From positions 1-64,000 of the forward strand of contig PGXU01000004.1 of the NCBI GenBank assembly GCA_002839335.1: a DNA stretch of 64,000 nt, read 5' to 3'. Every line of letters starts with the position of its first letter. Positions within the stretch are counted from its first letter, which is position 1. Shown here one piece after another: positions 1-64,000 of this stretch. The notes beneath the pieces were generated by a model. That model saw only the letters and a program-made list of their open reading frames with translations, did not search any database and was not told the DNA's origin. A program made the translations under genes and the position numbers. The DNA is from Spirochaetae bacterium HGW-Spirochaetae-4. Lineage in GTDB: Bacteria; Spirochaetota; Spirochaetia; Sphaerochaetales; Sphaerochaetaceae.

Positions 1-2100
1 GAGATCGAAGTGATTTCATGGAAAAAATACTGGGATATGAGTCCATCATTCAAAGACGATGTGGAAGAAAAACAATACATTGCTTTTAAGCGATATGCTT
101 CAGCTCGTCCAGATAAATTGAATATTATTGATTCTCTTATAACTGATGGTAAAGTTACTGAAGCTGATATCCAAAAAAATTATTTAATTGCAGACTATAT
201 ACGTGAAACCCATTCGTTAAGAGCAATGGAAATCATTCAACAAGATTGGAGTGATAAATTAAACTATAAAGACGCAAATTTTAGTCTTGAGTTGGCAGAA
301 ATATGTTACAGCCATAATGAAGATCCATTATCTTTACTAGATTTAGATATGCACTATTTATGTGGACAGGACCAATTTGTGTGTTTACCACTTATAGGTG
401 TTATTCTTCGCATTGCAGATATACTTGACTTCGACCCTAAGAGAACACCCGATATATTATTATCATGCTTAAATATTAAAAATCCAATTTCTCTTGTAGA
501 ATGGAAAAAACATAGATCAGTTGAAGCTTGGGAAATTAAATGTGATTTAATACAATTCCATGCAAAATGTCGCCATCCAGCAATTGAGTATAGTATTCAT
601 TTATTTTGTGATTTAATAGATAAGGAATTAATTACATGTAATAATGTTTTAAATAAGGTTAACCAATATAATAAGTCAAATTCAATAGAATATAGTATTT
701 CAATACCTTTCAAAGTTGATAGAACTAGAATAAAAACTAAAAAAGATATTTTTGGAAAACCAGAATATCTTTATCAGGAGACAAAATTTAGCCTAAGTAA
801 AAATCAAGTAATCGATTTACTGATGGGTACAAAATTGTATGGTGATCCAGAGGTCGCCTTAAGAGAATTATTACAAAATTCTATTGATGCTTGTCTTTTA
901 CGAAAAGCCATGGAAGTAAATTGGGGTAATTCATATGTTCCAAAAATTACAGTTAAGTATTTAAATATTGAAGACGAAGATTTATTGATAGTTGATGATA
1001 ATGGAATTGGAATGGATCAAGAAATAATTGATAAGTACTATACCAGAATAGGAACATCTTTTTATAAGTCTACGGATTTTTATGACCTAAAAGCTGAGTC
1101 AAAGGCTGATTTCCAGCCTACTTCTCGTTTTGGGATTGGGATTTTATCGTGCTTTATGGTTTCAGATACATTAATTGTTGATACAAGAAAAGTTTATGCA
1201 CCACATTCATCAAGTGATCCAATCAATTTAGAGGTTGAAGGTCAGGATAGTATATTTTGGATTAAAAAGGGTAAGCGTACAATCCCTGGAACAACAACAA
1301 AACTAGTATTACGGAAAAATAAAAATCCTTGGGGTAAACTAACAGCAGAACAGTTTACTAATTCTGTTGAAAATATTATTCCAAACCCACCTTTTGAAAT
1401 AATTATTGAATGTCAAGATAAAAAAATAATACGTAACGAAGAAAGCTTTTATCTATTAAGTGCTAAAAGTCTTAAAAATCATAATTGGAATGATGATGAT
1501 AATATACGAGAAATTGAATTCAATATTGATGATAAAGAGAATGGCATTGTCGGGTCAGTAGTTGTCGCATTATTAGAAAGTCAAGGAAAACCATCGATTG
1601 AAATTGAAGTTACCAGCAGGGAAGTAGAAATTGAAGGCCAATATTATCCTCTAGATAAATCAATATCTATGAAAAATAATGAGATTGAGTTACTTTCCAC
1701 CTCGATAATGATTGATGATGATGGTGGAATAGATTCGTCCAATGGATATAGAACCCTAGCACGTTCACAATCACGTATTTCTTTACATGGAATTGAAATT
1801 CCCACAACTTTATTTCCAGACTCTTGGCGTCTACAAAAAAATCAGGCTAGTCTTTCTTGGCCTTTCCCAGTACTGATTGTCGTAGATATTTGTGGTAATA
1901 GAGATTTAGAGTTGAATTCATCAAGAAACCAAATTCTTTTTGGGGATAAATGGATTGATTTTGAAGAGAGATTAGCACTAAAAATAGGTGAAAATATAAA
2001 AGCCAAAGTTGATATTGAATATTGGGAAGAATTAAAACTTTTGTTGTTAGAGAACTCTAAAAGTGACCAATTCTCTGCAGCAATTAATCGGATATCCTAA
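1..2100 (+). CDS. HD-like domain plus Hsp90/GHKL-type ATPase, 5' end cut by window edge
   Basis: The reading frame is open to the first base of the window, so the gene probably starts upstream; a GTG at position 10 is the first usable start inside. Numbered from that GTG, residues 60-140 resemble an HD-type helical domain (a His in IRETHSLRA, a His in YSHNED, and LRIADILD). Residues about 280-385 hold a GHKL ATP-binding fold: ALRELLQNSIDAC (N box), DDNGIGMD (G1) and RFGIGILSCF (G2). The rest matches no domain I can name. HD plus Hsp90-like proteins are known as large orphan proteins often found near defence genes. The gene is very A+T-rich, like the rest of the island. ATP binding is well supported; HD phosphohydrolase activity and any defence role are inference. 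Confidence 0.75.
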   Translation, partial: EIEVISWKKYWDMSPSFKDDVEEKQYIAFKRYASARPDKLNIIDSLITDGKVTEADIQKNYLIADYIRETHSLRAMEIIQQDWSDKLNYKDANFSLELAEICYSHNEDPLSLLDLDMHYLCGQDQFVCLPLIGVILRIADILDFDPKRTPDILLSCLNIKNPISLVEWKKHRSVEAWEIKCDLIQFHAKCRHPAIEYSIHLFCDLIDKELITCNNVLNKVNQYNKSNSIEYSISIPFKVDRTRIKTKKDIFGKPEYLYQETKFSLSKNQVIDLLMGTKLYGDPEVALRELLQNSIDACLLRKAMEVNWGNSYVPKITVKYLNIEDEDLLIVDDNGIGMDQEIIDKYYTRIGTSFYKSTDFYDLKAESKADFQPTSRFGIGILSCFMVSDTLIVDTRKVYAPHSSSDPINLEVEGQDSIFWIKKGKRTIPGTTTKLVLRKNKNPWGKLTAEQFTNSVENIIPNPPFEIIIECQDKKIIRNEESFYLLSAKSLKNHNWNDDDNIREIEFNIDDKENGIVGSVVVALLESQGKPSIEIEVTSREVEIEGQYYPLDKSISMKNNEIELLSTSIMIDDDGGIDSSNGYRTLARSQSRISLHGIEIPTTLFPDSWRLQKNQASLSWPFPVLIVVDICGNRDLELNSSRNQILFGDKWIDFEERLALKIGENIKAKVDIEYWEELKLLLLENSKSDQFSAAINRIS

Positions 2101-2594
2101 AATTCTTACAAAAGCTTGGACTTGATACAATTATATTATAAATAATACGGTAGAAAAAGTTGGTAATCTTCTCTCAGCAATTAAGATTATTGTTGATAAA
2201 TCTGACCTTTCAGCTGGTTTATAAACACACTGTTGCTAGATTGCGTTGATATTGGGAGTAGGGCTTTTCATGGATGGGCTAACTTTTCTAATCATATCTC
2301 TTGCTTCTTAATAGGGGGGACTCTCTTCATCATTTACTAGAATACTAACAGTGGTGTTCATCACATTCACTAAGGCAAACTAGTTACTCTGCATACATTT
2401 TGATAGAAAGTGAAATTACAACATATTAATGGTTAAGTGGGGACAAACATTTTTCCAATAATAATAAAAAAGTATAATATACTGAGATCCATGTGAAGGT
2501 GCTTCGCATATTTCTTGAACGTTAGGGGAAATTGGAAAATCAAGAATCAATATGGCATTCTTTACTCAGAGAGAAAAGATTGAGGATATCTATC
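2101..2594. other. Intergenic stretch with first copy of a direct repeat
   Basis: No complete gene is visible. It contains the first copy of the imperfect direct repeat (2240-2424). A short open stretch on the plus strand at about 2128-2224 looks coding-like (it includes EKVGNLLSAIKIIVDKSD) but has no start codon, and may be a gene remnant. Confidence 0.4.
2240..2424 (+). repeat. Imperfect direct repeat, copy A
   Basis: Copy A matches 3133-3310 over its whole length with gaps. The best block is the run starting cagtggtg at 2349, which reappears at 3236 and continues as catcacattcactaagg. Both copies open with attg-gttgat and a gagtaggg block. The pair flanks a single lipoprotein gene. Confidence 0.65.
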
Positions 2595-2984
2595 ATGAGT
2601 ATTAGAAAGGTTTCGATTGTTATCTTTGTAATTTTGATTAGTAGTGTGTACTTTTTTTCTTCTTGTGGTACTCCTGAAGAGCATTACCCTTCGCTGAAAG
2701 TTGTAAATCAGTACGAAGGCAGGGCAATCGAGAGTGTTTCATTAGTAGGTTATGACTTTAATAATTTAGATATTGCAGCAGGTGATTCCCAACGTTTTTT
2801 TCTCAATAATGGGATGCAAGCTGGATATCAGAATATAAATATAACCGTCAGATATGGCTCTGGTACTGCTAGCTGGTTCATCAGCAATGCTTTTGATTTT
2901 TCTGACGGTTCAACCACTATAATAACATTGAACGGTAGTAGTTCTGAAGGTCATCCATATTATAACAATACTTGTTTAGAATAG
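2595..2984 (+). CDS. Small predicted lipoprotein
   Basis: A 129-residue protein read from the ATG at 2595. I chose it over the upstream TTG at 2532 because a GAGG ribosome-binding site lies nine bases before it and because a classic lipoprotein signal then begins at residue 1: a basic MSIRK, a hydrophobic run (VSIVIFVILISSVYF) and a lipobox ending FFSSC. The mature part is short, rich in Ser, Asn and Gly, and looks beta-rich; I recognise no family. It is probably lipid-anchored in the envelope. It is the only gene between two imperfect direct repeats, so it may move or duplicate as a unit. Function unknown. Confidence 0.65.
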   Translation: MSIRKVSIVIFVILISSVYFFSSCGTPEEHYPSLKVVNQYEGRAIESVSLVGYDFNNLDIAAGDSQRFFLNNGMQAGYQNINITVRYGSGTASWFISNAFDFSDGSTTIITLNGSSSEGHPYYNNTCLE

Positions 2985-3132
2985 AAAATGAATACGTAAC
3001 CAGCTGATAAACGGTTCCTGCCAATGGTATACTTTGCACAATTGCAGAACATTATGTTTTTGACATCGAATAAATATAATTTCGTAGTACCATTTTATAG
3101 AAAAGAATATCTGAATAATTATCTTCATTGCC

Positions 3133-3310
3133 ATTGTGTTGATACCATGAGTAGGGTTTTTAGGGGCTAATTTCTATAACTACTTTTCGAAGTCTTTGAG
3201 GAGTTCTGATTCATCACTGTTGATGAAAACTCTTGCAGTGGTGTGCATCACATTCACTAAGGGAAACTAGTTGCTGTACTTATTTGGTGTTTGATGGAAT
3301 CATATAACAT
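3133..3310 (+). repeat. Imperfect direct repeat, copy B
   Basis: Second copy of the repeat at 2240-2424, offset by about 890 bases. The best-kept part is 3236-3272. It ends next to the stop codon of the minus-strand gene at 3316. Confidence 0.65.
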
Positions 3311-3315
3311 CAAAG

Positions 3316-4587
3316 TTATTCTAATTCTTCAAATGCTTTAGTTATAGGAGTAAGAAATAGTCCAATTGATTTATTCTGCATTAAATCCATAACATTAGAA
3401 ATATATCCCTTTTCATTAACTCTATTTGGGTCAAACACAATTGATCTAGTAGTTCTTTTCGAAATTAGATCGATATTCACTGTCTCACTTGTTGCAAGTT
3501 TTTTCCGGTCTTCATATGTCATCTTCGACAGTTCTTCTGCTTGAGTTATGTCATAACCAATACCTTCCCACATGAAAACAACAGCTCTTACTTTTCCTTC
3601 TTCTACCATGGTAGCAACTTCATTAATCATCCTATAAGCCGTGGATCTCAAGTTGGAAAAAAAAGGCTGAATAGAGTACGAATTATCATTATAAATAATG
3701 AAGAACGTTGACATCAGATTTTTCATCCCCATGCCATATAGTGGAATGTTGTAATAAATAAACCACTTATATAAATCAATATTGCTATCTAGGTTTATTG
3801 ACATGTATCTAAAGGTTTTTGTAATGTTTTCGAGTTTTTGCCTATCAATATTCAAACCGAATTTTACCATACCGACAGTGGCCGCGATGATTTTATTTTC
3901 TTTCACATGATATACATAGTCAATAATAAAAAGTATTTCGTTATTGAGTATTTCAGGTAAAAGCTTATTTATCTCCTTATCAAGCCTTTGGAGAGGTGGT
4001 GAATCGTCGCTAAGCATATTCCGTACTGAATTAAGGAATTCCCACATTGTGCGTATCCCTTTTCGAATCAAGTCTATCATATCCATATCTTCAAGACTAT
4101 TTTTATCTATTATCAAGTGTCTCACAGAAAAATTGACTTCAACTTCTGCATTGAGGGAATCCAATATGATTCGAATCGCTTTTTGAATATCTTCCTGTGG
4201 GTGATCTTCGTCATCATAAAAATATGTTCTTTTTGTGATGATTGATGATATTCCATATATTTCAAGACGAAAAAGTCGCATTAGGGAAACTGGATTTTTA
4301 TGTATTACCTGATTTCTTTTGTTGACGAACCATTTCATTTCTGGAGTAGAAAAATACTTTACATTCATTTCATGATAGATCGGGTTATTCTTTCCTTCAG
4401 GTAGATTGTTTTGTAAAACTAAGGTGATGCTTCGAAACTCGGAAAAGAAATTATCTAAATATGATGTGTTTTCAAATGAATTATTCTCTAACCTGAAATG
4501 ATTAATACTAATGAGAGCACTATAAAACTTCTGGAATGAGGAATGCGTCAGTGATTTTTGTTCTTTATTCTTTCCCTGATTTTCCAT
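3316..4587 (-). CDS. Hypothetical protein, partner of the nuclease-like gene upstream
   Basis: A 423-residue protein with no recognised domain. The ATG at 4587 is preferred over a TTG at 4614 because GAAGGA sits at proper distance before it; the TTG would also overlap the upstream gene. The protein is rich in Asn, Ile, Lys and Ser, and has no signal peptide or membrane segment. The N-terminal half looks mainly helical (about residues 15-210, with a stretch RNQVIHKNP that recalls HEPN-like or DUF4145-like proteins, weak evidence). The C-terminal half looks alpha/beta. It follows the gene at 4605-5891 by 17 bases in the same direction, so the two are probably one operon. Function unknown; a defence role is only a guess from the setting. 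Confidence 0.7.
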   Translation of the reverse strand: MENQGKNKEQKSLTHSSFQKFYSALISINHFRLENNSFENTSYLDNFFSEFRSITLVLQNNLPEGKNNPIYHEMNVKYFSTPEMKWFVNKRNQVIHKNPVSLMRLFRLEIYGISSIITKRTYFYDDEDHPQEDIQKAIRIILDSLNAEVEVNFSVRHLIIDKNSLEDMDMIDLIRKGIRTMWEFLNSVRNMLSDDSPPLQRLDKEINKLLPEILNNEILFIIDYVYHVKENKIIAATVGMVKFGLNIDRQKLENITKTFRYMSINLDSNIDLYKWFIYYNIPLYGMGMKNLMSTFFIIYNDNSYSIQPFFSNLRSTAYRMINEVATMVEEGKVRAVVFMWEGIGYDITQAEELSKMTYEDRKKLATSETVNIDLISKRTTRSIVFDPNRVNEKGYISNVMDLMQNKSIGLFLTPITKAFEELE

Positions 4588-4604
4588 GTATACTAATCCT
4601 TCAA

Positions 4605-5891
4605 TTAGAAACAAATGATTTGAGGATTTAACAGTTTTTGTTTTAAGTTTGAATTATCATTGGTAATAGGAACTACAGTCTCGATACAATCAAATATCTC
4701 ATTCTCCGGAAGAAGCAAACGTAGATTATGTAAATAAATAAAATTTATCTTCTTGTTCCTTAGGTCAAAATTTTTAAGATCACTTAAAATTCTGTTATAA
4801 TTCATTGATTCTACTTCAGCACCATTATAAGATTCGTAACATATATGAACCGATCCTACTTGTTCGTTAGGTATTTGGGAAAGAGCCCTGACAATATTCT
4901 TTTTAAAACTCACTGATTTATTCCGTATCGCTTCTATTGAATCACAATACCAAATACCCGCGTTTGCTTTTTTTACATCAGATACATAGTCAGTAATTCT
5001 ATTCCTATTCGAATATACACACATGGTAATACCATATCTTTCGTCGTCCAAACCAAATAGTCTTCTTGTAAAAGTGGGAGAATATATTTTCCATTTGTTT
5101 GCCGGTTTTTCATTTAATCCTTGAAAATCTGGTTCATTGAATTCAATTGTTATATCTTCATTATCGTACACTAGTCCATATCGGCTTTTTCCGTCGATCA
5201 TTGGTTTGAGTAAATCATATAAATAATTTTTTGGGTATGTGTTTAATTCATGATGAAATGTTATCTTGATCACTAGAGATTTTTGATGTTCTGTCAAGTA
5301 ATCTTGAATTGGCAAGTATTGTTGATACCATAATTCTCTTTCCTTTCTCGAATATTCAGATTCCTTAGTCCTTCTCTTGCACTCTATATAAAGAAAACCA
5401 TAATAATCTGCATGAATATCGGCTAATTTCTTTGATTTATCAAATAAGAATTCAATATTCGTCGCTCCATTTCGCAAATATAATCCCCCAACTAATAATT
5501 CAAAAATTGTATTTTCAAAATTAATATTATTTAGATGTAGAAGGTCTTTCATTTTTCCTGTGAATCCCTTCTGAGTGATGAATTTTGGTAATTGTTCTGA
5601 TATACGCAGTATTTTTGGAAGAGTTCTTGCCAATAATCCCAAATCACACATTTCTGGATTATGAATAAAATTAAAAATATTATATAAATACCACATAGGG
5701 ACATCTTTGGTTAAATATTGGGGAGATATGAATGTCCGGGAATTACTTTCTTTTTCAGCTAAAAATATTGGATTCTCTTTTAAATAAATATAGTTGTTCT
5801 CACAATTGGAAAAACGTCTGTTCCATTCAGTTATTGTGATTTCTGATTTACAATAGTCTAGGAAATTAGAAAGATACTTTTGATAATCCAT
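4605..5891 (-). CDS. Candidate PD-(D/E)XK nuclease-fold protein
   Basis: A 428-residue soluble protein, first gene of a two-gene unit with 3316-4587. Residues 126-175 read like a PD-(D/E)XK core: a helix with Glu131 (ENTIFELLVGGLYLR), a strand with Asp158 (KLADIHAD), and twelve residues later Glu170-Cys-Lys172 (YIECKRR). Spacing and predicted strand-helix order fit restriction-endonuclease-like folds. The rest has no recognised family. A weak Shine-Dalgarno site (cagga) precedes the ATG. It lies in an A+T-rich island among other orphan genes, consistent with a restriction-like or abortive-infection role, but only the motif is seen; nuclease activity is inference. No methyltransferase is adjacent, which argues against an ordinary type II restriction system. 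Confidence 0.6.
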   Translation of the reverse strand: MDYQKYLSNFLDYCKSEITITEWNRRFSNCENNYIYLKENPIFLAEKESNSRTFISPQYLTKDVPMWYLYNIFNFIHNPEMCDLGLLARTLPKILRISEQLPKFITQKGFTGKMKDLLHLNNINFENTIFELLVGGLYLRNGATNIEFLFDKSKKLADIHADYYGFLYIECKRRTKESEYSRKERELWYQQYLPIQDYLTEHQKSLVIKITFHHELNTYPKNYLYDLLKPMIDGKSRYGLVYDNEDITIEFNEPDFQGLNEKPANKWKIYSPTFTRRLFGLDDERYGITMCVYSNRNRITDYVSDVKKANAGIWYCDSIEAIRNKSVSFKKNIVRALSQIPNEQVGSVHICYESYNGAEVESMNYNRILSDLKNFDLRNKKINFIYLHNLRLLLPENEIFDCIETVVPITNDNSNLKQKLLNPQIICF

Positions 5892-6070
5892 AATAGTCCT
5901 GTTTACATAGATACTTTCCTAATATAAGTATCAATTAGTTCAGTTGAAATAGCAACAGAGTATTATTCTGTATATGTCATATAAATAGTAATTCGTGAAT
6001 AAAAATAAAATTATACCCATGATATAATTATTATGGATTAAGTTACTATTATCAGGAAAATATTAGCGCT

Positions 6071-6702
6071 TTATTCTTTGATAATCTGTTGTTCAATTGA
6101 CCGTACAGCAATTCTCAATATACATTTTGTAAAGAATTTATAGTAGAGGCAAAGGAGTTCATTCCTCTTGGCCGATTCCATACCGAGTTTTGGAGTTTCT
6201 ACATTGTGAAAATACATATTACGTTCCGCATGGATAAGAGCAAAAAGCTCATAACCAAATAAAGTATTCTGGTCTATACAAAATTCAGTACTTTTCTACA
6301 ACTATTTTTAATTTTGAATTTAATACATTACTGGTTGTAAGCTTGGTTATGTAAATATCATAACTACTTTCATTTTCTGTCTTGGATATAGAGTTTTCGT
6401 ATTTCCGAAAGGTATTCAGAATTGCTGTCTAAAGCTTCAATTTTCTGTAAAGTTATGATAGAAAACTTTTTATGTTTTGCGTTCTTAGTTATCGCTATTA
6501 TCTGTTGGGATTCCATATAATTGATAAGTGCCTCAAACGAATTCCATAAGCTTCACTTGCAATGCATAGTTCTCTTTAATTGCAAACGATTTTGATAGAG
6601 AAAATTTTCCTTCATAACCCACTTTCATATCTATTGCCAAACGAAAGCGAATATTTAATTACCGATGCCTCAATATCTGTCTGATTTCTCATCGTTCTTC
6701 AT
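6071..6702 (-). pseudogene. Decayed gene with several frameshifts
   Basis: Read on the minus strand from an ATG at 6702 with a good ribosome-binding site (gggagag), coding-like sequence continues to a stop at 6071 but jumps frame at least four times. Successive pieces include TDIEASVIKYSLSFGNRY, YEGKFSLSKSFAIKENYAL, NSFEALINYMESQQIIAI, SSYDIYITKLTTSNVL and ALIHAERNMYFHNVETPK. No piece alone is longer than about 75 codons. The pieces join smoothly if single-base shifts are undone, giving a protein of roughly 210 residues. I do not recognise the family. The neighbouring genes are intact, which favours real decay over poor base calling. Confidence 0.6.
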
Positions 6703-6830
6703 TCGCTCTCCCAATAAGTAAACATAAGGTGATTCAAATGATCTTACAATAAGATTTATCTATGTAGATATTTATCAATTATAAAGATTTTCGGAATCAA
6801 TATTCCTGATCACAATATTTTATCAGTCAA

Positions 6831-7748
6831 TTATCGGATATCCCCATCAATAATTGATTTGGCGTAGTCTTTTGCGCTAGTCAGTAATTTACGTTTCTTC
6901 CTTTTTTTGGAAGTTGCATCGGGAATAATCGTGAACCAGGATCTATTTTTAAAAACGCCATTCACTTGATCTTTTGTCGCTTTTAAGCCCAATTTATCTA
7001 TTAGCAAACATTGAACATCAGCAGTTGAAAATTCATCTCCCTTTCCTTCATTTGAAACTATAAATAGTATTAGAATCATCTGGTTTCTAAATAACTTCTG
7101 TGATTTTATCTCCGGATAATTCTTTAAATTTAAAGTGTCAATATCTAATGAACTAAATATTGATTTTTCTTTGACTCTAATTACTTTCGTGGATTTTTTA
7201 CTCTGTGATTCTGGTACAACGAACTTCTCAACAAAATCTATTCCTGTTCGTGTGATCTGATACATCCCCTTATCTGTAACTGGCATAATAAACGCTTTTG
7301 GATTAATCAATTTTTTAATATAATCACTCAGGTTAATGGGAGGTTTCTCTTTAGCTTGGGTAAAGAATTCTTTTAGATTCTCACATGAGAAAACTGAATA
7401 GCCTTTGACTCTCTCAAAGTAATAAATTAAACCTATTGCATATTCCATTTTTGATCGGAATCCTTTCTGAGTAATGAATTCATTTAAGCTGATACCGGCT
7501 AAGTTCAGATTATTAGGAGAATTGACGGGGTAACTATTCTTTTGTGCAGGAAGTAATGCTGAACCTTCGCAATCCTCAATAATTTTCTGATTATTGATAA
7601 TGTCTTGTGTTCTAGACATAGCCTCAATTGCTAAAGGGAAAAGGGTGTTCTTGAATGCTTCTCGTTCACGTTCAACATCATCAGCTAAACCTTCTGCTTC
7701 AAATTCAATTACCCCGAGTTTAAACCTCACTTTTAAGGTATTGTTCAT
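6831..7748 (-). CDS. Hypothetical protein with winged-helix-like middle domain
   Basis: A 305-residue protein with no signal peptide or membrane segment. The first 50 residues (KVRFKLGVIEFEAEG, then an acidic helix with DDVERERE) match a small N-terminal module I have seen in uncharacterised bacterial and archaeal proteins. Residues about 85-180 (NEFITQKGFRSKMEYAIGL, a PINLSDYIKKL helix, then YQITRTGIDFVEKF) look like a tandem winged-helix domain. A Lys/Arg-rich C-terminal part (KKRKKRK) may bind nucleic acid. It starts 18 bases after the gene at 7766-8503 with a strong AAGGAG site, so the two form an operon. Function unknown; a defence or regulatory role is possible. Confidence 0.7.
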   Translation of the reverse strand: MNNTLKVRFKLGVIEFEAEGLADDVEREREAFKNTLFPLAIEAMSRTQDIINNQKIIEDCEGSALLPAQKNSYPVNSPNNLNLAGISLNEFITQKGFRSKMEYAIGLIYYFERVKGYSVFSCENLKEFFTQAKEKPPINLSDYIKKLINPKAFIMPVTDKGMYQITRTGIDFVEKFVVPESQSKKSTKVIRVKEKSIFSSLDIDTLNLKNYPEIKSQKLFRNQMILILFIVSNEGKGDEFSTADVQCLLIDKLGLKATKDQVNGVFKNRSWFTIIPDATSKKRKKRKLLTSAKDYAKSIIDGDIR

Positions 7749-7765
7749 GCTGCAATTCTCCTTTA

Positions 7766-8503
7766 TTATATCAATCCTGCTTTATTGTAGAGTTCTTCCA
7801 TCATAACTCGGTAATTAGTTTTAATATCGTCAATATCCTTTTTTCCAGCAGTGTAGGTAATACTGTGCGCTGAATTGTTCCCAACTTCTCTAAAAGAATT
7901 CAAATGTTTTCGTACTCGTGACGATAAATTCAAAGACTTGTTCTGTACAGCCTCCTTGACTAATCTCTCGAGCATGAAATGATTTCCTTGTTCATCTATG
8001 ATACAAGCTTCGATTTCTAGATTCTGGTATGATAGAACAAGGAGTACTTCAAATAATCTGCGCATCAAAACTGCACAACCATCGAAGCAATTATTAGAAT
8101 AGGAAAAATTTATCTGTCTGATGAGTCTATCAAGAAAGTTTCTTTTTCCACAAAATTTTGATTCTTCAAATAATTCACTATTTGATTCGATAGTTAAAGT
8201 ATCTGTCCAATTCCCAGAGAGTTCTTTCTCTAAGCTCTGGAAAATCACAGGAATAAATATTAATGTCCCTACTTTCTCTTTTGATAACAACATTATTTTA
8301 TCTTTTCCCTTGATCAGTTTATTTTTAAGACGAGTAGCATTTGGTCTATTAAATCCACAACATGTAAATAAATCTAAGATCAACGCCATTGTGAACATGG
8401 ATACATTTTTTTCCCTATAATGATAATAACAAAGGTACTTTGTACGCTCTAACTCAGTTTTATTTATTAGCTCAACTAATTCAATATAATCCAGAATCTT
8501 CAT
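7766..8503 (-). CDS. DUF4145-like (HEPN-related) protein
   Basis: A 245-residue soluble protein. The C-terminal half (about residues 125-245) resembles the DUF4145 family: a helix with RRLFEVLLVL, then a helix carrying ...SFREVGNNSAHS with the conserved Arg, Gly-Asn and His, followed by a last helix. DUF4145 and HEPN folds are often found in RNases and in partners of defence systems. The Cys-rich N-terminal half (CYYHYREKN, DLFTCCGFNRP) is unassigned. It is first in an operon with the winged-helix-like gene at 6831-7748. The ATG is preceded by a modest gagag site. The fold call is moderately sure; RNase activity is not shown. Confidence 0.65.
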   Translation of the reverse strand: MKILDYIELVELINKTELERTKYLCYYHYREKNVSMFTMALILDLFTCCGFNRPNATRLKNKLIKGKDKIMLLSKEKVGTLIFIPVIFQSLEKELSGNWTDTLTIESNSELFEESKFCGKRNFLDRLIRQINFSYSNNCFDGCAVLMRRLFEVLLVLSYQNLEIEACIIDEQGNHFMLERLVKEAVQNKSLNLSSRVRKHLNSFREVGNNSAHSITYTAGKKDIDDIKTNYRVMMEELYNKAGLI

Positions 8504-8691
8504 TTTTCTCTCTTATCAATAACTACACTTGGGCTCATTATACCATAATTTTGCTTATTACCAATGTTATGTTTAGAAATTATAAATAGATAGGTATAGA
8601 TGATTGATGAAGACGCGAACTGTAATATACCTGATGTGCGAAAAACAATTTTCTCTAGAAAGGACCAGATAGTTGGATTCCGAATATTGTA

Positions 8692-9051
8692 TCAACTGAT
8701 AATTCCCAGAATGACGTTGATTGCATTTAATTCATTTTTAGTAGCTTTTTGTAATTCATGCATGATAGCTAGCAATTCAGGCTTCATGCTTAATTTGTTA
8801 AACAAATCTACATACTCAGTAAGCTGGGAGTTCTTCCCTATCAACAACCATTCAACAGATTTTCCCAACGTGGTTGATAGTGCAACTGCGGCGTCCAGAT
8901 TAGGCAGACGAGCTGTACTTCTGCTATTCATAACAGTTCCGTAGTTGAGTTTTGCTCTTTTGCATAATTCAACCAGTGTCCATCCATGTTCTTTTTGAGC
9001 AAGTTCTACACGTCCCCAAAAATCCATGGCTTTTTCACGTTGTGTATCCAT
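8692..9051 (-). CDS. XRE-type helix-turn-helix regulator
   Basis: A 119-residue DNA-binding protein. Residues about 10-70 form a Cro/C1-type helix-turn-helix: FWGRVELAQKEHGW, TLVELCKRAKL, then YGTVMNSRS and PNLDAAVALSTTLGKSVEWLL. The C-terminal 45 residues are helical and may dimerise. This arrangement, with a Trp before the second helix and WLL after it, is common in spirochaete regulators (general knowledge). It is divergent from the secreted-protein gene at 9200 and could control it or itself. The start has no clear ribosome-binding site; an ATG eight codons further in is the alternative. Confidence 0.8.
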   Translation of the reverse strand: MDTQREKAMDFWGRVELAQKEHGWTLVELCKRAKLNYGTVMNSRSTARLPNLDAAVALSTTLGKSVEWLLIGKNSQLTEYVDLFNKLSMKPELLAIMHELQKATKNELNAINVILGIIS

Positions 9052-9199
9052 AATTAGAATGTTACATAAAACTCATTGGATCATTATACTAATTCGACTC
9101 GTACTAATAATAATGGTATTAAAATTTAAAAAAATCATATATAATCTAATTGATTCGTTATGTTTGTATGTTGAATGAATTCTCATAGAGAGGTGTGTT

Positions 9200-9766
9200 A
9201 TGAAAATAAGGTTGTCGGGACCAACGATCTTGATATTAATACTATTGATGAATCTTAATTTGATTTCAATATTCGCAACTTCTGAAAAATTCCTCGAGAA
9301 TAATGAACATCCCAGCTCAGAAGAGGGGCTTTGGATGGCTAGACCCCTTGCAACACTTGGAGCTGCATATTTAGGAGTATTTGAAATAGTGTTTGAAAGC
9401 CAGTCTGTTATTCGTGATAAACTTGCTATTAATATTATCAATGATATAGGTTTTATGGGTGAAAATATTGAATATATCTTTACAGGATTAAATGTCGGTC
9501 CACAATATAATATTACTGGAATGGGAATAGAAGGATTGTATATAGGTCTTTATCCAGGGATTTTTTTAATGCTTGAAAACTATAGTAATGACCTCACTTT
9601 ATTATTTACAACTTTAGCTGAATGTGGTTATCAAAGGATTGATGGTCTTGTTGCTTGGGGAGGGTATATCGGTTGTTTCTATAATACCGGATCGAATGCA
9701 TTGCAGTTCAAGTGGGGCTTGAAGATAGGAATTCCTTATCGTTCGGAAACAGATTATTCAAATTGA
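9200..9766 (+). CDS. Secreted, probably beta-barrel-like hypothetical protein
   Basis: A 188-residue protein with a signal peptide of about 26 residues (MKIRLSGPT, then a hydrophobic run, then IFATSEK). The mature part has many aromatic and Gly residues in alternating strands (AAYLGVFEIVF, EGLYIGLYPGIF, WGGYIGCFY, FKWGLKIGI), like small outer-membrane beta-barrel or DUF3575-type proteins. A GAGAGGTG ribosome-binding site precedes the ATG, and a TATAAT box stands at 9140-9145 with only a poor -35 box. It is alone on its strand, divergent from the XRE regulator. Specific function unknown. Confidence 0.65.
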   Translation: MKIRLSGPTILILILLMNLNLISIFATSEKFLENNEHPSSEEGLWMARPLATLGAAYLGVFEIVFESQSVIRDKLAINIINDIGFMGENIEYIFTGLNVGPQYNITGMGIEGLYIGLYPGIFLMLENYSNDLTLLFTTLAECGYQRIDGLVAWGGYIGCFYNTGSNALQFKWGLKIGIPYRSETDYSN

Positions 9767-10115
9767 TTATAACTCTAACAGGCGCAAATTTGATAAGGAA
9801 TCTACAAGTATGGGTGACTATAGGATTTCGAAGCTTTCCAGTATTTGACGGATTGCCAGTAAAAACGCGCTAAGACAAACTTAGTTATGCTAAAGTATAT
9901 TCGGATACAGTTAGCACGAATGCTTCTGCTATAGCTGATTTTTCTTGGTGTGATGAGCTCATAGAAATTTTAAAAAAAAGATTCTTTTCATTGGAATTAT
10001 CAAATTGCATGAGAGTTACAGTTTTAAAATCCTTTAAAACTTTATTCCATATTTATTCAAGGAGAAAGGCTCCCTATCTTTGTATAATATTAATATAGAG
10101 TAAATGGGAGGAGTC
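9767..10115. other. Intergenic stretch, promoter-like end
   Basis: About 350 bases with no gene. Near its right end are a small hairpin-forming run (ggag...ctcc, 10061-10073) and a TATAAT box at 10083-10088. The -35 region is not clear. These could drive the gene at 10116. Confidence 0.35.
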
Positions 10116-11360
10116 ATGAAAACGGATATAGGGGAATGTGTCGGAACAAACGCTCGGAAAAAATCTGAAGAATTTCGAAGAACTGGAGCATGGCTGAATA
10201 GAGCAGTTTTCTTCAGGCACGATTATCGATTACCAGAAAATGGACTAGAAACTTTTCAAGTTGTTTTCCAACGATGTGGGATCGCTAATAGGAAAGAAAA
10301 TTGGGTAAGTTTCGAAATTCTAATTGCAAACTTAATTGCTAATAGATTAAGAAGACCTGTTAAAATCAGTCTTAATCGAAATGCCTGGAAAAAAAACCGA
10401 TACAAAGTGGTAGGTCCCCAAGTAATTAAAATTGTGTATAATCTCTCTGAATACGGATATATTCACTTGATAAAGGGCTTTAGAACAGAAGAGAAAGCTT
10501 ATTTAAGCCGAATCTGGCCAACAAAGGCACTACTAGAATATTTTCCTGAACGTAATAAAAACGTAAGATATGCCCCTGTTGAATTGGTTGAGCTGCGGGG
10601 TGACAATAAGCAATTGCTGAATTATGACGATACTGCTCAAACAAGGCGTATAAGGAAAATTCTACATAAAGTAATGGAAGTCAACCAAGATGCCGAGATA
10701 AGATTTGACGATTTCTCTCTTTCAGGTACCCTTGTAGCAATATTCAAGCGGAAATTTACGCTATATGGACGATTGCACACAAGGGGATTACATCAATATC
10801 AAGGGTTATCGGGTGAGGAACGGAAAGAGATCACTATTGATGGAGAACCTACCGTTGAATTGGATTTTCGTGGACTTCATCCTCACCTTCTCTACACCAG
10901 AGTAGGAATCCAGTACGATGGAGATCCTTATTCTGTGGTTGATCAGTGCGAAATTGTACGTCTCTTTTTAAAACAGATCTTGCTTACCCTCATCAATTCC
11001 ATAGATGAGAAGACTGCAGTGAAAGCTGCAAACTATTGGTTATATAAGAACTATGATTACTATTTAAGGTTGAAAAGATTAGGAATCACTTGTGCTAGAC
11101 CATTTATCGAAAAGTTTATTAAAACACATGAGCCAATAAGTCAATTTTTCTGCAATGGAAATGAGAATGGATTACGTATCATGAATCTAGATTCCAAAAT
11201 AGCATTGGATGTAATCAACCATTTTGTACAGCAGCGAATTCCTATTCTGGCAATTCATGATTCATTCATTGTACAGAAGCGATATGAAGCTGAATTATAT
11301 TTGACCATGAAGGTGGCATATAGAAAACATACAGGAGGCTTTAATATTGGTATAAAATGA
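10116..11360 (+). CDS. Protein with DNA polymerase A-like palm motifs
   Basis: A 414-residue protein of an unnamed family. The ATG at 10116 is chosen because gggagg lies just upstream; an ATG at 10104 would put that site inside the gene. Three motifs in the C-terminal half recall family-A DNA polymerases: motif A-like VELDFRGLHPHLLY (Asp250), a motif B-like helix RLFLKQILLTLIN (Arg282, Lys286), and motif C-like AIHDSF (His381, Asp382). The segment before motif A (RLHTRGLHQYQGLS, ERKEITIDGEPT) is typical of this orphan family as I remember it. No exonuclease domain is present and the protein is far shorter than Pol I. It may be a replication or repair enzyme of the mobile element; activity is inference. 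Confidence 0.6.
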   Translation: MKTDIGECVGTNARKKSEEFRRTGAWLNRAVFFRHDYRLPENGLETFQVVFQRCGIANRKENWVSFEILIANLIANRLRRPVKISLNRNAWKKNRYKVVGPQVIKIVYNLSEYGYIHLIKGFRTEEKAYLSRIWPTKALLEYFPERNKNVRYAPVELVELRGDNKQLLNYDDTAQTRRIRKILHKVMEVNQDAEIRFDDFSLSGTLVAIFKRKFTLYGRLHTRGLHQYQGLSGEERKEITIDGEPTVELDFRGLHPHLLYTRVGIQYDGDPYSVVDQCEIVRLFLKQILLTLINSIDEKTAVKAANYWLYKNYDYYLRLKRLGITCARPFIEKFIKTHEPISQFFCNGNENGLRIMNLDSKIALDVINHFVQQRIPILAIHDSFIVQKRYEAELYLTMKVAYRKHTGGFNIGIK

Positions 11361-12093
11361 TATTGGTAACAAAATGATATAATATAATAGTTTATATGAG
11401 AAAAGTATTAGTTAAAACGATTCAAATTGGATTGGATTAGATTGGAATTATTAATAGCTTTTAAATATGCAAGTTGAATTAGTTTTTCTTTGTATACCTA
11501 CGACAATTTTAACTCATGTTAATGTTCAATCTGGGGAATTTATTTCGATTCTGATGCTACCAGAATATTTGCCATTTTAGTAATCGCCATTGATCAGTTT
11601 CATCAGATTTTATTGGAATTCTTTCAAGTATTTTTTTTGTGTAAAGTTTTTGTAAATCATTATAGGGAGGACCACAGGATCTTAGTGTTTATCCTTCTAT
11701 TTAAAACTTTTTAAAAATTATTTTAAGTATTTCTTACAAATTTACAAAGGTAATATTGGAATTCTCAATGACTTGCAGAGAAATGAATATTATCAATATC
11801 AGTAGGGGTGAACCTAAACAAAAAGATTTAAATTTCTGTACCAAGAAATGGACTCAATACCAATGGAGATCATGATAACTTAAAAGATATTAGATAAAAT
11901 CTATTGAGTTTATCTATCATATGTCCTTTATATTTGTGCTATTTGATGCAGATTAAGTTAAAAACTCAATAGAAAATGTTAAAAATTAAAGTAATATGGT
12001 AATCGCTTTTAAAAAGCTTATAATATTAAAAGATATAATATATAGTAAATAAATAGACAAATTATTATAGACCATCAAGTTAAGGAGGAGAAT
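11361..12093. other. Long A+T-rich intergenic region
   Basis: About 730 bases without a gene. It holds a short run of attgg units (11425-11446), a perfect 12-base inverted repeat (11900-11973) and many A/T tracts just before the recombinase gene. It may contain recombination or control sites for the element; nothing more can be supported. Confidence 0.4.
11900..11973. repeat. Perfect 12-base inverted repeat with 50-base spacer
   Basis: tctattgagttt (11900-11911) is repeated as its exact reverse complement aaactcaataga (11962-11973). It lies 120 bases upstream of the tyrosine recombinase gene, where arm-type recombinase sites or an operator could be expected. Confidence 0.5.
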
Positions 12094-12765
12094 ATGGATT
12101 ATGCTGTAAATGTGATTCAATTTCCAGCTCATCTAACTAAAGCCAAGAGTCGAGCCAAGCCTGGCCACGAAATCAAATATTACACCGAGAAGCAGATAAA
12201 GGCTTTGCGTAGAGTTTGTAAGGATGCTAGTTTTCTTGCAAGATCTGTAAATCAAGTAACTGGTGTTAGGGAATGGATCGTGGTTGATGTTCTCACAAGT
12301 ACAGGAATGAGGGTTTCTGAATGTGCTGATCTCAGGTGTGGAGATCTCCGCACTGCTTATGGTGATTCGGAATTGGTAATTAGAAATGGAAAAGGCCGTA
12401 AGTCGAGGATAGTGCAGATACCTGAAAGTTTGAAAATACACTTGAAAAGTTATCTTAGATGGAAGGTTGATAAAGGGGAGCCAATCGATACTAACGATTA
12501 TCTTTTCTTAGGTCAGCGTGGTGCCATGACTGATCAAGCAATCCAACAGATCGTTAAAAAGTATTTAAAACTGCTCGGTATTTATGAGAATGGTAAATCC
12601 GTTCATGCTTTGAGGCATAGCTATGCAGTTGAGTATTATAGGAAAACAAAGGACTTGCGAGGATTACAGAAACAACTTGGGCATGTTAGTATTCAGAATA
12701 CTCAGATTTATGCAGATGTAAGCAAAGAAGATATTCAGGAAAATATAAAAGGACTATGGGGGTAG
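12094..12765 (+). CDS. Short tyrosine recombinase (catalytic domain only)
   Basis: A 223-residue site-specific recombinase of the lambda-integrase superfamily. The catalytic set is complete: Arg73 (STGMRVSE), Lys100 (NGKGRKSR), His171 and Arg174 (HALRHSYA), His197 (LGHVSIQNT) and the nucleophile Tyr206 (QIYADVS). The usual N-terminal core-binding (SAM-like) domain is missing; only about 60 residues precede the catalytic domain, against about 100 or more in XerC/D-like enzymes. A strong ribosome-binding site (aaggaggag) fixes the start, so this is not a truncated reading. A ribbon-helix-helix gene follows after three bases. It may act on the element or on plasmids. Activity is likely; the target is unknown. 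Confidence 0.85.
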   Translation: MDYAVNVIQFPAHLTKAKSRAKPGHEIKYYTEKQIKALRRVCKDASFLARSVNQVTGVREWIVVDVLTSTGMRVSECADLRCGDLRTAYGDSELVIRNGKGRKSRIVQIPESLKIHLKSYLRWKVDKGEPIDTNDYLFLGQRGAMTDQAIQQIVKKYLKLLGIYENGKSVHALRHSYAVEYYRKTKDLRGLQKQLGHVSIQNTQIYADVSKEDIQENIKGLWG

Positions 12766-12768
12766 CAT

Positions 12769-12930
12769 ATGAAGAAAGAATCTGGACGTAAGTCCGTTGG
12801 TGCTTCTGTCGATGAGAAGCTTTGGCAACGTCTAAGAGCACAAGCGATCATGGAGGACCGTAAATCTGGAGAGGTTTTGGATGATGCAATCAGATTATAC
12901 TTAAAAACAAAGGAACAACAAGTTAAATGA
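12769..12930 (+). CDS. Small ribbon-helix-helix (CopG/Arc-like) protein
   Basis: A 53-residue protein beginning MKKESGRKSVGASVDEKL and ending in KEQQVK. A basic start, a strand (KSVGASVD), and two helices (EKLWQRLRAQAIMEDR and GEVLDDAIRLYLKT) fit the ribbon-helix-helix DNA-binding fold. A run of Gs eight bases before the ATG serves as ribosome-binding site. It sits directly behind the tyrosine recombinase and is probably co-transcribed. It could be an autoregulator or a directionality factor for recombination; neither is shown. No toxin gene is adjacent, which weakens an antitoxin reading. Confidence 0.7.
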   Translation: MKKESGRKSVGASVDEKLWQRLRAQAIMEDRKSGEVLDDAIRLYLKTKEQQVK

Positions 12931-13015
12931 ATATGTCCCAATAATCGATTCGGTTACGGAACATAAATATTAATGTGATGATCAAAATAATATATATAGC
13001 CAGGAGGATTAGAAA

Positions 13016-13432
13016 TTGAAATCATATAGAAAGGAATTATTCTTTGACATTAAGAAACGAAGAGAATTCATCAATATTTCTCAAATGGTAAAGGAGTGTC
13101 TTGTTGAAAGTAAAATCACCGAGGGCTTGATACTCGTAAACGCGATGCACATTACCTCGAGCGTCTTTATCAATGATGATGAGTCCGGTCTGCATCATGA
13201 CTTTGAACAATGGCTGGAGAAATTGGCACCTGAGAAGCCATATAACCAATACCATCATAATGGATATGAAGACAACGCAGATGCTCATTTGAAACGGACT
13301 GTCATGGGAAGGGAAGTGGTAGTTGCCGTTACCAAAGGTGCTTTGGATTTCGGGCCTTGGGAACAGATTTTCTATGGTGAATTTGACGGAAAAAGAAAAA
13401 AACGTGTCTTGGTAAAAATTATTGGAGAATAG
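13016..13432 (+). CDS. yjbQ: YjbQ/UPF0047 family protein, complete copy carried by the element
   Basis: A 138-residue UPF0047 protein, full length for the family. It starts at TTG 13016 behind a strong aggagg site. Conserved features are [33 protein letters not shown] and [16 protein letters not shown]. coli YjbQ has been reported to have thiamine-phosphate-synthase activity; the cellular role is unsettled. The gene lies just before the serine recombinase, with its stop only two bases from a G tract. The element's right end breaks a second yjbQ at 14983-15123 on the other strand. The two copies share the N-terminal pattern MKS-RKEL but differ widely in DNA, so this is not a recent duplicate. 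It probably replaces the broken resident gene. Confidence 0.85.
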
Positions 13433-13434
13433 AA

Positions 13435-13444
13435 GGGGGGGGGG
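13435..13444 (+). repeat. Ten-base G tract in the recombinase ribosome-binding site
   Basis: Ten consecutive G residues start two bases after the yjbQ stop and end one base before the recombinase ATG at 13446. The tract overlaps the Shine-Dalgarno region, so slippage would change spacing between the ribosome-binding site and the start. Confidence 0.8.
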
Positions 13445-13445
13445 T

Positions 13446-15086
13446 ATGATTCTACGATTTGCTCCACTAATAAGGGTTTCAACAGAAAGCCAAGCTAATA
13501 TAGGTGAATCTCTTCGGACCCAGACTGCACAAATCCAGCAATATGTTAAATCCTTGAATGGAATGATCCCTGAGAATTGCATTGTATATTCTGGTCAGGA
13601 ACACGCCACCCCTGAGGTTGAAAGGAAAAAACTTGATCAATTACTTATTGACTCATCTATGGACAAGTTTGATGCTGTTATAGTTTGTGATACCAGTAGG
13701 TGGTCAAGGGACAATCTGAAATCCAAGGAAGGGTTGAATATCCTGCGAAATAATGGGATTAGATTCTTTGTTGGAACTATGGAGTTTGACCTATACAACC
13801 CTGAGCATAACTTTATTCTAGGCATGAGTGCCGAAGTTGGCGAATTACAGGCAAGACAACAATCATTGAAATCGATAACGAACCGGATTGAAAGAGCGAG
13901 AAGAGGGATTCCAACTAGTGGAAAGCTTCCTTATGGTCGTACGTATAACAAAGACACCAACCAATGGGGTATCGATTCCGAGAAGCAAAAGAAAATCCAA
14001 TGGGCTGCCGAACAATATCTAAGCGGAATATCCATTGTGGAGATATCCAAAATTATCGGAATGAACTTTTCAAATCTATGGAAGATTCTTACTAAAAGGT
14101 CAGGGTCTGATTGGCAAATGCAATTTCGTAATGCAAAGCTGAATATCGACGAAACGGTGACAGTGAAAATTCCACCATTGTTAGGCGAAGAGACTTTAGC
14201 GGCAATCAAGCAACAGGGAAGTGCGAATCGGACTTATCACCATGGAGAGATTAAGCATAAGTACCTTCTATCGAGAATGGTCTTTTGTAAACATTGTGGA
14301 TATGCTCTATCTGCCCAAACAAACCACTCAGAAATCCAGTATTTCCGGCATCCTAGGGATCGTAAGAATGAGTGTGATGTTACAAATTGGGTACCGGCTC
14401 AGCCACTTGGAGAAGCTGTGCTTGTAGCGTTGTTCCAAATGTTTGGAGATGTTGAAAGAATTGAAAGAGCAGTACAAAAAGCCCTTCCTGATTTCTCCAA
14501 GATACAACAGATTCAGGATGAGCTTGCAGAATTACAAAAGAAACAACAGGAACTGCTCCAACAGAGAGAGCGACTTGTTAAATTAGCATCAGAAGGATCT
14601 TTGACAGATGATGAAATCACGAAACAAATCAAAGATATCAGAGAGCGTTTACAAGCGATTCAAAGTCGAATTGATTCCCTAGAATCACAGATAGTTAACC
14701 AACCAAGCATGGATCAGATCAAGAAGAAATCCATACTTGCTAGAAATGTTTTAATTGATGCGTTGAAAAACCCAGGACCAAAAGCTATTGAGAAAATTCT
14801 ATCTGCTCCATATGAGAAACAAAGGGCAATAATTGAAAGAGCGTTTTCAGGCAAGGATATCAATGGTAATAGACTAGGAGTCTATGTTGAGAGAACTGAT
14901 GATCCTGAGAAGCCATGGAGGTTTGAAATACGGGCTATTCTTGACCAGATAGTAGAGTTCTATGCAAAGGAAGATTCTAAAACTAGTTTGTCATGGTATT
15001 CACCAGGACCAATCCTTCCCGTACACCGCTATCGATTACCGCTTCCTGCACCTTTTGTGTTATGTTCACCAAGCCTCGTCTGGTAG
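13446..15086 (+). CDS. Large serine recombinase (integrase of the element)
   Basis: A 546-residue large serine recombinase. The ATG at 13446 follows the G tract and gives the normal N-terminus with catalytic Ser12 (LIRVSTESQ). The resolvase domain spans about residues 5-155 (with CDTSRWSRD and the end of the E helix at about 130). A Recombinase domain covers about 160-270. A zinc ribbon begins CKHCGYALS with later Cys in NECDV, and a long coiled coil lies at about 365-430 ([14 protein letters not shown]). The last 31 residues (from SWYSPGPIL) are read from the antisense of the chromosomal yjbQ fragment, so they are not native to the element. The gene therefore crosses the attachment site. Role: integration and excision of the island. 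Family call very sure. Confidence 0.93.
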
Positions 15087-15123
15087 GCAGATTGAAGTGC
15101 AATTCCTTTCGAAATGATTTCAT
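14983..15123 (-). pseudogene. yjbQ: 5' fragment of the resident yjbQ gene, cut by the element
   Basis: An ATG at 15123 with a strong aggagg site opens a 46-codon frame: [17 protein letters not shown], then [11 protein letters not shown], then TN and a stop. The first 44 codons align with the complete YjbQ at 13016 up to LVNAM; the conserved HIT that should follow is missing and the A+T-rich element begins. The rest of the gene should lie at the left end of the element, outside this window. The G+C content is like the core genome, in contrast with the element's own copy. Confidence 0.85.
14986..14998. other. Likely attachment-site junction (element right end)
   Basis: The homology of the resident yjbQ stops at the codon for Met44 (cat at 14992-14994 on the plus strand), and the base composition changes here. 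The crossover should be within a few bases. The exact core cannot be set without the left junction. Confidence 0.6.
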
Positions 15124-15187
15124 TGTTGTTCCTCCTAGAATTACCATGGTACCATAGGCAGGAAATTCTGTACAAAGGAGTATTGGC

Positions 15188-15547
15188 ATGACCTATTGCT
15201 GGACTACCATCATGGTGAAGAACTTGGATACATCGATCGCATTCTATAGGGATATCGTCGGCTTGCCGGTCAACCGACGTTTCAATGCCGGGCCCAATGG
15301 TGAGATCGCTTTTCTCGGGGCAGGGGAGACGCAAGTCGAGTTGATCCAGCGCCCAAGCGGAACCTTTGTCATCGGCAATGGGATTACATTGGGCTTTGCG
15401 GTCGAGTCCTTGGACAAGACACTCGCGTTCATAGCTGACCATGGAATCGTGGTGGAAAGCGGTCCCTTCCAACCCAACGACCATATAAAGTTCTTCTACG
15501 TCCAGGATCCCGACGGAGTCAGGGTGCAGTTTTCTGAGTCCATGTAA
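15188..15547 (+). CDS. VOC (glyoxalase/bleomycin-resistance fold) protein
   Basis: A 119-residue single-domain VOC protein. Two beta-alpha-beta-beta-beta modules are visible: [17 protein letters not shown] to ETQVELIQ, and [11 protein letters not shown] to [12 protein letters not shown]. Metal-ligand-type Glu residues are present in VELIQ and QFSE, while the position that is usually a first His is occupied by TTIMV residues, so the substrate cannot be told. A good site (aaaggag) precedes the ATG. It is divergent from the broken resident yjbQ, with a shared 64-base control region. It may be a lyase, an isomerase or a resistance protein. The family is sure, the activity is not. Confidence 0.85.
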
Positions 15548-15576
15548 GAATACCCATGGTATACTGCGGCTGAACC

Positions 15577-17787
15577 ATGTTGAAATTTAGGATTCTTAAG
15601 ACATATTTTCTTGAAATCCTCCTCCTCGTGGCCATAGCGATCATTGCGACAGTCGTTATGGTCTCCTGGTTCCTCAATTCCCATTTCGAGCGTTCCACGA
15701 CACACATGGTGAACCAGCTGAACCAGGAGTTTCTCGCAGAGAACCACAGGATCAACGAGTACTTGCAGAAAATGGTTAAGATAAGCGGTATGGAACTGTT
15801 CTTCGAGCCTTCGGTGCAGAAGCTCATGTACCAGAAGGATCTTACCAATTTCGATGTGGTGACAAGCATCAGACGATTGGATGCTGTCATGAGCACCAAT
15901 ATCCATACCCACTCCATATATGTGTACAATGCGGCAAACGACTATATCTACGCCACATCGAATGTGGATTCGGATGCCGTCGCAAAGTTCAAGGATGCGG
16001 ATGTCACCGAACTGTTCTCCGGATCCGCCGACCATTTGAGGTTGGCTCCGATCCCACGCTATGCCGATAGCCACTCGGGAATGATTCCGGTCTACTCCTT
16101 TGTCTTTTACGATATCCAGAAGACCGAACCCCGCATCGGTGGGGCTTTGGTCATGAACATCACGTTGGATTGGTTACGGGAAATATTCAAGGATGTGGAC
16201 GGATCGCAATCGCAAGTCATGTTTGTCGACGAAGCGGGAACCATTGCGTATCATACCGACTCCTCACTGTTTCTCAAGAATATTGCCGAGGATGCGATAT
16301 TCAAGCAGATGATAGCAAGCAATAGTCCCTCCGGTTATTTCCTCCATGGAGAAGGCAAGGAGAAGGCTTTCGTCTTCTACTCGAAAAGTGTGGATGATCC
16401 GCTGTTTCTCATGCGCATATACCCCTACGATACGATCATGGGTGGAATAATCAGTATGCGTATCACCACGCTTTTGTTGGTCTTGGCGTGTATAACGGTA
16501 GCGATGATTCTTGCCGTCCTCATCTCCAGAAGACTGTACAAGCCAATCCACCAGATGGTAAGCCGGGTCAATGCCGGCGATAAGAAGGCCCTTTACGAAG
16601 AAGGTGAGCTGCGATTCCTCTCTTCCAGCATAGACCGCATGCTGACGCAAGCGGAAACATTCGAGGAGACTACCGAATCATACCGGACGCTGTTGCAGAC
16701 CGATGTGCTACGTGAAATGCTTCTGGGAAAAATCGGCGACCCGGATTTGATGCTTGACCAGTTCAAGGAATACAAGTTGCCGTTTTCCCTCGACTCTCCT
16801 TTGCAGCTGATTGGACTGAAACCACTCGGCGAAGGTGAGCTGGGAAAGATTGGATCCGGTCTCCTGACCGTCCATATGGGAATCCCGTTCGAGGGAGAAC
16901 GGATGCTGATAGTCACCCAGAATTGCAATGCCCAACAGTTGCAGGAGTTGTACGATCGTTCGATTGCCAACGGAGTGGAGCTGGTTATTTTCAACAGACG
17001 GATCGAACACCCGTTCCAACTCGCAAACCAAGCCTCCTTGGTACTGGAGGAACTGCGTTTTTCCTTCATGTACACTACAGGAACCAAGCTGGAGGAGAAG
17101 GAATTGAAGCGATCGCTGAATACTGGAGCCTATCCATCCGAATTGGAGAAAAATCTTCTGCATCTCCTGCACCAGGGAAGGGCGATCGAGGCCTACGATG
17201 TGTATACTGGTTTCTTTGAGGAAATCGCCAAATATTCCTTCACCCATTTCAGGTTTAGTATGAAACGGCTCTATATCTCCCTGCAGTTGCTGGTCAAGGA
17301 GATGCAGGAAACCGGCTGCTTCATCGATTCCCATGAACTTTCGATAGGGAAGTTCGAACTGTCCTTGGAAAGCCTGGTCCGCCGTTCGGATTTGGATGAC
17401 TTCTTCCGCCACTGGTTCGATCGTTTCGAAGAGGAATTGCAGCGTTGCAAGGCTGAGAAGAACCGCTCGATAGCCGACCAGATCAAGCAAGTGGTGGAAA
17501 CCGAATATGCGAATCCCAATCTCTGCCTACAATTTCTTGCAGACAAGGTGCATCTTTCAGTCTCCTATGTTTCGAAGGTTTTCAAGGATTGCGAAGGGGT
17601 TTCGGTTAGCGATTACTGTCTGGGGATCCGTATGGGAAAAGCTGCGGAATTGTTGGGGCAAAGTGATATCCCGGTTAAAGATATCGCCTCGGCTGTAGGG
17701 TTTTCGAATGAGAACTATTTCTATGCGGTATTTCGGAAACAACGAGGGCTCACACCCAATGAATTTCGCAAGCGTGCCCGACTATAA
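15577..17787 (+). CDS. Membrane-bound AraC-family regulator with extracellular sensor
   Basis: A 736-residue regulator built like YesN/AraC proteins of Gram-positives and spirochaetes. A transmembrane helix at about residues 10-35 (EILLLVAIAIIATVVMVS) is followed by a long extracytoplasmic sensor region (about 36-290, Cache-like). A second transmembrane helix lies at about 292-312 (TTLLLVLACITVAMILAVLI), then a HAMP-like linker and a cytoplasmic middle region. The C-terminal AraC domain covers about 640-736 with two helix-turn-helix units (LQFLADKVHLSVSYVSKVF and VKDIASAVGFSNENYFYAVF). It ends 93 bases before the binding-protein gene of an ABC importer and most likely activates it on sensing an outside ligand. 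Ligand unknown. Confidence 0.88.
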   Translation: MLKFRILKTYFLEILLLVAIAIIATVVMVSWFLNSHFERSTTHMVNQLNQEFLAENHRINEYLQKMVKISGMELFFEPSVQKLMYQKDLTNFDVVTSIRRLDAVMSTNIHTHSIYVYNAANDYIYATSNVDSDAVAKFKDADVTELFSGSADHLRLAPIPRYADSHSGMIPVYSFVFYDIQKTEPRIGGALVMNITLDWLREIFKDVDGSQSQVMFVDEAGTIAYHTDSSLFLKNIAEDAIFKQMIASNSPSGYFLHGEGKEKAFVFYSKSVDDPLFLMRIYPYDTIMGGIISMRITTLLLVLACITVAMILAVLISRRLYKPIHQMVSRVNAGDKKALYEEGELRFLSSSIDRMLTQAETFEETTESYRTLLQTDVLREMLLGKIGDPDLMLDQFKEYKLPFSLDSPLQLIGLKPLGEGELGKIGSGLLTVHMGIPFEGERMLIVTQNCNAQQLQELYDRSIANGVELVIFNRRIEHPFQLANQASLVLEELRFSFMYTTGTKLEEKELKRSLNTGAYPSELEKNLLHLLHQGRAIEAYDVYTGFFEEIAKYSFTHFRFSMKRLYISLQLLVKEMQETGCFIDSHELSIGKFELSLESLVRRSDLDDFFRHWFDRFEEELQRCKAEKNRSIADQIKQVVETEYANPNLCLQFLADKVHLSVSYVSKVFKDCEGVSVSDYCLGIRMGKAAELLGQSDIPVKDIASAVGFSNENYFYAVFRKQRGLTPNEFRKRARL

Positions 17788-17880
17788 AATTCAACAATCG
17801 TCAAGATAGTGAGAATTTGCAGTTTCGGGACGGATTGTACCTTCCTATACTGACAATGCGAAACAAGGAAGGAGGTTCCT

Positions 17881-18909
17881 ATGCAAAAGAATGGAAAGGT
17901 TTTTATTGTAGTATCCCTGCTGTTGGTCCTGGCAAGCGGATTCGTATTTGCCGGTGGCGGAGCGGAGGCCGCATCCTCTGTTGAGGCGAAGCAGAATGTT
18001 ATGCTCTATTCGTCATTGAAGGATTCACAGTTGGCGGCGATCAAAGAGGGATTCATGAAAAAGTATCCCAACATCACCATGGATTATTACACCGCCGGGA
18101 CCGGTAACGTGATGACCAAGTTGGCGACAGAACAGCAAGCCGGTGGAATTTCAGCCGACATCATCTGGGTCGGCGATCCCACCAACTACATCGATTTCAA
18201 GGAACAGGGCTTGCTCATGCCGTACGATTCTCCAGCTGCCGCATCTATTCCCGACAAGTTCAAGGATCCGGACCGCTTGTACATGTCGGCACGCTTGATC
18301 ATGCTGGGGTTCGTATACAACACGAATCTGGTGAAAGGCAACTCGATTCCCAAGACTTGGGAAGATCTGCTGAAGCCCGAGTTCAAGGATTATGTCGCGA
18401 TGACCGATCCCACGACCAGCGGAACGACACTGTTTACCGTAGCCGGCTTGGTCCAGAACCCTCGTTATGGATGGTCCTACTTTGAAAAGCTCAAAGCCAA
18501 TGGTGTCAAGCTCGAGAATGGTTCGAGTGGCGTTGTGAACAAGGCTGCGGCCGGAGAGTACAAGGTTTCGATTGGAGTCGACTACATCGCCCGCACGGTC
18601 ATGGCACAGGGTGCGACGATAGGTTTCGTGTACCCCGACAATGACATTCCCATTATCGAAAGTCCGATTGCGATCATCAAGAACACCAAGAATGTCGAAG
18701 CAGCAAAGATGCTGTACGACTATATCATCAGCGAAGACGGACAATCCGTTCTGCTCGAAGAGTACACCATGCCGATCAATCCGAATATGAAGCTTGAGAA
18801 TGCGATCGATGTGAACGTCGCCGAGGCAAAGATGCTTCCGGTGGATCCTATCGTATTGGTCCGTGACAAATTGAGCATGCTCGAGAAGTTCGACTCGATC
18901 TTCAAATAA
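17881..18909 (+). CDS. ABC importer periplasmic binding protein (iron/AfuA-like class)
   Basis: A 342-residue extracellular solute-binding protein. A signal peptide covers about 25 residues (KVFIVVSLLLVLASGFVFA), with no lipobox Cys. The mature part resembles the FbpA/AfuA/PotD class: VMLYSSLKDSQLAAIKEGF, ADIIWVGDPTNY, YNTNLVKG, PKTWEDLLKPEF, MTDPTTSGT and SPIAIIKNTKN. Such proteins bind Fe(III), phosphorylated sugars, phosphonates or polyamines; the ligand cannot be read from sequence. The gene heads the transporter operon behind an aaggaggtt site. An upstream ccttcct run (17840-17846) can pair with part of that site, so translation may be modulated, which is weak evidence. Confidence 0.87.
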   Translation: MQKNGKVFIVVSLLLVLASGFVFAGGGAEAASSVEAKQNVMLYSSLKDSQLAAIKEGFMKKYPNITMDYYTAGTGNVMTKLATEQQAGGISADIIWVGDPTNYIDFKEQGLLMPYDSPAAASIPDKFKDPDRLYMSARLIMLGFVYNTNLVKGNSIPKTWEDLLKPEFKDYVAMTDPTTSGTTLFTVAGLVQNPRYGWSYFEKLKANGVKLENGSSGVVNKAAAGEYKVSIGVDYIARTVMAQGATIGFVYPDNDIPIIESPIAIIKNTKNVEAAKMLYDYIISEDGQSVLLEEYTMPINPNMKLENAIDVNVAEAKMLPVDPIVLVRDKLSMLEKFDSIFK

Positions 18910-18915
18910 AAGGTA

Positions 18916-18985
18916 GCGATACCCCGGGCAGGAGCCGGATCCAGAAGGATTCGCCTCTTGCCGGCCTTAAAGGGCGGGGTATTGC
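18916..18985 (+). promoter_or_regulatory. Long stem-loop between binding-protein and ATPase genes
   Basis: gcgataccccgg (18916-18927) pairs with gcggggtattgc (18974-18985). Inside it ggcaggag can pair with cctcttgcc, and a small hairpin ggatcc-agaa-ggattc (18937-18952) caps it. There is no U tract, so it is more likely an mRNA-stabilising or processing element than a terminator. It could let the binding protein be made in excess. Confidence 0.55.
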
Positions 18986-19103
18986 ACCAGACGCTCCCTG
19001 CACTTGCTCCATTTGGGAGTAAAGAGTACCCCGACCATCTTATCAAAGTGCGGTTCCAAGCTTGCCTTGGGGCCGCGACCAAAACTCATTAGGAGGCATA
19101 CGT

Positions 19104-20219
19104 ATGGCGATTGTCGCAATGAAAGACGTCACCGTTCAATATGGGAAGAATGTCGTAATCGAAGGGTTGTCGCTAGAGGTTGAGAAAGGTGAGAACCTGG
19201 CTATCGTCGGTCCTTCGAGTTGCGGCAAGACGACCCTCATGCGGGCACTCTGTGGATTCATCAAGATCGCGCATGGAGAGATTTCCATCACGGATACAAT
19301 CGTTTCCTCTCCAGCGAAACGGATCATGGTCGCCCCGGAGAATCGGAGAATCGGTGTGGTGTTCCAAGATTATGCGGTATGGCCACACCTCACCGTCATA
19401 GAGAACATCATCTACCCGCTCAAGAAGCGAAAGGTAAACAAGGTAGAGGCGAAGGAACGGGCTTACGCAGCCTTGGCGCAAGTCAAGATGAGCGATTTTG
19501 CCGACCGTCTGCCATCCCAGTTGTCAGGTGGACAGCAACAACGGGTTGCATTGGCGAGAGCACTGGTCTCTTCCGCGGAACTGATCGTGTTGGATGAGCC
19601 GATAACAAACCTGGACGCCACCCTGAGGGAAGAAATGGCCTATGAGATCCGCAATCTCCAGAAGACCATAGGTGTGACGGTCATCTACATTACCCATGAC
19701 CAGGAAACCGCAATGACCATATCGGACAGGATGGTGATCATGGATAAGGTTGGAAAAATTCGCCAGTTGGGAACTCCCGAAGAGATATGGACCCATCCGA
19801 CAGACCGCGATGTGTACACATTCCTCGGGGTCTCCAACTTCCTGCCGCTGGTGAGGGACCGAGAACAAATCCGACTAGTCTCGAAAACAGAACCCCAGAC
19901 AATCGGCAATACGTTCTTCGATATCCCGAAATCCTTTGGTTCGAACTTGCTGTTGGCTTCCCGGCCCATGGATATCAGGCTTTCCCCTCTAACCGAAACG
20001 GATGTCGGGGTAGTTAGGGGTGTTGTCCAACGGGTCACCTACCTAGGCAACCAGTTCGACTATATCGTCGATATCGGTGGACATGAAATCCGGGTCCAGG
20101 AAGATTCCCTGGAGGCTTTTCGCCGGGGCGTCCCGGAAGAAGGTTCTGTCAGGGCGGTGGAGTTTCTCAGCCCCTCGTTGTATGAGGCTGATGCACACGA
20201 TTCCCGGTTTGTCATTTGA
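19104..20219 (+). CDS. ABC importer ATPase 1
   Basis: A 371-residue ATP-binding subunit of the FbpC/PotA type. It starts at ATG 19104 behind a perfect aggagg site. Walker A is GPSSCGKTT, the signature is LSGGQQQR, Walker B is LIVLDEP, followed by the His switch in ITHDQE. After about residue 240 a TOBE-like regulatory domain follows (LGNQFDYIVDIGG). The gene is third in the operon after the binding protein and the stem-loop, and lies 24 bases before the double permease. A second ATPase, at 21969, serves the same locus, so the importer may use a heterodimer. Substrate uncertain. Confidence 0.9.
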   Translation: MAIVAMKDVTVQYGKNVVIEGLSLEVEKGENLAIVGPSSCGKTTLMRALCGFIKIAHGEISITDTIVSSPAKRIMVAPENRRIGVVFQDYAVWPHLTVIENIIYPLKKRKVNKVEAKERAYAALAQVKMSDFADRLPSQLSGGQQQRVALARALVSSAELIVLDEPITNLDATLREEMAYEIRNLQKTIGVTVIYITHDQETAMTISDRMVIMDKVGKIRQLGTPEEIWTHPTDRDVYTFLGVSNFLPLVRDREQIRLVSKTEPQTIGNTFFDIPKSFGSNLLLASRPMDIRLSPLTETDVGVVRGVVQRVTYLGNQFDYIVDIGGHEIRVQEDSLEAFRRGVPEEGSVRAVEFLSPSLYEADAHDSRFVI

Positions 20220-20243
20220 CAACCGATACAGTGGAGTACGAGT

Positions 20244-21968
20244 ATGAAATATTTTTTGACACATATGTTCCAGAGGAAATCCTCTATGGGAGACCGACGC
20301 TTCGGACTTGACCAAGGATTATTCATCCTGTCGCTTGTCATCCTGATCGTAACAGTCCTATTTCCTATCCTCATGATTGTGATCCGGACCTTCTTCAAGG
20401 GAACCCAGCTCGATTGGCGTTTGTTTACCCAAGTGGTCCTGGCCCCGGAAAACCTCTCGGCGATCATCAATACCGTAAGGATCGCATTCATGGTGACTGT
20501 GTTCGGAACCTTGTTGGGACTGTTCTATGCATGGTTGATCGGCCGGAGCGACATTCCCCTCAAGGGCGTCATGAAAGCCCTCTTCACTATCCCCTACATG
20601 TTCCCTCCGTTCTTTGGTGCCATGGCATGGAGCCTTATGTTGGCACCACGGTCGGGCTACGTGAACAAGCTGTTCATGCAGATTACCGGCGGAACATCCC
20701 CATTGTTGAACATAAACACCATCGGTGGAATCGTGTTCGTGGAAACCTGTTACTATTTCCCGTTCGTATTCCTGCAGGTGGTTAGTGCACTGGAACGGAT
20801 GGATCCTACGCTTGAGGAATCGGCACGGATTGCAGGGGCCGGCCAATGGTACGTCATTCGGAAGATCACACTTCCGCTGGTCTTGCCGGCGATTGCGGCA
20901 GGAGCCATGCTGATCCTGATATCGTCGTTGTCCCACTTCGGCGTCCCGGCTATCCTGGGATTTTCCAACAACATCTTCACCTTGCCGACCAAGATATACC
21001 AGTTGATAAACCGGTCCGCGGGAAGTTTCCAGGGAATCCGGGAAGGGGCATCGCTTTCAATTCTACTGGTGGTTGTCGTGGTCGCGGCATTGTATCTGCA
21101 GCGATTGGTGCTCAAGACTGGGCACTACGATATCATCAAGGGAAAGAGTATGCGTCCCATGTTGATCAAGCTTCGTGGAGCGAAGATTCCAATGCTCTCG
21201 ATCAGCCTGGTCTCGCTGTTTGTCATCGTGGTAGTGCCGTTGTTCATGATCTTCATCGTCGGTTTCCTCAAAGCCTACGGCTTGCCGTTGAAGTTGGAAA
21301 ATCTCACGATGCGCAATTACCAGTACATCCTTGGACAATCGAAGATGGTTCAGGATTCGATAGTGAACAGCCTGTTCCTGTCGGTTTCCTCCGGTATCAT
21401 CACCATGTTCCTCGGTGTGATGATCGCGTATGTGGTCATCAAGGTGAAACCCAAGGGCAAGGGGTTCTTGGAGATTCTCTCGTTGTTGCCGTACTCGATT
21501 CCCGGTATCGTATTGGCCATCGGTGTTATTCTGGTCTGGAGCGGTGCCTTCGGCGTCAACCTGTACAATACCATCTGGATTATTCTGATCGCCTATATTG
21601 CCCGGTATGTTTCTTTTGCGATGAAATCGGCCTCGGCTTCGTTGGAGCAGGTCCACTATTCCCTGGAAGAGGCGGCGCGTTCCTGTGGTGCGACACACTT
21701 GGAGTCCTTGCGCGATATCACCCTCCCGTTGATACGGCCGGGTATGGTCGCCGGGTTCTTCCTGATATTCCTTCCGGCCATGCGGGAACTGACTACTTCC
21801 GTATTGTTGTATGGACCGTTCACCCGGACTTTGGGAGTTGCGATCTATGCAATCAATTCCGAGGGCAATACCGTCCAAGCGTCGGCTTTGGCGACTGTGG
21901 CGATTGGGATTATCGTAGCGGGGAACCTCGCCCTTCGATTTATCACGAAAGAACGAAAGGGGTTGTAA
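20244..21968 (+). CDS. ABC importer permease, two fused membrane domains
   Basis: A 574-residue permease of the FbpB type with two BinDingProtein-dependent transport domains in one chain. Each half has about six transmembrane helices and its own EAA coupling motif: EESARIAGAGQWYVIRKITLP in the first half and EEAARSCGATHLESLRDITLP in the second. The first hydrophobic segment is LFILSLVILIVTVLFPILM. Such double permeases replace a pair of separate subunits. The start at 20244 has a GGAG site. The stop codon touches the start of the next ATPase gene at 21969. Inner-membrane channel of the importer. Confidence 0.92.
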   Translation: MKYFLTHMFQRKSSMGDRRFGLDQGLFILSLVILIVTVLFPILMIVIRTFFKGTQLDWRLFTQVVLAPENLSAIINTVRIAFMVTVFGTLLGLFYAWLIGRSDIPLKGVMKALFTIPYMFPPFFGAMAWSLMLAPRSGYVNKLFMQITGGTSPLLNINTIGGIVFVETCYYFPFVFLQVVSALERMDPTLEESARIAGAGQWYVIRKITLPLVLPAIAAGAMLILISSLSHFGVPAILGFSNNIFTLPTKIYQLINRSAGSFQGIREGASLSILLVVVVVAALYLQRLVLKTGHYDIIKGKSMRPMLIKLRGAKIPMLSISLVSLFVIVVVPLFMIFIVGFLKAYGLPLKLENLTMRNYQYILGQSKMVQDSIVNSLFLSVSSGIITMFLGVMIAYVVIKVKPKGKGFLEILSLLPYSIPGIVLAIGVILVWSGAFGVNLYNTIWIILIAYIARYVSFAMKSASASLEQVHYSLEEAARSCGATHLESLRDITLPLIRPGMVAGFFLIFLPAMRELTTSVLLYGPFTRTLGVAIYAINSEGNTVQASALATVAIGIIVAGNLALRFITKERKGL

Positions 21969-23081
21969 ATGAGCCAGATAACACTGAAAAACGTAACAAA
22001 GGAATTCATGACCCGTGGGGGACACCGGGTTGTCGCGGTTGACAATTTCAATCTGACGATCAAGGAGGGGGAATGCTTCTCCTTCCTGGGACCTTCCGGA
22101 TGTGGAAAGACCACGACCTTGCGGATGATCGCCGGATTCGAAGACCTTTCGGAAGGGGAAATCTGGTTGGGGGACAAGCCTGTTTCCATCAAATCGAAGA
22201 ACCTGTACGTTCCTCCCGAGGAACGGGGGCTGGGCATGGTATTCCAATCGTTTGCCGTATGGCCGCACCTGAATGTGTTCGAGAATGTGGCTTTTCCCCT
22301 GCGGGTGATGAAACTGCCGAAACACGAGATCCGGGAACGCGTGCTCTCAGCCCTTTCCCATACCGATCTGCTCAGCTCGGAACGGGTCTATCCTTCCGAC
22401 CTGTCCGGAGGACAACAGCAACGCATCGCCCTTGCGCGATCGATTGTGACCAATCCCCGGGTGATGTTATTGGATGAGCCATTGTCGAATCTCGACCCCA
22501 AGCTGCGTGAATCCATGCGGTTCGAAATCAAGGCATTGCAGAAAAAATTCAATTTTACCATCATCTTCGTGACGCATGACCAGTCGGAGGCCATGGCACT
22601 CTCCGACAGGATGCTGGTCATGGACTTGGGCAAGATTGTCCAAGTAGGTGCACCGGACGAACTGTACCAGAATCCAACGAACAAATTCGTGTATGGGTTC
22701 CTCGGATTGTCGAATTTCCTGAAGGTGGAGGCGGTGAAGGGCAATGTCTTTCCGAAAGGGGGAGCCGACATGCCGATTCCTTTCAAGTTGCCCGTAGGTG
22801 TCGCCGATGGGGATGGATTGCTTGCCTCACGACCGAATGAGATCGATATTTCGATGGATGCGGAGGGAGGATACCCTGCGAAGATCGAAAAGCGGCTCTA
22901 CATGACCTTCTGCATCGAGTACCACATCAAGATCGGTAAGCAATCGATTCGGATACACACCTCGCATGCCAATGTTTTCCCCGAAGGAAGCGATTGCTTC
23001 ATCCACTTCAAGAATCCACGATGGTATGCGAAGGAGTCGCAGGAAATAGAGTTGGAACGCACGGAACGGCAGGTCCTCTAA
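21969..23081 (+). CDS. ABC importer ATPase 2
   Basis: A 370-residue second ATP-binding subunit with Walker A (GPSGCGKTT), signature (LSGGQQQR), Walker B (VMLLDEP), His switch (VTHDQSE) and a C-terminal TOBE-like domain. It begins at the base after the permease stop, with aaagggg as ribosome-binding site, so the two are translationally linked. It shares the layout of ATPase 1 but differs clearly in sequence, so it is not a recent copy. Two ATPases with one double permease suggest a heterodimeric motor. It meets the MFS gene end to end. Confidence 0.9.
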   Translation: MSQITLKNVTKEFMTRGGHRVVAVDNFNLTIKEGECFSFLGPSGCGKTTTLRMIAGFEDLSEGEIWLGDKPVSIKSKNLYVPPEERGLGMVFQSFAVWPHLNVFENVAFPLRVMKLPKHEIRERVLSALSHTDLLSSERVYPSDLSGGQQQRIALARSIVTNPRVMLLDEPLSNLDPKLRESMRFEIKALQKKFNFTIIFVTHDQSEAMALSDRMLVMDLGKIVQVGAPDELYQNPTNKFVYGFLGLSNFLKVEAVKGNVFPKGGADMPIPFKLPVGVADGDGLLASRPNEIDISMDAEGGYPAKIEKRLYMTFCIEYHIKIGKQSIRIHTSHANVFPEGSDCFIHFKNPRWYAKESQEIELERTERQVL

Positions 23082-24263
23082 CTAGAAGGAGATACGGTTT
23101 CGGCTGAGCCGTTGCACCATGAAGATGAGTATGGTGGAGATGAACAGCATGAGGCTGCTTACCAATAGGGCATACCCCAGGTTGGTTACCGAAGCTATTT
23201 CGGTGACCAACCACGGGAATACCATCCGTCCGACTGTTCCCGCCACGATATAGGACAATGAGATGAATGCGGTGTTCTGTGGGAACCACGTCGAGGTCAC
23301 GACGATGTACATGGGGATGGTGGAACCGGCGAAGAATCCGCAAAGTGCGACAAACACAAGCACCAACACGATGTTGGTTGTCATAGTCGCCCCCATCAGG
23401 GAAAGGCCTGCCAGAAACATGCCGATTATCGAGAGCAGGAAAGGTTTTCCACCCTTGTTCATCACCGGCCCAATTATCAACCGGGAAATAGCGGTGCCGA
23501 TCCAGAACACGGTGAGGGACGTAGCCGTGATGGCGGCGGGCTGTGCAAGTTCGGTCTCGACATAGACCGGAATCCAAGCCGAGCACACGATCTGGCTTCC
23601 CATATAGAACATGATCACCAACGTATACAGGATGAAGGCCTTATCCTTCAGCAGAGCACCGATAGGACCCACCTGAACTTCAGGAGTCGCTTGATTACCC
23701 TGTTCCAAGCGTTCGGACTTCTTCTTGTTGTCCCGCGACCGCTGGCTCAGCAGGCTCAATATCACGATTACAGCCAATACGATACCGACCAGCCCATATG
23801 CCCAACGCCAAGAAGGTCCCTTGAAGGGAAGGATCAGATATCCGGTTGCGATCGCCCCGGCGCTATAGCAGAAATGCAGCAAGGGTACATACAACGAACG
23901 TTTTTCATAATAATCGCTTGCGAGTGCGGCGTTGGAGCCACTGTCTATCAGAAATGAACCGAATCCTATGACCAAATAGAAGAGGAATAGCAGGAGGCTT
24001 CCACTTGAGATTGCGATCGATCCGAGCGCGATGGCCATTGCGGTATAACCGATCCGGGCAACAGTACTCTGGCGAAATCGTTTCATGACCAATAGTGAGA
24101 GGATCATGGAGATGATCGCGCCCAGTTGTTGCGAGCTGACCAACATACCCGAGTCTGTCAGACTCAATCCGGTCGAAGCCATGATATTGGTCGCCAATGG
24201 GCCAAGCAGGTTGTATGCGACTGCAAAAAAGAAAAAGGCAGCGAAGAGGAGGGCTGGATGCAT
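23082..24263 (-). CDS. Major facilitator superfamily transporter
   Basis: An MFS carrier of about 393 residues with twelve predicted transmembrane helices in two halves joined by a charged loop (RSRDNKKKSERLEQGNQ). The ATG at 24263 has an aaagga site; an ATG at 24299 is possible but lacks one and would add MDIPGLVKGFDT. The first helix is PALLFAAFFFFAVAY. Motif A-like residues after helix 2 are weak (MKRFRQSTVARIG). Related proteins are annotated as sugar or drug transporters; the substrate is unknown. The gene converges on the ATPase 2 gene with no gap and is divergent from the YkvA-like gene. Confidence 0.85.
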   Translation of the reverse strand: MHPALLFAAFFFFAVAYNLLGPLATNIMASTGLSLTDSGMLVSSQQLGAIISMILSLLVMKRFRQSTVARIGYTAMAIALGSIAISSGSLLLFLFYLVIGFGSFLIDSGSNAALASDYYEKRSLYVPLLHFCYSAGAIATGYLILPFKGPSWRWAYGLVGIVLAVIVILSLLSQRSRDNKKKSERLEQGNQATPEVQVGPIGALLKDKAFILYTLVIMFYMGSQIVCSAWIPVYVETELAQPAAITATSLTVFWIGTAISRLIIGPVMNKGGKPFLLSIIGMFLAGLSLMGATMTTNIVLVLVFVALCGFFAGSTIPMYIVVTSTWFPQNTAFISLSYIVAGTVGRMVFPWLVTEIASVTNLGYALLVSSLMLFISTILIFMVQRLSRNRISF

Positions 24264-24373
24264 TGTGTCGAATCCTTTTACCAATCCGGGTATATCCATT
24301 GTATCATGGGGACCTGTTGGATTTCAATTGTGGATACTGGACGAGAACGAGCCACTACTCCATACTGGGACCC

Positions 24374-24769
24374 ATGTTGAAGACATTGCGACTCAAGGCG
24401 AACCAGCTCAAGAAACAGGTTGATACCGTGTTGATTGCCTATGCCCATCCGAAGACACCATGGTATACGAAAGTGTGGCTGATTCTTGTCATTTCCTACG
24501 CGATGAGTCCGATCGACCTCATACCGGATTTCATTCCGATCCTTGGCATGCTCGACGATTTGATACTGATTCCGTTGGGAATTGCGATTGCGGTGAAGAT
24601 TATTCCGAAACCCGTCTGGGAGGAATGCAAGGCCCAAACCGAAAACGGAGTGGCTGTGCCCATGATATACCGTTATGTCGGAATGGCTGTCATCGTACTC
24701 CTGTGGGCGGTTATTCTGTTTGCCTTTTTTCGGCTGGTGGCAAATACAAAAGGTGAAGGGAAACAATGA
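24374..24769 (+). CDS. YkvA-like (DUF1232) membrane protein
   Basis: A 131-residue protein. The start at ATG 24374 gives a typical length and N-terminus (MLKTLRLKANQLKKQ); longer readings have no homology-like content. Residues about 45-85 carry the DUF1232 signature SPIDLIPDFIPILGMLDDL with the following hydrophobic stretch. A second hydrophobic segment near the C-terminus (VGMAVIVLLWAVILFAFF) makes it an inner-membrane protein. The role of the family is unknown. It is followed after 38 bases by the EAL gene. Confidence 0.8.
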   Translation: MLKTLRLKANQLKKQVDTVLIAYAHPKTPWYTKVWLILVISYAMSPIDLIPDFIPILGMLDDLILIPLGIAIAVKIIPKPVWEECKAQTENGVAVPMIYRYVGMAVIVLLWAVILFAFFRLVANTKGEGKQ

Positions 24770-24807
24770 TTGTAGATGGAAGTCAGATGCTGTAGAATAG
24801 GTTGATA

Positions 24808-27486
24808 ATGAAGCGATTGATTTGGAATATTACCAAACGGTTCATAGTCATAATACCTGTAGCGGTTCTTTTCCTCTACATGTATGCCGAGTTGGTCACG
24901 CTCGAACAACAGAACGCCCGTGAAAAGGTGATCTCGGAACATACGGGGCACCTCAAGCTCATGGAATACATGATCAACAATGTATTCGAAGAATACTATT
25001 CGACACTGTACCTGATTCGCAATTCAAACGAAATGACCAATTTTCTCGCCGATCCATCGGAAGAGAACCGCGGTGAAGTACAATCCTTTTTCGGCCGGAT
25101 GTCCGATAATCGCCCCTATATCAATGGATTGTTGCTTGGAGCCGACTCGGGAGAACCAATCTTCGGTCTCACGGCCTTTGGCGATATACGATCGAATGTT
25201 CACGGAACAGTTCCATATCCAGGAATTTGGTATGAGATGGTGTCCAAGGTTGTCGACGCTCCAGAGCAGGGATTCTACTTCTCCCCATTGACGTATGTAA
25301 TGCCACTGGCAAATGGTGGAACGAAGGTTCCGGTCATTGGAACTTCAATACCCGTATATACGGATGGGGAAGTCACCGCCACAATAAGCATGCTGGTGGA
25401 TGGAAACCATATCCTTTCAATGATCGAGCGTTTTTTGATTGACCACCCGAGTGAAATTCGGTATGGCCTGGTCGATGATCGTGGCAACTGGATCATGCGT
25501 ACCGGTGATTCCCACATGTTTTCCTATGATCCTCAGCAAGATACGTTGATTAAGCAAAATTCCGAGTTGTGGAATCAGATTGTTCGTGAAAAAATTGGAG
25601 AGGCTACGCTGAACGGGATGAATTACCACTTTCATTCGTTCGATCCGTTTGCTGATACCAGTGCATTCTATGAGACGCATCCACATTTCCTGGTCGGAGT
25701 CATGTCATTCACCGACGACGATATTACGGTACTCGAGGATTCGTTCCTCTTGCGCAATCGTCCACTTCGGTGGGTATTGGCTGTCTTGATCCTGGTGCTG
25801 GGTGGATTCATAAACCTGCTGGCCTATTTCAGGCGGAACGATCGGGAACTGCTGGCGGTAAGCAATCTCGTCTCCGACCAATCGCATGACGGAGTGGTTA
25901 TCACAGATACCATGATGCAGGTAACCTATTGCAACCGGACCTTCGAATCCATGACTGGTTTCTCGAACGATGAGATTCTTTCGGGGATGCATGATATCCG
26001 ATCCTTGTCTGGTGAGGAATTCGATTCTGCCAAGGTCATGCGATTCGCATCTATCCAAAACCAGACGATCGAATCTTGGCAAGGGTTCCTTTGGGTAGTT
26101 GGCAAACGGCACTATGCATTGACCCATTTGAGTGTGAGCAGTATTTCGAACAACCAAGGTCATGTCGTCCACACTGTCGGGCTCTATTCGAATCCCAGGA
26201 ACCTTTCCAGGGAATCCTTTGAAAAGATGGTGCTTGCACAGAACCAGTCGACAAACGAGATGGATGTATATCCGTTGAAATTGTTGGAAACGAAGAAAAA
26301 TGGCGACACCGAGTTCGTAGTGGTCTATTTGAAATTACTGAACATCGATTTGATCGAAGCGCAATATTCACTTGACGAGCATTATGTATTGGGGGCCCAG
26401 ATACGCGAACGCATCGCACAGGCATTGCAGAAAGACGATCTGATGATCCAGTATTCTCCCGATACGTTCCTTCTTGCCATGCATGTCTCCGATCACTCCG
26501 ACCCGAAGGAAATTGCGATGATCCAGAAAGTGTTCGACGAACCGTTCGGGTTGCGTGATAAGAAGCAAGTGATACGGATTCGCAGCGGTGTTTCCGCAGC
26601 TTCCCCATTCTGTCCCGATTCTGCGGTCATGCTCCGCCAGTGTCGGATGGCACTCGCCGCGCAGGACCACTTCGAACGAAACGGAGCGTTGGTGTATGAC
26701 AAGACTGTCGATGAGCATTTATTGCGCTACTATGCGATTCTGCAGGCCTTTCCCGGAGCGTTGGCAAGGCAACAGCTCCAAGTGAATTTCCAACCGGTTG
26801 TGGATGTCTCGACCAATATGATCCGTGGTGCGGAGGCGTTAATCCGCTGGAACCATCCGACTTTGGGAGCCATTTCTCCCGCAGAGTTCATTCCGATCGT
26901 CGAGCAGAACCATTTGGAACGGAGTCTGGGGAAGTATGTGGTTGAACAGGTGGTACGGTTCCTGCATGAGTTGCAGGAGAAGAGTTTCTCCCAAATCGGG
27001 ATATCCATGAACCTGTGTCCGACAGAGTTGCAAGATGTGGACTTGGTCCCCCACATGGTGCGTACCTTGAAGTCCTATGGAGTGGACCACAATCGTTTGG
27101 TGATAGAATTGACCGAACGGACCTTGCTGACCGACCTGGAGGCAGCGAACTCGGTGCTCGAAGAGTTGCACAATGAACAAATCCAGGTGGCTATCGACGA
27201 TTTCGGAACGGGATTCTCCTCCCTCAGCTACCTGCATGAGTTGGATGTGGATACACTGAAGATCGACAGGTCGTTCATCAAGAACTATCCCGAAACCGAC
27301 GATGGTGTCATCCTCAAGGCCATGGTCGGCATGGCCAAGGAATTGGCGATACCCGTCCTGGTTGAAGGCATAGAGTCGTTCGAGCAACTGGAATTCCTTA
27401 AGAACTTGGGAGTCTCGGCATACCAGGGCTTCCTCTTCTCGCATGCTGTCGATGAAAAGGGTTTCATGGGTCTGCTCAACCGGTAG
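24808..27486 (+). CDS. Sensor c-di-GMP phosphodiesterase (Cache, PAS, degenerate GGDEF, EAL)
   Basis: An 892-residue inner-membrane signalling protein. Transmembrane helix at about 12-30, a large outside sensor region (30-300), and a second helix at about 320-345 (VLAVLILVLGGFINLLAYF). A PAS domain follows (about 360-470, with TDTMMQVTYCNRTFESMTG). The next 150 residues align with GGDEF by position but show SPDTF where GGDEF should be, so no cyclase activity is expected. The EAL domain (about 640-885) is complete: EALIRW, DDFGTGFSSLSYL, LKIDRSF and VEGIES. It should hydrolyse c-di-GMP in response to an outside signal. The start is ATG 24808; TTG 24802 is less likely. Confidence 0.9.
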   Translation: MKRLIWNITKRFIVIIPVAVLFLYMYAELVTLEQQNAREKVISEHTGHLKLMEYMINNVFEEYYSTLYLIRNSNEMTNFLADPSEENRGEVQSFFGRMSDNRPYINGLLLGADSGEPIFGLTAFGDIRSNVHGTVPYPGIWYEMVSKVVDAPEQGFYFSPLTYVMPLANGGTKVPVIGTSIPVYTDGEVTATISMLVDGNHILSMIERFLIDHPSEIRYGLVDDRGNWIMRTGDSHMFSYDPQQDTLIKQNSELWNQIVREKIGEATLNGMNYHFHSFDPFADTSAFYETHPHFLVGVMSFTDDDITVLEDSFLLRNRPLRWVLAVLILVLGGFINLLAYFRRNDRELLAVSNLVSDQSHDGVVITDTMMQVTYCNRTFESMTGFSNDEILSGMHDIRSLSGEEFDSAKVMRFASIQNQTIESWQGFLWVVGKRHYALTHLSVSSISNNQGHVVHTVGLYSNPRNLSRESFEKMVLAQNQSTNEMDVYPLKLLETKKNGDTEFVVVYLKLLNIDLIEAQYSLDEHYVLGAQIRERIAQALQKDDLMIQYSPDTFLLAMHVSDHSDPKEIAMIQKVFDEPFGLRDKKQVIRIRSGVSAASPFCPDSAVMLRQCRMALAAQDHFERNGALVYDKTVDEHLLRYYAILQAFPGALARQQLQVNFQPVVDVSTNMIRGAEALIRWNHPTLGAISPAEFIPIVEQNHLERSLGKYVVEQVVRFLHELQEKSFSQIGISMNLCPTELQDVDLVPHMVRTLKSYGVDHNRLVIELTERTLLTDLEAANSVLEELHNEQIQVAIDDFGTGFSSLSYLHELDVDTLKIDRSFIKNYPETDDGVILKAMVGMAKELAIPVLVEGIESFEQLEFLKNLGVSAYQGFLFSHAVDEKGFMGLLNR

Positions 27487-27521
27487 AAGTCACAATTCCC
27501 ACATAATAAAAACACTTTAAA

Positions 27522-27573
27522 TGTCAAACAATATGACAAAATTATTGTCATTAATCATAGTGTTCTGTGTTAT
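27522..27573 (+). promoter_or_regulatory. Operator-like repeats and promoter of the 27622 lipoprotein gene
   Basis: TGTCA (27522-27526) and TGACAA (27534-27539) are followed by TTGTCA (27545-27550), so TGACAA-aatta-TTGTCA makes an inverted repeat. TTGTCA also serves as a -35 box, 17 bases before TGTTAT (27568-27573). The overlap suggests a repressor site. A hairpin ggcat-taaac-atgcc (27584-27598) follows in the leader. Confidence 0.45.
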
Positions 27574-27621
27574 ACATAATACAGGCATTAAACATGCCAA
27601 TATTTTTTGAGGGGAATAGGT

Positions 27622-28674
27622 ATGAAAAAGGTATTTGCACTTCTCCTGATTCTTTCTGTACTGGTTGGAATGGTAGGATGCCCAGATATTCTAAACGAAG
27701 TTGATATCGAAACTATTGGGCCTTTTGAAGCCTTTACGGCTCCTGAAAATACGATTGGCATCTTAACAGCTGAAAGTACTGACCGATCAAACGATTTTAT
27801 TGGTGATGGAACTAGCCCTGATATATATATGACTTTCTTGTCTCCAGCAGATATTGATGCGACCGAATACACCTTGCAACATTATAAAGATGGTGTTTGG
27901 ATTGATTATGAGTACTATGGGGACCCACTGAAAACTGCATCGGTAAATCAAGATAATTTTGCGTTTTCACCAGATGGATCCTATTCCTATAGATTGGCAA
28001 TAACCAATGGTCTGTATGATGGGTATGTCTCAAATACAATTGTAATGCCGATATCCTCGATTGAAACCCATTTTTCCGGATGGTCCTTAAATGAAGGTAT
28101 TGAGATTTCGGGTGTAATGACACCTTGGGTCGGTAGAGGACTCGATGCAAGCTTTTCTGTAGTTTCACTAAGTGATGATTCAGAAATCAATACCGGATTA
28201 AGTTATCAATGGTATCGAATGAATCCTGTATCGTATGAAATGTCTCCAATTATTGGTGCAACTGAATTGACTTACATTACAACATTGGAAGATTTGGGGT
28301 ATTTGCTTGCGATCAAGGCTACGGGTGATGAGAGTACTGTAGGAGGGTTCAGTTATATCTATTCTCAAGATGGTGTGCAAGTAAGGAATGACGCGGTTAT
28401 CACAAATATTGACCACTCAGGTTTCACTTTGGATATGGATAAGCGTGTATTGGGATTGGATGCCGAGGGTTTGAAAGCAGAACTTGAATTGAAATATTAT
28501 GTATTGTCAGACGAATATGCAATTCCAATTGCTTCTGTTGTCGACTCTGGAGATACTGGGAAAAAATATAATGTAAGTTTTACACTCCCAGACGGAGTTG
28601 ATACAGCATATCTGGAGAATTCTTCCCATTTTTGGAGCTTGGGTGGGCTGGGTGGAATTGAAATCAATTTTTAA
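27622..28674 (+). CDS. Lipoprotein with Ig-like segment, A+T-rich
   Basis: A 350-residue predicted lipoprotein. The ATG at 27622 follows gagggga and gives MKKVFALLLILSVLVGMVGC, a standard lipobox ending VGC. The middle has an Ig-like or fibronectin-like repeat (LSYQWYRMN, then GATELTYITTLEDLGYLL), as in bacterial surface proteins. The base composition is clearly A+T-richer than the genes on either side, which suggests late arrival. Its last bases overlap the stop of the convergent barrel gene. It is probably on the cell surface or in the periplasm; no specific role can be given. Confidence 0.75.
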   Translation: MKKVFALLLILSVLVGMVGCPDILNEVDIETIGPFEAFTAPENTIGILTAESTDRSNDFIGDGTSPDIYMTFLSPADIDATEYTLQHYKDGVWIDYEYYGDPLKTASVNQDNFAFSPDGSYSYRLAITNGLYDGYVSNTIVMPISSIETHFSGWSLNEGIEISGVMTPWVGRGLDASFSVVSLSDDSEINTGLSYQWYRMNPVSYEMSPIIGATELTYITTLEDLGYLLAIKATGDESTVGGFSYIYSQDGVQVRNDAVITNIDHSGFTLDMDKRVLGLDAEGLKAELELKYYVLSDEYAIPIASVVDSGDTGKKYNVSFTLPDGVDTAYLENSSHFWSLGGLGGIEINF

Positions 28675-29801
28675 TACACCCAAGCCATTCCCACTGTCGC
28701 CGACATCGAAGGTGACAGTGGACTGGCTGATTGCCACGGGAAGGCATCACCCGGTTCTCCTGCATTCGCTGTCACATAACCGTTGAAGCTGAAGCCCTGC
28801 AGTATGTTCCAACTACCGCCAACCATGACCACGGCGCTCATGTCCAAGGGGGACACGATCGAGCGAAGGCTGAGGTTCCACGTGTCGCTCGGGGCATAGG
28901 AGATTTCCGGATAGAGATACAAACCATAGTTCTTCACAGGCCCGGTTGTGGCTTCCCAGTCTCCGAACGGTCGCACCAGTGTCTCCAGGCGGAAGGAGAG
29001 GGTCCCCTGCCACCCCACATTCACGAGGTTGAACAACCCGGCGCTGAGCATCCACGAATCCTTCAACTCCTCGGCAATATCCTCGGGATAGGCCAGGTTC
29101 GCTGAAGTCGCCACATACCAGTCCGCCCCCATATTTCCCTGCAAGGCGATGTAGGGAGACACTACTTGGCCGGTCGGATTGCCACTGGTGTGGTCCGCTC
29201 GATATGCAGCCCCCGTCTCGACCTTCATGCTGCCCACTGTCGTGTAGTAGCGGGCTCCCAGGGTGGTTTTGCCAACATCCGCATCGGTAAGATCTTCAGG
29301 GGGAACCACGACAGCTTCGACAAACGAAAACGCACCCAAGGGGATATTCACCGAGGTGAGCCATTTGGTCGACGTACGCAACTCCTGGTCCTGCAGATTG
29401 ACGCCCGTATCGGTGCTGCCGAACAACACATCGGCCGCGTTGAACAACATGCCGTCGCCCCAACCGACACGTGTCTTTCCCGCTGTGAGGCGGAAGGAGG
29501 GGAAGCGTACCCGCAGATATGCCCGGTCGATTTGGACAACTGGAATCCAATTGTTTGATTCGTACATATCGACAATCGAGAGGGCTACATCTCCCCGTAC
29601 ATTGCCCTCATTGGGGGACTTGAACGAAACCGACGCCTCTGTAGCCATGGTGTACAGCGAAGAGACATCGTTTCCCGTATCACGTACCTGCATCACATGG
29701 TAGAGATTCAGATCGACCACCGTATCGGCAGCTGCCGATAGGGGAAAGAGTGAACACAGGGCCAACAGTAGTGCGGGTGTCGCGATACGTAGGAATTTCA
29801 T
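28671..29801 (-). CDS. Outer-membrane beta-barrel protein, last gene of the export operon
   Basis: A 376-residue protein with a signal peptide of about 25 residues (LRIATPALLLALCSLFPLSAAA). The rest is alternating aromatic and polar strands, and it ends in an aromatic residue (GMAWVY), as expected for a barrel inserted by BamA. It is the last of a run of genes from the GntR regulator at 36542, eleven bases after the LolA-like gene. Together with a LolA-like carrier and FtsX-like permeases it may be the outer-membrane end of a lipid or lipoprotein route. I do not recognise a named barrel family. Confidence 0.75.
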   Translation of the reverse strand: MKFLRIATPALLLALCSLFPLSAAADTVVDLNLYHVMQVRDTGNDVSSLYTMATEASVSFKSPNEGNVRGDVALSIVDMYESNNWIPVVQIDRAYLRVRFPSFRLTAGKTRVGWGDGMLFNAADVLFGSTDTGVNLQDQELRTSTKWLTSVNIPLGAFSFVEAVVVPPEDLTDADVGKTTLGARYYTTVGSMKVETGAAYRADHTSGNPTGQVVSPYIALQGNMGADWYVATSANLAYPEDIAEELKDSWMLSAGLFNLVNVGWQGTLSFRLETLVRPFGDWEATTGPVKNYGLYLYPEISYAPSDTWNLSLRSIVSPLDMSAVVMVGGSWNILQGFSFNGYVTANAGEPGDAFPWQSASPLSPSMSATVGMAWVY

Positions 29802-29812
29802 ACAACCTCCAG

Positions 29813-30550
29813 TTACCAGGTAAGATTCTGCAATGTGAAGATGACCGGATCGAGATCGACATCGATATCCAAATGGGTCAGGCGCATCTCGGTCGCAGAG
29901 TCACGCTTCATCTTATCCGAAATCTTCGTGATTTTCGGCAGGGTCCGGTTATCGACCGTCATTGTCTCCAACACAGCCATTTCTTTCAACAAACGTCCGG
30001 CCTTGGTCGAGAACTCACCCTTCCACACCATGTAGGTCCCGGTATCGACCCAAACCTTCTGCATGGGGTAGGCGACCGTCCTGGTCTTCGCGGCAAATTC
30101 CAGGACAAAGCAGTCCCTACCGCTTATACGCTCGTTGCCCAACAACTTGACCTCGTATTGGGAGAGCGTATCCTTCTCACCGGTCATGTCCTCGTACGAG
30201 ATATCGCTGCCCAGCATCGACTGACGCAATGCCGCTCCCTGGAGACGGATCAACTCCTCGGCATCGGGGTAGAAGAGGTACAGTTCGCCCTCGGTCCGCA
30301 ACACCTTCTGCCCCCGCTCGGCGACGCTGGTGAATTCGATGAGCGAGTCGTATGCCCCGCGGGACCAGGACCGGAAGGTGCTGGTCTTTACACCGAAGCG
30401 GTCGGTCGTGACTATCTCGCCCTCGGCGTACGAGGTTTCGAACGTCTCCAGGGCATCCATCTGCCTCACGATATCCTCTGCCGTCATAGCCCCGACAGTA
30501 GCAATCGAAACCAATGCGACCACCACGATCGCCATCATGCGAATCTTCAT
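29813..30550 (-). CDS. LolA-like periplasmic lipoprotein-carrier protein
   Basis: A 245-residue protein with a signal peptide (MKIRMMAIVVVALVSIATVGA). The start is set by aggagc before ATG 30550. The mature part fits the outer-membrane lipoprotein-sorting family: EDIVRQMDALETFETSYAEG, YLFYPDAEELIRL, SGRDCFVLEFAA, and VWVDTGTYMVWKGEF. Members have an open beta-barrel with a hydrophobic groove that carries acyl chains. It lies 10 bases after an FtsX-like permease gene and 11 before the barrel gene, so it is a likely shuttle between them. Cargo unknown. Confidence 0.82.
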   Translation of the reverse strand: MKIRMMAIVVVALVSIATVGAMTAEDIVRQMDALETFETSYAEGEIVTTDRFGVKTSTFRSWSRGAYDSLIEFTSVAERGQKVLRTEGELYLFYPDAEELIRLQGAALRQSMLGSDISYEDMTGEKDTLSQYEVKLLGNERISGRDCFVLEFAAKTRTVAYPMQKVWVDTGTYMVWKGEFSTKAGRLLKEMAVLETMTVDNRTLPKITKISDKMKRDSATEMRLTHLDIDVDLDPVIFTLQNLTW

Positions 30551-30560
30551 ATTGTTGCTC

Positions 30561-31790
30561 CTATACATAGCGCAATGCCTCCACCGGTTCGATCCTGGAT
30601 GCCTTTCGTGAAGGTATCAACGTTGCGGCCGCAGAAATGACCACCGAATAGACATACACGATCAACGTTGTCCAGATATTGAACCTCGGGTACAGCACGC
30701 TGGAAATCTCCATATCGATACCGCTGAGCGCATCGGTGAAATTCAAACCGAATTTGCCGAGGTATACCGTGATACCGGCACCGATCAAAACGCCAACCGC
30801 TGCACCGATCGCACTGATGAACACTCCTTCCAGGAAGAACAGGCGGGTCAATTCCTTTCCATGCATACCCAAGGCGGCGAGTGTCCCGATCTCCCTCATC
30901 CGTTCATAGATCACCATCATGGTGGTGTTGATGATCACCGTACTGCCCAGCAGCAGGAAGAATACGCCGATAAAGTAGTAGATGAACTGTGCGATCTCAA
31001 TAAAACTGTACATCATGCTGATATCGTTGAAAGCTTGGATGTCCAGTGTCGAGCCGAGAACCGACTCCAAATCCGTCTTGATCGCAGCGGCAGCCTTCCG
31101 TTCGTCGTCCTCGACCATCACCAATACTTCGAGGACCTCGTTGTCCATGCGCAGGAAGTGCTGGACGCGATCCAACGGTGCCCAGAAGAATTGCGAATTC
31201 AACGAAGCGACCGGAAATGCCGCTAAGCCGACAATCTCAAGGGTCATGGCGTTGTTGCCCCGGGCAGCTGTGGAGCTGATGATCGTCACCTTGTCCCCGA
31301 TATCCAGTTTCAAGTCCCTGGCCAGGACCGAGCCTATGAGCATCTCGTTCTTGCCTGCTTCGGGGATCCGTCCCTCCTTGACCGATGATGCGAAATCGCT
31401 GTACCCGGCTTCGAGGGAAAAGTCCGCTCCGATTCCAACCGCCGGGTGGTTGCCTCCATTCACGTAGAAGGCGGAAGGGAAGGTGATGCGCGGCACATAG
31501 GCCGTCACATCGGACCGCTGAGCGAGAGCTTGGTCTATCCGCTGCCAATCGACGGTCAAGTGGATCGGGTTGTACCGCTCATACTCTTCGTATTGGGCAT
31601 TGCGGATCCTCACTTCCCCGGTATAGTAGGTGGCCAGGTTCTGGGCCATATCGTCGCGCATCCCCTGCACCATGGCAAAGAGGAATACGATACTCATGGA
31701 CGCCACCGCGATAGCGATACCCGAGAGCAGGGATCTCCGTTTATTCCGCGAAATGTTGCGGAATGCCACATGTATCAATTTCATCGTCAT
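30561..31790 (-). CDS. FtsX/MacB-type ABC permease 3
   Basis: A 409-residue permease with four transmembrane helices: one near the N-terminus (LLSGIAIAVASMSIVFLFAM), a large periplasmic domain (about 50-270), and three near the C-terminus (FIYYFIGVFFLLLGSTVIINTTMMVI and others). The FtsX motif around YERMREIGTLAALGM is clear. It starts at ATG 31790 behind aggagc. It is more distant from the two sister permeases at 31803 and 33748 than they are from each other. It probably pairs with one of them and the ATPase at 33059 in a LolCDE-like complex. Confidence 0.87.
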   Translation of the reverse strand: MTMKLIHVAFRNISRNKRRSLLSGIAIAVASMSIVFLFAMVQGMRDDMAQNLATYYTGEVRIRNAQYEEYERYNPIHLTVDWQRIDQALAQRSDVTAYVPRITFPSAFYVNGGNHPAVGIGADFSLEAGYSDFASSVKEGRIPEAGKNEMLIGSVLARDLKLDIGDKVTIISSTAARGNNAMTLEIVGLAAFPVASLNSQFFWAPLDRVQHFLRMDNEVLEVLVMVEDDERKAAAAIKTDLESVLGSTLDIQAFNDISMMYSFIEIAQFIYYFIGVFFLLLGSTVIINTTMMVIYERMREIGTLAALGMHGKELTRLFFLEGVFISAIGAAVGVLIGAGITVYLGKFGLNFTDALSGIDMEISSVLYPRFNIWTTLIVYVYSVVISAAATLIPSRKASRIEPVEALRYV

Positions 31791-31802
31791 GATCTGCTCC
31801 TT

Positions 31803-33056
31803 TTACTGGTGTCTCAGACACGATGGAATATCCATCTTCAGCGCCCGTCTGGTCGGAATCCAAGCCACAAGCATGGATAGGATCGATCCGAAGAAGAAGG
31901 CTGTTATGATGGTCGATGGACTCCAGGTTCCACGGAACGAGCTTTGGATACGATACCCCATGTCCATGTCGCGCATCAGCAGACCGAAGTCGATACCAAC
32001 GTTCACCATGTAGAAGTTTATCGCGATTCCCAACAGCACCCCGATGGTCGAACCGATCAGCCCGATGCCTCCAGCCTCTACCATGAATGCCAACTGGATA
32101 CTGCGGTCGTTCATGCCGAGGGCCCGCATCATCCCCAATTCCCGGATCCGCTCATAGATCGCCATGAGCATGGTATTGGATATGCCCACCGCAGCTATGA
32201 TGAACACCAAGAAGAGGATCATTCCCGTGCCGCCGCGTTTCGCTTCGGCAAGCGCCACATAGTCGCGGGCCAGGTCGTCCCAACTGACGACCAGCAGGTC
32301 GTTGCCGCTCGGGTCGATCAGCTGCTGGATCCGTGCCACTTCCTCCGCTATTTCCGCGTTCTCCGGCAATGCGATGTTTATCTCGGTCGCCGCCCCTTCC
32401 ATCGCCAGATAATCGCCTATCGTGTCGATCGGAACCATCAACAGGGTCCTGTTCACGTTCGGATTGGGGCAATTGACGATTCCTACTATCTGCATGTCCA
32501 TGGCTTCGTAGAAGCCTCCGTTGCCTCGGGTCACCAAGGTGACCCAGTAGCCGACCTTCGCCCCGATATCCTCGGCGAACCAGGAGCCTATCACCAATTC
32601 GTTGGTGCCGCTCTCGACAAAGCGCCCTTCGATCAGGGTGTCCTCGAATCGGAATACGGTATTGTCCAATTCGGGATCCACCGCCGTCACCTGGACCGGC
32701 ATGTTGCCATCCTCGCCGAAGTCATCGCTGTAGAGGATCAGGTCCGCGGAGAACATCGTACGGGGTGCCGCCGCGATTCCTTCTTTCCGCAGTGCATCGA
32801 CTATGGTGTTGGGGTCATCGATCGATATGTCCAAGGGACGCATCAACCGTTCTTCCCAATAGTCGGGATGCATGATGCGGGCCGATGCGGTCTCATACCA
32901 GCGCAAATTGCGCATCGATTCGAATTCGGCTCCCAACAGGATCGAGTCGACCACGATATACATCATCAGTCCGACAGCTATCGCCACCGCGGTGATGATA
33001 GTCCGCCTTTTGTAACGGGTGAGGTTCTTCAAAGCCAATGAGATGATGAATCTCAC
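31803..33056 (-). CDS. FtsX/MacB-type ABC permease 2
   Basis: A 417-residue permease starting at GTG 33056 behind a strong aaaggagg site. It has an N-terminal helix (IITAVAIAVGLMMYIVVDSILL), a periplasmic domain of about 230 residues and three C-terminal helices, with the FtsX motif YERIRELGMMRALGM. The protein is closely similar to the product of 33748-35001 over its whole length, including the end MDIPSCLRHQ, so the two arose by tandem duplication with the ATPase gene between them. It starts two bases after the stop of that ATPase gene. Inner-membrane part of the exporter. Confidence 0.88.
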   Translation of the reverse strand: MRFIISLALKNLTRYKRRTIITAVAIAVGLMMYIVVDSILLGAEFESMRNLRWYETASARIMHPDYWEERLMRPLDISIDDPNTIVDALRKEGIAAAPRTMFSADLILYSDDFGEDGNMPVQVTAVDPELDNTVFRFEDTLIEGRFVESGTNELVIGSWFAEDIGAKVGYWVTLVTRGNGGFYEAMDMQIVGIVNCPNPNVNRTLLMVPIDTIGDYLAMEGAATEINIALPENAEIAEEVARIQQLIDPSGNDLLVVSWDDLARDYVALAEAKRGGTGMILFLVFIIAAVGISNTMLMAIYERIRELGMMRALGMNDRSIQLAFMVEAGGIGLIGSTIGVLLGIAINFYMVNVGIDFGLLMRDMDMGYRIQSSFRGTWSPSTIITAFFFGSILSMLVAWIPTRRALKMDIPSCLRHQ

Positions 33057-33058
33057 GG

Positions 33059-33736
33059 TTACCTCCTTTCGTCGCTGACGATCTGCCCGTCGTGCAACAA
33101 CACCAGACGAGCCGCATAATCCATGACCATGCTGTCGTGGGTGGAGAAGATGAAGGTCGTATGGTACTTCCGGTTCATCTCCTTCATGAGCTTGAGGATC
33201 TCCTCGCCTGTCTTGGAGTCGAGGTTCGCGGTCGGTTCATCGGCCAGGACGATCTTGGGGTTCTTCACCAGGGCCCTGGCAATGGCGATGCGTTGCTGCT
33301 GGCCACCGGAGAGCCGGTCTGGCCGTCGGTGCTCCATTCCCTCGAGTCCGACTTCCTTGAGGATGCGCATGGTCCGTTCCTCGATCTCCTTTTCCGGAAT
33401 GTTGAGGATAGACAACACGAACGATACATTCTCGTAGGCACTCAGTACCGGAATGAGGTTGTAGGTCTGGAAGATGAATCCCAGGTTGTTGCGACGGAAC
33501 TCGGTTTTGGTCTTCTTGTCCATACCCGAGACCGGTTGTCCCTCTATGGTGATCTCCCCGCCGTCGAGCGCATCGATACACCCGATGAGGTTCAACAAGG
33601 TTGTCTTACCCGAGCCGGAGGGTCCTGCGATGGAGAGGAATTCCCCATCCCCAATGTCCAGGGAGACTCCCTTGAGCGCCTTGACGACTGTTTCACCCGC
33701 CTTGTAGTTGCGGATAACGTTTTGTACCTGAATCAT
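33059..33736 (-). CDS. LolD/MacB-type ABC ATPase
   Basis: A 225-residue ATP-binding subunit. The ATG at 33736 has an aggagg site and gives the usual N-terminus [14 protein letters not shown]; longer readings add unrelated residues. Walker A is GPSGSGKTT, the signature is LSGGQQQR, Walker B is IVLADEP, and the His switch is in FSTHD. The motif [14 protein letters not shown] is typical of the MacB/LolD group. It is the only ATPase in the operon and must drive three FtsX-like permeases, perhaps in alternative pairs. Confidence 0.9.
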
Positions 33737-33747
33737 GTTGTCTCCTC

Positions 33748-35001
33748 CTATTGGTGTCTCAGACATGATGGAATATCCATTCTTATGGCCCGTCGGGTCG
33801 GAATCCATGCAACCAGCATGGAAAGGAAAATTCCCGAAAAGAACGTTGTCAAAATACTTCTCAAACTCCATGCGCCGCGGAAAATGCTCTGCACCCTATA
33901 GGCCATGTCCATTTCCCGCATGAAGAAGCCGAAATCCAACCCCTCCTGCACGATATATATGTTCGCCAGCATACCCAGGGCCACTCCGATCGACGAGCCC
34001 AACAAGCCGATTCCTCCGGCTTCCAGCATGAACAGCCAGTGGATGCTCCGGTCGTCCATTCCCAATGCCCGCATCATTCCCAATTCGCGGGTCCGTTCGT
34101 TGATCACCATGAGCATGGTGTTGGAAATTCCCACCGCGGCAATCAGGAACACCAGGAACAACATGGTCGACGATCCGCCGCGTTCGGCTTGCATCATGGC
34201 CAGGTAGTCTCCGGCCAAATCCTTCCAGGTCATGACCGTCGTGCCTTTGCCGGATTCGGCCATGAGGCGTGTTATCGCTTGGGCCTCGACATCGGTATCG
34301 GCCGATTCGGGCAGCGCGATGTCAATCTCGGTGGCCAGATTCTCCATGGCGAGGTAATCGGCGACCGTATCGATCGGTACCATGAGCAGCGAACGGTTCA
34401 CATTCGGATTCGGACAATTGACGATTCCCACGATCTGCATGTCCATGGCTTCGAAGAACCCCCCGTTGCCGCGGGTCACCAGCGTTACCCAATACCCGAC
34501 CTCCGCCTGCAGGTCCTCTGCCATCCACGATCCGATCACCAGTTCATTCTTGCCGCTTTCAGCGAAGCGTCCCTCCAGCAAGGTGTCTTCAAACCGGAAT
34601 ACGGTGTTGTCCAACGTGGTGTCCACTGCGGTCACCTGGACAGGGAGGTTCCCATCTTCCCCAAAATCCTCGCTGTAGAGGATAAGGTCGGCGGCGAACA
34701 TGATCCGCGGCGTCGCATCGTATCCATGTTCCCGCAACAACTGCACTTTCGTATAGGGGTCGTCGATCGATACATCCAGCGGCAGCATCAAGCGGTCCTC
34801 CCAATAGCCGGTGGCCATGATCCGCACCGAGGAAGTTTCATACCACTTCAGGTTGCGTACCGATTCCCTGTCGACGCCTATGAGGATCGAATCGATCAGG
34901 ATGAACAGCATCAGGCCGATCGCAATGGTAACCGCGGTGATTATTGTCCTTCGTTTGTAGCGAGTGAGGTTCTTGCATGCCAGTACAACGAGGAACTTCA
35001 T
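33748..35001 (-). CDS. FtsX/MacB-type ABC permease 1
   Basis: A 417-residue permease, same layout and length as the protein of 31803-33056. The ATG at 35001 has ggag eight bases upstream; a TTG at 35007 is less likely. Helices: IITAVTIAIGLMLFILIDSIL near the N-terminus, then three near the C-terminus. The FtsX motif is NERTRELGMMRALGM. Identical runs shared with permease 2 include YWVTLVTRGNGGF and AMDMQIVGIVNCPNPNVNR. It follows the slipin gene by nine bases. Kept duplicates of equal length suggest that the complex is a heterodimer or has two substrates. Confidence 0.88.
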   Translation of the reverse strand: MKFLVVLACKNLTRYKRRTIITAVTIAIGLMLFILIDSILIGVDRESVRNLKWYETSSVRIMATGYWEDRLMLPLDVSIDDPYTKVQLLREHGYDATPRIMFAADLILYSEDFGEDGNLPVQVTAVDTTLDNTVFRFEDTLLEGRFAESGKNELVIGSWMAEDLQAEVGYWVTLVTRGNGGFFEAMDMQIVGIVNCPNPNVNRSLLMVPIDTVADYLAMENLATEIDIALPESADTDVEAQAITRLMAESGKGTTVMTWKDLAGDYLAMMQAERGGSSTMLFLVFLIAAVGISNTMLMVINERTRELGMMRALGMDDRSIHWLFMLEAGGIGLLGSSIGVALGMLANIYIVQEGLDFGFFMREMDMAYRVQSIFRGAWSLRSILTTFFSGIFLSMLVAWIPTRRAIRMDIPSCLRHQ

Positions 35002-35010
35002 TCCCAACTC

Positions 35011-36123
35011 CTAACGACGATCCGCTTCCGGCTCTTCGGTGGCAACCGGTTTGGCGGGTGCCGGTGTCTGCAATTTCTGCAAGGCGGCACTTCCTAGGAC
35101 TGTTCCCAGGTTCATGTTGTCCAGTATCGATGCCGGCATGAGCATCATGGAGTTGTTCTGCCGGATTCCCTCGTACACCATGTTCATCGCCCGCAGTTGC
35201 AAGGCTGTGGGATTATCCGAGTACATGACGGCAGCTTCCTCGAACTGCTTGGCTATCTCGACCTCCGCGGTCGCCAGGATCACCCGGGATTGCTTTTCCC
35301 GTTGGGCCTGTGCCTGCTTGCTCAAGGCATCCTCCAGTTCCTTCGGAATGATGATGTCGGTGATCTCGATCGAAAGGATGGTGACTCCCCACGGATTTGT
35401 CTTGGCATCGAGGGCAAGTTGGATTTCCTTGCCCAGCTCCTCACGTTCGGAGAGGAGGGAGGAGAGGTCGTGTTTTCCGATCGCATCGCGAAGGGCGGTC
35501 TGGGCTGAAAGGATGACCGCTTCGATATAGTTCTCCACTTCAAGGATCGCATGCTTGGCATCCCAGATCATCCAGAAGGCGAGCGCGTCGACATGCACGG
35601 GAACCGTATCGCGGGTCAAGGTCTTCTCGGCGCTGAAATCTGTTGCCCGTATGCGGGTATCGACGAATTCGGCGATCCGGTCCACCAGGGGCACGAGGAA
35701 CAGCAATCCCGGTCCATGCACCTTCCTGAATCGTCCCATGCGCAATACCACCACCTTGTCCCAGTGCAGGATCAGTTGGACCGATGATGCGACCAACAGA
35801 CCGGCGGTACCTGCCAAACCCAACGGGTAGAGGGCATTGCCCAGATGTCCCAGGATGATCAGCCAGAGGATCACACAGAATTGGATGATGGTTGCCCACA
35901 TGGGCAAAAGGGATACCAGGAGACCCGCCACGAGGATGATCACCGCCAACGTGATCACCGGATCGAAGGGAATCCAGGGAAAAAGGGTCATCTGGAGCCA
36001 GATGCCACCGCCAATGAAGAGTGCTAGAATGAAAAATGATACGGCGCCAAAGGCGAAGTCGCGTTTCAACGTGAACTGTTGCAAGTTCTTGATGCGCTCG
36101 AATTTTCGGGTGAATAGGTTCAT
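35011..36123 (-). CDS. Slipin (SPFH/band 7 family) with extra N-terminal membrane helices
   Basis: A 370-residue stomatin-like protein. The N-terminal 125 residues hold four or so hydrophobic segments (AVSFFILALFIGGGIWL, VITLAVIILVAGLLVSLLP, ATIIQFCVILWLIILG), more than the single hairpin of usual slipins. The SPFH domain covers about 115-300: VVVLRMGRFRKVHGPGL, LVDRIAEFVDTRIRA, DTVPVHVDALAFW and WGVTILSIEITDI. A coiled-coil-like stretch (KQAQAQREKQSRVILATAEVE, read in part) and a Pro/Ala-rich tail follow. Its start overlaps the GntR stop by four bases. Slipins organise membrane domains; here it may hold the export complex. Confidence 0.88.
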   Translation of the reverse strand: MNLFTRKFERIKNLQQFTLKRDFAFGAVSFFILALFIGGGIWLQMTLFPWIPFDPVITLAVIILVAGLLVSLLPMWATIIQFCVILWLIILGHLGNALYPLGLAGTAGLLVASSVQLILHWDKVVVLRMGRFRKVHGPGLLFLVPLVDRIAEFVDTRIRATDFSAEKTLTRDTVPVHVDALAFWMIWDAKHAILEVENYIEAVILSAQTALRDAIGKHDLSSLLSEREELGKEIQLALDAKTNPWGVTILSIEITDIIIPKELEDALSKQAQAQREKQSRVILATAEVEIAKQFEEAAVMYSDNPTALQLRAMNMVYEGIRQNNSMMLMPASILDNMNLGTVLGSAALQKLQTPAPAKPVATEEPEADRR

Positions 36124-36542
36124 GATAGGTCTCCCTTTGGTGCGATATCGCTTCCCAGGTCTCGGATGTGGTCCAACAGTTCTTCGAGTGTGAACCCATA
36201 GGAAGCCGCTTTCGTGATAAATGAGCGGGTGATCTCGGTGAGGATCCGCTCACGTTCAATTGCATCGATGGTGATCTGTTTCTCGCTTATGAATGTTCCC
36301 GAGCCCTGTTGTGTCACCACGATGTCCCTGATTTCCATTTCATTGTAGGCGCGGGCAACGGTGTTCGGGTTGATGCTGAGGTCGACGGCAAGGCTGCGCA
36401 CAGTCGGTAGCCGTGCTCCTTTGGAAAGGCGGCCGTCGGCAATCGCCATTTCCACTTGCAGGATGATTTGCTTGTAGTAGGGGATTCCGCTCTTGGAATC
36501 GAGAGTGAATGTGATTGGTATCTGGTCCGCATCCTTTGTCAT
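36120..36542 (-). CDS. GntR/YtrA-type repressor of the export operon
   Basis: A 140-residue regulator with an N-terminal winged helix (PYYKQIILQVEMAIADGRL, LPTVRSLAVDLSINPNTVARAY, VVTQQGSGTFI) and a short helical C-terminal part, the size of the YtrA subfamily. YtrA-type proteins usually head ABC transporter operons and repress them. Its stop overlaps the slipin start (ATGA). A palindromic operator lies over its promoter at 36561-36584, which supports autorepression. The inducing signal is unknown, often cell-wall or membrane stress in relatives. Confidence 0.9.
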   Translation of the reverse strand: MTKDADQIPITFTLDSKSGIPYYKQIILQVEMAIADGRLSKGARLPTVRSLAVDLSINPNTVARAYNEMEIRDIVVTQQGSGTFISEKQITIDAIERERILTEITRSFITKAASYGFTLEELLDHIRDLGSDIAPKGDLS

Positions 36543-36560
36543 ATCAACCCTTCTGGGTGG

Positions 36561-36590
36561 ATTGTACTAGTGTATTAGTACAATTGTCAA
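36561..36590 (-). promoter_or_regulatory. Promoter and GntR operator of the export operon
   Basis: On the minus strand TTGACA (36590-36585) is followed 18 bases later by TACAAT (36566-36561), a near-consensus promoter. A perfect inverted repeat, attgtacta-gtgtat-tagtacaat (36561-36584), covers the spacer and the -10 box. Such palindromes with GTAC cores are typical of YtrA-type GntR sites. The regulator gene starts 19 bases downstream. Confidence 0.8.
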
Positions 36591-36668
36591 TAGTACGGTT
36601 TATTTTTTTTCTTGGGAGCTGTTCGGGTGGTTTTCGTATGAATCGGAGCGGTCGACGGCAGCTTAAGC

Positions 36669-36697
36669 TTGACGTCGGGCAATCCTTTTTGCATATT
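36669..36697 (+). promoter_or_regulatory. Promoter of the rhodanese gene
   Basis: TTGACG (36669-36674), 17 bases, CATATT (36692-36697), followed after 20 bases by the start codon with an aggag site. A single weak base in the -10 box lowers certainty. Confidence 0.5.
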
Positions 36698-36717
36698 GTG
36701 CATACGAGGAGATACGG

Positions 36718-37158
36718 ATGCATTTTGTAAAACTAGCGACAGTGGTACTGGTACTGGGTCTGGTGTTGGGAGCCATCTCCTGCAAAGGCAACTCTACGTC
36801 CTCATCGAGACAGGAAGGAGTTGATGTGGCAACTGCCATTACAGCACAATACAGGAAGATTTCTCCTCAATTGGCGAAGGAGATGATGGATTCGGGCGAT
36901 CCGCTCGTTATAGTGGATGTGCGTACCGAGGCGGAATATGCCCAGGGACACATTGCCGGGGCGATCCTGATTCCGAATGAGACCATAGGTACGACCCAAA
37001 AACCCGAGCAACTGCCCGAATTGGACGATGTGATCCTCGTCTATTGCCGCAGTGGCAATAGGAGCGCACAGGCTGCACGCAAGCTTGCGGCGTTGGGGTA
37101 TGTGAATGTATATGACTTCGGAGGAATTGTAGACTGGCCGTACGAGACGGTTCTATAA
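36718..37158 (+). CDS. Rhodanese-domain lipoprotein
   Basis: A 146-residue protein with a lipoprotein signal (VVLVLGLVLGAISC) and one rhodanese domain (about 48-146). Landmarks are VIVDVRTEAEYAQGHIAGA, the active-site loop YCRSGNRSA with the catalytic Cys, and a final YDFGGIVDWPYE. It should transfer sulfane sulfur or bind thiols in the periplasm, and is anchored to a membrane. The start at ATG 36718 has an aggag site. The gene is divergent from the GntR operon, with about 130 bases of control region between the operator and the ATG. Substrate unknown. Confidence 0.88.
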   Translation: MHFVKLATVVLVLGLVLGAISCKGNSTSSSRQEGVDVATAITAQYRKISPQLAKEMMDSGDPLVIVDVRTEAEYAQGHIAGAILIPNETIGTTQKPEQLPELDDVILVYCRSGNRSAQAARKLAALGYVNVYDFGGIVDWPYETVL

Positions 37159-37207
37159 GCCGCTATCGACTTTATGTAGTGTCGTGGAAGGCACGAAGGA
37201 GTGGGTA

Positions 37208-37390
37208 ATGAAGCGAGGAATTCGAGACACGATCAGAAGACCCGATTACGAACGTGATCCCGATTGGGATCTCGGGGAAGTGCTTGCGGGTCACAAGAAA
37301 CATACGAATCGGACAAATCGGCAACCGGCACATGTTCCCGAAGAGGAAGTGCTGGAAGACCGCGAGGAACGGTTTCCCAATACCGACTAG
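37208..37390 (+). CDS. Small charged hypothetical protein
   Basis: A 60-residue, very hydrophilic protein (MKRGIRDTIRRPDYERDPDWD at its start, an acidic EEEVLEDREER near its end). The ATG at 37208 has a good aaggag site, which is the main reason to believe it is expressed. It follows the rhodanese gene by 49 bases and lies 50 bases before the ABC-F gene, all on the plus strand. I recognise no family. Confidence 0.45.
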   Translation: MKRGIRDTIRRPDYERDPDWDLGEVLAGHKKHTNRTNRQPAHVPEEEVLEDREERFPNTD

Positions 37391-37440
37391 TGGTCCGCGA
37401 CAGCTTGCCATAGGACGTTGAATCAGGCTACTGTTGGGCC

Positions 37441-39309
37441 ATGGTCATTCTCTCGGTAGAAAATATCTCAAAAACAGTTAAGGACGAGCCCTTGTTCCAA
37501 GATGTCACGTTTGGTATGCAACGTGGCGAGAAGATTGGACTGGTCGGTCCGAACGGATGTGGCAAGAGCACCTTTCTTCGGGTGCTCGATGGAAGCACAT
37601 CCACCGATTCCGGCACCGTCGCCAAAGCCCGCGAGTTGTCGATCTCGGTACTGGAACAACAACCCCGCTTCCAAAGCGGGCAGAAGGTGGAGGACTTTCT
37701 CCTCGATGGCGATCATCCGTCCATACACCTGTTGCGCACCTACCATACCCTCGTGGAGGAAGGCAAGGCGCATACCAAAGCGAGCGGGAACCGGTTGCAC
37801 CAGGTCATGGAGCAGATCGAGCATACGCATGCATGGGATGTGCAGACCCGTTTCGCCTCGTTTCTGGGAGAGTTGCAAGGCCCCTCTCTCGATACTCCCA
37901 TGGAAGTCCTGTCCGGAGGAATGCTCAAGAAGGTCGCCATAGCCAGGGTGCTCGCGGTGGATGCCGACCTGTTGCTGCTGGATGAACCCACGAACCATCT
38001 CGATATTCCCACTATCCAATGGCTGGAGCGCTATTTGGCATCTCCAGCGATTTCCGTCGTCCTGGTTACCCATGACCGATACCTATTGGACCATGTATGT
38101 ACCGGTATCATGGAATTCGACCGTGGGTATGTCTACCAGCATCCCGGTGCCTATACCCAGTTCCTGCAACGCCGTGAAGAGCGCCTGTCAAGTCTGCAGG
38201 CGGAACAGGATCGGCTCAAGACTGTCTTGCGCAGGGAGTTGGAATGGCTCTCGCGTGGCCCCAAAGCCAGGACCGGAAAGGATTCCGGACGAAAGAACCG
38301 TATCGGGATCATGCAGGATTCGTTGACCACCGAACAACCACAGATGGCCGGCTTCACATCGTTGCACCGCCGTATGGGCAAGAAGATCCTCGAATTGGAG
38401 AATATCGGAAAGACCTACGGGGATACTCCGGTCGTTCTTCCATTCACCCATAGTTTCTCCAAGGGTGAACGTATCGGATTGATCGGTCCAAATGGTTCTG
38501 GCAAGACCACCCTCTTGGAAATGATCGCGGGCAGGATCGAGCCCGACCAAGGAATTGTCGATGTCGGCTTGAACACGGCTTTCGGGTATTACGACCAGCT
38601 CGATACACCGATGGACCTTGGTATGACGGTACTTGAACACATCTCGGAAATAGCCGAGGAGGTGACCGTCGCACCGGGGCAGACCTTGAGTGCCGCCCGT
38701 TTTCTGGAACTGTTCGGGTTTCCCGTCTCATTCCATAGGATTTCGATCGGATTGCTCAGCGGTGGCGAACGCCGGCGGCTGCATCTTGTCGGGGTGCTCA
38801 TGCAAGCTCCCAACTTCCTCCTGCTCGACGAACCGACGAACGACCTGGATATCGATACCATACGTCGTCTCGAGGAGTATCTCCTCGATTTCGCCGGTTG
38901 CGCACTGGTGGTTTCACACGACCGTGCCTTTCTCGACCGCATTGCCGATACGTTGTTTGTTTTCAGCCAAGACGGATGTATCGAGGAGTTCGCCGGTTCC
39001 TTCAGCGATTACCAACTTGCTCTGGTCGAGGAGGAGAAGACGATTGTCCGTGAAGTGGAAGAGAAGAAGAGCCGTCCTTCCCAACGGGAGAAGAAGACTG
39101 GCTTGACGTTCAAGGAACGCAAGGAACTGGAACTTCTGGTGTCCCAGATCGATGTGATCGAGGGAGAAATCGCCGCACTCGAGGCAAGCTTCGCTTCCCG
39201 TGATGTGGATCCTACCACCTTGGCCCAGAGGACCCAGGCATATGCGGCAAAACAGGCGTTGCTTGAGAAGAATCTGCTGAGGTGGGAAGAGCTGGCCGCC
39301 AAGGAATAG
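37441..39309 (+). CDS. ABC-F family ATPase (Uup-like)
   Basis: A 622-residue soluble protein with two ABC domains and no membrane part. Domain 1 has Walker A GPNGCGKST, signature LSGGMLKKV and Walker B LLLLDEPTNHLD. Domain 2 has GPNGSGKTT, LSGGERRRL and LLLDEPTNDLD. A linker of about 80 residues joins them, and the C-terminal 80 residues form a charged coiled coil (FKERKELELLVSQIDVIEGE, in part), as in Uup. ABC-F proteins act at the ribosome or in DNA maintenance; Uup has been tied to transposon excision and ribosome function. Start at ATG 37441, without a strong ribosome-binding site. Confidence 0.9.
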   Translation: MVILSVENISKTVKDEPLFQDVTFGMQRGEKIGLVGPNGCGKSTFLRVLDGSTSTDSGTVAKARELSISVLEQQPRFQSGQKVEDFLLDGDHPSIHLLRTYHTLVEEGKAHTKASGNRLHQVMEQIEHTHAWDVQTRFASFLGELQGPSLDTPMEVLSGGMLKKVAIARVLAVDADLLLLDEPTNHLDIPTIQWLERYLASPAISVVLVTHDRYLLDHVCTGIMEFDRGYVYQHPGAYTQFLQRREERLSSLQAEQDRLKTVLRRELEWLSRGPKARTGKDSGRKNRIGIMQDSLTTEQPQMAGFTSLHRRMGKKILELENIGKTYGDTPVVLPFTHSFSKGERIGLIGPNGSGKTTLLEMIAGRIEPDQGIVDVGLNTAFGYYDQLDTPMDLGMTVLEHISEIAEEVTVAPGQTLSAARFLELFGFPVSFHRISIGLLSGGERRRLHLVGVLMQAPNFLLLDEPTNDLDIDTIRRLEEYLLDFAGCALVVSHDRAFLDRIADTLFVFSQDGCIEEFAGSFSDYQLALVEEEKTIVREVEEKKSRPSQREKKTGLTFKERKELELLVSQIDVIEGEIAALEASFASRDVDPTTLAQRTQAYAAKQALLEKNLLRWEELAAKE

Positions 39310-39327
39310 CCGCCGAACCACAGTTCG

Positions 39328-40254
39328 CTATGCCAGCGGTCCCCGCAGGCTCCTCTCCAATATCCAGGCTGATCTGAATTCCCATAAGGAAAACAACACC
39401 AATCCGATGATGACAAGGACATACCCGACTGCTCCGATAGAGGCGAGCCGTTCGCCCAATACCACCAGCCCGAGAAAGGATGCGGTGATCGGTTCGGTCA
39501 GTCCATAGAGAAATGCATGGGATGCCGGAATGCGGCGGGCTCCGGTGGTGAACAGCCAATAGGGGATTGCCGTCGAGACGAATCCCAGGGCAAGGGCTAG
39601 GGAGAACACACCAGGTTCGGCGATCCATGCGATTCCCTGGAATGCGACAATCGGCATGAGTACCAGTGAGGCGGCGCCCATGACAACAAACGAAGACTCC
39701 AACGGTGTCGCATGCTTTTGCATGGAACGCAGATTGGTACCGACGAAGGTCCATGTGGCACCTGCGGTCGCCGCGAAAAGGCTACCGATCAGCAATCGGT
39801 TTCCATCTGCTGTGGTATCGCCGGAAATCGCCATGAAAAAACACCCCAGGGCGATGATGATCGAAGAGACGAGCCAGGAGAGGCTTTGGCGTTCCTTCCG
39901 CACGAATTGTGCGAACAAACCGCTGAACAGTGGGGGAGTGCCGATGAATATCATGGTGGCGATCGTAACTCCCGCATTACGTACTCCCATGTATATCGAG
40001 GTTTGTGCGATTGCCAGGGCAACAGCGCAGGAAAGGAGAGTCGGAATAGGGAATCGTGTACCTTTGGAAATGATCCGGCCCCTATGGGATACCATGAGGA
40101 TTACCGCGAGCCCGATAGCTCCAATCGCGAGCTTGATGGCCCCGACGGCAAGTGGGGAGATGGACTCGGGGAGAAAGGACGCGAAGGTTCCGTATGTTCC
40201 CCAGAAGACGCCCGCAAGCAGTACTTGGGAAGCGCCGATTGTTCTTGTGTGCAT
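39328..40254 (-). CDS. DMT-superfamily (EamA) transporter
   Basis: A 308-residue inner-membrane protein with ten predicted transmembrane helices in two EamA repeats. The first begins QVLLAGVFWGTYGTFASFL and the second WTFVGTNLRSM...SFVVMGAASLVLMPIVAF. The end of repeat 2 (YGLTEPITASFLGLVVLGERL) carries the Pro-Glu signature of the family. EamA proteins export amino acids or metabolites; the substrate cannot be told. It converges on the ABC-F gene, 18 bases apart, and a palindromic element lies just behind its start. Confidence 0.88.
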   Translation of the reverse strand: MHTRTIGASQVLLAGVFWGTYGTFASFLPESISPLAVGAIKLAIGAIGLAVILMVSHRGRIISKGTRFPIPTLLSCAVALAIAQTSIYMGVRNAGVTIATMIFIGTPPLFSGLFAQFVRKERQSLSWLVSSIIIALGCFFMAISGDTTADGNRLLIGSLFAATAGATWTFVGTNLRSMQKHATPLESSFVVMGAASLVLMPIVAFQGIAWIAEPGVFSLALALGFVSTAIPYWLFTTGARRIPASHAFLYGLTEPITASFLGLVVLGERLASIGAVGYVLVIIGLVLFSLWEFRSAWILERSLRGPLA

Positions 40255-40624
40255 GACAGATAGCCTACAGCTGTACAGGGGGAGATGTCAATAAAAACGA
40301 AAAAGGTGCGTTCGGTATTGCGTTTTCGGTTCAACTTGCAGTTTCCAGTATGGGACAAAATCACTGGAATAAACTTGCAATCACCTAGTATCCACAATCC
40401 GAATCAGCACCTTTTTACCACGAAAACCATAAAGATTATCGTACCGGTTCAAGCCAGCATGGGAATCGAACCCTTGTATAGTCACCAGACCTTGCCACTG
40501 TTCTTGTCTTAATATATAGATTTTCCAAACATTGGTCAATAGGTATGCGGAAAATGTTGCAAATGGCAAATCGTAATGGTACTGTCACACATACCCAAAG
40601 CCTTGGGTGCGGGGGGATCCGGAC
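40255..40624. other. Intergenic region with a palindromic element
   Basis: About 370 bases without a convincing gene. It contains the nested inverted repeats at 40300-40416. The right part (40420-40570) has small open frames on both strands with no recognisable product, and a tRNA T-arm-like run that does not fold into a tRNA. Confidence 0.4.
40300..40416. repeat. Nested inverted repeat, MITE-like or attenuator-like
   Basis: Outer arms aaaaaggtgcgttcgg (40300-40315) and ccgaatcagcaccttttt (40399-40416) pair with one small bulge. Inside, ttgcagtttccagt (40336-40349 region) pairs with actggaataaacttgcaa (40363-40380) with a few unpaired bases. The whole 117 bases can fold into one long hairpin between two divergent genes. 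No target-site duplication is obvious. Confidence 0.55.
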
Positions 40625-41896
40625 ATGACTGGAATAGAGAAATTACGGGCAGCGGTCCGATTCGATATGGTGCGCAAGCCTGTCAGGCAACGTGGATATC
40701 TACGTCCTTTGACTTGGATTCTGAGTTATCCGGCAGTCTGGAAACATCGGTTGGCAGTCACAAAAAGGAACATGGATGGTCTGAAACCTCCCTATCTGCT
40801 GTTGTGTACCCATCACGCATTCATGGATTTCAAGGTCACCACCGCTGCGATCTTCCCCCATCGTGCCAACTATGTGGTGGCAATCGATGGGTTTATTGGT
40901 CGTGAATGGCTGTTGCGACAAGCCGGAGGCATTTGCAAGCGGAAATTCACCAATGATATCCAACTCATCCGCCAGATCAGACATGTCATTGTAAAGCAGG
41001 GCGATATCCTGGCCTTGTATCCCGAAGCCCGCTATTCCTTGATTGGTACCAACGCGGTACTTCCCGATTCATTGGGCAAGATGGTCAAACTGCTGGGAGT
41101 TCCCGTGGTAATGCTGAACATGCATGGGAACTACCTGAACAGTCCCTGCTGGAATCTTACCGAGCGGGGGAATCGGCTGGCTGCCGACCTGACACAAATC
41201 TTGACCGTCGAGGACTTGAAGGGCAGCACGGTAGCCGAGATCAACGAACGGATAGGAGAAGCGTTCTCCTACGACGAGTATGCGTGGCAGAAGGATCAGG
41301 GGATCGTCATAGACTATCCGAAACGGGCCGAGGGACTGCACAAGGTCCTCTACCAATGTCCCCATTGCCTCACCGAATACCGCATGACCAGCCATGGTGC
41401 CCACATCTCATGCACAGCGTGCAGCAAGAGTTGGGAAATGACGGAGCTCGGTGAATTGCGGGCGGTCCAGAAAGCGGATGACGAGCAGACGTTGCATACG
41501 GAATTCACCCATATTCCCGATTGGTACGAGTTCGAGCGCGGCAATGTACGCGCCGAAGTGGAGAGCGGAACCTATCGGCTTCAAGTTGAAGCCACTGTGG
41601 ACGCGCTGCCCAACGCAAAACGGTACATCAGGCTCGGGACCGCTGCACTTTCGCATTCGATGGATGGCTTTGTATTGGATGGAGTGTTCGATGGGGAACC
41701 GTTCCGGTTGGAAAAACCGGTCGCATCCATGTATTCCTGCCATATCGAGTATGACTATTTCGGTAGGGGTGATTGCATCGATCTGTCGACCTTGGAGGAC
41801 ACCTACTATATCTATCCGCATGGGAGCGAATTCTCGGTGACAAAAATGGCTTTGGCTACCGAAGAGTTGTTCTATGCGCAGAAGCGCAACGGTTAG
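40625..41896 (+). CDS. PlsC-like acyltransferase with zinc ribbon
   Basis: A 423-residue protein. The ATG at 40625 follows gggggat. The N-terminal 200 residues fit the lysophosphatidate acyltransferase fold: a HX4D catalytic motif (LCTHHAFMDF), then IGREWLLRQAGGI, and an acidic YPEARYS in place of the usual EGTRS. A zinc ribbon follows (QCPHC ... SCTACSKSW, about residues 245-275). The last 150 residues form an unassigned beta-rich region. The N-terminus lacks a clear membrane helix. It probably acylates a lysolipid or related acceptor; relatives in Firmicutes and spirochaetes have the same ribbon. It ends four bases inside the convergent XRE gene. Confidence 0.8.
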   Translation: MTGIEKLRAAVRFDMVRKPVRQRGYLRPLTWILSYPAVWKHRLAVTKRNMDGLKPPYLLLCTHHAFMDFKVTTAAIFPHRANYVVAIDGFIGREWLLRQAGGICKRKFTNDIQLIRQIRHVIVKQGDILALYPEARYSLIGTNAVLPDSLGKMVKLLGVPVVMLNMHGNYLNSPCWNLTERGNRLAADLTQILTVEDLKGSTVAEINERIGEAFSYDEYAWQKDQGIVIDYPKRAEGLHKVLYQCPHCLTEYRMTSHGAHISCTACSKSWEMTELGELRAVQKADDEQTLHTEFTHIPDWYEFERGNVRAEVESGTYRLQVEATVDALPNAKRYIRLGTAALSHSMDGFVLDGVFDGEPFRLEKPVASMYSCHIEYDYFGRGDCIDLSTLEDTYYIYPHGSEFSVTKMALATEELFYAQKRNG

Positions 41897-42153
41897 TGTT
41901 CCTTGCGGTTCGACTCCGGGACCTGGGTAATCACCGCATCCACCGCAACCGGCGATTCAATCATGGCAATGAATTCGGCGAGGGTCATGTCAAGCGCCGT
42001 ACTCATCCGTTCCACCGTATGCAGTGTAGGACTGTGGGTACCATGCAGTATCTTGTACAGATGGGACCGGGCAATGCCGATATCTCGTGCGAATTGTGCA
42101 ATAGGGTAGTTGTTTGCTTTCAAATATTGGTGTAAGGCTTGTTCTATTTGCAT
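41893..42153 (-). CDS. XRE-type regulator, small
   Basis: An 86-residue helix-turn-helix protein. Helices are visible as QALHQYLKANNY, PIAQFARDIGI, ARSHLYKILHG and TLHTVERMSTALDM, close to the Cro/C1 pattern. A C-terminal tail of about 20 residues follows. A perfect inverted repeat lies 11 bases upstream of its start, so it is likely autoregulated. Its stop overlaps the end of the acyltransferase gene by four bases on the other strand. Target genes other than itself are not evident. Confidence 0.82.
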   Translation of the reverse strand: MQIEQALHQYLKANNYPIAQFARDIGIARSHLYKILHGTHSPTLHTVERMSTALDMTLAEFIAMIESPVAVDAVITQVPESNRKEH

Positions 42154-42163
42154 ATAACAATGA

Positions 42164-42184
42164 TATCACAATTATCTTGTGATA
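42164..42184 (-). promoter_or_regulatory. Operator upstream of the XRE gene
   Basis: tatcacaa-ttatc-ttgtgata is a perfect inverted repeat with 8-base arms, placed 11 to 31 bases before the ATG of the XRE regulator. The position fits an autorepression site. Confidence 0.65.
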
Positions 42185-42248
42185 AAAGATTACCATAGTA
42201 TCCAATGAGGAATAAAGTCGGGCAGAGCCATTGCCGATTGGTATAAGA

Positions 42249-42635
42249 CTATTTTCCCAACGCCGATTCGTCTATCTCCGCATCCACTGCCGCACGGCTG
42301 ATGGCGTCGATGCCACTAAAACATCCCTGTTTGGTGGCGTACCCTTCTTCTGCCATGGCGATATTCTGCCCATTCGATGCGAGCAACCGATAACGGAATT
42401 GGTTCGCATTGTCAAGATAGACTTCATATTTGGGGAATTTCTTCTTTTCGACTTTCTGTAAGGTCTGGTCTTCCACGGCGGCTGTCGCGTTCTTTTTGAT
42501 CGCCTCAATTCCATCCTTGCAGTTGCGGAGGCTGGCGTAGTTTTGGCTGGTAAGGACGGTCTGATAGTTGGCCGCCTGGAGACTGAAACGGAAGAACCCT
42601 TTTGGGGTCTTGGAAATGATAAATTTTCCCGGCAT
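42249..42635 (-). CDS. YegP-like protein, two DUF1508 repeats
   Basis: A 128-residue protein made of two tandem DUF1508 units. Unit 1: GKFIISKTPKGFFRFSLQA, ANYQTVLTSQNYASLRNC and KDGIEAIKKNA. Unit 2: KYEVYLDNANQFRYRLLAS, NGQNIAMAEEGYATKQGC and FSGIDAISRAA. Each unit is a small beta-sheet with a helix. The family is common but of unknown function; E. coli YegP is the model. A strong aaaggag site precedes the ATG at 42635. It stands alone, between the XRE gene and the terminator of the aldolase gene. Confidence 0.88.
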   Translation of the reverse strand: MPGKFIISKTPKGFFRFSLQAANYQTVLTSQNYASLRNCKDGIEAIKKNATAAVEDQTLQKVEKKKFPKYEVYLDNANQFRYRLLASNGQNIAMAEEGYATKQGCFSGIDAISRAAVDAEIDESALGK

Positions 42636-42694
42636 AATCGACTCCTTTAAATATGTATATTACCAGTATATACCTAAAAACATGAAAAGGATAT

Positions 42695-42724
42695 AAAAAA
42701 CCACGGAGTACAAATACCCCGTGG
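42695..42724 (-). terminator. Rho-independent terminator of the aldolase gene
   Basis: Read on the minus strand, ccacgggg-tatttgta-ctccgtgg is followed at once by a run of six T residues. It lies 26 bases after the stop of the KDPG aldolase gene. Confidence 0.85.
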
Positions 42725-42749
42725 CCGATACTGTGGGTATTGATACCTT

Positions 42750-43712
42750 TCATTTTGCCCGAAGCAAATGGAGGGCGAAGCCCCCGACTTCATCCTTGAG
42801 GTAGATAACGGTAAGTCGGCCCTTCGCATCCCTTCTTCCCGTGGCTTCATCGGCCTCGACCCCGAAGTTCTTCAAATATTCCAATGCCCGCTCGATATCC
42901 CATGTGCGTATGCCGATATGTCCATGAGTCCCAAGGAACGGCTGTTTCATGATTTCGATATGTTCGCTGGCGAAGAAGGAAGTGGTACCCTCGGTCACCG
43001 GCTGCAAGAATACACCCAACGCCATGGTTATGTTGCTTGCCTCCTCCGTATCCGAAGGATTTACTCCCATGTGTGCGAAGGAGAATCCATGGACAGCCGC
43101 CACCGCTTCCCGACTCAAGCGGGTGATCTCGTCCCACCGACCCTGGTTTATCAAGTCCGATTTCACCATCCAGCTACCGCCACAGGCGACGATATAGGGT
43201 TTGCGTATGTAGGAAGCGAGGTTGTGCATGCCGATTCCACCGGTTGGCATGAAGCTGAGCGTGGGAAATGGACCGCTCAAGGCATCGAGCATGTCCACGC
43301 CTCCGGATGCTTCTGCAGGAAAGAATTTGAGCACCGAAAGGCCCCGTCGCATGGCCGATTGGATTTCCGACGGGTTGTTCACACCGGGGTAGATCGTGAC
43401 ATTCCGCTGGAGGCAGTATTCGACCACATCGTCGCTGTATCCGGGTGATACAATGAATTTTGCTCCGGCATCGATTGCCCTCCGGGCGGCCTCCACCGAC
43501 GTGATGGTACCTGCTCCGACCAGGAGTTGGGGCAATTGCGAACTGAGTATCCGGATACCCTCTTCTCCGGCGGCTGTCCTGAATGTGATCTCGGCGACCG
43601 GTAGGCCACCGGCCAGCAACGCCTTGCCCAGTGGGAGGGCTTGATCGGGGGAATCGATCTTGATAACGGGCACGATACCGATGTTCCGTATTGTTTCATG
43701 CATGTCTGCCAT
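42750..43712 (-). CDS. eda: KDPG aldolase fused to a C-terminal VOC domain
   Basis: A 320-residue protein; the ATG at 43712 has an aaggaaggt site. Residues 1-205 are a class I 2-keto-3-deoxy-6-phosphogluconate aldolase: VPVIKID, AEITFRT with the catalytic Glu, VGAGTI, PGVNNPSEI, and VLKFFPAEASGG with the Schiff-base Lys. Residues about 220-320 form a VOC-type domain (GIRTWDIERALEYLKNFG, GRLTVIYLKDEVGG). The aldolase splits KDPG into pyruvate and glyceraldehyde 3-phosphate, the last step of hexuronate breakdown; the VOC part may add an epimerase or regulatory role, which is unknown. It is divergent from kdgK. Confidence 0.9.
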   Translation of the reverse strand: MADMHETIRNIGIVPVIKIDSPDQALPLGKALLAGGLPVAEITFRTAAGEEGIRILSSQLPQLLVGAGTITSVEAARRAIDAGAKFIVSPGYSDDVVEYCLQRNVTIYPGVNNPSEIQSAMRRGLSVLKFFPAEASGGVDMLDALSGPFPTLSFMPTGGIGMHNLASYIRKPYIVACGGSWMVKSDLINQGRWDEITRLSREAVAAVHGFSFAHMGVNPSDTEEASNITMALGVFLQPVTEGTTSFFASEHIEIMKQPFLGTHGHIGIRTWDIERALEYLKNFGVEADEATGRRDAKGRLTVIYLKDEVGGFALHLLRAK

Positions 43713-43807
43713 GGGGACCTTCCTTGCGATGATCGTCGGGACCATCGGGTGTGATGCGGAAAGTATAGCACCGGCCTTTGAAAAATGGAACAATATTCCG
43801 AAAAACA

Positions 43808-43835
43808 TTGACCTTTTGGTGTCCAGTGGTATAAT
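43808..43835 (+). promoter_or_regulatory. Promoter of kdgK
   Basis: TTGACC (43808-43813), 16 bases, TATAAT (43830-43835), 31 bases before the kdgK start. It is one of the best sigma-70-type promoters in the window. Confidence 0.75.
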
Positions 43836-43866
43836 CAGGGCATCACGAAACTTGAGGATGGAATCC

Positions 43867-44895
43867 ATGAAACAGATCGTTACCTTCGGAGAAGTCATGC
43901 TCCGCCTGAAATCACCACAGAACGAGCGGTTCTTCCAATCCCCGTACCTGGAAGCAACGTTTGGAGGTGGGGAAGCCAATGTCGCCGTATCGTTGAACCT
44001 GTTGGGTGACAAAGCCAGTTTCGTTACCGCCTTGCCCAGGAATGCGATCGGGGACTCGGCTATTTCCGAATTGCGTCGCCATGGTGTCGATACATCGAAG
44101 ATTGTCCGCACGAAGGAAGGGCGGGTCGGCACCTATTTCCTGGAGACCGGAGCGAACCAGCGCCCATCGAAAGTAGTATACGACCGGGAAGGTGCGGCGA
44201 TAGCCTTGGCCAAGCCGGGCGACTTCAACTGGAAGGAACTCTTTTCCGATGTCGATTGGTTCCATATCACCGGAATAACACCGGCACTCTCCCAATCGGC
44301 CGCGGACTGTGCGCTGTCGGCTGTCCAGACGGCCAGGGAAATGGGTATCACCGTTTCGATAGATTTGAATTATCGGAAGAAACTGTGGAATTATGGCAAG
44401 CAGGCCCCTGAAGTGATGCGCCGATTGGCCGCCTTTGCCGATCTGGTGGTCGCCAATGAAGAGGATATCCAGAAGTGTCTCGGTATAGAAGCAGATGTCG
44501 ATGTGACCAAGGGAGAACTATCGGATTCCGTATACGAACAGCTCGCCAATAAGGTGAGGTCCCAATTCCCTTCCATCAGCCGGGTCGCCATAACGTTGCG
44601 CGAAAGCATTAGTGCCGATAGGAACGGATGGAGGGCGGTACTGTTGGGCAAGGATGGTTTCCACTCGTCTCCGAGATATGCCATCGACGATATTGTCGAC
44701 CGGGTGGGGGGAGGCGATTCGTTCTCCGCCGGAATCATCTATGGATTGCGCCATATGGAGGAGGCGGGCGCCCTTCGGTTCGCTGTCGCGGCTTCATGCC
44801 TGAAGCACAGCATTATCGGTGATTTCAATCTGACGACCCGCGAAGAGGTCGAGGCTTTGATGAAGGGTGACGGCTCCGGAAGGGTTCAGCGTTAG
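43867..44895 (+). CDS. kdgK: 2-keto-3-deoxygluconate kinase
   Basis: A 342-residue PfkB-family sugar kinase. The ATG at 43867 gives the usual start MKQIVTFGEVMLRLKSP. Landmarks: FGGGEANVAVSLNLLG (substrate region), GRVGTYFLETGANQRPS, SIDLNYRKKLW, and the ATP and anion-hole motif DRVGGGDSFSAGI with the catalytic Asp. It phosphorylates KDG to KDPG, feeding the aldolase encoded divergently. It is convergent with the IclR gene. The family is certain; the substrate follows from the neighbourhood. Confidence 0.92.
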   Translation: MKQIVTFGEVMLRLKSPQNERFFQSPYLEATFGGGEANVAVSLNLLGDKASFVTALPRNAIGDSAISELRRHGVDTSKIVRTKEGRVGTYFLETGANQRPSKVVYDREGAAIALAKPGDFNWKELFSDVDWFHITGITPALSQSAADCALSAVQTAREMGITVSIDLNYRKKLWNYGKQAPEVMRRLAAFADLVVANEEDIQKCLGIEADVDVTKGELSDSVYEQLANKVRSQFPSISRVAITLRESISADRNGWRAVLLGKDGFHSSPRYAIDDIVDRVGGGDSFSAGIIYGLRHMEEAGALRFAVAASCLKHSIIGDFNLTTREEVEALMKGDGSGRVQR

Positions 44896-44933
44896 AGGTT
44901 TGTGAAGTGTATCCAGGTATCTGAGCTGACAGA

Positions 44934-45734
44934 TCACCAATACCCCAAGAGTCTCGAGATAGCCTGGGCACTCTCTTTGATAGCTTTGATGTAGAGTGCC
45001 CGTTTGCTTTCGTCGAAACGGAATAGGGGCCACGAGACCGACAATCCTGCGACTACCGCCGAAGTGTGGTCCCGTACCGGGGCCGCGATGCAACGTACGC
45101 CTTCCTCATGTTCCTGCAAATCCTCGGCGAACCCCTGTTCGCGGATGCGTTGGAGTTCAGTCGACAGTTCCTTGCGGGACGTGATCGTCCCGCTGGTGAA
45201 TGGCACCAATTCGAGGGAGTCTATCAGACTCCCGGCGTCTTCGGTTTCCATTCCCGCCAGCAGGGTCTTTCCGATCGCGGTGCAGTAGAGTGGAATACGT
45301 TTGCCGACCCGCGAGTACATGCGGATAGTGTATTTCGACTCGATCTTGACGACATACATGGCCATATCCTCATCAAGGACTCCCATGTGGACAGTCTCTC
45401 CCAATTGTGTTCCCAAGGCTTCGGCGATCGGTCGGGCATCCTGCGCGATATCCATGTGGGCCAATCCCTTGGCCCCGATACTGAACATGCGCAAGGTCAA
45501 CGAATACTGGTCGTTTTCATCGCGGTACACGTATCCCAAATCCACCAATGTCGCGAGAAATCGATGCAATGTGGGTTTCGGCAGCGCGGTTTCCCGGGCC
45601 AGTCGCTCGAGATTGATCTTCTTGTGTCCTGCCAGCCGCTCGAGTATTCCGAGTGTTCGTACCGCAGAACTCAAATTGTTGGATCCTGCCCGAAACGTGG
45701 CCCGATCGCCGTTGTCATTCACAAAGGGCTCCAT
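44934..45734 (-). CDS. IclR-family regulator of hexuronate genes (KdgR-like)
   Basis: A 266-residue regulator. An N-terminal winged helix (AVRTLGILERLAGHKKINL, LARETALPKPTLHRFLATL) and a C-terminal effector domain (MDIAQDARPIAEALGTQLG, RIPLYCTAIGKTLLAG, GVRCIAAPVRD) match IclR proteins. The chosen start ATG 45734 shares its A with the TGA of uxaC, so translation is coupled. The place behind uxaA and uxaC and beside kdgK suggests a KDG-responsive repressor like KdgR. Confidence 0.9.
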   Translation of the reverse strand: MEPFVNDNGDRATFRAGSNNLSSAVRTLGILERLAGHKKINLERLARETALPKPTLHRFLATLVDLGYVYRDENDQYSLTLRMFSIGAKGLAHMDIAQDARPIAEALGTQLGETVHMGVLDEDMAMYVVKIESKYTIRMYSRVGKRIPLYCTAIGKTLLAGMETEDAGSLIDSLELVPFTSGTITSRKELSTELQRIREQGFAEDLQEHEEGVRCIAAPVRDHTSAVVAGLSVSWPLFRFDESKRALYIKAIKESAQAISRLLGYW

Positions 45735-47143
45735 CAAGCGAAATATCGTTGGGCATTGCGGAAACTGATATCGCGGACAATAGTGTCCAACAATACCGGG
45801 TCCGCGGGTATCTCTCCATCCTCAACCCAAGTTCCCAGGATATTGCAGAGTATCCTGCGGAAATATTCATGGCGTGGATACGACAGGAAGCTGCGTGAAT
45901 CGGTAAGCATGCCGATGAACCGGGGAAGGGATCCGAGGTTCGCCAGGATCTTCATCTGGTCCGCCATACCATCCTTGTGGTCGAGGAACCACCATGAGGA
46001 ACCCAACTGGATCTTTCCAGGAATCCCATCGCCCTGGAAGGCTCCCATAATGGAGCCCATTACATAGAAATCCTTGGGATTCAGGGTATACAGGACAGTT
46101 TTCGGCAATGCCTGTTCGGATTCCAATGCTCCGAGGAAACCAGCGAGCTTTTCGGCAAGAGGCAGGTCGTGTGCGGCATCGAAGCCGGTATCGGGCCCCA
46201 GCGTCTTGAATTTGGGACCGTTCAGGTTCCGTATGGAATTGAGGTGCAGCTGCATGACCACCCCGTGTCGTGCATAGGCTTTGCCAAGGAACACCATCAC
46301 AAAGGTCTGGTATGCGTCGATTTCGGAAGGGGTCAGTACTTTGCCCGCCAAGGCCTTCTGGAAAATGGCTTCCACTTCGGCATCGGTCGCCTTGGTGTAG
46401 GGAACCATGGGAATGCCATGGTCGCTGGCTTTGCATCCCCGCTCCACAAAGAAGGAGAGGCGTTTGTCCAAAGCTTCGCAGACATCCTTGGCCGACTTGA
46501 TATCCAAACCCGCGGCAGCTCCCAATCTCCCGATATAGCTGGCGAAACCCGGGGCTTGCAGAAGCACCGCCTTGTCAGGCCTGAAGGAAGGCATCACCTT
46601 CGTTTCGATTGGTCCGATTGCCGCCTTGCCTGTGTTGATCGCATGGTGTACCACCAGGTCGTCGGCCGGATCGTCGGTTGTTCCGACAGCATCGACCTTG
46701 AATTTTGTGAATATGCCCGAAACCGACAAGTCGTCGGTCGCAAGCATGTCCTTAGTCCTGTCCCAAATGGATTTGGCACTCAGTTCATTGAACGGTTCGA
46801 CGATTCCGAAGTAGCGCTGCAATTCGAGGTGGCTCCAATGGTACAATGGGTTTCCCAAAAGCTGGGGCATGGTCTTGGCCCACGCCATGAGCTTGTCGAA
46901 CGGGTCGGCATCGCCAGTGATGTACTGTTCTTCTATTCCTACTGTCCTCATGGCCCGCCATTTGTAGTGGTCCCCACCGAGCCAGATGTCGGTCAAGTCC
47001 GCGAACTTCTTGTTCTCCGCGATCTGCTGGGGAATGAGGTGGCAGTGGTAATCGAGGATCGGTTCTTTCGCCGCACTCGTATGATATAATTCTCTCGCCG
47101 TCTCGTTGTCCAAAAGGAAATCCGGACCCATGAAAGGTTTCAT
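45734..47143 (-). CDS. uxaC: Glucuronate/galacturonate isomerase
   Basis: A 469-residue uronate isomerase, normal length. The N-terminus (FLLDNETARELYHTSA) and metal-site motif DYHCHLIPQQIAE are diagnostic; further marks are WLGGDHYKWRAMR, NPLYHWSHLELQRYFGI and VDAVGTTDDPADDL. It turns D-glucuronate into D-fructuronate and D-galacturonate into D-tagaturonate in the cytoplasm. Its start overlaps the uxaA stop by four bases (ATGA), and its stop overlaps the IclR start. The reductases that should follow it (UxaB or UxuB) are not in the window. Confidence 0.95.
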   Translation of the reverse strand: MKPFMGPDFLLDNETARELYHTSAAKEPILDYHCHLIPQQIAENKKFADLTDIWLGGDHYKWRAMRTVGIEEQYITGDADPFDKLMAWAKTMPQLLGNPLYHWSHLELQRYFGIVEPFNELSAKSIWDRTKDMLATDDLSVSGIFTKFKVDAVGTTDDPADDLVVHHAINTGKAAIGPIETKVMPSFRPDKAVLLQAPGFASYIGRLGAAAGLDIKSAKDVCEALDKRLSFFVERGCKASDHGIPMVPYTKATDAEVEAIFQKALAGKVLTPSEIDAYQTFVMVFLGKAYARHGVVMQLHLNSIRNLNGPKFKTLGPDTGFDAAHDLPLAEKLAGFLGALESEQALPKTVLYTLNPKDFYVMGSIMGAFQGDGIPGKIQLGSSWWFLDHKDGMADQMKILANLGSLPRFIGMLTDSRSFLSYPRHEYFRRILCNILGTWVEDGEIPADPVLLDTIVRDISFRNAQRYFA

Positions 47144-48648
47144 AATGTTACTCCATCTTTGAATATCGCGATCTCACGGTAACCGTTGATCTCGTGTTTC
47201 GCCTTGACTGTGCCCGAGGCCACCGCAAGGACAAATTCCTTGAATTCATTGAACACCACGAGCGGGTCGGATTTCAAGCCTTTTCCTGCATCGAAATCGA
47301 TCCACCCCGTCTTTCTCCGTGCCAATTCGGAGTTCGACGAGACTTTGATTGTGGGGACGGCGGATCCGAGGGGAGTTCCCCGTCCGGTGGTGAACAATAT
47401 GATGTGGGCGCCCGCCGCAGCCAGGGCAGTGGAGGAGACCATATCGTTGCCAGGACCCTCAAGGATTACCAAACCCGGTTTCCGTACCCTGCTTCCGTAG
47501 GGGATGACGTCGACAATGGGAGAGGTCCCCCCTTTCCTGACACATCCCAGCGACTTTTCCTCCAATGTGGTGATCCCCCCATCCTTGTTTCCCGGAGAGG
47601 GATTCTCATAGACCTGTTGTCCATGGGAGATGAAGTAGGACTTGAAATCATCGATGGCATCGGTGAACTTCTTGGACACTTCCGGATCGTAACACCGGTC
47701 GAGCATCGGTTGCTCGGCTCCGAACATTTCGGGAATCTCCGTGAGGATGGCAGTTCCACCGCCAGCAGTCAAATAATCGCTGAATGTGCCCAACAAGGGA
47801 TTGGCGGTGATGCCGGATAGACCATCCGATCCACCGCATTTCAATCCGACCACCAGGCGTCCGATATCCACTGGGACCCGTGTGCACCCGGCTCCCCTTC
47901 GGGCAAGTCGGGAGAGTAGTGCCTTGCCTTCCGCTATCTCGTCATCGGCTTCCTGGGCGAGGAGGAATTGTACCCGTTCGGCGTCGTACGGACCCAGTTG
48001 TCGCATGAACGATGCAATGGTGTTGTTCTCGCATCCGAGACCGACCACAAGGACCCCAACGGCATTCGGATGATGGACGAGGTCCGCGAGTATCGCCTGG
48101 GTATGGTGCAGGTCATCACCCAGTTGCGAGCATCCGTAGGGGTGTTCCCAGGCATAAACGCCGTCTATACCCTTCCATTCGCCTTCGGATACTTTGTCTT
48201 CACCCCATCGGGCAAGGGCAGCGACGGCCTTGTTGATGCATCCGACAGTCGGAATTATCCACAGTTCATTTCTGATTCCTATGCTCCCATTGTCGCGTTC
48301 AAAGGCATCGAACAGGATGTGTTTGTCCGATTCCCGCTTTCCAGGCATGGCTGCCGTGCTTCTTCTGAGGACCGGGTTCGATGTGGCCAGGGACGTCTTG
48401 AGGTTATGGGAATGGACCCAACTGCCAATTTGGATCTCTTCTATGGCGGTACCGATGGGAGATCCGTATTTGACGACATTGTCGCCTATGGCGTGGGACC
48501 GGATGGCTATCTTGTGCCCTTGCGGAATATGTTCCGCGATGGTCAGCTTGCGATTGTCGATCGATAGTGCGATTCCGGCTGGCAGTGGTTTGAGTGCGAC
48601 CGCAACCGTATCATGGTTGTCTATGAGTAGGAAATCTTGTGTAATCAT
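47140..48648 (-). CDS. uxaA: Altronate dehydratase (UxaA family)
   Basis: A 502-residue dehydratase. Start chosen at ATG 48648, giving MITQDFLLIDNHDTVAVAL; no good ribosome-binding site is visible. The N-terminal SAF domain (GHKIAIRSHAIGDNVVKYG) is followed by the UxaA body with conserved Cys: PTVGCINKAV, HPYGCSQLGDD, GLGCENN, VGLKCGGSDGLSG and KSLGCVRKGG. The product removes water from D-altronate to give KDG. An SAF domain and dehydratase body in one chain is the usual bacterial form. It leads an operon with uxaC and the IclR gene. Confidence 0.93.
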   Translation of the reverse strand: MITQDFLLIDNHDTVAVALKPLPAGIALSIDNRKLTIAEHIPQGHKIAIRSHAIGDNVVKYGSPIGTAIEEIQIGSWVHSHNLKTSLATSNPVLRRSTAAMPGKRESDKHILFDAFERDNGSIGIRNELWIIPTVGCINKAVAALARWGEDKVSEGEWKGIDGVYAWEHPYGCSQLGDDLHHTQAILADLVHHPNAVGVLVVGLGCENNTIASFMRQLGPYDAERVQFLLAQEADDEIAEGKALLSRLARRGAGCTRVPVDIGRLVVGLKCGGSDGLSGITANPLLGTFSDYLTAGGGTAILTEIPEMFGAEQPMLDRCYDPEVSKKFTDAIDDFKSYFISHGQQVYENPSPGNKDGGITTLEEKSLGCVRKGGTSPIVDVIPYGSRVRKPGLVILEGPGNDMVSSTALAAAGAHIILFTTGRGTPLGSAVPTIKVSSNSELARRKTGWIDFDAGKGLKSDPLVVFNEFKEFVLAVASGTVKAKHEINGYREIAIFKDGVTL

Positions 48649-48940
48649 GCGATATGATAGGCGTGTCGGCGAGGCCCTGTCAATCGAATTGGGACCTTTC
48701 CTCCGCTTGAAACGACGCAAGTGGTACGGAGTGTGGGTTGCATCTTGGTAAAAATCTGCTACAATTTCTACCAGTCGTGCAATGGGCTTCACCAAGCTGG
48801 ACCCATGGGTTGAAAATCATACGGTTGCACTGGATTTGTCATGGAATTGCTTTTTTTGACGGTATGTTATATTGTGTCAAGCCAATGATTAGTCTACAGT
48901 ATTTTCAATTGCACAGCATTTTGGAACGAAGGAGAACACC
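48649..48940. other. Control region between uxaA and the oxoamine synthase gene
   Basis: Just under 300 bases between divergent genes. T-rich runs and a TTGACG at 48856-48861 could be part of promoters, but no convincing -10 partner is seen. No terminator or gene is visible. Confidence 0.35.
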
Positions 48941-50158
48941 ATGAGTCGAGCAAGTCACGCTTCCATATTTGATAAATGTTACGAGTTCACGGCCGCCGCA
49001 GAGGTGAGGGCGACAGGGTTGTACCCATACTTCAAACCTATCGGCAGGAGTGAGGGCACAAAGGTCTATATCGATGGCCGGGAAATGCTCATGCTCGGAT
49101 CCAACAACTACCTGGGACTCGCAAACGATCCCCGGATGAAGGAAGCGGCCGAATTGGCAGCCGAGCGGTATGGTACCAGCTGCAGCGGATCCAGATTCAT
49201 GAACGGGACGCTGGATCTGCATGAGGAATTGGAACAACGTTTGGCAAAATTCGTGGGAAAACCGGCGGCCCTTTGCTTTACCACCGGGTACCAGACCAAT
49301 TTGGGCTCGCTGTCCGCCATGCTAAACCGTGGTGACCACGTGATCGTGGACAAGTATGACCATGCCTCGATCATGGACGGAATATTCCTTGCGGACGGTA
49401 CAAAGAAGCAGATCAACCTCTACCGGTACAAGCACAACAATATGGAGGACCTTGAGAAGGTCTTGCAGAGGATTCCCTTGGAAGAACCGAAGATGATCGT
49501 TATCGATGGTGTGTTCTCCATGGAAGGCGATATAGCACCGCTTCCAGCCATCCGGGCCTTGGCCGACCAATACAAGGCCGGGATATACCTCGACGAGGCG
49601 CATGCCCTCGGTGTGGTCGGGGCAACCGGACGTGGTACGTGCGAACACCATGGGAACGACCCCTCGTTGTGCGATCTACTCATGTGCACGTTCAGCAAAT
49701 CCTTCGGTTCCATCGGTGGCTTTGTTGCGGGTGAAGAACAGGTGATCGACTATATCAAGCATTTCGCACGGCCATTGATCTTCAGTGCCTCCATGCCGCC
49801 GGCCAATATCGCCGCAACCATGAAAGCATTGGAGATCATTGAACAGGAACCGCAGCGGATCCATAAACTCCAGCACAATGCCCGCCGAATGATCGACGGA
49901 TTCTCCGCACTTGGTTTCAATGTGGGAACCAGCGAGACACCGATCGTCCCACTGTTGATCGGTGATAACGACAAGACCTTCACCTTGTGGAAGAACGCCT
50001 TTGAACGTGGGGTGTATGTGAATCCGGTCATCTCTCCCGCGGTACCTCCCCAACGCGCACTGCTCAGGACTTCATGCATGGCGATCCATAGCGACCAGGA
50101 ACTCGACACGGCGATCCAGATTATCGGAGAAGAGGCGAAGAAGCTCGGAATCATTTGA
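48941..50158 (+). CDS. Alpha-oxoamine synthase, serine palmitoyltransferase-like
   Basis: A 405-residue PLP enzyme of the family that joins an amino acid to an acyl-CoA (AONS, KBL, ALAS, SPT). Landmarks: [59 protein letters not shown] and [11 protein letters not shown] with the PLP Lys. The GLYPYF start and [10 protein letters not shown] resemble bacterial serine palmitoyltransferases more than BioF or Kbl, so it may start sphingolipid synthesis; this is inference. The start has an aaggag site. The next gene starts 80 bases later; no other sphingolipid or biotin gene is beside it. Confidence 0.85.
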
Positions 50159-50237
50159 TTCCCCAACGAGTGGACGTAAGGTGAAATATCCTTTCATTCG
50201 ACTGTCCTTTGGGAACTCGATGCTGTATATTCGAGCT

Positions 50238-50894
50238 ATGAAGAAATTGAAGATCGAAAACCCGGGGGATTTCATCCCCTTGGTGGCTTCCCATATACAA
50301 CTGGTCGCCCAAGTACATGCTGATCCGATCAGGGTTGGTCTTCCTGGAGGACGGGGAGCTGTTTCAGTCGTGCAAGGGCTTCTTGCCTGCGACCCTTCCG
50401 TACTGGAGCGGGTTGAATTGTACCTGGTTGACGAGCGCTTGACCGGTCCGACAAACCGGGACACTCTTTTGGATGTAGGTTTGCACGAGGCAATCGAACG
50501 GGGAGTCTTTTCCGAGTCGCAATTGCACATTCCCCATATGGCCGAGTCCTTCTTCCCTGAGGGATGCGAACTCGACCTGCTATATCTCGGGGTAGGCGAG
50601 GATGGGCATGTGGCCTCCCTTTTTCCCGGATCGTATCCGGAATTGGATGCCAAGGATACCGGAGATACCGCCTATGTGACGGACAGTCCGAAACCACCAC
50701 CGGAACGGGTGACCGTGACGTATCGCGGATTCAGGCGGTATGCCAAGAAAGCCCAGACCTACCTGTTGTTCTTTGGTGAGGGCAAACGTCTTGCCCTGGA
50801 GCGGTTCCTGGAAGCCAAGGAGAATCCCTCGTCGCTTCCCTGTATGTTTTTTCCGCGGGAATGGTTTCCAGTCGATATCGTGACCGATTTGTAG
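50238..50894 (+). CDS. pgl: 6-phosphogluconolactonase
   Basis: A 218-residue DevB/SOL-type lactonase. Marks: [27 protein letters not shown], the loop [18 protein letters not shown] (the family signature) and VTVTYRGF. It hydrolyses 6-phosphogluconolactone in the pentose phosphate route, right before the dehydrogenase gene 11 bases downstream. The start at ATG 50238 gives the usual length; a GTG at 50181 and an ATG at 50220 are alternatives, and none has a strong ribosome-binding site. Confidence 0.88.
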
Positions 50895-50905
50895 GAGAGT
50901 GCGGT

Positions 50906-52258
50906 ATGAAACGAATAGTGGTTCAATTTGGCGGCACAGGAGATCTTGCACAGAAGAAACTGTATCCGGCCTATGAGCATCTCATGGGCAAGGGGTTCGA
51001 TTTCACTGTCCTGGCCCTAGGCAGGAGATTCAAGGACCGCAAGGAATTTGTGAAAGCCATGGTGTCGCCCGATGCCTCGCCCGAATTCCTGAAGAACCTG
51101 GAGTATCTGTATTATGACATGGCCGATCCCGAAGCCACCGATCCGTTGCGCATGTATATCCAGGAAGTCATCGAAGGTACCGACGAGGTAGAGCTCATCT
51201 ATTACATGGCCTTGCAACCTTCTCTGTATGAGGAAGCGATACGCCAGATCCAGAAGATTGATTCGCAACTGTCCTGCCAGTGCAATCTGACCAAGAAGAT
51301 CGTGGTGGAGAAACCGTTCGGGTTCGACCTTGAGAGTGCGCAACGTTACAACGAGATATTGCTCAAAGCCTTCGACGACAAGGAGATCTATCGGGTCGAC
51401 CATTATCTGGGCAAGGAGTTCATGCAGAACCTGCTGATTCTCCGTTTCCATAACGATATCATACGCAGCATCTGGGACAACCGTTCGATCGAGAGTATCC
51501 AGATCATATTCGACGAGACCCATGGGGTGGACCAGCGGTTGGGCTTCTATGAGCAGATCGGAGTGGTCCGGGATACTATCCAGAACCATATCATGCAGAT
51601 AATCACGTATCTGACCATGAACGAGCCTGCGACACTGTCTCCGGAAGATATCGCTGTGGAAAAGATCAAGGTCCTGCGTTCTATCGCGCCTGTCTCGGAA
51701 TTCCACACCGGACGGTACGAGTCCTTGGGAGCAAACAGCGGGCATGTGGTCGACACTCCGACCTATGCCGCCCTGAAACTGTCGGTGAACACCTACTTTT
51801 TCGCAGATGTGCCGATCTATATCAGGACCGGGAAGATGCAGGCCGATGCCAAATCGCTCATCTATGTGAAGTTCCGCAATACGACCGGAAAGGTGATGCA
51901 TGACGATTCGATCGCGGAGAACGGAGTGATCATAACGATCCATCCCGAGTTGACTATCGATATCAGCATGAATCTCAAGGAACCAGACACCTCCTGGAAA
52001 TCCAAGCCCGTACGGTTCAGGTTCAACCAGGCCGAAACCTTCGGCGCCAATACGCCTGAAGCCTACGAGCAGATCGTGAAGAAGATATTGCAGGGGGACA
52101 AGAGCCTCTTCCCCTCCATGCGCGAGATCACCGAATCCTGGCGGATCGTGACCCCCATGCTGGAGCATGAACGTCATATGGAAGTATATCCTGTCAGAAC
52201 CTTGCCACGATTCGCATCGGATTTGGCTAAGGATAACGGCTTTACCTGGTTCGACTGA
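50906..52258 (+). CDS. zwf: Glucose-6-phosphate 1-dehydrogenase
   Basis: A 450-residue dehydrogenase starting at ATG 50906 behind taggag. The coenzyme site is VQFGGTGDLAQKKLYPA, a lysine-rich motif is VVEKPFGFDLESA, and the catalytic RVDHYLGKE is present with the conserved His. It oxidises glucose 6-phosphate and makes NADPH or NADH. It is somewhat shorter than the usual 480-500 residues. It is in an operon with pgl; no 6-phosphogluconate dehydrogenase gene follows, so it could also feed an Entner-Doudoroff route together with the aldolase at 42750. A strong hairpin follows. Confidence 0.93.
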   Translation: MKRIVVQFGGTGDLAQKKLYPAYEHLMGKGFDFTVLALGRRFKDRKEFVKAMVSPDASPEFLKNLEYLYYDMADPEATDPLRMYIQEVIEGTDEVELIYYMALQPSLYEEAIRQIQKIDSQLSCQCNLTKKIVVEKPFGFDLESAQRYNEILLKAFDDKEIYRVDHYLGKEFMQNLLILRFHNDIIRSIWDNRSIESIQIIFDETHGVDQRLGFYEQIGVVRDTIQNHIMQIITYLTMNEPATLSPEDIAVEKIKVLRSIAPVSEFHTGRYESLGANSGHVVDTPTYAALKLSVNTYFFADVPIYIRTGKMQADAKSLIYVKFRNTTGKVMHDDSIAENGVIITIHPELTIDISMNLKEPDTSWKSKPVRFRFNQAETFGANTPEAYEQIVKKILQGDKSLFPSMREITESWRIVTPMLEHERHMEVYPVRTLPRFASDLAKDNGFTWFD

Positions 52259-52300
52259 CAAACGAAGTCACCTCTCATAGAACCAAATCTCCAAACGTAA

Positions 52301-52329
52301 TGAAACCGCCTTGTACAAAGGCGGTTTCA
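52301..52329. terminator. Bidirectional hairpin terminator after zwf
   Basis: tgaaaccgcctt-gtaca-aaggcggtttca is a perfect 12-base-pair stem between zwf and the convergent hemerythrin gene. It lacks a long T run on either side, so efficiency is uncertain. Confidence 0.65.
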
Positions 52330-52361
52330 TAGTGTGTTCAATCGGGCTTCCGGATAGTGTA

Positions 52362-53600
52362 TTACTCGTCCAGCAGCCGCTTGTCTCCTGAAATCTTCTG
52401 GATACCGGCAATATTCTGTGTCACTTCGAGCGTTCCCAGGTACTTGCCTGAATCGTCGCGTACGGCGAAATACCTGATATAGACGAACTTGTCACCCATG
52501 TGGATATGGAAATCGGCCACATCGCGCGCACCCGACTTGAAGTCGTTCAATATCCGTTCGACCACATGCATGCTGGCAGGTGGATGACAGTTTATGACCT
52601 TCCGTCCGATTATGGCGGTGGTCCTTGGGAATATCCTTTCGCTTGCTTGCGAAAAGTACCCGACCTCATCGTTCGCATCGACGAAGGTGATGTCGATCGG
52701 CAACGTGTTGAGCACTCTTGTGAGGACATCGGCTGTGAATTTTCCGGTAGGCAGGGTTACGACGCCCTGTTCGACTGCGGCCGAGACCGCAAGCGGTTTG
52801 GTTTCCGTCGGAGCCTTCCATGTCGGGTGGTCGGCCATGAGGCAATAGCCGAATTCCGCGCTTCCCTCTGAGATTTGACGCCAGTCGGTCGTGAAGAATA
52901 CTTCGCTGACCATGGGAATGAGGATATTCTCCTCCTTGGAGATCATCTCAACAATCTTGTCCTTGACCGCATCAAGGTCCCTGAAGAAATTCTGTATCGT
53001 TTCGGGAGCAGGCCGTCCCTTGGCAATCAGGTCGTCGAGGTTCTTGCGAACCAGCTTCACCATATCCCTGATCTCGTCGTCGACTCCCCACATGACTTTT
53101 GGGGGAGCGGTAATCCCATACCGTTCCATGATCGGGAACCAGAGGTTCTCCTTCTTGGCATAATGGATATCCAGTTGCCACAAGTCCTCCAGGTCGTTGA
53201 CCAATGCCGAGAGCGCGGAGATATCGCCTTTCTTGAGCTTCGCCACATTGACATCGATCCGATCGGAGAACAACCGTTCGATTCCCCGGTTCTCCTCCCG
53301 CAACACCCAAGAGGGGTGGCCGAAGTCTTTCGTCTGGTTCTTGTCGGCATGGATATCGGCGACGGAACCTTTGAACAATGATGCGTGGACGTCACACAGC
53401 TTCTGTATCTCCTCGACCTTCACGCCACCCTGTTCGATCAAGGCCTTCTCGGCATTTGCGATCTCGTCGGCACCGACTCCTTCGAATTCCTTGGCGAAAT
53501 CGGCTTTCACCGCTTCGAAGTCGTCTCCGGCGTGCAGTCGTTCGATCAACTGCCTGAGCAGTTGCTGACGGCGAACACTATTGTTGATTTCGGCACTCAT
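52362..53600 (-). CDS. DUF438, hemerythrin-like and PAS domain protein
   Basis: A 412-residue soluble protein. The ATG at 53600 overlaps the DUF1858 stop and has a ggaggag site. Domains in order: DUF438 (about 10-75: LRQLIERLHAGDDFEAVKA), a hemerythrin-like four-helix bundle (about 90-240: HASLFKG, HPSWVLREEN, LWQLDIHYAKKENLWFPIMER, MISKEENILIPM) and a PAS domain (about 300-405: LPIDITFVDANDEVGYFSQ, CHPPASMHVVERIL). His and Glu residues fit a di-iron site. Such proteins are thought to sense oxygen or nitric oxide, or to store oxygen. It is co-transcribed with the DUF1858 gene. Confidence 0.9.
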   Translation of the reverse strand: MSAEINNSVRRQQLLRQLIERLHAGDDFEAVKADFAKEFEGVGADEIANAEKALIEQGGVKVEEIQKLCDVHASLFKGSVADIHADKNQTKDFGHPSWVLREENRGIERLFSDRIDVNVAKLKKGDISALSALVNDLEDLWQLDIHYAKKENLWFPIMERYGITAPPKVMWGVDDEIRDMVKLVRKNLDDLIAKGRPAPETIQNFFRDLDAVKDKIVEMISKEENILIPMVSEVFFTTDWRQISEGSAEFGYCLMADHPTWKAPTETKPLAVSAAVEQGVVTLPTGKFTADVLTRVLNTLPIDITFVDANDEVGYFSQASERIFPRTTAIIGRKVINCHPPASMHVVERILNDFKSGARDVADFHIHMGDKFVYIRYFAVRDDSGKYLGTLEVTQNIAGIQKISGDKRLLDE

Positions 53601-53848
53601 TTCTTCTCCTCCTGTGGTGCTTCGATGACTGTGTATCCATGGGACTCCAGGGTCCGGATGATTGTCGGTAACGCGATACCGCGCATGGCGGCTCCCTTGG
53701 GCAATGTCATTACCTTTCCAACGGTATTCAGCATGATGGGTTTCACAATTTCGGTAAATCCAAGTTCCGCCAGCAATGGGGCCAGTTCGGGATCCGCTGA
53801 ACACAACGCGTGGACAGTCTTCTGCAAATCTATGGTCTTCTTATCCAT
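53597..53848 (-). CDS. DUF1858 small protein
   Basis: An 83-residue protein. Start at ATG 53848 gives MDKKTIDLQKTVHALCSAD, with the DUF1858 pattern ELAPLLAELGF and NTVGKVMTLPKGAAMRGI. The domain is often fused to or beside DUF438 and hemerythrin proteins. It overlaps the next gene by four bases, so both are made together. Function not known. A 16-base perfect palindrome lies 45 bases upstream. Confidence 0.82.
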   Translation of the reverse strand: MDKKTIDLQKTVHALCSADPELAPLLAELGFTEIVKPIMLNTVGKVMTLPKGAAMRGIALPTIIRTLESHGYTVIEAPQEEKK

Positions 53849-53892
53849 TTCACTCTCTTTGTCATATCGTATCATGATTGGATTGCTACAAC

Positions 53893-53908
53893 TGTTGCAA
53901 TTGCAACA
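53893..53908. promoter_or_regulatory. 16-base perfect palindrome upstream of the DUF1858 operon
   Basis: tgttgcaattgcaaca reads the same on both strands. It lies between the acyl-CoA ligase terminator and the DUF1858 gene, at the distance of a promoter-linked operator. A related palindrome caattgcaattg is seen at about 61332-61343, upstream of the DUF3795 and PAS genes. Confidence 0.55.
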
Positions 53909-53913
53909 AGCAT

Positions 53914-53948
53914 ACAGAAAGAGCCCCGGATAGGCAAGTATCCGAGGC
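53914..53948 (-). terminator. Terminator of the acyl-CoA ligase gene
   Basis: On the minus strand gcctcggata-cttgcc-tatccggggc forms a ten-base-pair stem with one G-U pair, followed by a T-rich tctttctgt. It is 28 bases after the ligase stop. Confidence 0.75.
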
Positions 53949-53975
53949 CCGTATAGGCGATGAAGATGTAGCATG

Positions 53976-55880
53976 TCAGGAGAATAGCGAAGTGATCTCC
54001 TTGGCATACAGTTGGTTGATCTTGTGGCGCATGACTTCCTGCTTGGCCGACAGTTCCTGTCCGACCTTGAACGAGGTTTTCAGGATGGAGAAGCGGTTGA
54101 TGCGTTCAAAACTCTTGAAGCCGTTCTTTGCGCTCACCATCTCGTTTATCTCAGAATTCAACAGGTCCTGCACTTCCGGCAATTCGGTGATATCGAACCG
54201 TGCCATGTAGGGTATATTGTGTTCCTTCACATATATCTCGAGCTGCTTGGTGTCGGGAACAATCAACGCGGCGAGATATTTTTGGTCCTGACCAACCACC
54301 ACAGCCTGCTCGATGTATTCCGATTCCCTGAGCCGTGCCTCAAGTGGTACCGGTTCGATATTCTCGCCACCCGAGAGGACAATGGTATCCTTTGCCCTTC
54401 CTCTGATCGCATATTCCCCGGTATGGGTCCAAATACCGATATCTCCGGTGTTGATCCAGCCATCCTTGTCGATGACCGCATCGGTCAAATCCTGACGTTT
54501 GTAATAGCCTTTCATGACTTGTTTCCCACGGGCGTAGATCACACCTTTTTTACCAGGTTTAGCCAGCTTGCCCGAATCGTCGACAATCTTGATCTCTGTT
54601 TCCGGCAATGGAGCGACGGTCCCGGGAACCTGGCGCTTGATACTCCTCAGCCCGATGACCGGAGCGGTCTCGGTAAGGCCGTATCCATCCAGGAGGGTGA
54701 CACCGATTGCCTTGAAGAACTTGTCGACGGAGGAGGGCAAGGATCCCCCACCGGAAACACCTGCACGGAAGTTGGTTCCGAACTTCTTCTTGATTGTCTT
54801 GAATACCAGGACATTTCCCAGCAGTTTGAAAGGGGTCAATAGGACCAAGGGTATGATCCCGATAAGCAGGTCGAGCGGGTAGAAGCGGCGTTTGAACTGG
54901 GGCATGCGGTTTGCGACCAGATTCATGACAGCTGCATGATTGGCACCGACCCAGACGAAGAAGTGGAACAGCGCCTTGGCGACAGGACTCTTGCCTTTCA
55001 CGTTCTGATAGACGCCGGCTTTGACTGCTTCCCATATGCGGGGAACAGATCCCATCCATGCTGGATTGACCCGCTGGAGGTCCACCAACATGATCTTGCC
55101 GATCGGCTTGGAATAGGCGATCGCAGAGGCCTGGGAGATGATAACATACTGGAGGATCCGTTCGAAGGAATGCCAGACAGGCAATACGCTCAACCAGCGT
55201 TCACCCTTGTTGAAGTCGATGACTTTTGGCAGTTGTTCCAATTGGAAGAGGAAGTTGCCGTGGCTGAGCATGACACCCTTCGGCTCTCCGGTTGTACCGC
55301 TGGTGAATATGATTGTTGCGAGGTCGTCAATCTTTCCCTTCGCGATTTCCGCTTCCACAAATTCCGGGTGCTTCGCATTGAAAGCCTTTCCAGCTTCCAC
55401 CACCTCCGGGTAGGTCAAGATGCTGATGGAGTCCGGAGCCTTCAGATCCTGTGCAACGTGATGCATGCTGTCCATGACGATGAGTTTGTGCAGATGCGGC
55501 AACGCATGCGCTTCGTCGAGAATCTTCTTTGCCTGTTCGGTATTTTCCGCAAAACAGATCTCACTTTCTGTGACCTTTAGGATAAATTGGAGTTCATACG
55601 GCATCGCATCTCGCCCTCTGGGGACATCCGCGGCCCCCAATGAGAGGATAGCCATATCTGCGGCGAGCCATTCCTTGCGGTTGTCAGCGATCAGGCCTAT
55701 CGCCGCTTCCCGCTTGACGCCAAGCGTATGCAATCCTGCGGCAAGGTCCAATACCTCGGCGTAGAACTGCTGGTAGGTTGTCGGATGGAAGGCTCCCTCG
55801 TCATCCTTTGAAAGTTGTACTTCATTCGTACCGTACTGGGTAACAATATGTTGCAGTAATTTTGGGAGTGTGTCGTACAT
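53976..55880 (-). CDS. Long-chain fatty acid-CoA ligase (AMP-forming)
   Basis: A 634-residue adenylate-forming enzyme. Core motifs: A3 IIFTSGTTGEPKGVMLSHG, A5 DGYGLTETAPV, A7 GWINTGDIG, A8 region YAIRGRAKDTIVLSGGENI, and a final A10-like Lys in the C-terminal domain. The arrangement, with a hydrophobic insertion at about 330-370 (IGIIPLVLLTPFKLLG), matches long-chain acyl-CoA synthetases of the FAA1/FadD15 type rather than acetyl-CoA synthetase. It activates fatty acids for lipid synthesis. It has its own promoter with a palindromic operator and a good terminator. Start ATG 55880 has an aaaggag site. Confidence 0.92.
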   Translation of the reverse strand: MYDTLPKLLQHIVTQYGTNEVQLSKDDEGAFHPTTYQQFYAEVLDLAAGLHTLGVKREAAIGLIADNRKEWLAADMAILSLGAADVPRGRDAMPYELQFILKVTESEICFAENTEQAKKILDEAHALPHLHKLIVMDSMHHVAQDLKAPDSISILTYPEVVEAGKAFNAKHPEFVEAEIAKGKIDDLATIIFTSGTTGEPKGVMLSHGNFLFQLEQLPKVIDFNKGERWLSVLPVWHSFERILQYVIISQASAIAYSKPIGKIMLVDLQRVNPAWMGSVPRIWEAVKAGVYQNVKGKSPVAKALFHFFVWVGANHAAVMNLVANRMPQFKRRFYPLDLLIGIIPLVLLTPFKLLGNVLVFKTIKKKFGTNFRAGVSGGGSLPSSVDKFFKAIGVTLLDGYGLTETAPVIGLRSIKRQVPGTVAPLPETEIKIVDDSGKLAKPGKKGVIYARGKQVMKGYYKRQDLTDAVIDKDGWINTGDIGIWTHTGEYAIRGRAKDTIVLSGGENIEPVPLEARLRESEYIEQAVVVGQDQKYLAALIVPDTKQLEIYVKEHNIPYMARFDITELPEVQDLLNSEINEMVSAKNGFKSFERINRFSILKTSFKVGQELSAKQEVMRHKINQLYAKEITSLFS

Positions 55881-55900
55881 GCGTCGCTCCTTTTCGGTTT

Positions 55901-55946
55901 ATGGTCATAGTAATGACCATTATTACAAAATAACAAAATTTGTCAA
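55901..55946 (-). promoter_or_regulatory. Promoter and operator of the acyl-CoA ligase gene
   Basis: On the minus strand TTGACA (55946-55941), 17 bases, ATAATG (55923-55918). A perfect inverted repeat atggtcat-agta-atgaccat (55901-55920) overlaps the -10 box and the start point. The layout fits a TetR-type or FadR-type fatty-acid repressor site; no such regulator gene is in the window. Confidence 0.7.
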
Positions 55947-56221
55947 ACTGTAATTTATAATATTTTTCCAAGTAGGGCAAGGGATTGTGATCCGTTTCGG
56001 TCAAGGCAATGCTGATTTTCGGAGAAATCTTAACTTGACACATTTTCATATAACTGTCAGATTAAAATCAGTTCAATAAGAGCTTGGCTTATAATTGTAA
56101 TGTTTGTAACAAAAGTAGTCATTTCTGTTGTATACTGAACACAGTGTGACTGCAATACCGATCGGTTCCGGTGCGTGTCGTTCACGAACCAAAATGGGGC
56201 CGAATCGACAGGAGGTCCTGC
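55947..56221. other. Control region of the 2-oxoacid oxidoreductase operon
   Basis: About 275 bases between divergent genes. A TATACT at 56131-56136 is a possible -10 box for the ferredoxin operon, without a good -35 partner. A strong ggaggt site precedes the ferredoxin start. No gene is visible. Confidence 0.4.
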
Positions 56222-56443
56222 ATGAATCATGTCCGAGTACGTGACGATGAATGCAAAGGATGCGCCGTTTGCGTTTCCGTCTGTCCCAAAGGCTGCCTAG
56301 AGATGTCGGGCAAGCTCAACACCATGGGATACGAATATGTCCAGTTTATACGCGGGGTGGCATGTACTGCTTGCGGTCTCTGCTTTCTCAGCTGTCCCGA
56401 ACCCAGTGCCTTGACCGTACTGGCCGAGCAGGAGGTCGAGTAG
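56222..56443 (+). CDS. 4Fe-4S ferredoxin subunit of 2-oxoacid oxidoreductase
   Basis: A 73-residue two-cluster ferredoxin. Two Cys motifs are present: CKGCAVCVSVCPKGC and CTACGLCFLSCPEP. The start at ATG 56222 is set by ggaggt; longer readings add unrelated residues. This is the delta subunit (VorD/KorD type) that passes electrons from the catalytic subunits to free ferredoxin. Its stop is directly followed by the start of the alpha subunit gene, whose ribosome-binding site lies inside it. Confidence 0.92.
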   Translation: MNHVRVRDDECKGCAVCVSVCPKGCLEMSGKLNTMGYEYVQFIRGVACTACGLCFLSCPEPSALTVLAEQEVE

Positions 56444-57514
56444 ATGGGCAAAAGACTCATGAAAGGGAATGAAGCGGCCGTCCACGGGGCACTTATGGGA
56501 GGGTGTACCCATTTTTTCGGATATCCCATTACCCCGGCAAGTGAAATTTCCCAGGCTGCCGCATACTATTTCACCGCGGCAGGAAGAACATTCCTGCAGG
56601 CGGAATCCGAAGTGAGTGTCATCAACATGCTCTACGGTGCCGCGAGTGCCGGGGCCAGGGTCATGACCGCTTCCTCAGGCCCGGGAATCGCATTGATGGG
56701 AGAAGGCCTGTCCTATCTCGCTGGAGCCAAACTTCCTTCCGTTGTGATCGACATGCAACGGGCAGGTCCGGGGTTGGGCAATATCTGGCCGGAACAAAGC
56801 GATTACAATATGGTTGTCAAAGGGGGTGGACATGGGAACTATTCCAACATCACCTTGACTCCGGCATCGGCACAGGAAATGTTCGATTTCACCCGCAAAG
56901 CCTTCGAATTAGCCGACAAGTACCGCATGACCGTCTTTATCCTCAGCGACGCCTATATCGGACAGATGATGGAGCCGGTTGAGATTTCCGGACCTGTCCT
57001 GCACGGCCAGCGCAAGGATTGGGCAGTCTATGGCGATGCCCAAAGCCGCGAGAACCTGATCTCCTCGATCTACATGAGTCCTGCCTTGCAGCGCAAGCAC
57101 AACGAGGAGCTGCAGCACACATATCGCCAAGTGGAGCAGGAAGTCGTCGACTACGAGTTGTATATGGCCGACGATGCCGAGATTGTGTTCGTAGCGTATG
57201 GTATTGTCGCACGTATTTGCCATTCGGCGGTGCATGCACTCAGGGAGCAGGGTATCAAAGCCTCCCTATTGAGACCCAAGACAGTATTTCCATTTCCGAA
57301 GAATGTGGTGGAGGACTTCGCCAAGAGGAGAATTCCCTTGGCGGTGGTGGAGCTGAGTAGCGGACAAATGGCCGACGATGTCTCGCTTGCGGCCAATGGA
57401 AATGTGGAGGTGTTCCGGTATCTTACCATGGGAGGGGAAACCCCCACGGTGGCGGAGTTGGTGGCATCGGTACAGCGTGATATGGCCACCTTGGGTTCGA
57501 GGAGGTCCTCATGA
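56444..57514 (+). CDS. vorB: 2-oxoacid:ferredoxin oxidoreductase alpha subunit (VorB-like)
   Basis: A 356-residue subunit. Marks: GNEAAVHGALMGGCTHFFGYPITPASEI, ending in the PITP-type region, QAESEVSVINMLYGAASAGARVMTASSGPG, and QRAGPGLGNIWPEQSDYNM. This matches the VorB/KorA group that handles branched-chain or 2-oxoglutarate substrates, not pyruvate:ferredoxin oxidoreductase. It joins the thiamine-diphosphate subunit encoded next. The following gene starts within its stop codon (ATGA). The kinases downstream favour branched-chain or butyrate-type acids as products. Confidence 0.92.
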   Translation: MGKRLMKGNEAAVHGALMGGCTHFFGYPITPASEISQAAAYYFTAAGRTFLQAESEVSVINMLYGAASAGARVMTASSGPGIALMGEGLSYLAGAKLPSVVIDMQRAGPGLGNIWPEQSDYNMVVKGGGHGNYSNITLTPASAQEMFDFTRKAFELADKYRMTVFILSDAYIGQMMEPVEISGPVLHGQRKDWAVYGDAQSRENLISSIYMSPALQRKHNEELQHTYRQVEQEVVDYELYMADDAEIVFVAYGIVARICHSAVHALREQGIKASLLRPKTVFPFPKNVVEDFAKRRIPLAVVELSSGQMADDVSLAANGNVEVFRYLTMGGETPTVAELVASVQRDMATLGSRRSS

Positions 57515-58947
57515 TCGGGCAAGTACAGAAATTCGGAAAATCACATTCGTTTTACGATATATACGAACGCAAGGGCGAAGGCGAGCAATCGACACACTAT
57601 TGCCCCGGTTGTGGGCATGGCACGATCCAAAAGCTCATAGCCCAAGCCATCGATGATTTGAAGATCCAGGACCGGACCATCTTCCTCTCGCCGGTCGGAT
57701 GTTCGGTATTCGCCTACTACTATTACGATACGGGTAATATCCAGTGTTCCCACGGCCGTGCTCCCGCAGTTGCCACAGGGGTCAAGCGGACTGTCAAGGA
57801 TGCGATTGTGATCAGCTACCAGGGCGATGGGGACTTGGCCGGGATCGGTATGACGGAAATCGTCCATGCGGCGAACCGGGGAGAACCGATAACCGTCTTT
57901 TTCATCAACAATGCCATCTATGGTATGACTGGAGGCCAGATGGCCCCGACGACTCCTCTGGGACGCAAGACCTTGACCACCCCCTTCGGCAGGGACCGCG
58001 ACCGCGACGGTATGCCCATGGGTATGGCCGAGCTGATGCAGGCTATCGCCGCCCCGGTGTTTATCGAACGCTGCTCGGTAGCGACCCCCAAGGAATTGCT
58101 CAAGACCCGCAAAGCTGTACACAAGGCATTGCAAAACCAGATTGACGGAAAGGGATTTTCCTTTGTGGAGATACTCTCTCCTTGTCCGACAAACTGGGGT
58201 ATGACTCCTGTCGATGCCCGGACGTGGATGGACCAGCAGATGACGTTGCTCTATCCTCTGGGAAATTTCCGTGATGCCGTTGTGCAACAGGAAGAACAGC
58301 CGGCTGAGCATGAAGTACCGCTCTGGTTGGATGACGAGGCGTTGGTCGAGCTGCTCAAAGGAGCCTCCGATGTTCCGGTGATGCGTATGGAACCCTTGTC
58401 CGAGACCCAACGGGTCAAGATTGCCGGATTCGGTGGACAAGGCGTGTTGTCAGCCGGGGAATTGGTGGCCACTTGCGGGATGTCTGAAGGTCTTGCGGTT
58501 TCCTGGTTGCCTTCCTACGGTCCCGAGATGCGTGGAGGAAGTGCGAATGTGAGTGTGACCCTGTCGATGGATGAGGTCGGTTCTCCCTTGGTCGACCACC
58601 CGAACGTGTTGTTGGTCATGAATGGACCGTCCCTCGACCATTTCGAGGACCAGGTGGTCGAACATGCCTTGGTTCTCGTCAACTCGTCCATTGTAACCCG
58701 CAAGGTCCGCAGAACCGATGTCAGGACAATCTACATCCCAGCCACCGAGCTTGCGCAGGAAGCCGGTTTGGTCTCGGCTGCGAATGTGGTCATGGTCACC
58801 GCATATCTGTTGATCAGCAAGGCCATTCCCCTGGATACCCTCAAGCGGTGTATCCCACTGGTATTGAGAAAAAAAGCCTTTCTGGAGAAAAACCTTTCAT
58901 TGGTGGAACGCACGATGGTATATTTGCAAGAGAACGGGATGGTCTAG
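57511..58947 (+). CDS. 2-oxoacid:ferredoxin oxidoreductase, fused beta and gamma subunits
   Basis: A 478-residue fusion. Residues 1-260 are the thiamine-diphosphate subunit: YCPGCGHGTIQKLI, SPVGCSVFAYYYY, HGRAPAVATGVKR, and the metal motif YQGDGDLAGIGMTE with INNAIYGMTGGQ. Residues about 295-478 are the gamma subunit: RVKIAGFGGQGVLSAGELV, SWLPSYGPEMRGGSANVSV and NMVT-like end. In many bacteria these are separate genes. The complex oxidises a 2-oxoacid to acyl-CoA and CO2 and reduces ferredoxin. Start in the vorB stop, with aggaggt site. Confidence 0.92.
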   Translation: MIGQVQKFGKSHSFYDIYERKGEGEQSTHYCPGCGHGTIQKLIAQAIDDLKIQDRTIFLSPVGCSVFAYYYYDTGNIQCSHGRAPAVATGVKRTVKDAIVISYQGDGDLAGIGMTEIVHAANRGEPITVFFINNAIYGMTGGQMAPTTPLGRKTLTTPFGRDRDRDGMPMGMAELMQAIAAPVFIERCSVATPKELLKTRKAVHKALQNQIDGKGFSFVEILSPCPTNWGMTPVDARTWMDQQMTLLYPLGNFRDAVVQQEEQPAEHEVPLWLDDEALVELLKGASDVPVMRMEPLSETQRVKIAGFGGQGVLSAGELVATCGMSEGLAVSWLPSYGPEMRGGSANVSVTLSMDEVGSPLVDHPNVLLVMNGPSLDHFEDQVVEHALVLVNSSIVTRKVRRTDVRTIYIPATELAQEAGLVSAANVVMVTAYLLISKAIPLDTLKRCIPLVLRKKAFLEKNLSLVERTMVYLQENGMV

Positions 58948-58983
58948 AGAGACACCAATCCGTATCCCACCATAGGGGTTGTA

Positions 58984-60063
58984 ATGGAAAAGAAATGTGA
59001 GTTGGTACTGGCGATCAATCCTGGTTCGACCACCACCAAGTTGGCTTTGTTCAAGGACAGGGCGGAATTTGCTGTGCGAAACCATGACCATACTGTGGAA
59101 CAATTGGCCTCCTTTGGTTCGGTGTTCGGGCAGTTCTCGTTCAGACGGGATTTGATCATACAATTTTTGGACGAACACGACATCCAGCCCGGCGACCTCG
59201 CGGTCACCATGGGGCGTGGCGGTCTGCTCCACCCGCTTCCGGGTGGTGTGTACCGTGTCGGACATATGATGTTGCGTGATCTTCAGAATTGCACATACGG
59301 TGAGCATGCGTGCAATTTGGGAGCTCCATTGGCCGATGCCGTAGCAAAGCGGTATGGGTGCGATGCTCTCATCGCGGACCCGGTCGTCGTTGACGAAATG
59401 ATCGACGAGGCCCGGATCTCCGGTTTGCCGGAAATTGAACGAAAAAGTATTTTCCATGCGTTGAACCAGAAGTTCGTGGCACGCCAAGCGGCGCGGCAGT
59501 TGGGAATGCGATACGAGGAGAGCCGCCTGATAGTCGCCCACTTGGGCGGAGGAATTTCGGTAGGTTCCCATAGGTATGGACGGGTGATCGATGTCAACAA
59601 TGCGTTGGACGGTGAGGGGCCGTTTACTCCGGAACGTTCTGGAAGTCTTCCTGCTGGGGAGCTGGTCAAACTTACGTTATCCGGCAGGTTCACCTATGAC
59701 CAGCTGCGCAAGCGGATTACCGGTTCGGGTGGATTGTACGCCTATACGGGAAGTCGCGATGTCAAGGCCTTGTCACAAGCCGCACAAGACGGTGACGACC
59801 AGGCGCAATTCTGGATCCGTGCACTTGTGTATCAGATTTGCAAGGAAATCACTTCCCATCTTGCGGTACTCGAGGGTCTCGTCGATGCTGTTGTATTAAC
59901 CGGTGGCATAGCCCATAATACAACCATGATGGGAATGGTCGAATCCCGTATAGGGCGACTGGTGCCAATCATTGTTATTCCCGGTGAAGGGGAAATGCAG
60001 TCGTTGGCAGAGAATGGCTATGCGGTACTGGACCGTACCCGGGAGGTGATGGAGTATGAGTGA
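58984..60063 (+). CDS. buk: Butyrate kinase
   Basis: A 359-residue acetokinase-family kinase. Marks: AINPGSTTTKLALF (phosphate 1), MGRGGLLHPLPGGVYRVG, HLGGGISVGSHRYGRVIDVNN (phosphate 2) and VVLTGGIAHN (adenosine). The RGGLLHPLPGG motif separates butyrate kinases from acetate kinases. It makes ATP from butyryl or branched-chain acyl phosphate. The next gene, ptb, starts eight bases before its stop, behind ggaggtgat. It follows the oxidoreductase genes after 36 bases, so the five genes form one operon. Confidence 0.94.
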   Translation: MEKKCELVLAINPGSTTTKLALFKDRAEFAVRNHDHTVEQLASFGSVFGQFSFRRDLIIQFLDEHDIQPGDLAVTMGRGGLLHPLPGGVYRVGHMMLRDLQNCTYGEHACNLGAPLADAVAKRYGCDALIADPVVVDEMIDEARISGLPEIERKSIFHALNQKFVARQAARQLGMRYEESRLIVAHLGGGISVGSHRYGRVIDVNNALDGEGPFTPERSGSLPAGELVKLTLSGRFTYDQLRKRITGSGGLYAYTGSRDVKALSQAAQDGDDQAQFWIRALVYQICKEITSHLAVLEGLVDAVVLTGGIAHNTTMMGMVESRIGRLVPIIVIPGEGEMQSLAENGYAVLDRTREVMEYE

Positions 60064-60925
60064 ATCGAAAAAAACAGTCGCACTTGTCGGATCAGCCCAT
60101 AACGAGAGTCTGCGGGCGATGCAAGCCTTCCAAACGGAACATGACGCCGAGTTCCTCTTGATCGGCAATGCCAAGGAAACCAGGGAAAAAGCCCAAGCAT
60201 TGGGAATAGAAATCGAAGGGTTGCGGATTATCGATGCCTCCGATGATATCGAATCGTGCAAATTGGCGGCCCATGCGGCAATGGATGGGAGCGTCCAAGT
60301 ACTCATGAAAGGTTCGGTGCACACCGCCGACTTCCTGCGGGCGATCCTGGACAAGGAGTATGGTCTGTTGCCTGAAGGCTCGCTGCTCAGCCATGTCGCC
60401 CGGTTGGTTTTGCCTTGGTACCACAAGCAATTGTTGCTTACGGACGCCGCAGTTTCGATTGTGCCGGACTTGGACAAGAAGGTGCAGATAATCGCCAACG
60501 CCATTGCCGTCGCCCACAATATCGGGATTCCCCAACCGAAAGTCGCGTTGGTCTGTCCGGTCGAGACGGTCAACCCCCGGATCGTCTCCACGACCGATGC
60601 CTCCCAGATTGTATTCCTCCAGAAGAATACCGCTGTCTTCGAGGATGCGGTCATAGAGGGGCCGTTCGGTCTGGATGTTGCATTGTCTGTTCAGGCAGCC
60701 CGCGTGAAGGGGATAGCAGGGGAGGTCCCCGGTGATGCCGATATTCTCGTATTCGGCAATATCGATGCCGCGAATGCCACGTTCAAGGCTTTCCTTTCGG
60801 CTCCGGATGTCATTTCAGCCGGGATCGTGGTGGGTGCCAAGCTCCCGGTGGTGCTTACCTCCCGCTCGGAATCGATGCACACGCGCGTCGAGTCGATCAA
60901 TATGGCCCTTACGGTTTCCGGATAA
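60056..60925 (+). CDS. ptb: Phosphate butyryltransferase
   Basis: A 289-residue transferase of the Pta/Ptb family. Landmarks: DGSVQVLMKGSVHTADFLRAIL, LSHVARLVLPWYHKQLLLTDAAV, FEDAVIEGPFGLDVALSVQAA and VPGDADILVFGNIDAANATFK. It swaps CoA for phosphate on butyryl-CoA or branched acyl-CoA. With the oxidoreductase and kinase it completes a route from a 2-oxoacid to a free acid plus one ATP. The last 17 bases overlap the end of the convergent DUF3795 gene. Length is typical. Confidence 0.94.
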   Translation: MSESKKTVALVGSAHNESLRAMQAFQTEHDAEFLLIGNAKETREKAQALGIEIEGLRIIDASDDIESCKLAAHAAMDGSVQVLMKGSVHTADFLRAILDKEYGLLPEGSLLSHVARLVLPWYHKQLLLTDAAVSIVPDLDKKVQIIANAIAVAHNIGIPQPKVALVCPVETVNPRIVSTTDASQIVFLQKNTAVFEDAVIEGPFGLDVALSVQAARVKGIAGEVPGDADILVFGNIDAANATFKAFLSAPDVISAGIVVGAKLPVVLTSRSESMHTRVESINMALTVSG

Positions 60926-61322
60926 CATAGTAGGGGTTTGTTTCACCGCAAGAGAGGCACGTCGACTTGTGGGCGGACAACAGGTTGCCACAAGTTGGGC
61001 ACTGCCACTTGTGGAACTCCCGTTCGTTCCAGGCTGGCAACCCTTCCTCTCTGATAAAAGTGAGGTTCCCGATCATGCTCATGCCGTATTTCGAGCGGTA
61101 TCGGGCATCCAGACGTTTCAGGCGTGCACAGGGCATGGTGGGGCACGTCATGCAAGTCCCATCGGGTTTGTCCTGGGCACAACGCTTTATGACGCAATGT
61201 TCGCAGGACCGGGGTTTTGGTTGTTCGGACGCGCATCCCACGCATATGGGTTTTGTTCTCAGTATTCCTGAGCAGATCGAGCAATTCATCCCACAAGGGG
61301 CCAAAAGCATTTCGGTTTCCAT
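60909..61322 (-). CDS. DUF3795 cysteine-rich protein
   Basis: A 137-residue protein with many Cys in pairs. The N-terminal part fits DUF3795: LLAPCGMNCSICSGI, ICVGC, SCEHCVIKRC and CMTCPTMPCARLKRLD. A C-terminal zinc ribbon follows (WQCPTCGNLL and CLSCGETNP). It probably binds metal; the function of the family is unknown. The start at ATG 61322 has tggagag. It converges on ptb with a 17-base overlap and is divergent from the PAS-GGDEF gene across a region with the palindrome caattgcaattg. Confidence 0.88.
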   Translation of the reverse strand: METEMLLAPCGMNCSICSGILRTKPICVGCASEQPKPRSCEHCVIKRCAQDKPDGTCMTCPTMPCARLKRLDARYRSKYGMSMIGNLTFIREEGLPAWNEREFHKWQCPTCGNLLSAHKSTCLSCGETNPYYVIRKP

Positions 61323-61478
61323 GTATTCTCTCCAATTGCAATTGTATGGTACAACTGAAAATGGAATCTGTCATCCTTTGTATGCGTTTTCTGGTGAACT
61401 TGGGTGAATGGGGAGAGCAGTTGATGGATGCAATACCCTTTCCATGGTAGTATATGGCTAGAGTAAAAGGAAATTCAG

Positions 61479-64000
61479 ATGGATGAAGATTTCTACCGTA
61501 GGATCATTGCCGAATCATCGTACGGTTATGCATATATCAAGGTTCTCACCGATGCACAGGAGGTGCCTGTCGACTTTGAATTCGTCGAGGTCAACGATGC
61601 GTTTGCACATCTGTTTTCGTTGGAGAGTGAATCGTTTCCCGGTAAGCAGGCGAGTGTATTGCTCCCCGAAGGGATCACCAGCGATTTCAACTGGATCGCA
61701 GCGGTTGGTAGGATAGGACTGGCGGGAAGACGGCAGAATTTTGTCCAGCATCTGGATGCGTCCGACCGTTGGATGAGCGTACGGGCATTTAGTCCGGAAC
61801 TTGGGTTTGTCGTGCTCCAGGTCGTGGATGTAAGCCACGAGATCAAGCGGCTGCGCATCCACGAGGGAATCTTCAACCTGACCCCGATCCTATTGTGTGT
61901 CATTGATTTCGATGGGAAATTCATCATGGTCAACGATGAATGGACAACTTCCTTGGGATACCAGAAGCAGACATTGCTCAACGCCCATATCAACGATTAT
62001 ATCCATCCGAACGATATCGAAACGACCGTAACGATGATGAAGGAGTTGGGCGAGAACCGAGTGATCCGCAATTTCGTGAACCGTTACCTTGCCTTCGACG
62101 GTTCATACCATTCGCTGGAGTGGAGGGCCCATGTGAGCGAAGGCCTGATCTATGGTGCGGCACGGGATATAACCGATCGTCTTGCCGCGGAGAAGCAGAA
62201 GCAACGCGAGTTGGATCTGATGAACCTGTTGTTCGACCAGACCCTGACCGGAATGTACATGATGATGCTTGATGAACCGGTGGATTGGAAGCAGTCTGTC
62301 GATAGGGAGGCAACCTTGGATTATATTCTGAGCCACCAACGGGTGGTTCGGACCAACCAGGCATTGTTGGATCAATACCGCGCTACCAAGGAGCAGGTGA
62401 TCGGAAAAACATCGCTCGAATTCTATAAAACCGATAAGGATGAGTTACGGAAGGCTTGGAAAAGGTTGCTTGACCAGGGCCGGATCAATTTCGAAATCCA
62501 AGAACGGCGCATGGATGGTACCCCATTGTATACGGTCGGGGACTATTCTTGCATCTATGATTCCAAGGGACGTGTTGTCGGCCATTTTGGCATGCAGCTC
62601 GATATGACCGATCGCAAGGAGGGTGAGGTTGCCCTCGAGAAGAGTGAACGGATGTACCGTCTCATGGCAGAACACGCCTCCGATGTCATCTGGGTATTCG
62701 ATTTGATGGAAAAGACCTTCTCCTACATGAGTCCTTCGGTGAAACAGTTCCTCGGATATTCTCCGGAAGAGCTGATGGCGCTTCCCTTCGGAACATCCCT
62801 GCATCCAGCCGATATCGCCCCGACTGTGCACCGTCTACGGCAAATGATCTTGGAATTCAAACGGAATCCGGGACCACAGAACAAGTGGACGTTCCAGGTC
62901 CGCCATAGGAAAGCCGATGGGACAATCATCTGGGCCGATGCCTCGATAAATTTCCGCTATACCGAGACTGGGAGTATCGAAGCCATTGGTGTGAGCCGGG
63001 ATGTGACTTCACGCAAGTTGAATGAGGAGAAGATCCTCCACTTGAGCTACCGGGACCAACTTACCGGACTCTACAACAGGCGCTATTTCGAAGAACATCA
63101 ACGTACCTATGCGGAACCGGCTTCTCTTCCCCTGACCATGGTTGTGTGCGATGTGAATGGACTGAAGCTGACAAACGATGTATTTGGACATCAGGTCGGC
63201 GACCAGTTGCTCAAATCGTGCGCGAATGTGCTTGTGCAATCGAAACGGCCGGACGATGTGGTCGCCCGGATTGGGGGCGATGAATTCGTAATGCTGTTTC
63301 CCAATACTTCCCAACCCGAGGCACAAGAGCGCATCGATGCGATCAAACAAGCCGTTTCGCAACAAGTCGTTGGGAAAACGCGTCTATCGGTCTCATTCGG
63401 GTCGGCGACCCTTGCCGCCCCTGTGGCATCGTTGGAACCGCTGTTCAAGGAAGCGGAGGATATCATGTACCGGCGAAAGTTGCTCGAAAGCTCAAGCTAT
63501 AAGCATGATGTCATCAAACTGTTGATCAACGGATTGTACGAGAAGGGCTTGTATGAACGCAACCACAGCGATAAGGTCTCGTTCCTCTCCTATGAGATTG
63601 GCAAGGCGATGGGACTTGCATCGGGTGATCTGGATGAATTGCGGCTTGCCGGCATGCTGCACGACATCGGCAAGATTGGAATAGATACCGATGTGCTCAA
63701 CAGGGTCGGTCCACTGGATACGCACGAGTGGGAACAAATGCGGCGGCACCCCGAGATGGGATTCCAGATTCTGCGTTCCGTCCAAAATTTCGGTCGTATC
63801 GCCGACTGGATACTTGCCCATCATGAACAACCCGATGGGAAAGGATATCCCCAGGGACTTGACGACACCGAAATTCCCCTGCAATCGAAAATCATCGCAG
63901 TGGCCAATGCATTCGATTCCATGACAAGTTCCAGCGGATTCAAGCACCCGTTGGATATCCCTGCAGCCATCGGGGAATTGCAAAAATTTGCCGGAACACA
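61479..64000 (+). CDS. PAS-GGDEF-HD-GYP signalling protein, 3' end cut by window edge
   Basis: At least 840 codons, open to the end of the window. The ATG at 61479 has aaaagga. No membrane helix is seen, so it is cytoplasmic. Two PAS domains lie in the first 250 residues (LTPILLCVIDFDGKFIMVND), a third PAS-like segment follows (EQVIGKTSLEFYKTD), and a fourth has SDVIWVFDLMEKTFSYMSPS. The GGDEF domain starts RDQLTGLYNRRYF and has an intact ARIGGDEFV. The HD-GYP domain shows AGMLHDIGKIG and HHEQPDGKGYP. It may both make and break c-di-GMP. Confidence 0.92.
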   Translation, partial: MDEDFYRRIIAESSYGYAYIKVLTDAQEVPVDFEFVEVNDAFAHLFSLESESFPGKQASVLLPEGITSDFNWIAAVGRIGLAGRRQNFVQHLDASDRWMSVRAFSPELGFVVLQVVDVSHEIKRLRIHEGIFNLTPILLCVIDFDGKFIMVNDEWTTSLGYQKQTLLNAHINDYIHPNDIETTVTMMKELGENRVIRNFVNRYLAFDGSYHSLEWRAHVSEGLIYGAARDITDRLAAEKQKQRELDLMNLLFDQTLTGMYMMMLDEPVDWKQSVDREATLDYILSHQRVVRTNQALLDQYRATKEQVIGKTSLEFYKTDKDELRKAWKRLLDQGRINFEIQERRMDGTPLYTVGDYSCIYDSKGRVVGHFGMQLDMTDRKEGEVALEKSERMYRLMAEHASDVIWVFDLMEKTFSYMSPSVKQFLGYSPEELMALPFGTSLHPADIAPTVHRLRQMILEFKRNPGPQNKWTFQVRHRKADGTIIWADASINFRYTETGSIEAIGVSRDVTSRKLNEEKILHLSYRDQLTGLYNRRYFEEHQRTYAEPASLPLTMVVCDVNGLKLTNDVFGHQVGDQLLKSCANVLVQSKRPDDVVARIGGDEFVMLFPNTSQPEAQERIDAIKQAVSQQVVGKTRLSVSFGSATLAAPVASLEPLFKEAEDIMYRRKLLESSSYKHDVIKLLINGLYEKGLYERNHSDKVSFLSYEIGKAMGLASGDLDELRLAGMLHDIGKIGIDTDVLNRVGPLDTHEWEQMRRHPEMGFQILRSVQNFGRIADWILAHHEQPDGKGYPQGLDDTEIPLQSKIIAVANAFDSMTSSSGFKHPLDIPAAIGELQKFAGT

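Follow-up and report, generated by a model that had tools for sequence, protein, structure and literature searches.

Two neighboring genes near the left end of the window, by which we mean the whole 64,000-nt stretch analyzed here (contig PGXU01000004.1 of Spirochaetae bacterium HGW-Spirochaetae-4), raise the question of whether they act jointly as a defense system or whether a nuclease and a separate protein happen to share an operon. A preliminary description of the DNA proposed a new two-component system, in which gene 1 encodes a candidate PD-(D/E)XK nuclease and gene 2 an orphan protein of similar size, with no methylase nearby.

The gene pair and its island

Both open reading frames of the preliminary description were found in place, with gene 2 downstream of gene 1 on the same strand (Table 1). 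The ATG of gene 2 is more likely to be its start than the TTG of the longer listed ORF, because a Shine-Dalgarno-like GAAGGA precedes this ATG. The spacing between the stop codon of gene 1 and the ATG is 17 nt, and a scan of the intergenic sequence identified no terminator-like site. Promoter-like matches numbered 13, compared with a mean of 23.5 in shuffled sequence, which makes the scan uninformative on promoters. Most simply, the 2 genes would constitute a single operon with a shared transcript.

Up to ~12 kb, the window has a G+C content of 31% to 33%, versus about 47% to 57% from 16 kb on, and gene 1 shares this low-G+C island with genes for an integrase and a serine recombinase, inside a stretch of ~52% G+C. 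The contig starts at base 1 of the window and the island is visible on its right side only; the HD-CE/HSP90-like ATPase protein has probably lost its N-terminus at the contig end. In line with the preliminary description, a Pfam scan of island ORFs identified no methylase; the ORFs scanned represent a subset, on an island cut by the contig edge. It was also noted that a protein of 418 amino acids encoded at 10104-11360 on the plus strand, for which no Pfam, PADLOC, or NCBIfam match was obtained, contains the sequences VELDFRGLHPHLLY and ILAIHDSF, which we take to suggest a phage-type polymerase-like enzyme.

Table 1. Positions of the gene pair, the putative active-site codons and other island features in the window
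Feature	Position	Strand	Description
Gene 1	4605-5891	minus	ATG start, 428 aa; putative PD-(D/E)XK nuclease; family uncurated, phrog_37220-like
Glu131 codon	5499-5501	minus	Predicted helix 125-140, ahead of the core strands; 16/16 homologs
Asp158 codon	5418-5420	minus	Predicted strand 157-162 (second core strand); 16/16 homologs; aligns to Asp of AF1548
Glu170-Cys171-Lys172 codons	5376-5384	minus	Predicted strand 167-173 (third core strand), E-x-K; 16/16 homologs; aligns to Glu-Cys-Lys of AF1548
GAAGGA, Shine-Dalgarno-like	4597-4602	minus	Inside the 17-nt gap, 5' of the gene 2 ATG; read from the sequence
Gene 2	3316-4587	minus	423 aa from ATG 4585-4587; orphan protein, probably an accessory rather than an obligate partner
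Gene 2, listed ORF	3316-4614	minus	TTG start, 432 aa (alternative start)
HD-CE/HSP90-like ATPase protein	10-2100	plus	Pfam HD-CE, E 2.5e-35
DUF4145-like protein	7766-8503		Island; Pfam scan
Tyrosine integrase	12094-12765		Island
Serine recombinase	13422-15086		Island

The nuclease signature of gene 1

Gene 1 was originally called a candidate nuclease on account of Glu131, Asp158, and Glu170-X-Lys172, which we located at precisely these residues in the sequence contexts F-E131-L, D158, and E170-C-K172-R. To judge from an alignment of 16 members, from which the near-identical sequences L010, L014, L015, and L020 and the truncated L021 were omitted and in which the close copies L026/L027 (99%) and L009/L016/L017 (92% to 95%) were kept, the 4 residues are the same in all 16 homologs, as are C171 and R173. 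The invariant columns, 22 in number, also include F130, and further invariant residues are found in the C-terminal part (W314, Q339, P341, H349, G357, and E404). Since the motif is preserved in homologs that are only 20% to 33% identical to the window protein in one comparison and 19% to 33% in another, chance is ruled out as its explanation on the evidence of the alignment.

A fold model of gene 1 built from an alignment of 8 rows was of mediocre quality, with a mean pLDDT of 63 and values of only 48 to 74 around the active site. The predicted elements are a helix at residues 125-140, strands at 145-149, 157-162, and 167-173, a second helix at 182-201, and a final strand at 206-212. This corresponds to the order α-β-β-β-α-β, which is that of the PD-(D/E)XK core, with D158 on strand 2 and E170-x-K172 on strand 3 of the predicted model, an order of elements that would bring D158, E170, and K172 together in space. 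The strand-helix context that had been described as typical of nucleases is consistent with the predicted core, although a local pLDDT of 48 to 74 makes this support weak.

No match at E ≤ 0.001 was obtained when the gene 1 model was compared with the PDB using Foldseek. The top rows of the VIA comparison were central domains of acetyl-CoA carboxylase (17 of 50 rows, Z 7.3 to 10.1), below which ranked nuclease rows, among them PaqCI at Z 7.9 (127 residues at an rmsd of 3.9), NucC at Z 5.8 (119 residues at an rmsd of 3.7), the small subunit of R.BspD6I (Z 5.5), Cdn1 (Z 4.8), Hachiman (Z 4.8), and MspJI (Z 4.7), where Z values of this size are flagged by the tool as common. Altogether, 12 of the 50 rows are what we take to be PD-(D/E)XK nucleases, and nothing follows from other folds being missing from the list. 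Kinship with acetyl-CoA carboxylase was rejected on the grounds that the aligned identity was 6% to 11%, that Foldseek gave no match at the above threshold, and that the invariant E-x-K would be left unexplained; we regard the likeness as a shared arrangement.

The window protein could not be placed in a known defense family, as it has no match in Pfam or PADLOC (E ≤ 1) or in NCBIfam. Among the 16 members of the alignment, 5 weakly matched Mrr_cat (PF04471; best E 0.023) and 4 weakly matched AHJR-like REase (PF18743; best E 0.0092), while the other 5 Pfam families listed were matched by one member each. In single scans of L006, L007, and L010, the Mrr_cat/AHJR-like matches spanned the D...E-x-K region with 12.6 to 16.4 bits, which is below the Pfam gathering cut-offs of 21 and 26.1. 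Gene 1 differs from both families in that the window protein matches neither, and no match was obtained for the N- and C-terminal parts. The best PDB match of the family profile, with an E-value of only 0.23, was 1y88 (AF1548, 199 aa), an Mrr-like PD-(D/E)XK protein whose Asp and Glu-Cys-Lys fall on the motif in the alignment. When sequence profiles of gene 1 (A10) and gene 2 (A5) were compared with the PDB, the matches were at chance level only. In PADLOC-DB 2.0.0, the candidate models PDC-M15A and PDC-S02 were matched by one of the 16 members each (E 0.0042 and 0.0084, respectively), and none of the component models was matched by gene 1 or gene 2 of the window at E ≤ 1. The invariant motif, the predicted secondary structure, and the convergent, if weak and sub-threshold, profile matches to Mrr_cat and AHJR-like REase nevertheless agree in favoring the PD-(D/E)XK assignment of the preliminary description.

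The closest known group was phrog_37220 in PHROGs v4, the function of which is unannotated, and which matched the window protein with an E-value of 4.5e-17. The homolog in phage 899 matched this group over positions 1 to 461 of 461, and hence belongs to the same family as gene 1, although the phage-type members are only 20% to 22% identical to the window protein, which is without their C-terminal tail. A literature search by accession and PHROG names identified no paper on the family, which in the libraries searched is known only as this unnamed PHROG.

Gene 2 and its pairing with gene 1

Gene 2 was confirmed to be an orphan. No match was obtained in Pfam or PADLOC at E ≤ 1, and the single match in NCBIfam (E 0.2) and the 2 matches in PHROG (E 0.13 and 0.22) were insignificant. 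The fold model, which was built from 2 sequences and had a mean pLDDT of 54, gave nothing at E ≤ 0.001 in Foldseek, and the VIA comparison returned mainly helical-bundle rows from unrelated proteins, which are a basis for no inference. We noted that the window protein contains RNQVIH, which fits the R-x4-H motif of HEPN RNases, but the relative in locus L013 reads RNSTTK at this site and is missing the histidine, so that a HEPN RNase reading of gene 2 is not supported.

Only 2 relatives of gene 2 were found, one in genome G091 (53% identity) and one, from the genome_contigs search, in locus L013 of the uncultured Clostridium genome G517 (31% identity). None was identified in plasmids, phages, or viral contigs, the last of which were searched after a pattern pre-filter, nor, its own genome aside, among 392 genomes of the phylum or, G517 itself aside, among 191 relatives of G517. 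In G091 (locus L005), gene 2 is located 211 nt downstream of hsdM-hsdS-hsdR, whereas in L013 it shares its strand with the genes that precede it, namely matches to MzaB/C/D/E, a C5 methylase, and an HTH-Fic gene. The gene is a listed component of neither type I restriction-modification nor MzaABCDE, and in the latter setting the HTH-Fic gene stands between it and the MzaBCDE-methylase genes. In 3 of 3 loci, a restriction-type gene set thus lies upstream of gene 2 in the same orientation, which with 3 cases only may be considered a lead.

To determine co-occurrence, all ORFs of 50 or more amino acids in the collected loci were scanned with a profile of gene 2. Gene 2 accompanied gene 1 in the window and in none of the 20 other gene 1 loci, several of which are near-identical, and 3 of which (L017, L018, and L027) contain less than 0.7 kb of upstream DNA. 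Conversely, gene 1 was present in neither of the other genomes with gene 2, G091 and G517, each of which was searched in full. In everything found, the pairs do not co-occur, an outcome that the preliminary description had itself named as refuting its proposal and that argues against a fixed two-gene system.

A true two-component system, in which gene 2 acts as a sensor of infection or as a gate on the nuclease and the 2 proteins function jointly in this lineage only, would nonetheless account for the shared strand, the 17-nt gap, the Shine-Dalgarno-like site, and the comparable lengths of the 2 genes, and also for the recurrent position of gene 2 behind a restriction-type set. Such a lineage-confined pairing may exist, given that only 3 gene 2 loci are known. 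However, the counts of 0 of 20 and 0 of 2 speak against it, as does the fact that the homologs of gene 1 on phages and plasmids are complete single genes, and we consider a joint system rather unlikely. The proposed two-gene system is thereby struck off, and gene 2 may serve several restriction systems as an accessory.

Most likely, gene 2 represents a separate and rare accessory that is optional rather than a fixed partner of gene 1. Its 3 settings are unrelated, namely a putative lone PD-(D/E)XK nuclease, a type I hsdMSR set, and an MzaBCDE-methylase cluster. A more specific suggestion, that gene 2 is an undescribed interchangeable accessory of restriction systems, either a guard that senses inhibition of restriction or a regulator of the nuclease, strikes us as quite doubtful.

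Distribution, neighbors, and putative role of gene 1

Among 196 related genomes, gene 1 was present in 2, of which one is its own and the other contains a homolog with 35% identity, and in the phylum, the gene was found in one of 392 genomes, which is that of the window. The only homolog in the class of the window is that of G160, where a DUF6119 gene is adjoining, and among 198 relatives of G160 it was found in G160 itself only. One further search for homologs returned just the query locus. Outside these groups, homologs were identified in 60 plasmid records, in one phage record, and in viral contigs, although scans of viral contigs with gene 1 of the window, A3, and A4 as queries gave no homolog. 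With the phage 899 homolog as query, a relative was found in 46 of 5,426 complete genomes of E. coli, 42 of which cover at least 80% of the query.

Two homologs on Agrobacterium and Rhizobium plasmids, at 6932-8299 in L022 and at 6815-8155 in L024, have been deposited as "transposase," which is probably a misannotation. It was also observed that the truncated homolog at 8001-8824 in the IncA plasmid L021 adjoins a Tn3-family transposase and a class 1 integron.

The neighborhoods were examined in 7 of the 60 plasmid records, within ~7 kb of the homolog. Five of the 7 contained defense genes: Gabija in L008 (GajA, E 2e-217; GajB, E 0), Gabija-like genes in L011, SspB/SspC in L022, a TIR-APAZ short Argonaute gene in L023, and dndBCDE, according to the annotation, in L024. 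In L007, an annotated restriction endonuclease was located 5.6 kb away, and in L009 the sole candidate was an annotated class I SAM-dependent methyltransferase with an unannotated target. Stretches of these 7 plasmids away from the gene, taken as controls, contained no annotated restriction-modification, Dnd, Ssp, Argonaute, or Gabija genes, a contrast that is small and indicative, as the test side was scored partly by PADLOC and the controls by annotation alone; one control stretch contained a DUF262 protein and another a HEPN protein along with a toxin-antitoxin pair. Gabija, Ssp, Dnd, and the TIR-APAZ short Argonaute are thus recurrent neighbors that vary from locus to locus, and gene 1 and gene 2 differ from them in that neither has a PADLOC match at E ≤ 1. 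What speaks for the defense role suggested in the preliminary description is this neighborhood; a match of either protein to a known defense model was not obtained.

In the P2-like phage 899 and in an E. coli prophage, the gene 1 homolog is cargo between the genes for tail-fibre assembly and the tail sheath. This position differs from the P2 cargo hotspot, which PMC9122126 places at gpA-gpQ. In the P2-like phage and the prophage (L010 8525-9571 and L020 9666-10712), the putative nuclease gene is followed by a DUF3800 gene.

We consider it probable that gene 1 is a stand-alone PD-(D/E)XK DNA endonuclease, Mrr/AHJR-like, that provides defense without a methylase, and that gene 2 is an independent accessory. 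The 2 genes, the invariant motif, the missing co-occurrence, and the mobile and defense-rich surroundings are direct observations, and we infer DNA cleavage by gene 1, its trigger, the shared transcript, and any role of gene 2. The protein would consist of a helical N-terminal part, a nuclease core at residues ~118-212, and a conserved C-terminal part, and it would cut incoming phage or plasmid DNA without needing a cognate methylase. Because a solitary nuclease of the restriction type has to leave its host unharmed, the enzyme would either recognize a mark or a structure that the host does not have, in a type IV-like manner, or be switched on by infection. The sequence appears to fit both modes alike, and the phosphorothioation systems near the homolog in 2 of the 7 plasmids (L022 and L024) are compatible with either. 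Gene 2 would be expressed from the same operon as an independent accessory, which elsewhere accompanies other restriction modules. Solitary PD-(D/E)XK defense nucleases are a kind already known; here, a "hypothetical protein" with relatives in E. coli and on plasmids becomes a candidate for this kind, with the homolog in a P2-like E. coli phage as a convenient representative.

That a solitary nuclease without a methylase needs some restraint, and that the genes are arranged as an operon, could also point to a toxin-like or abortive enzyme, which attacks the DNA of its own cell and is held back by gene 2 or another factor. This seems to us quite unlikely, as the homologs occur singly with no obvious adjoining antidote, and gene 2 showed no antitoxin-like features. 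It is very improbable that gene 1 is a transposition or integration nuclease similar to TnsA, itself a PD-(D/E)XK enzyme, rather than a defense gene, since despite the "transposase" annotation of 2 homologs and the many homologs on mobile elements, no transposase partner recurs beside them and their sites are varied, including a P2-like phage, conjugative plasmids, and prophages.

Returning to the neighbors of the putative stand-alone nuclease, DUF4145-like genes were noted upstream of gene 1 homologs in 3 loci, the window, L006 (4947-5672), and L025 (4949-5653), where the window copy was called by a Pfam scan and the other 2 by eye. Because DUF4145 is common in defense islands, this proximity may be due to chance. 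In the viral contig L019 (4576-13216), the gene 1 homolog is followed by an AAA ATPase gene and a subtilase-like gene, and other genes on this contig, including those for a Zot-like ATPase and a secretin, resemble genes of filamentous phages by eye.
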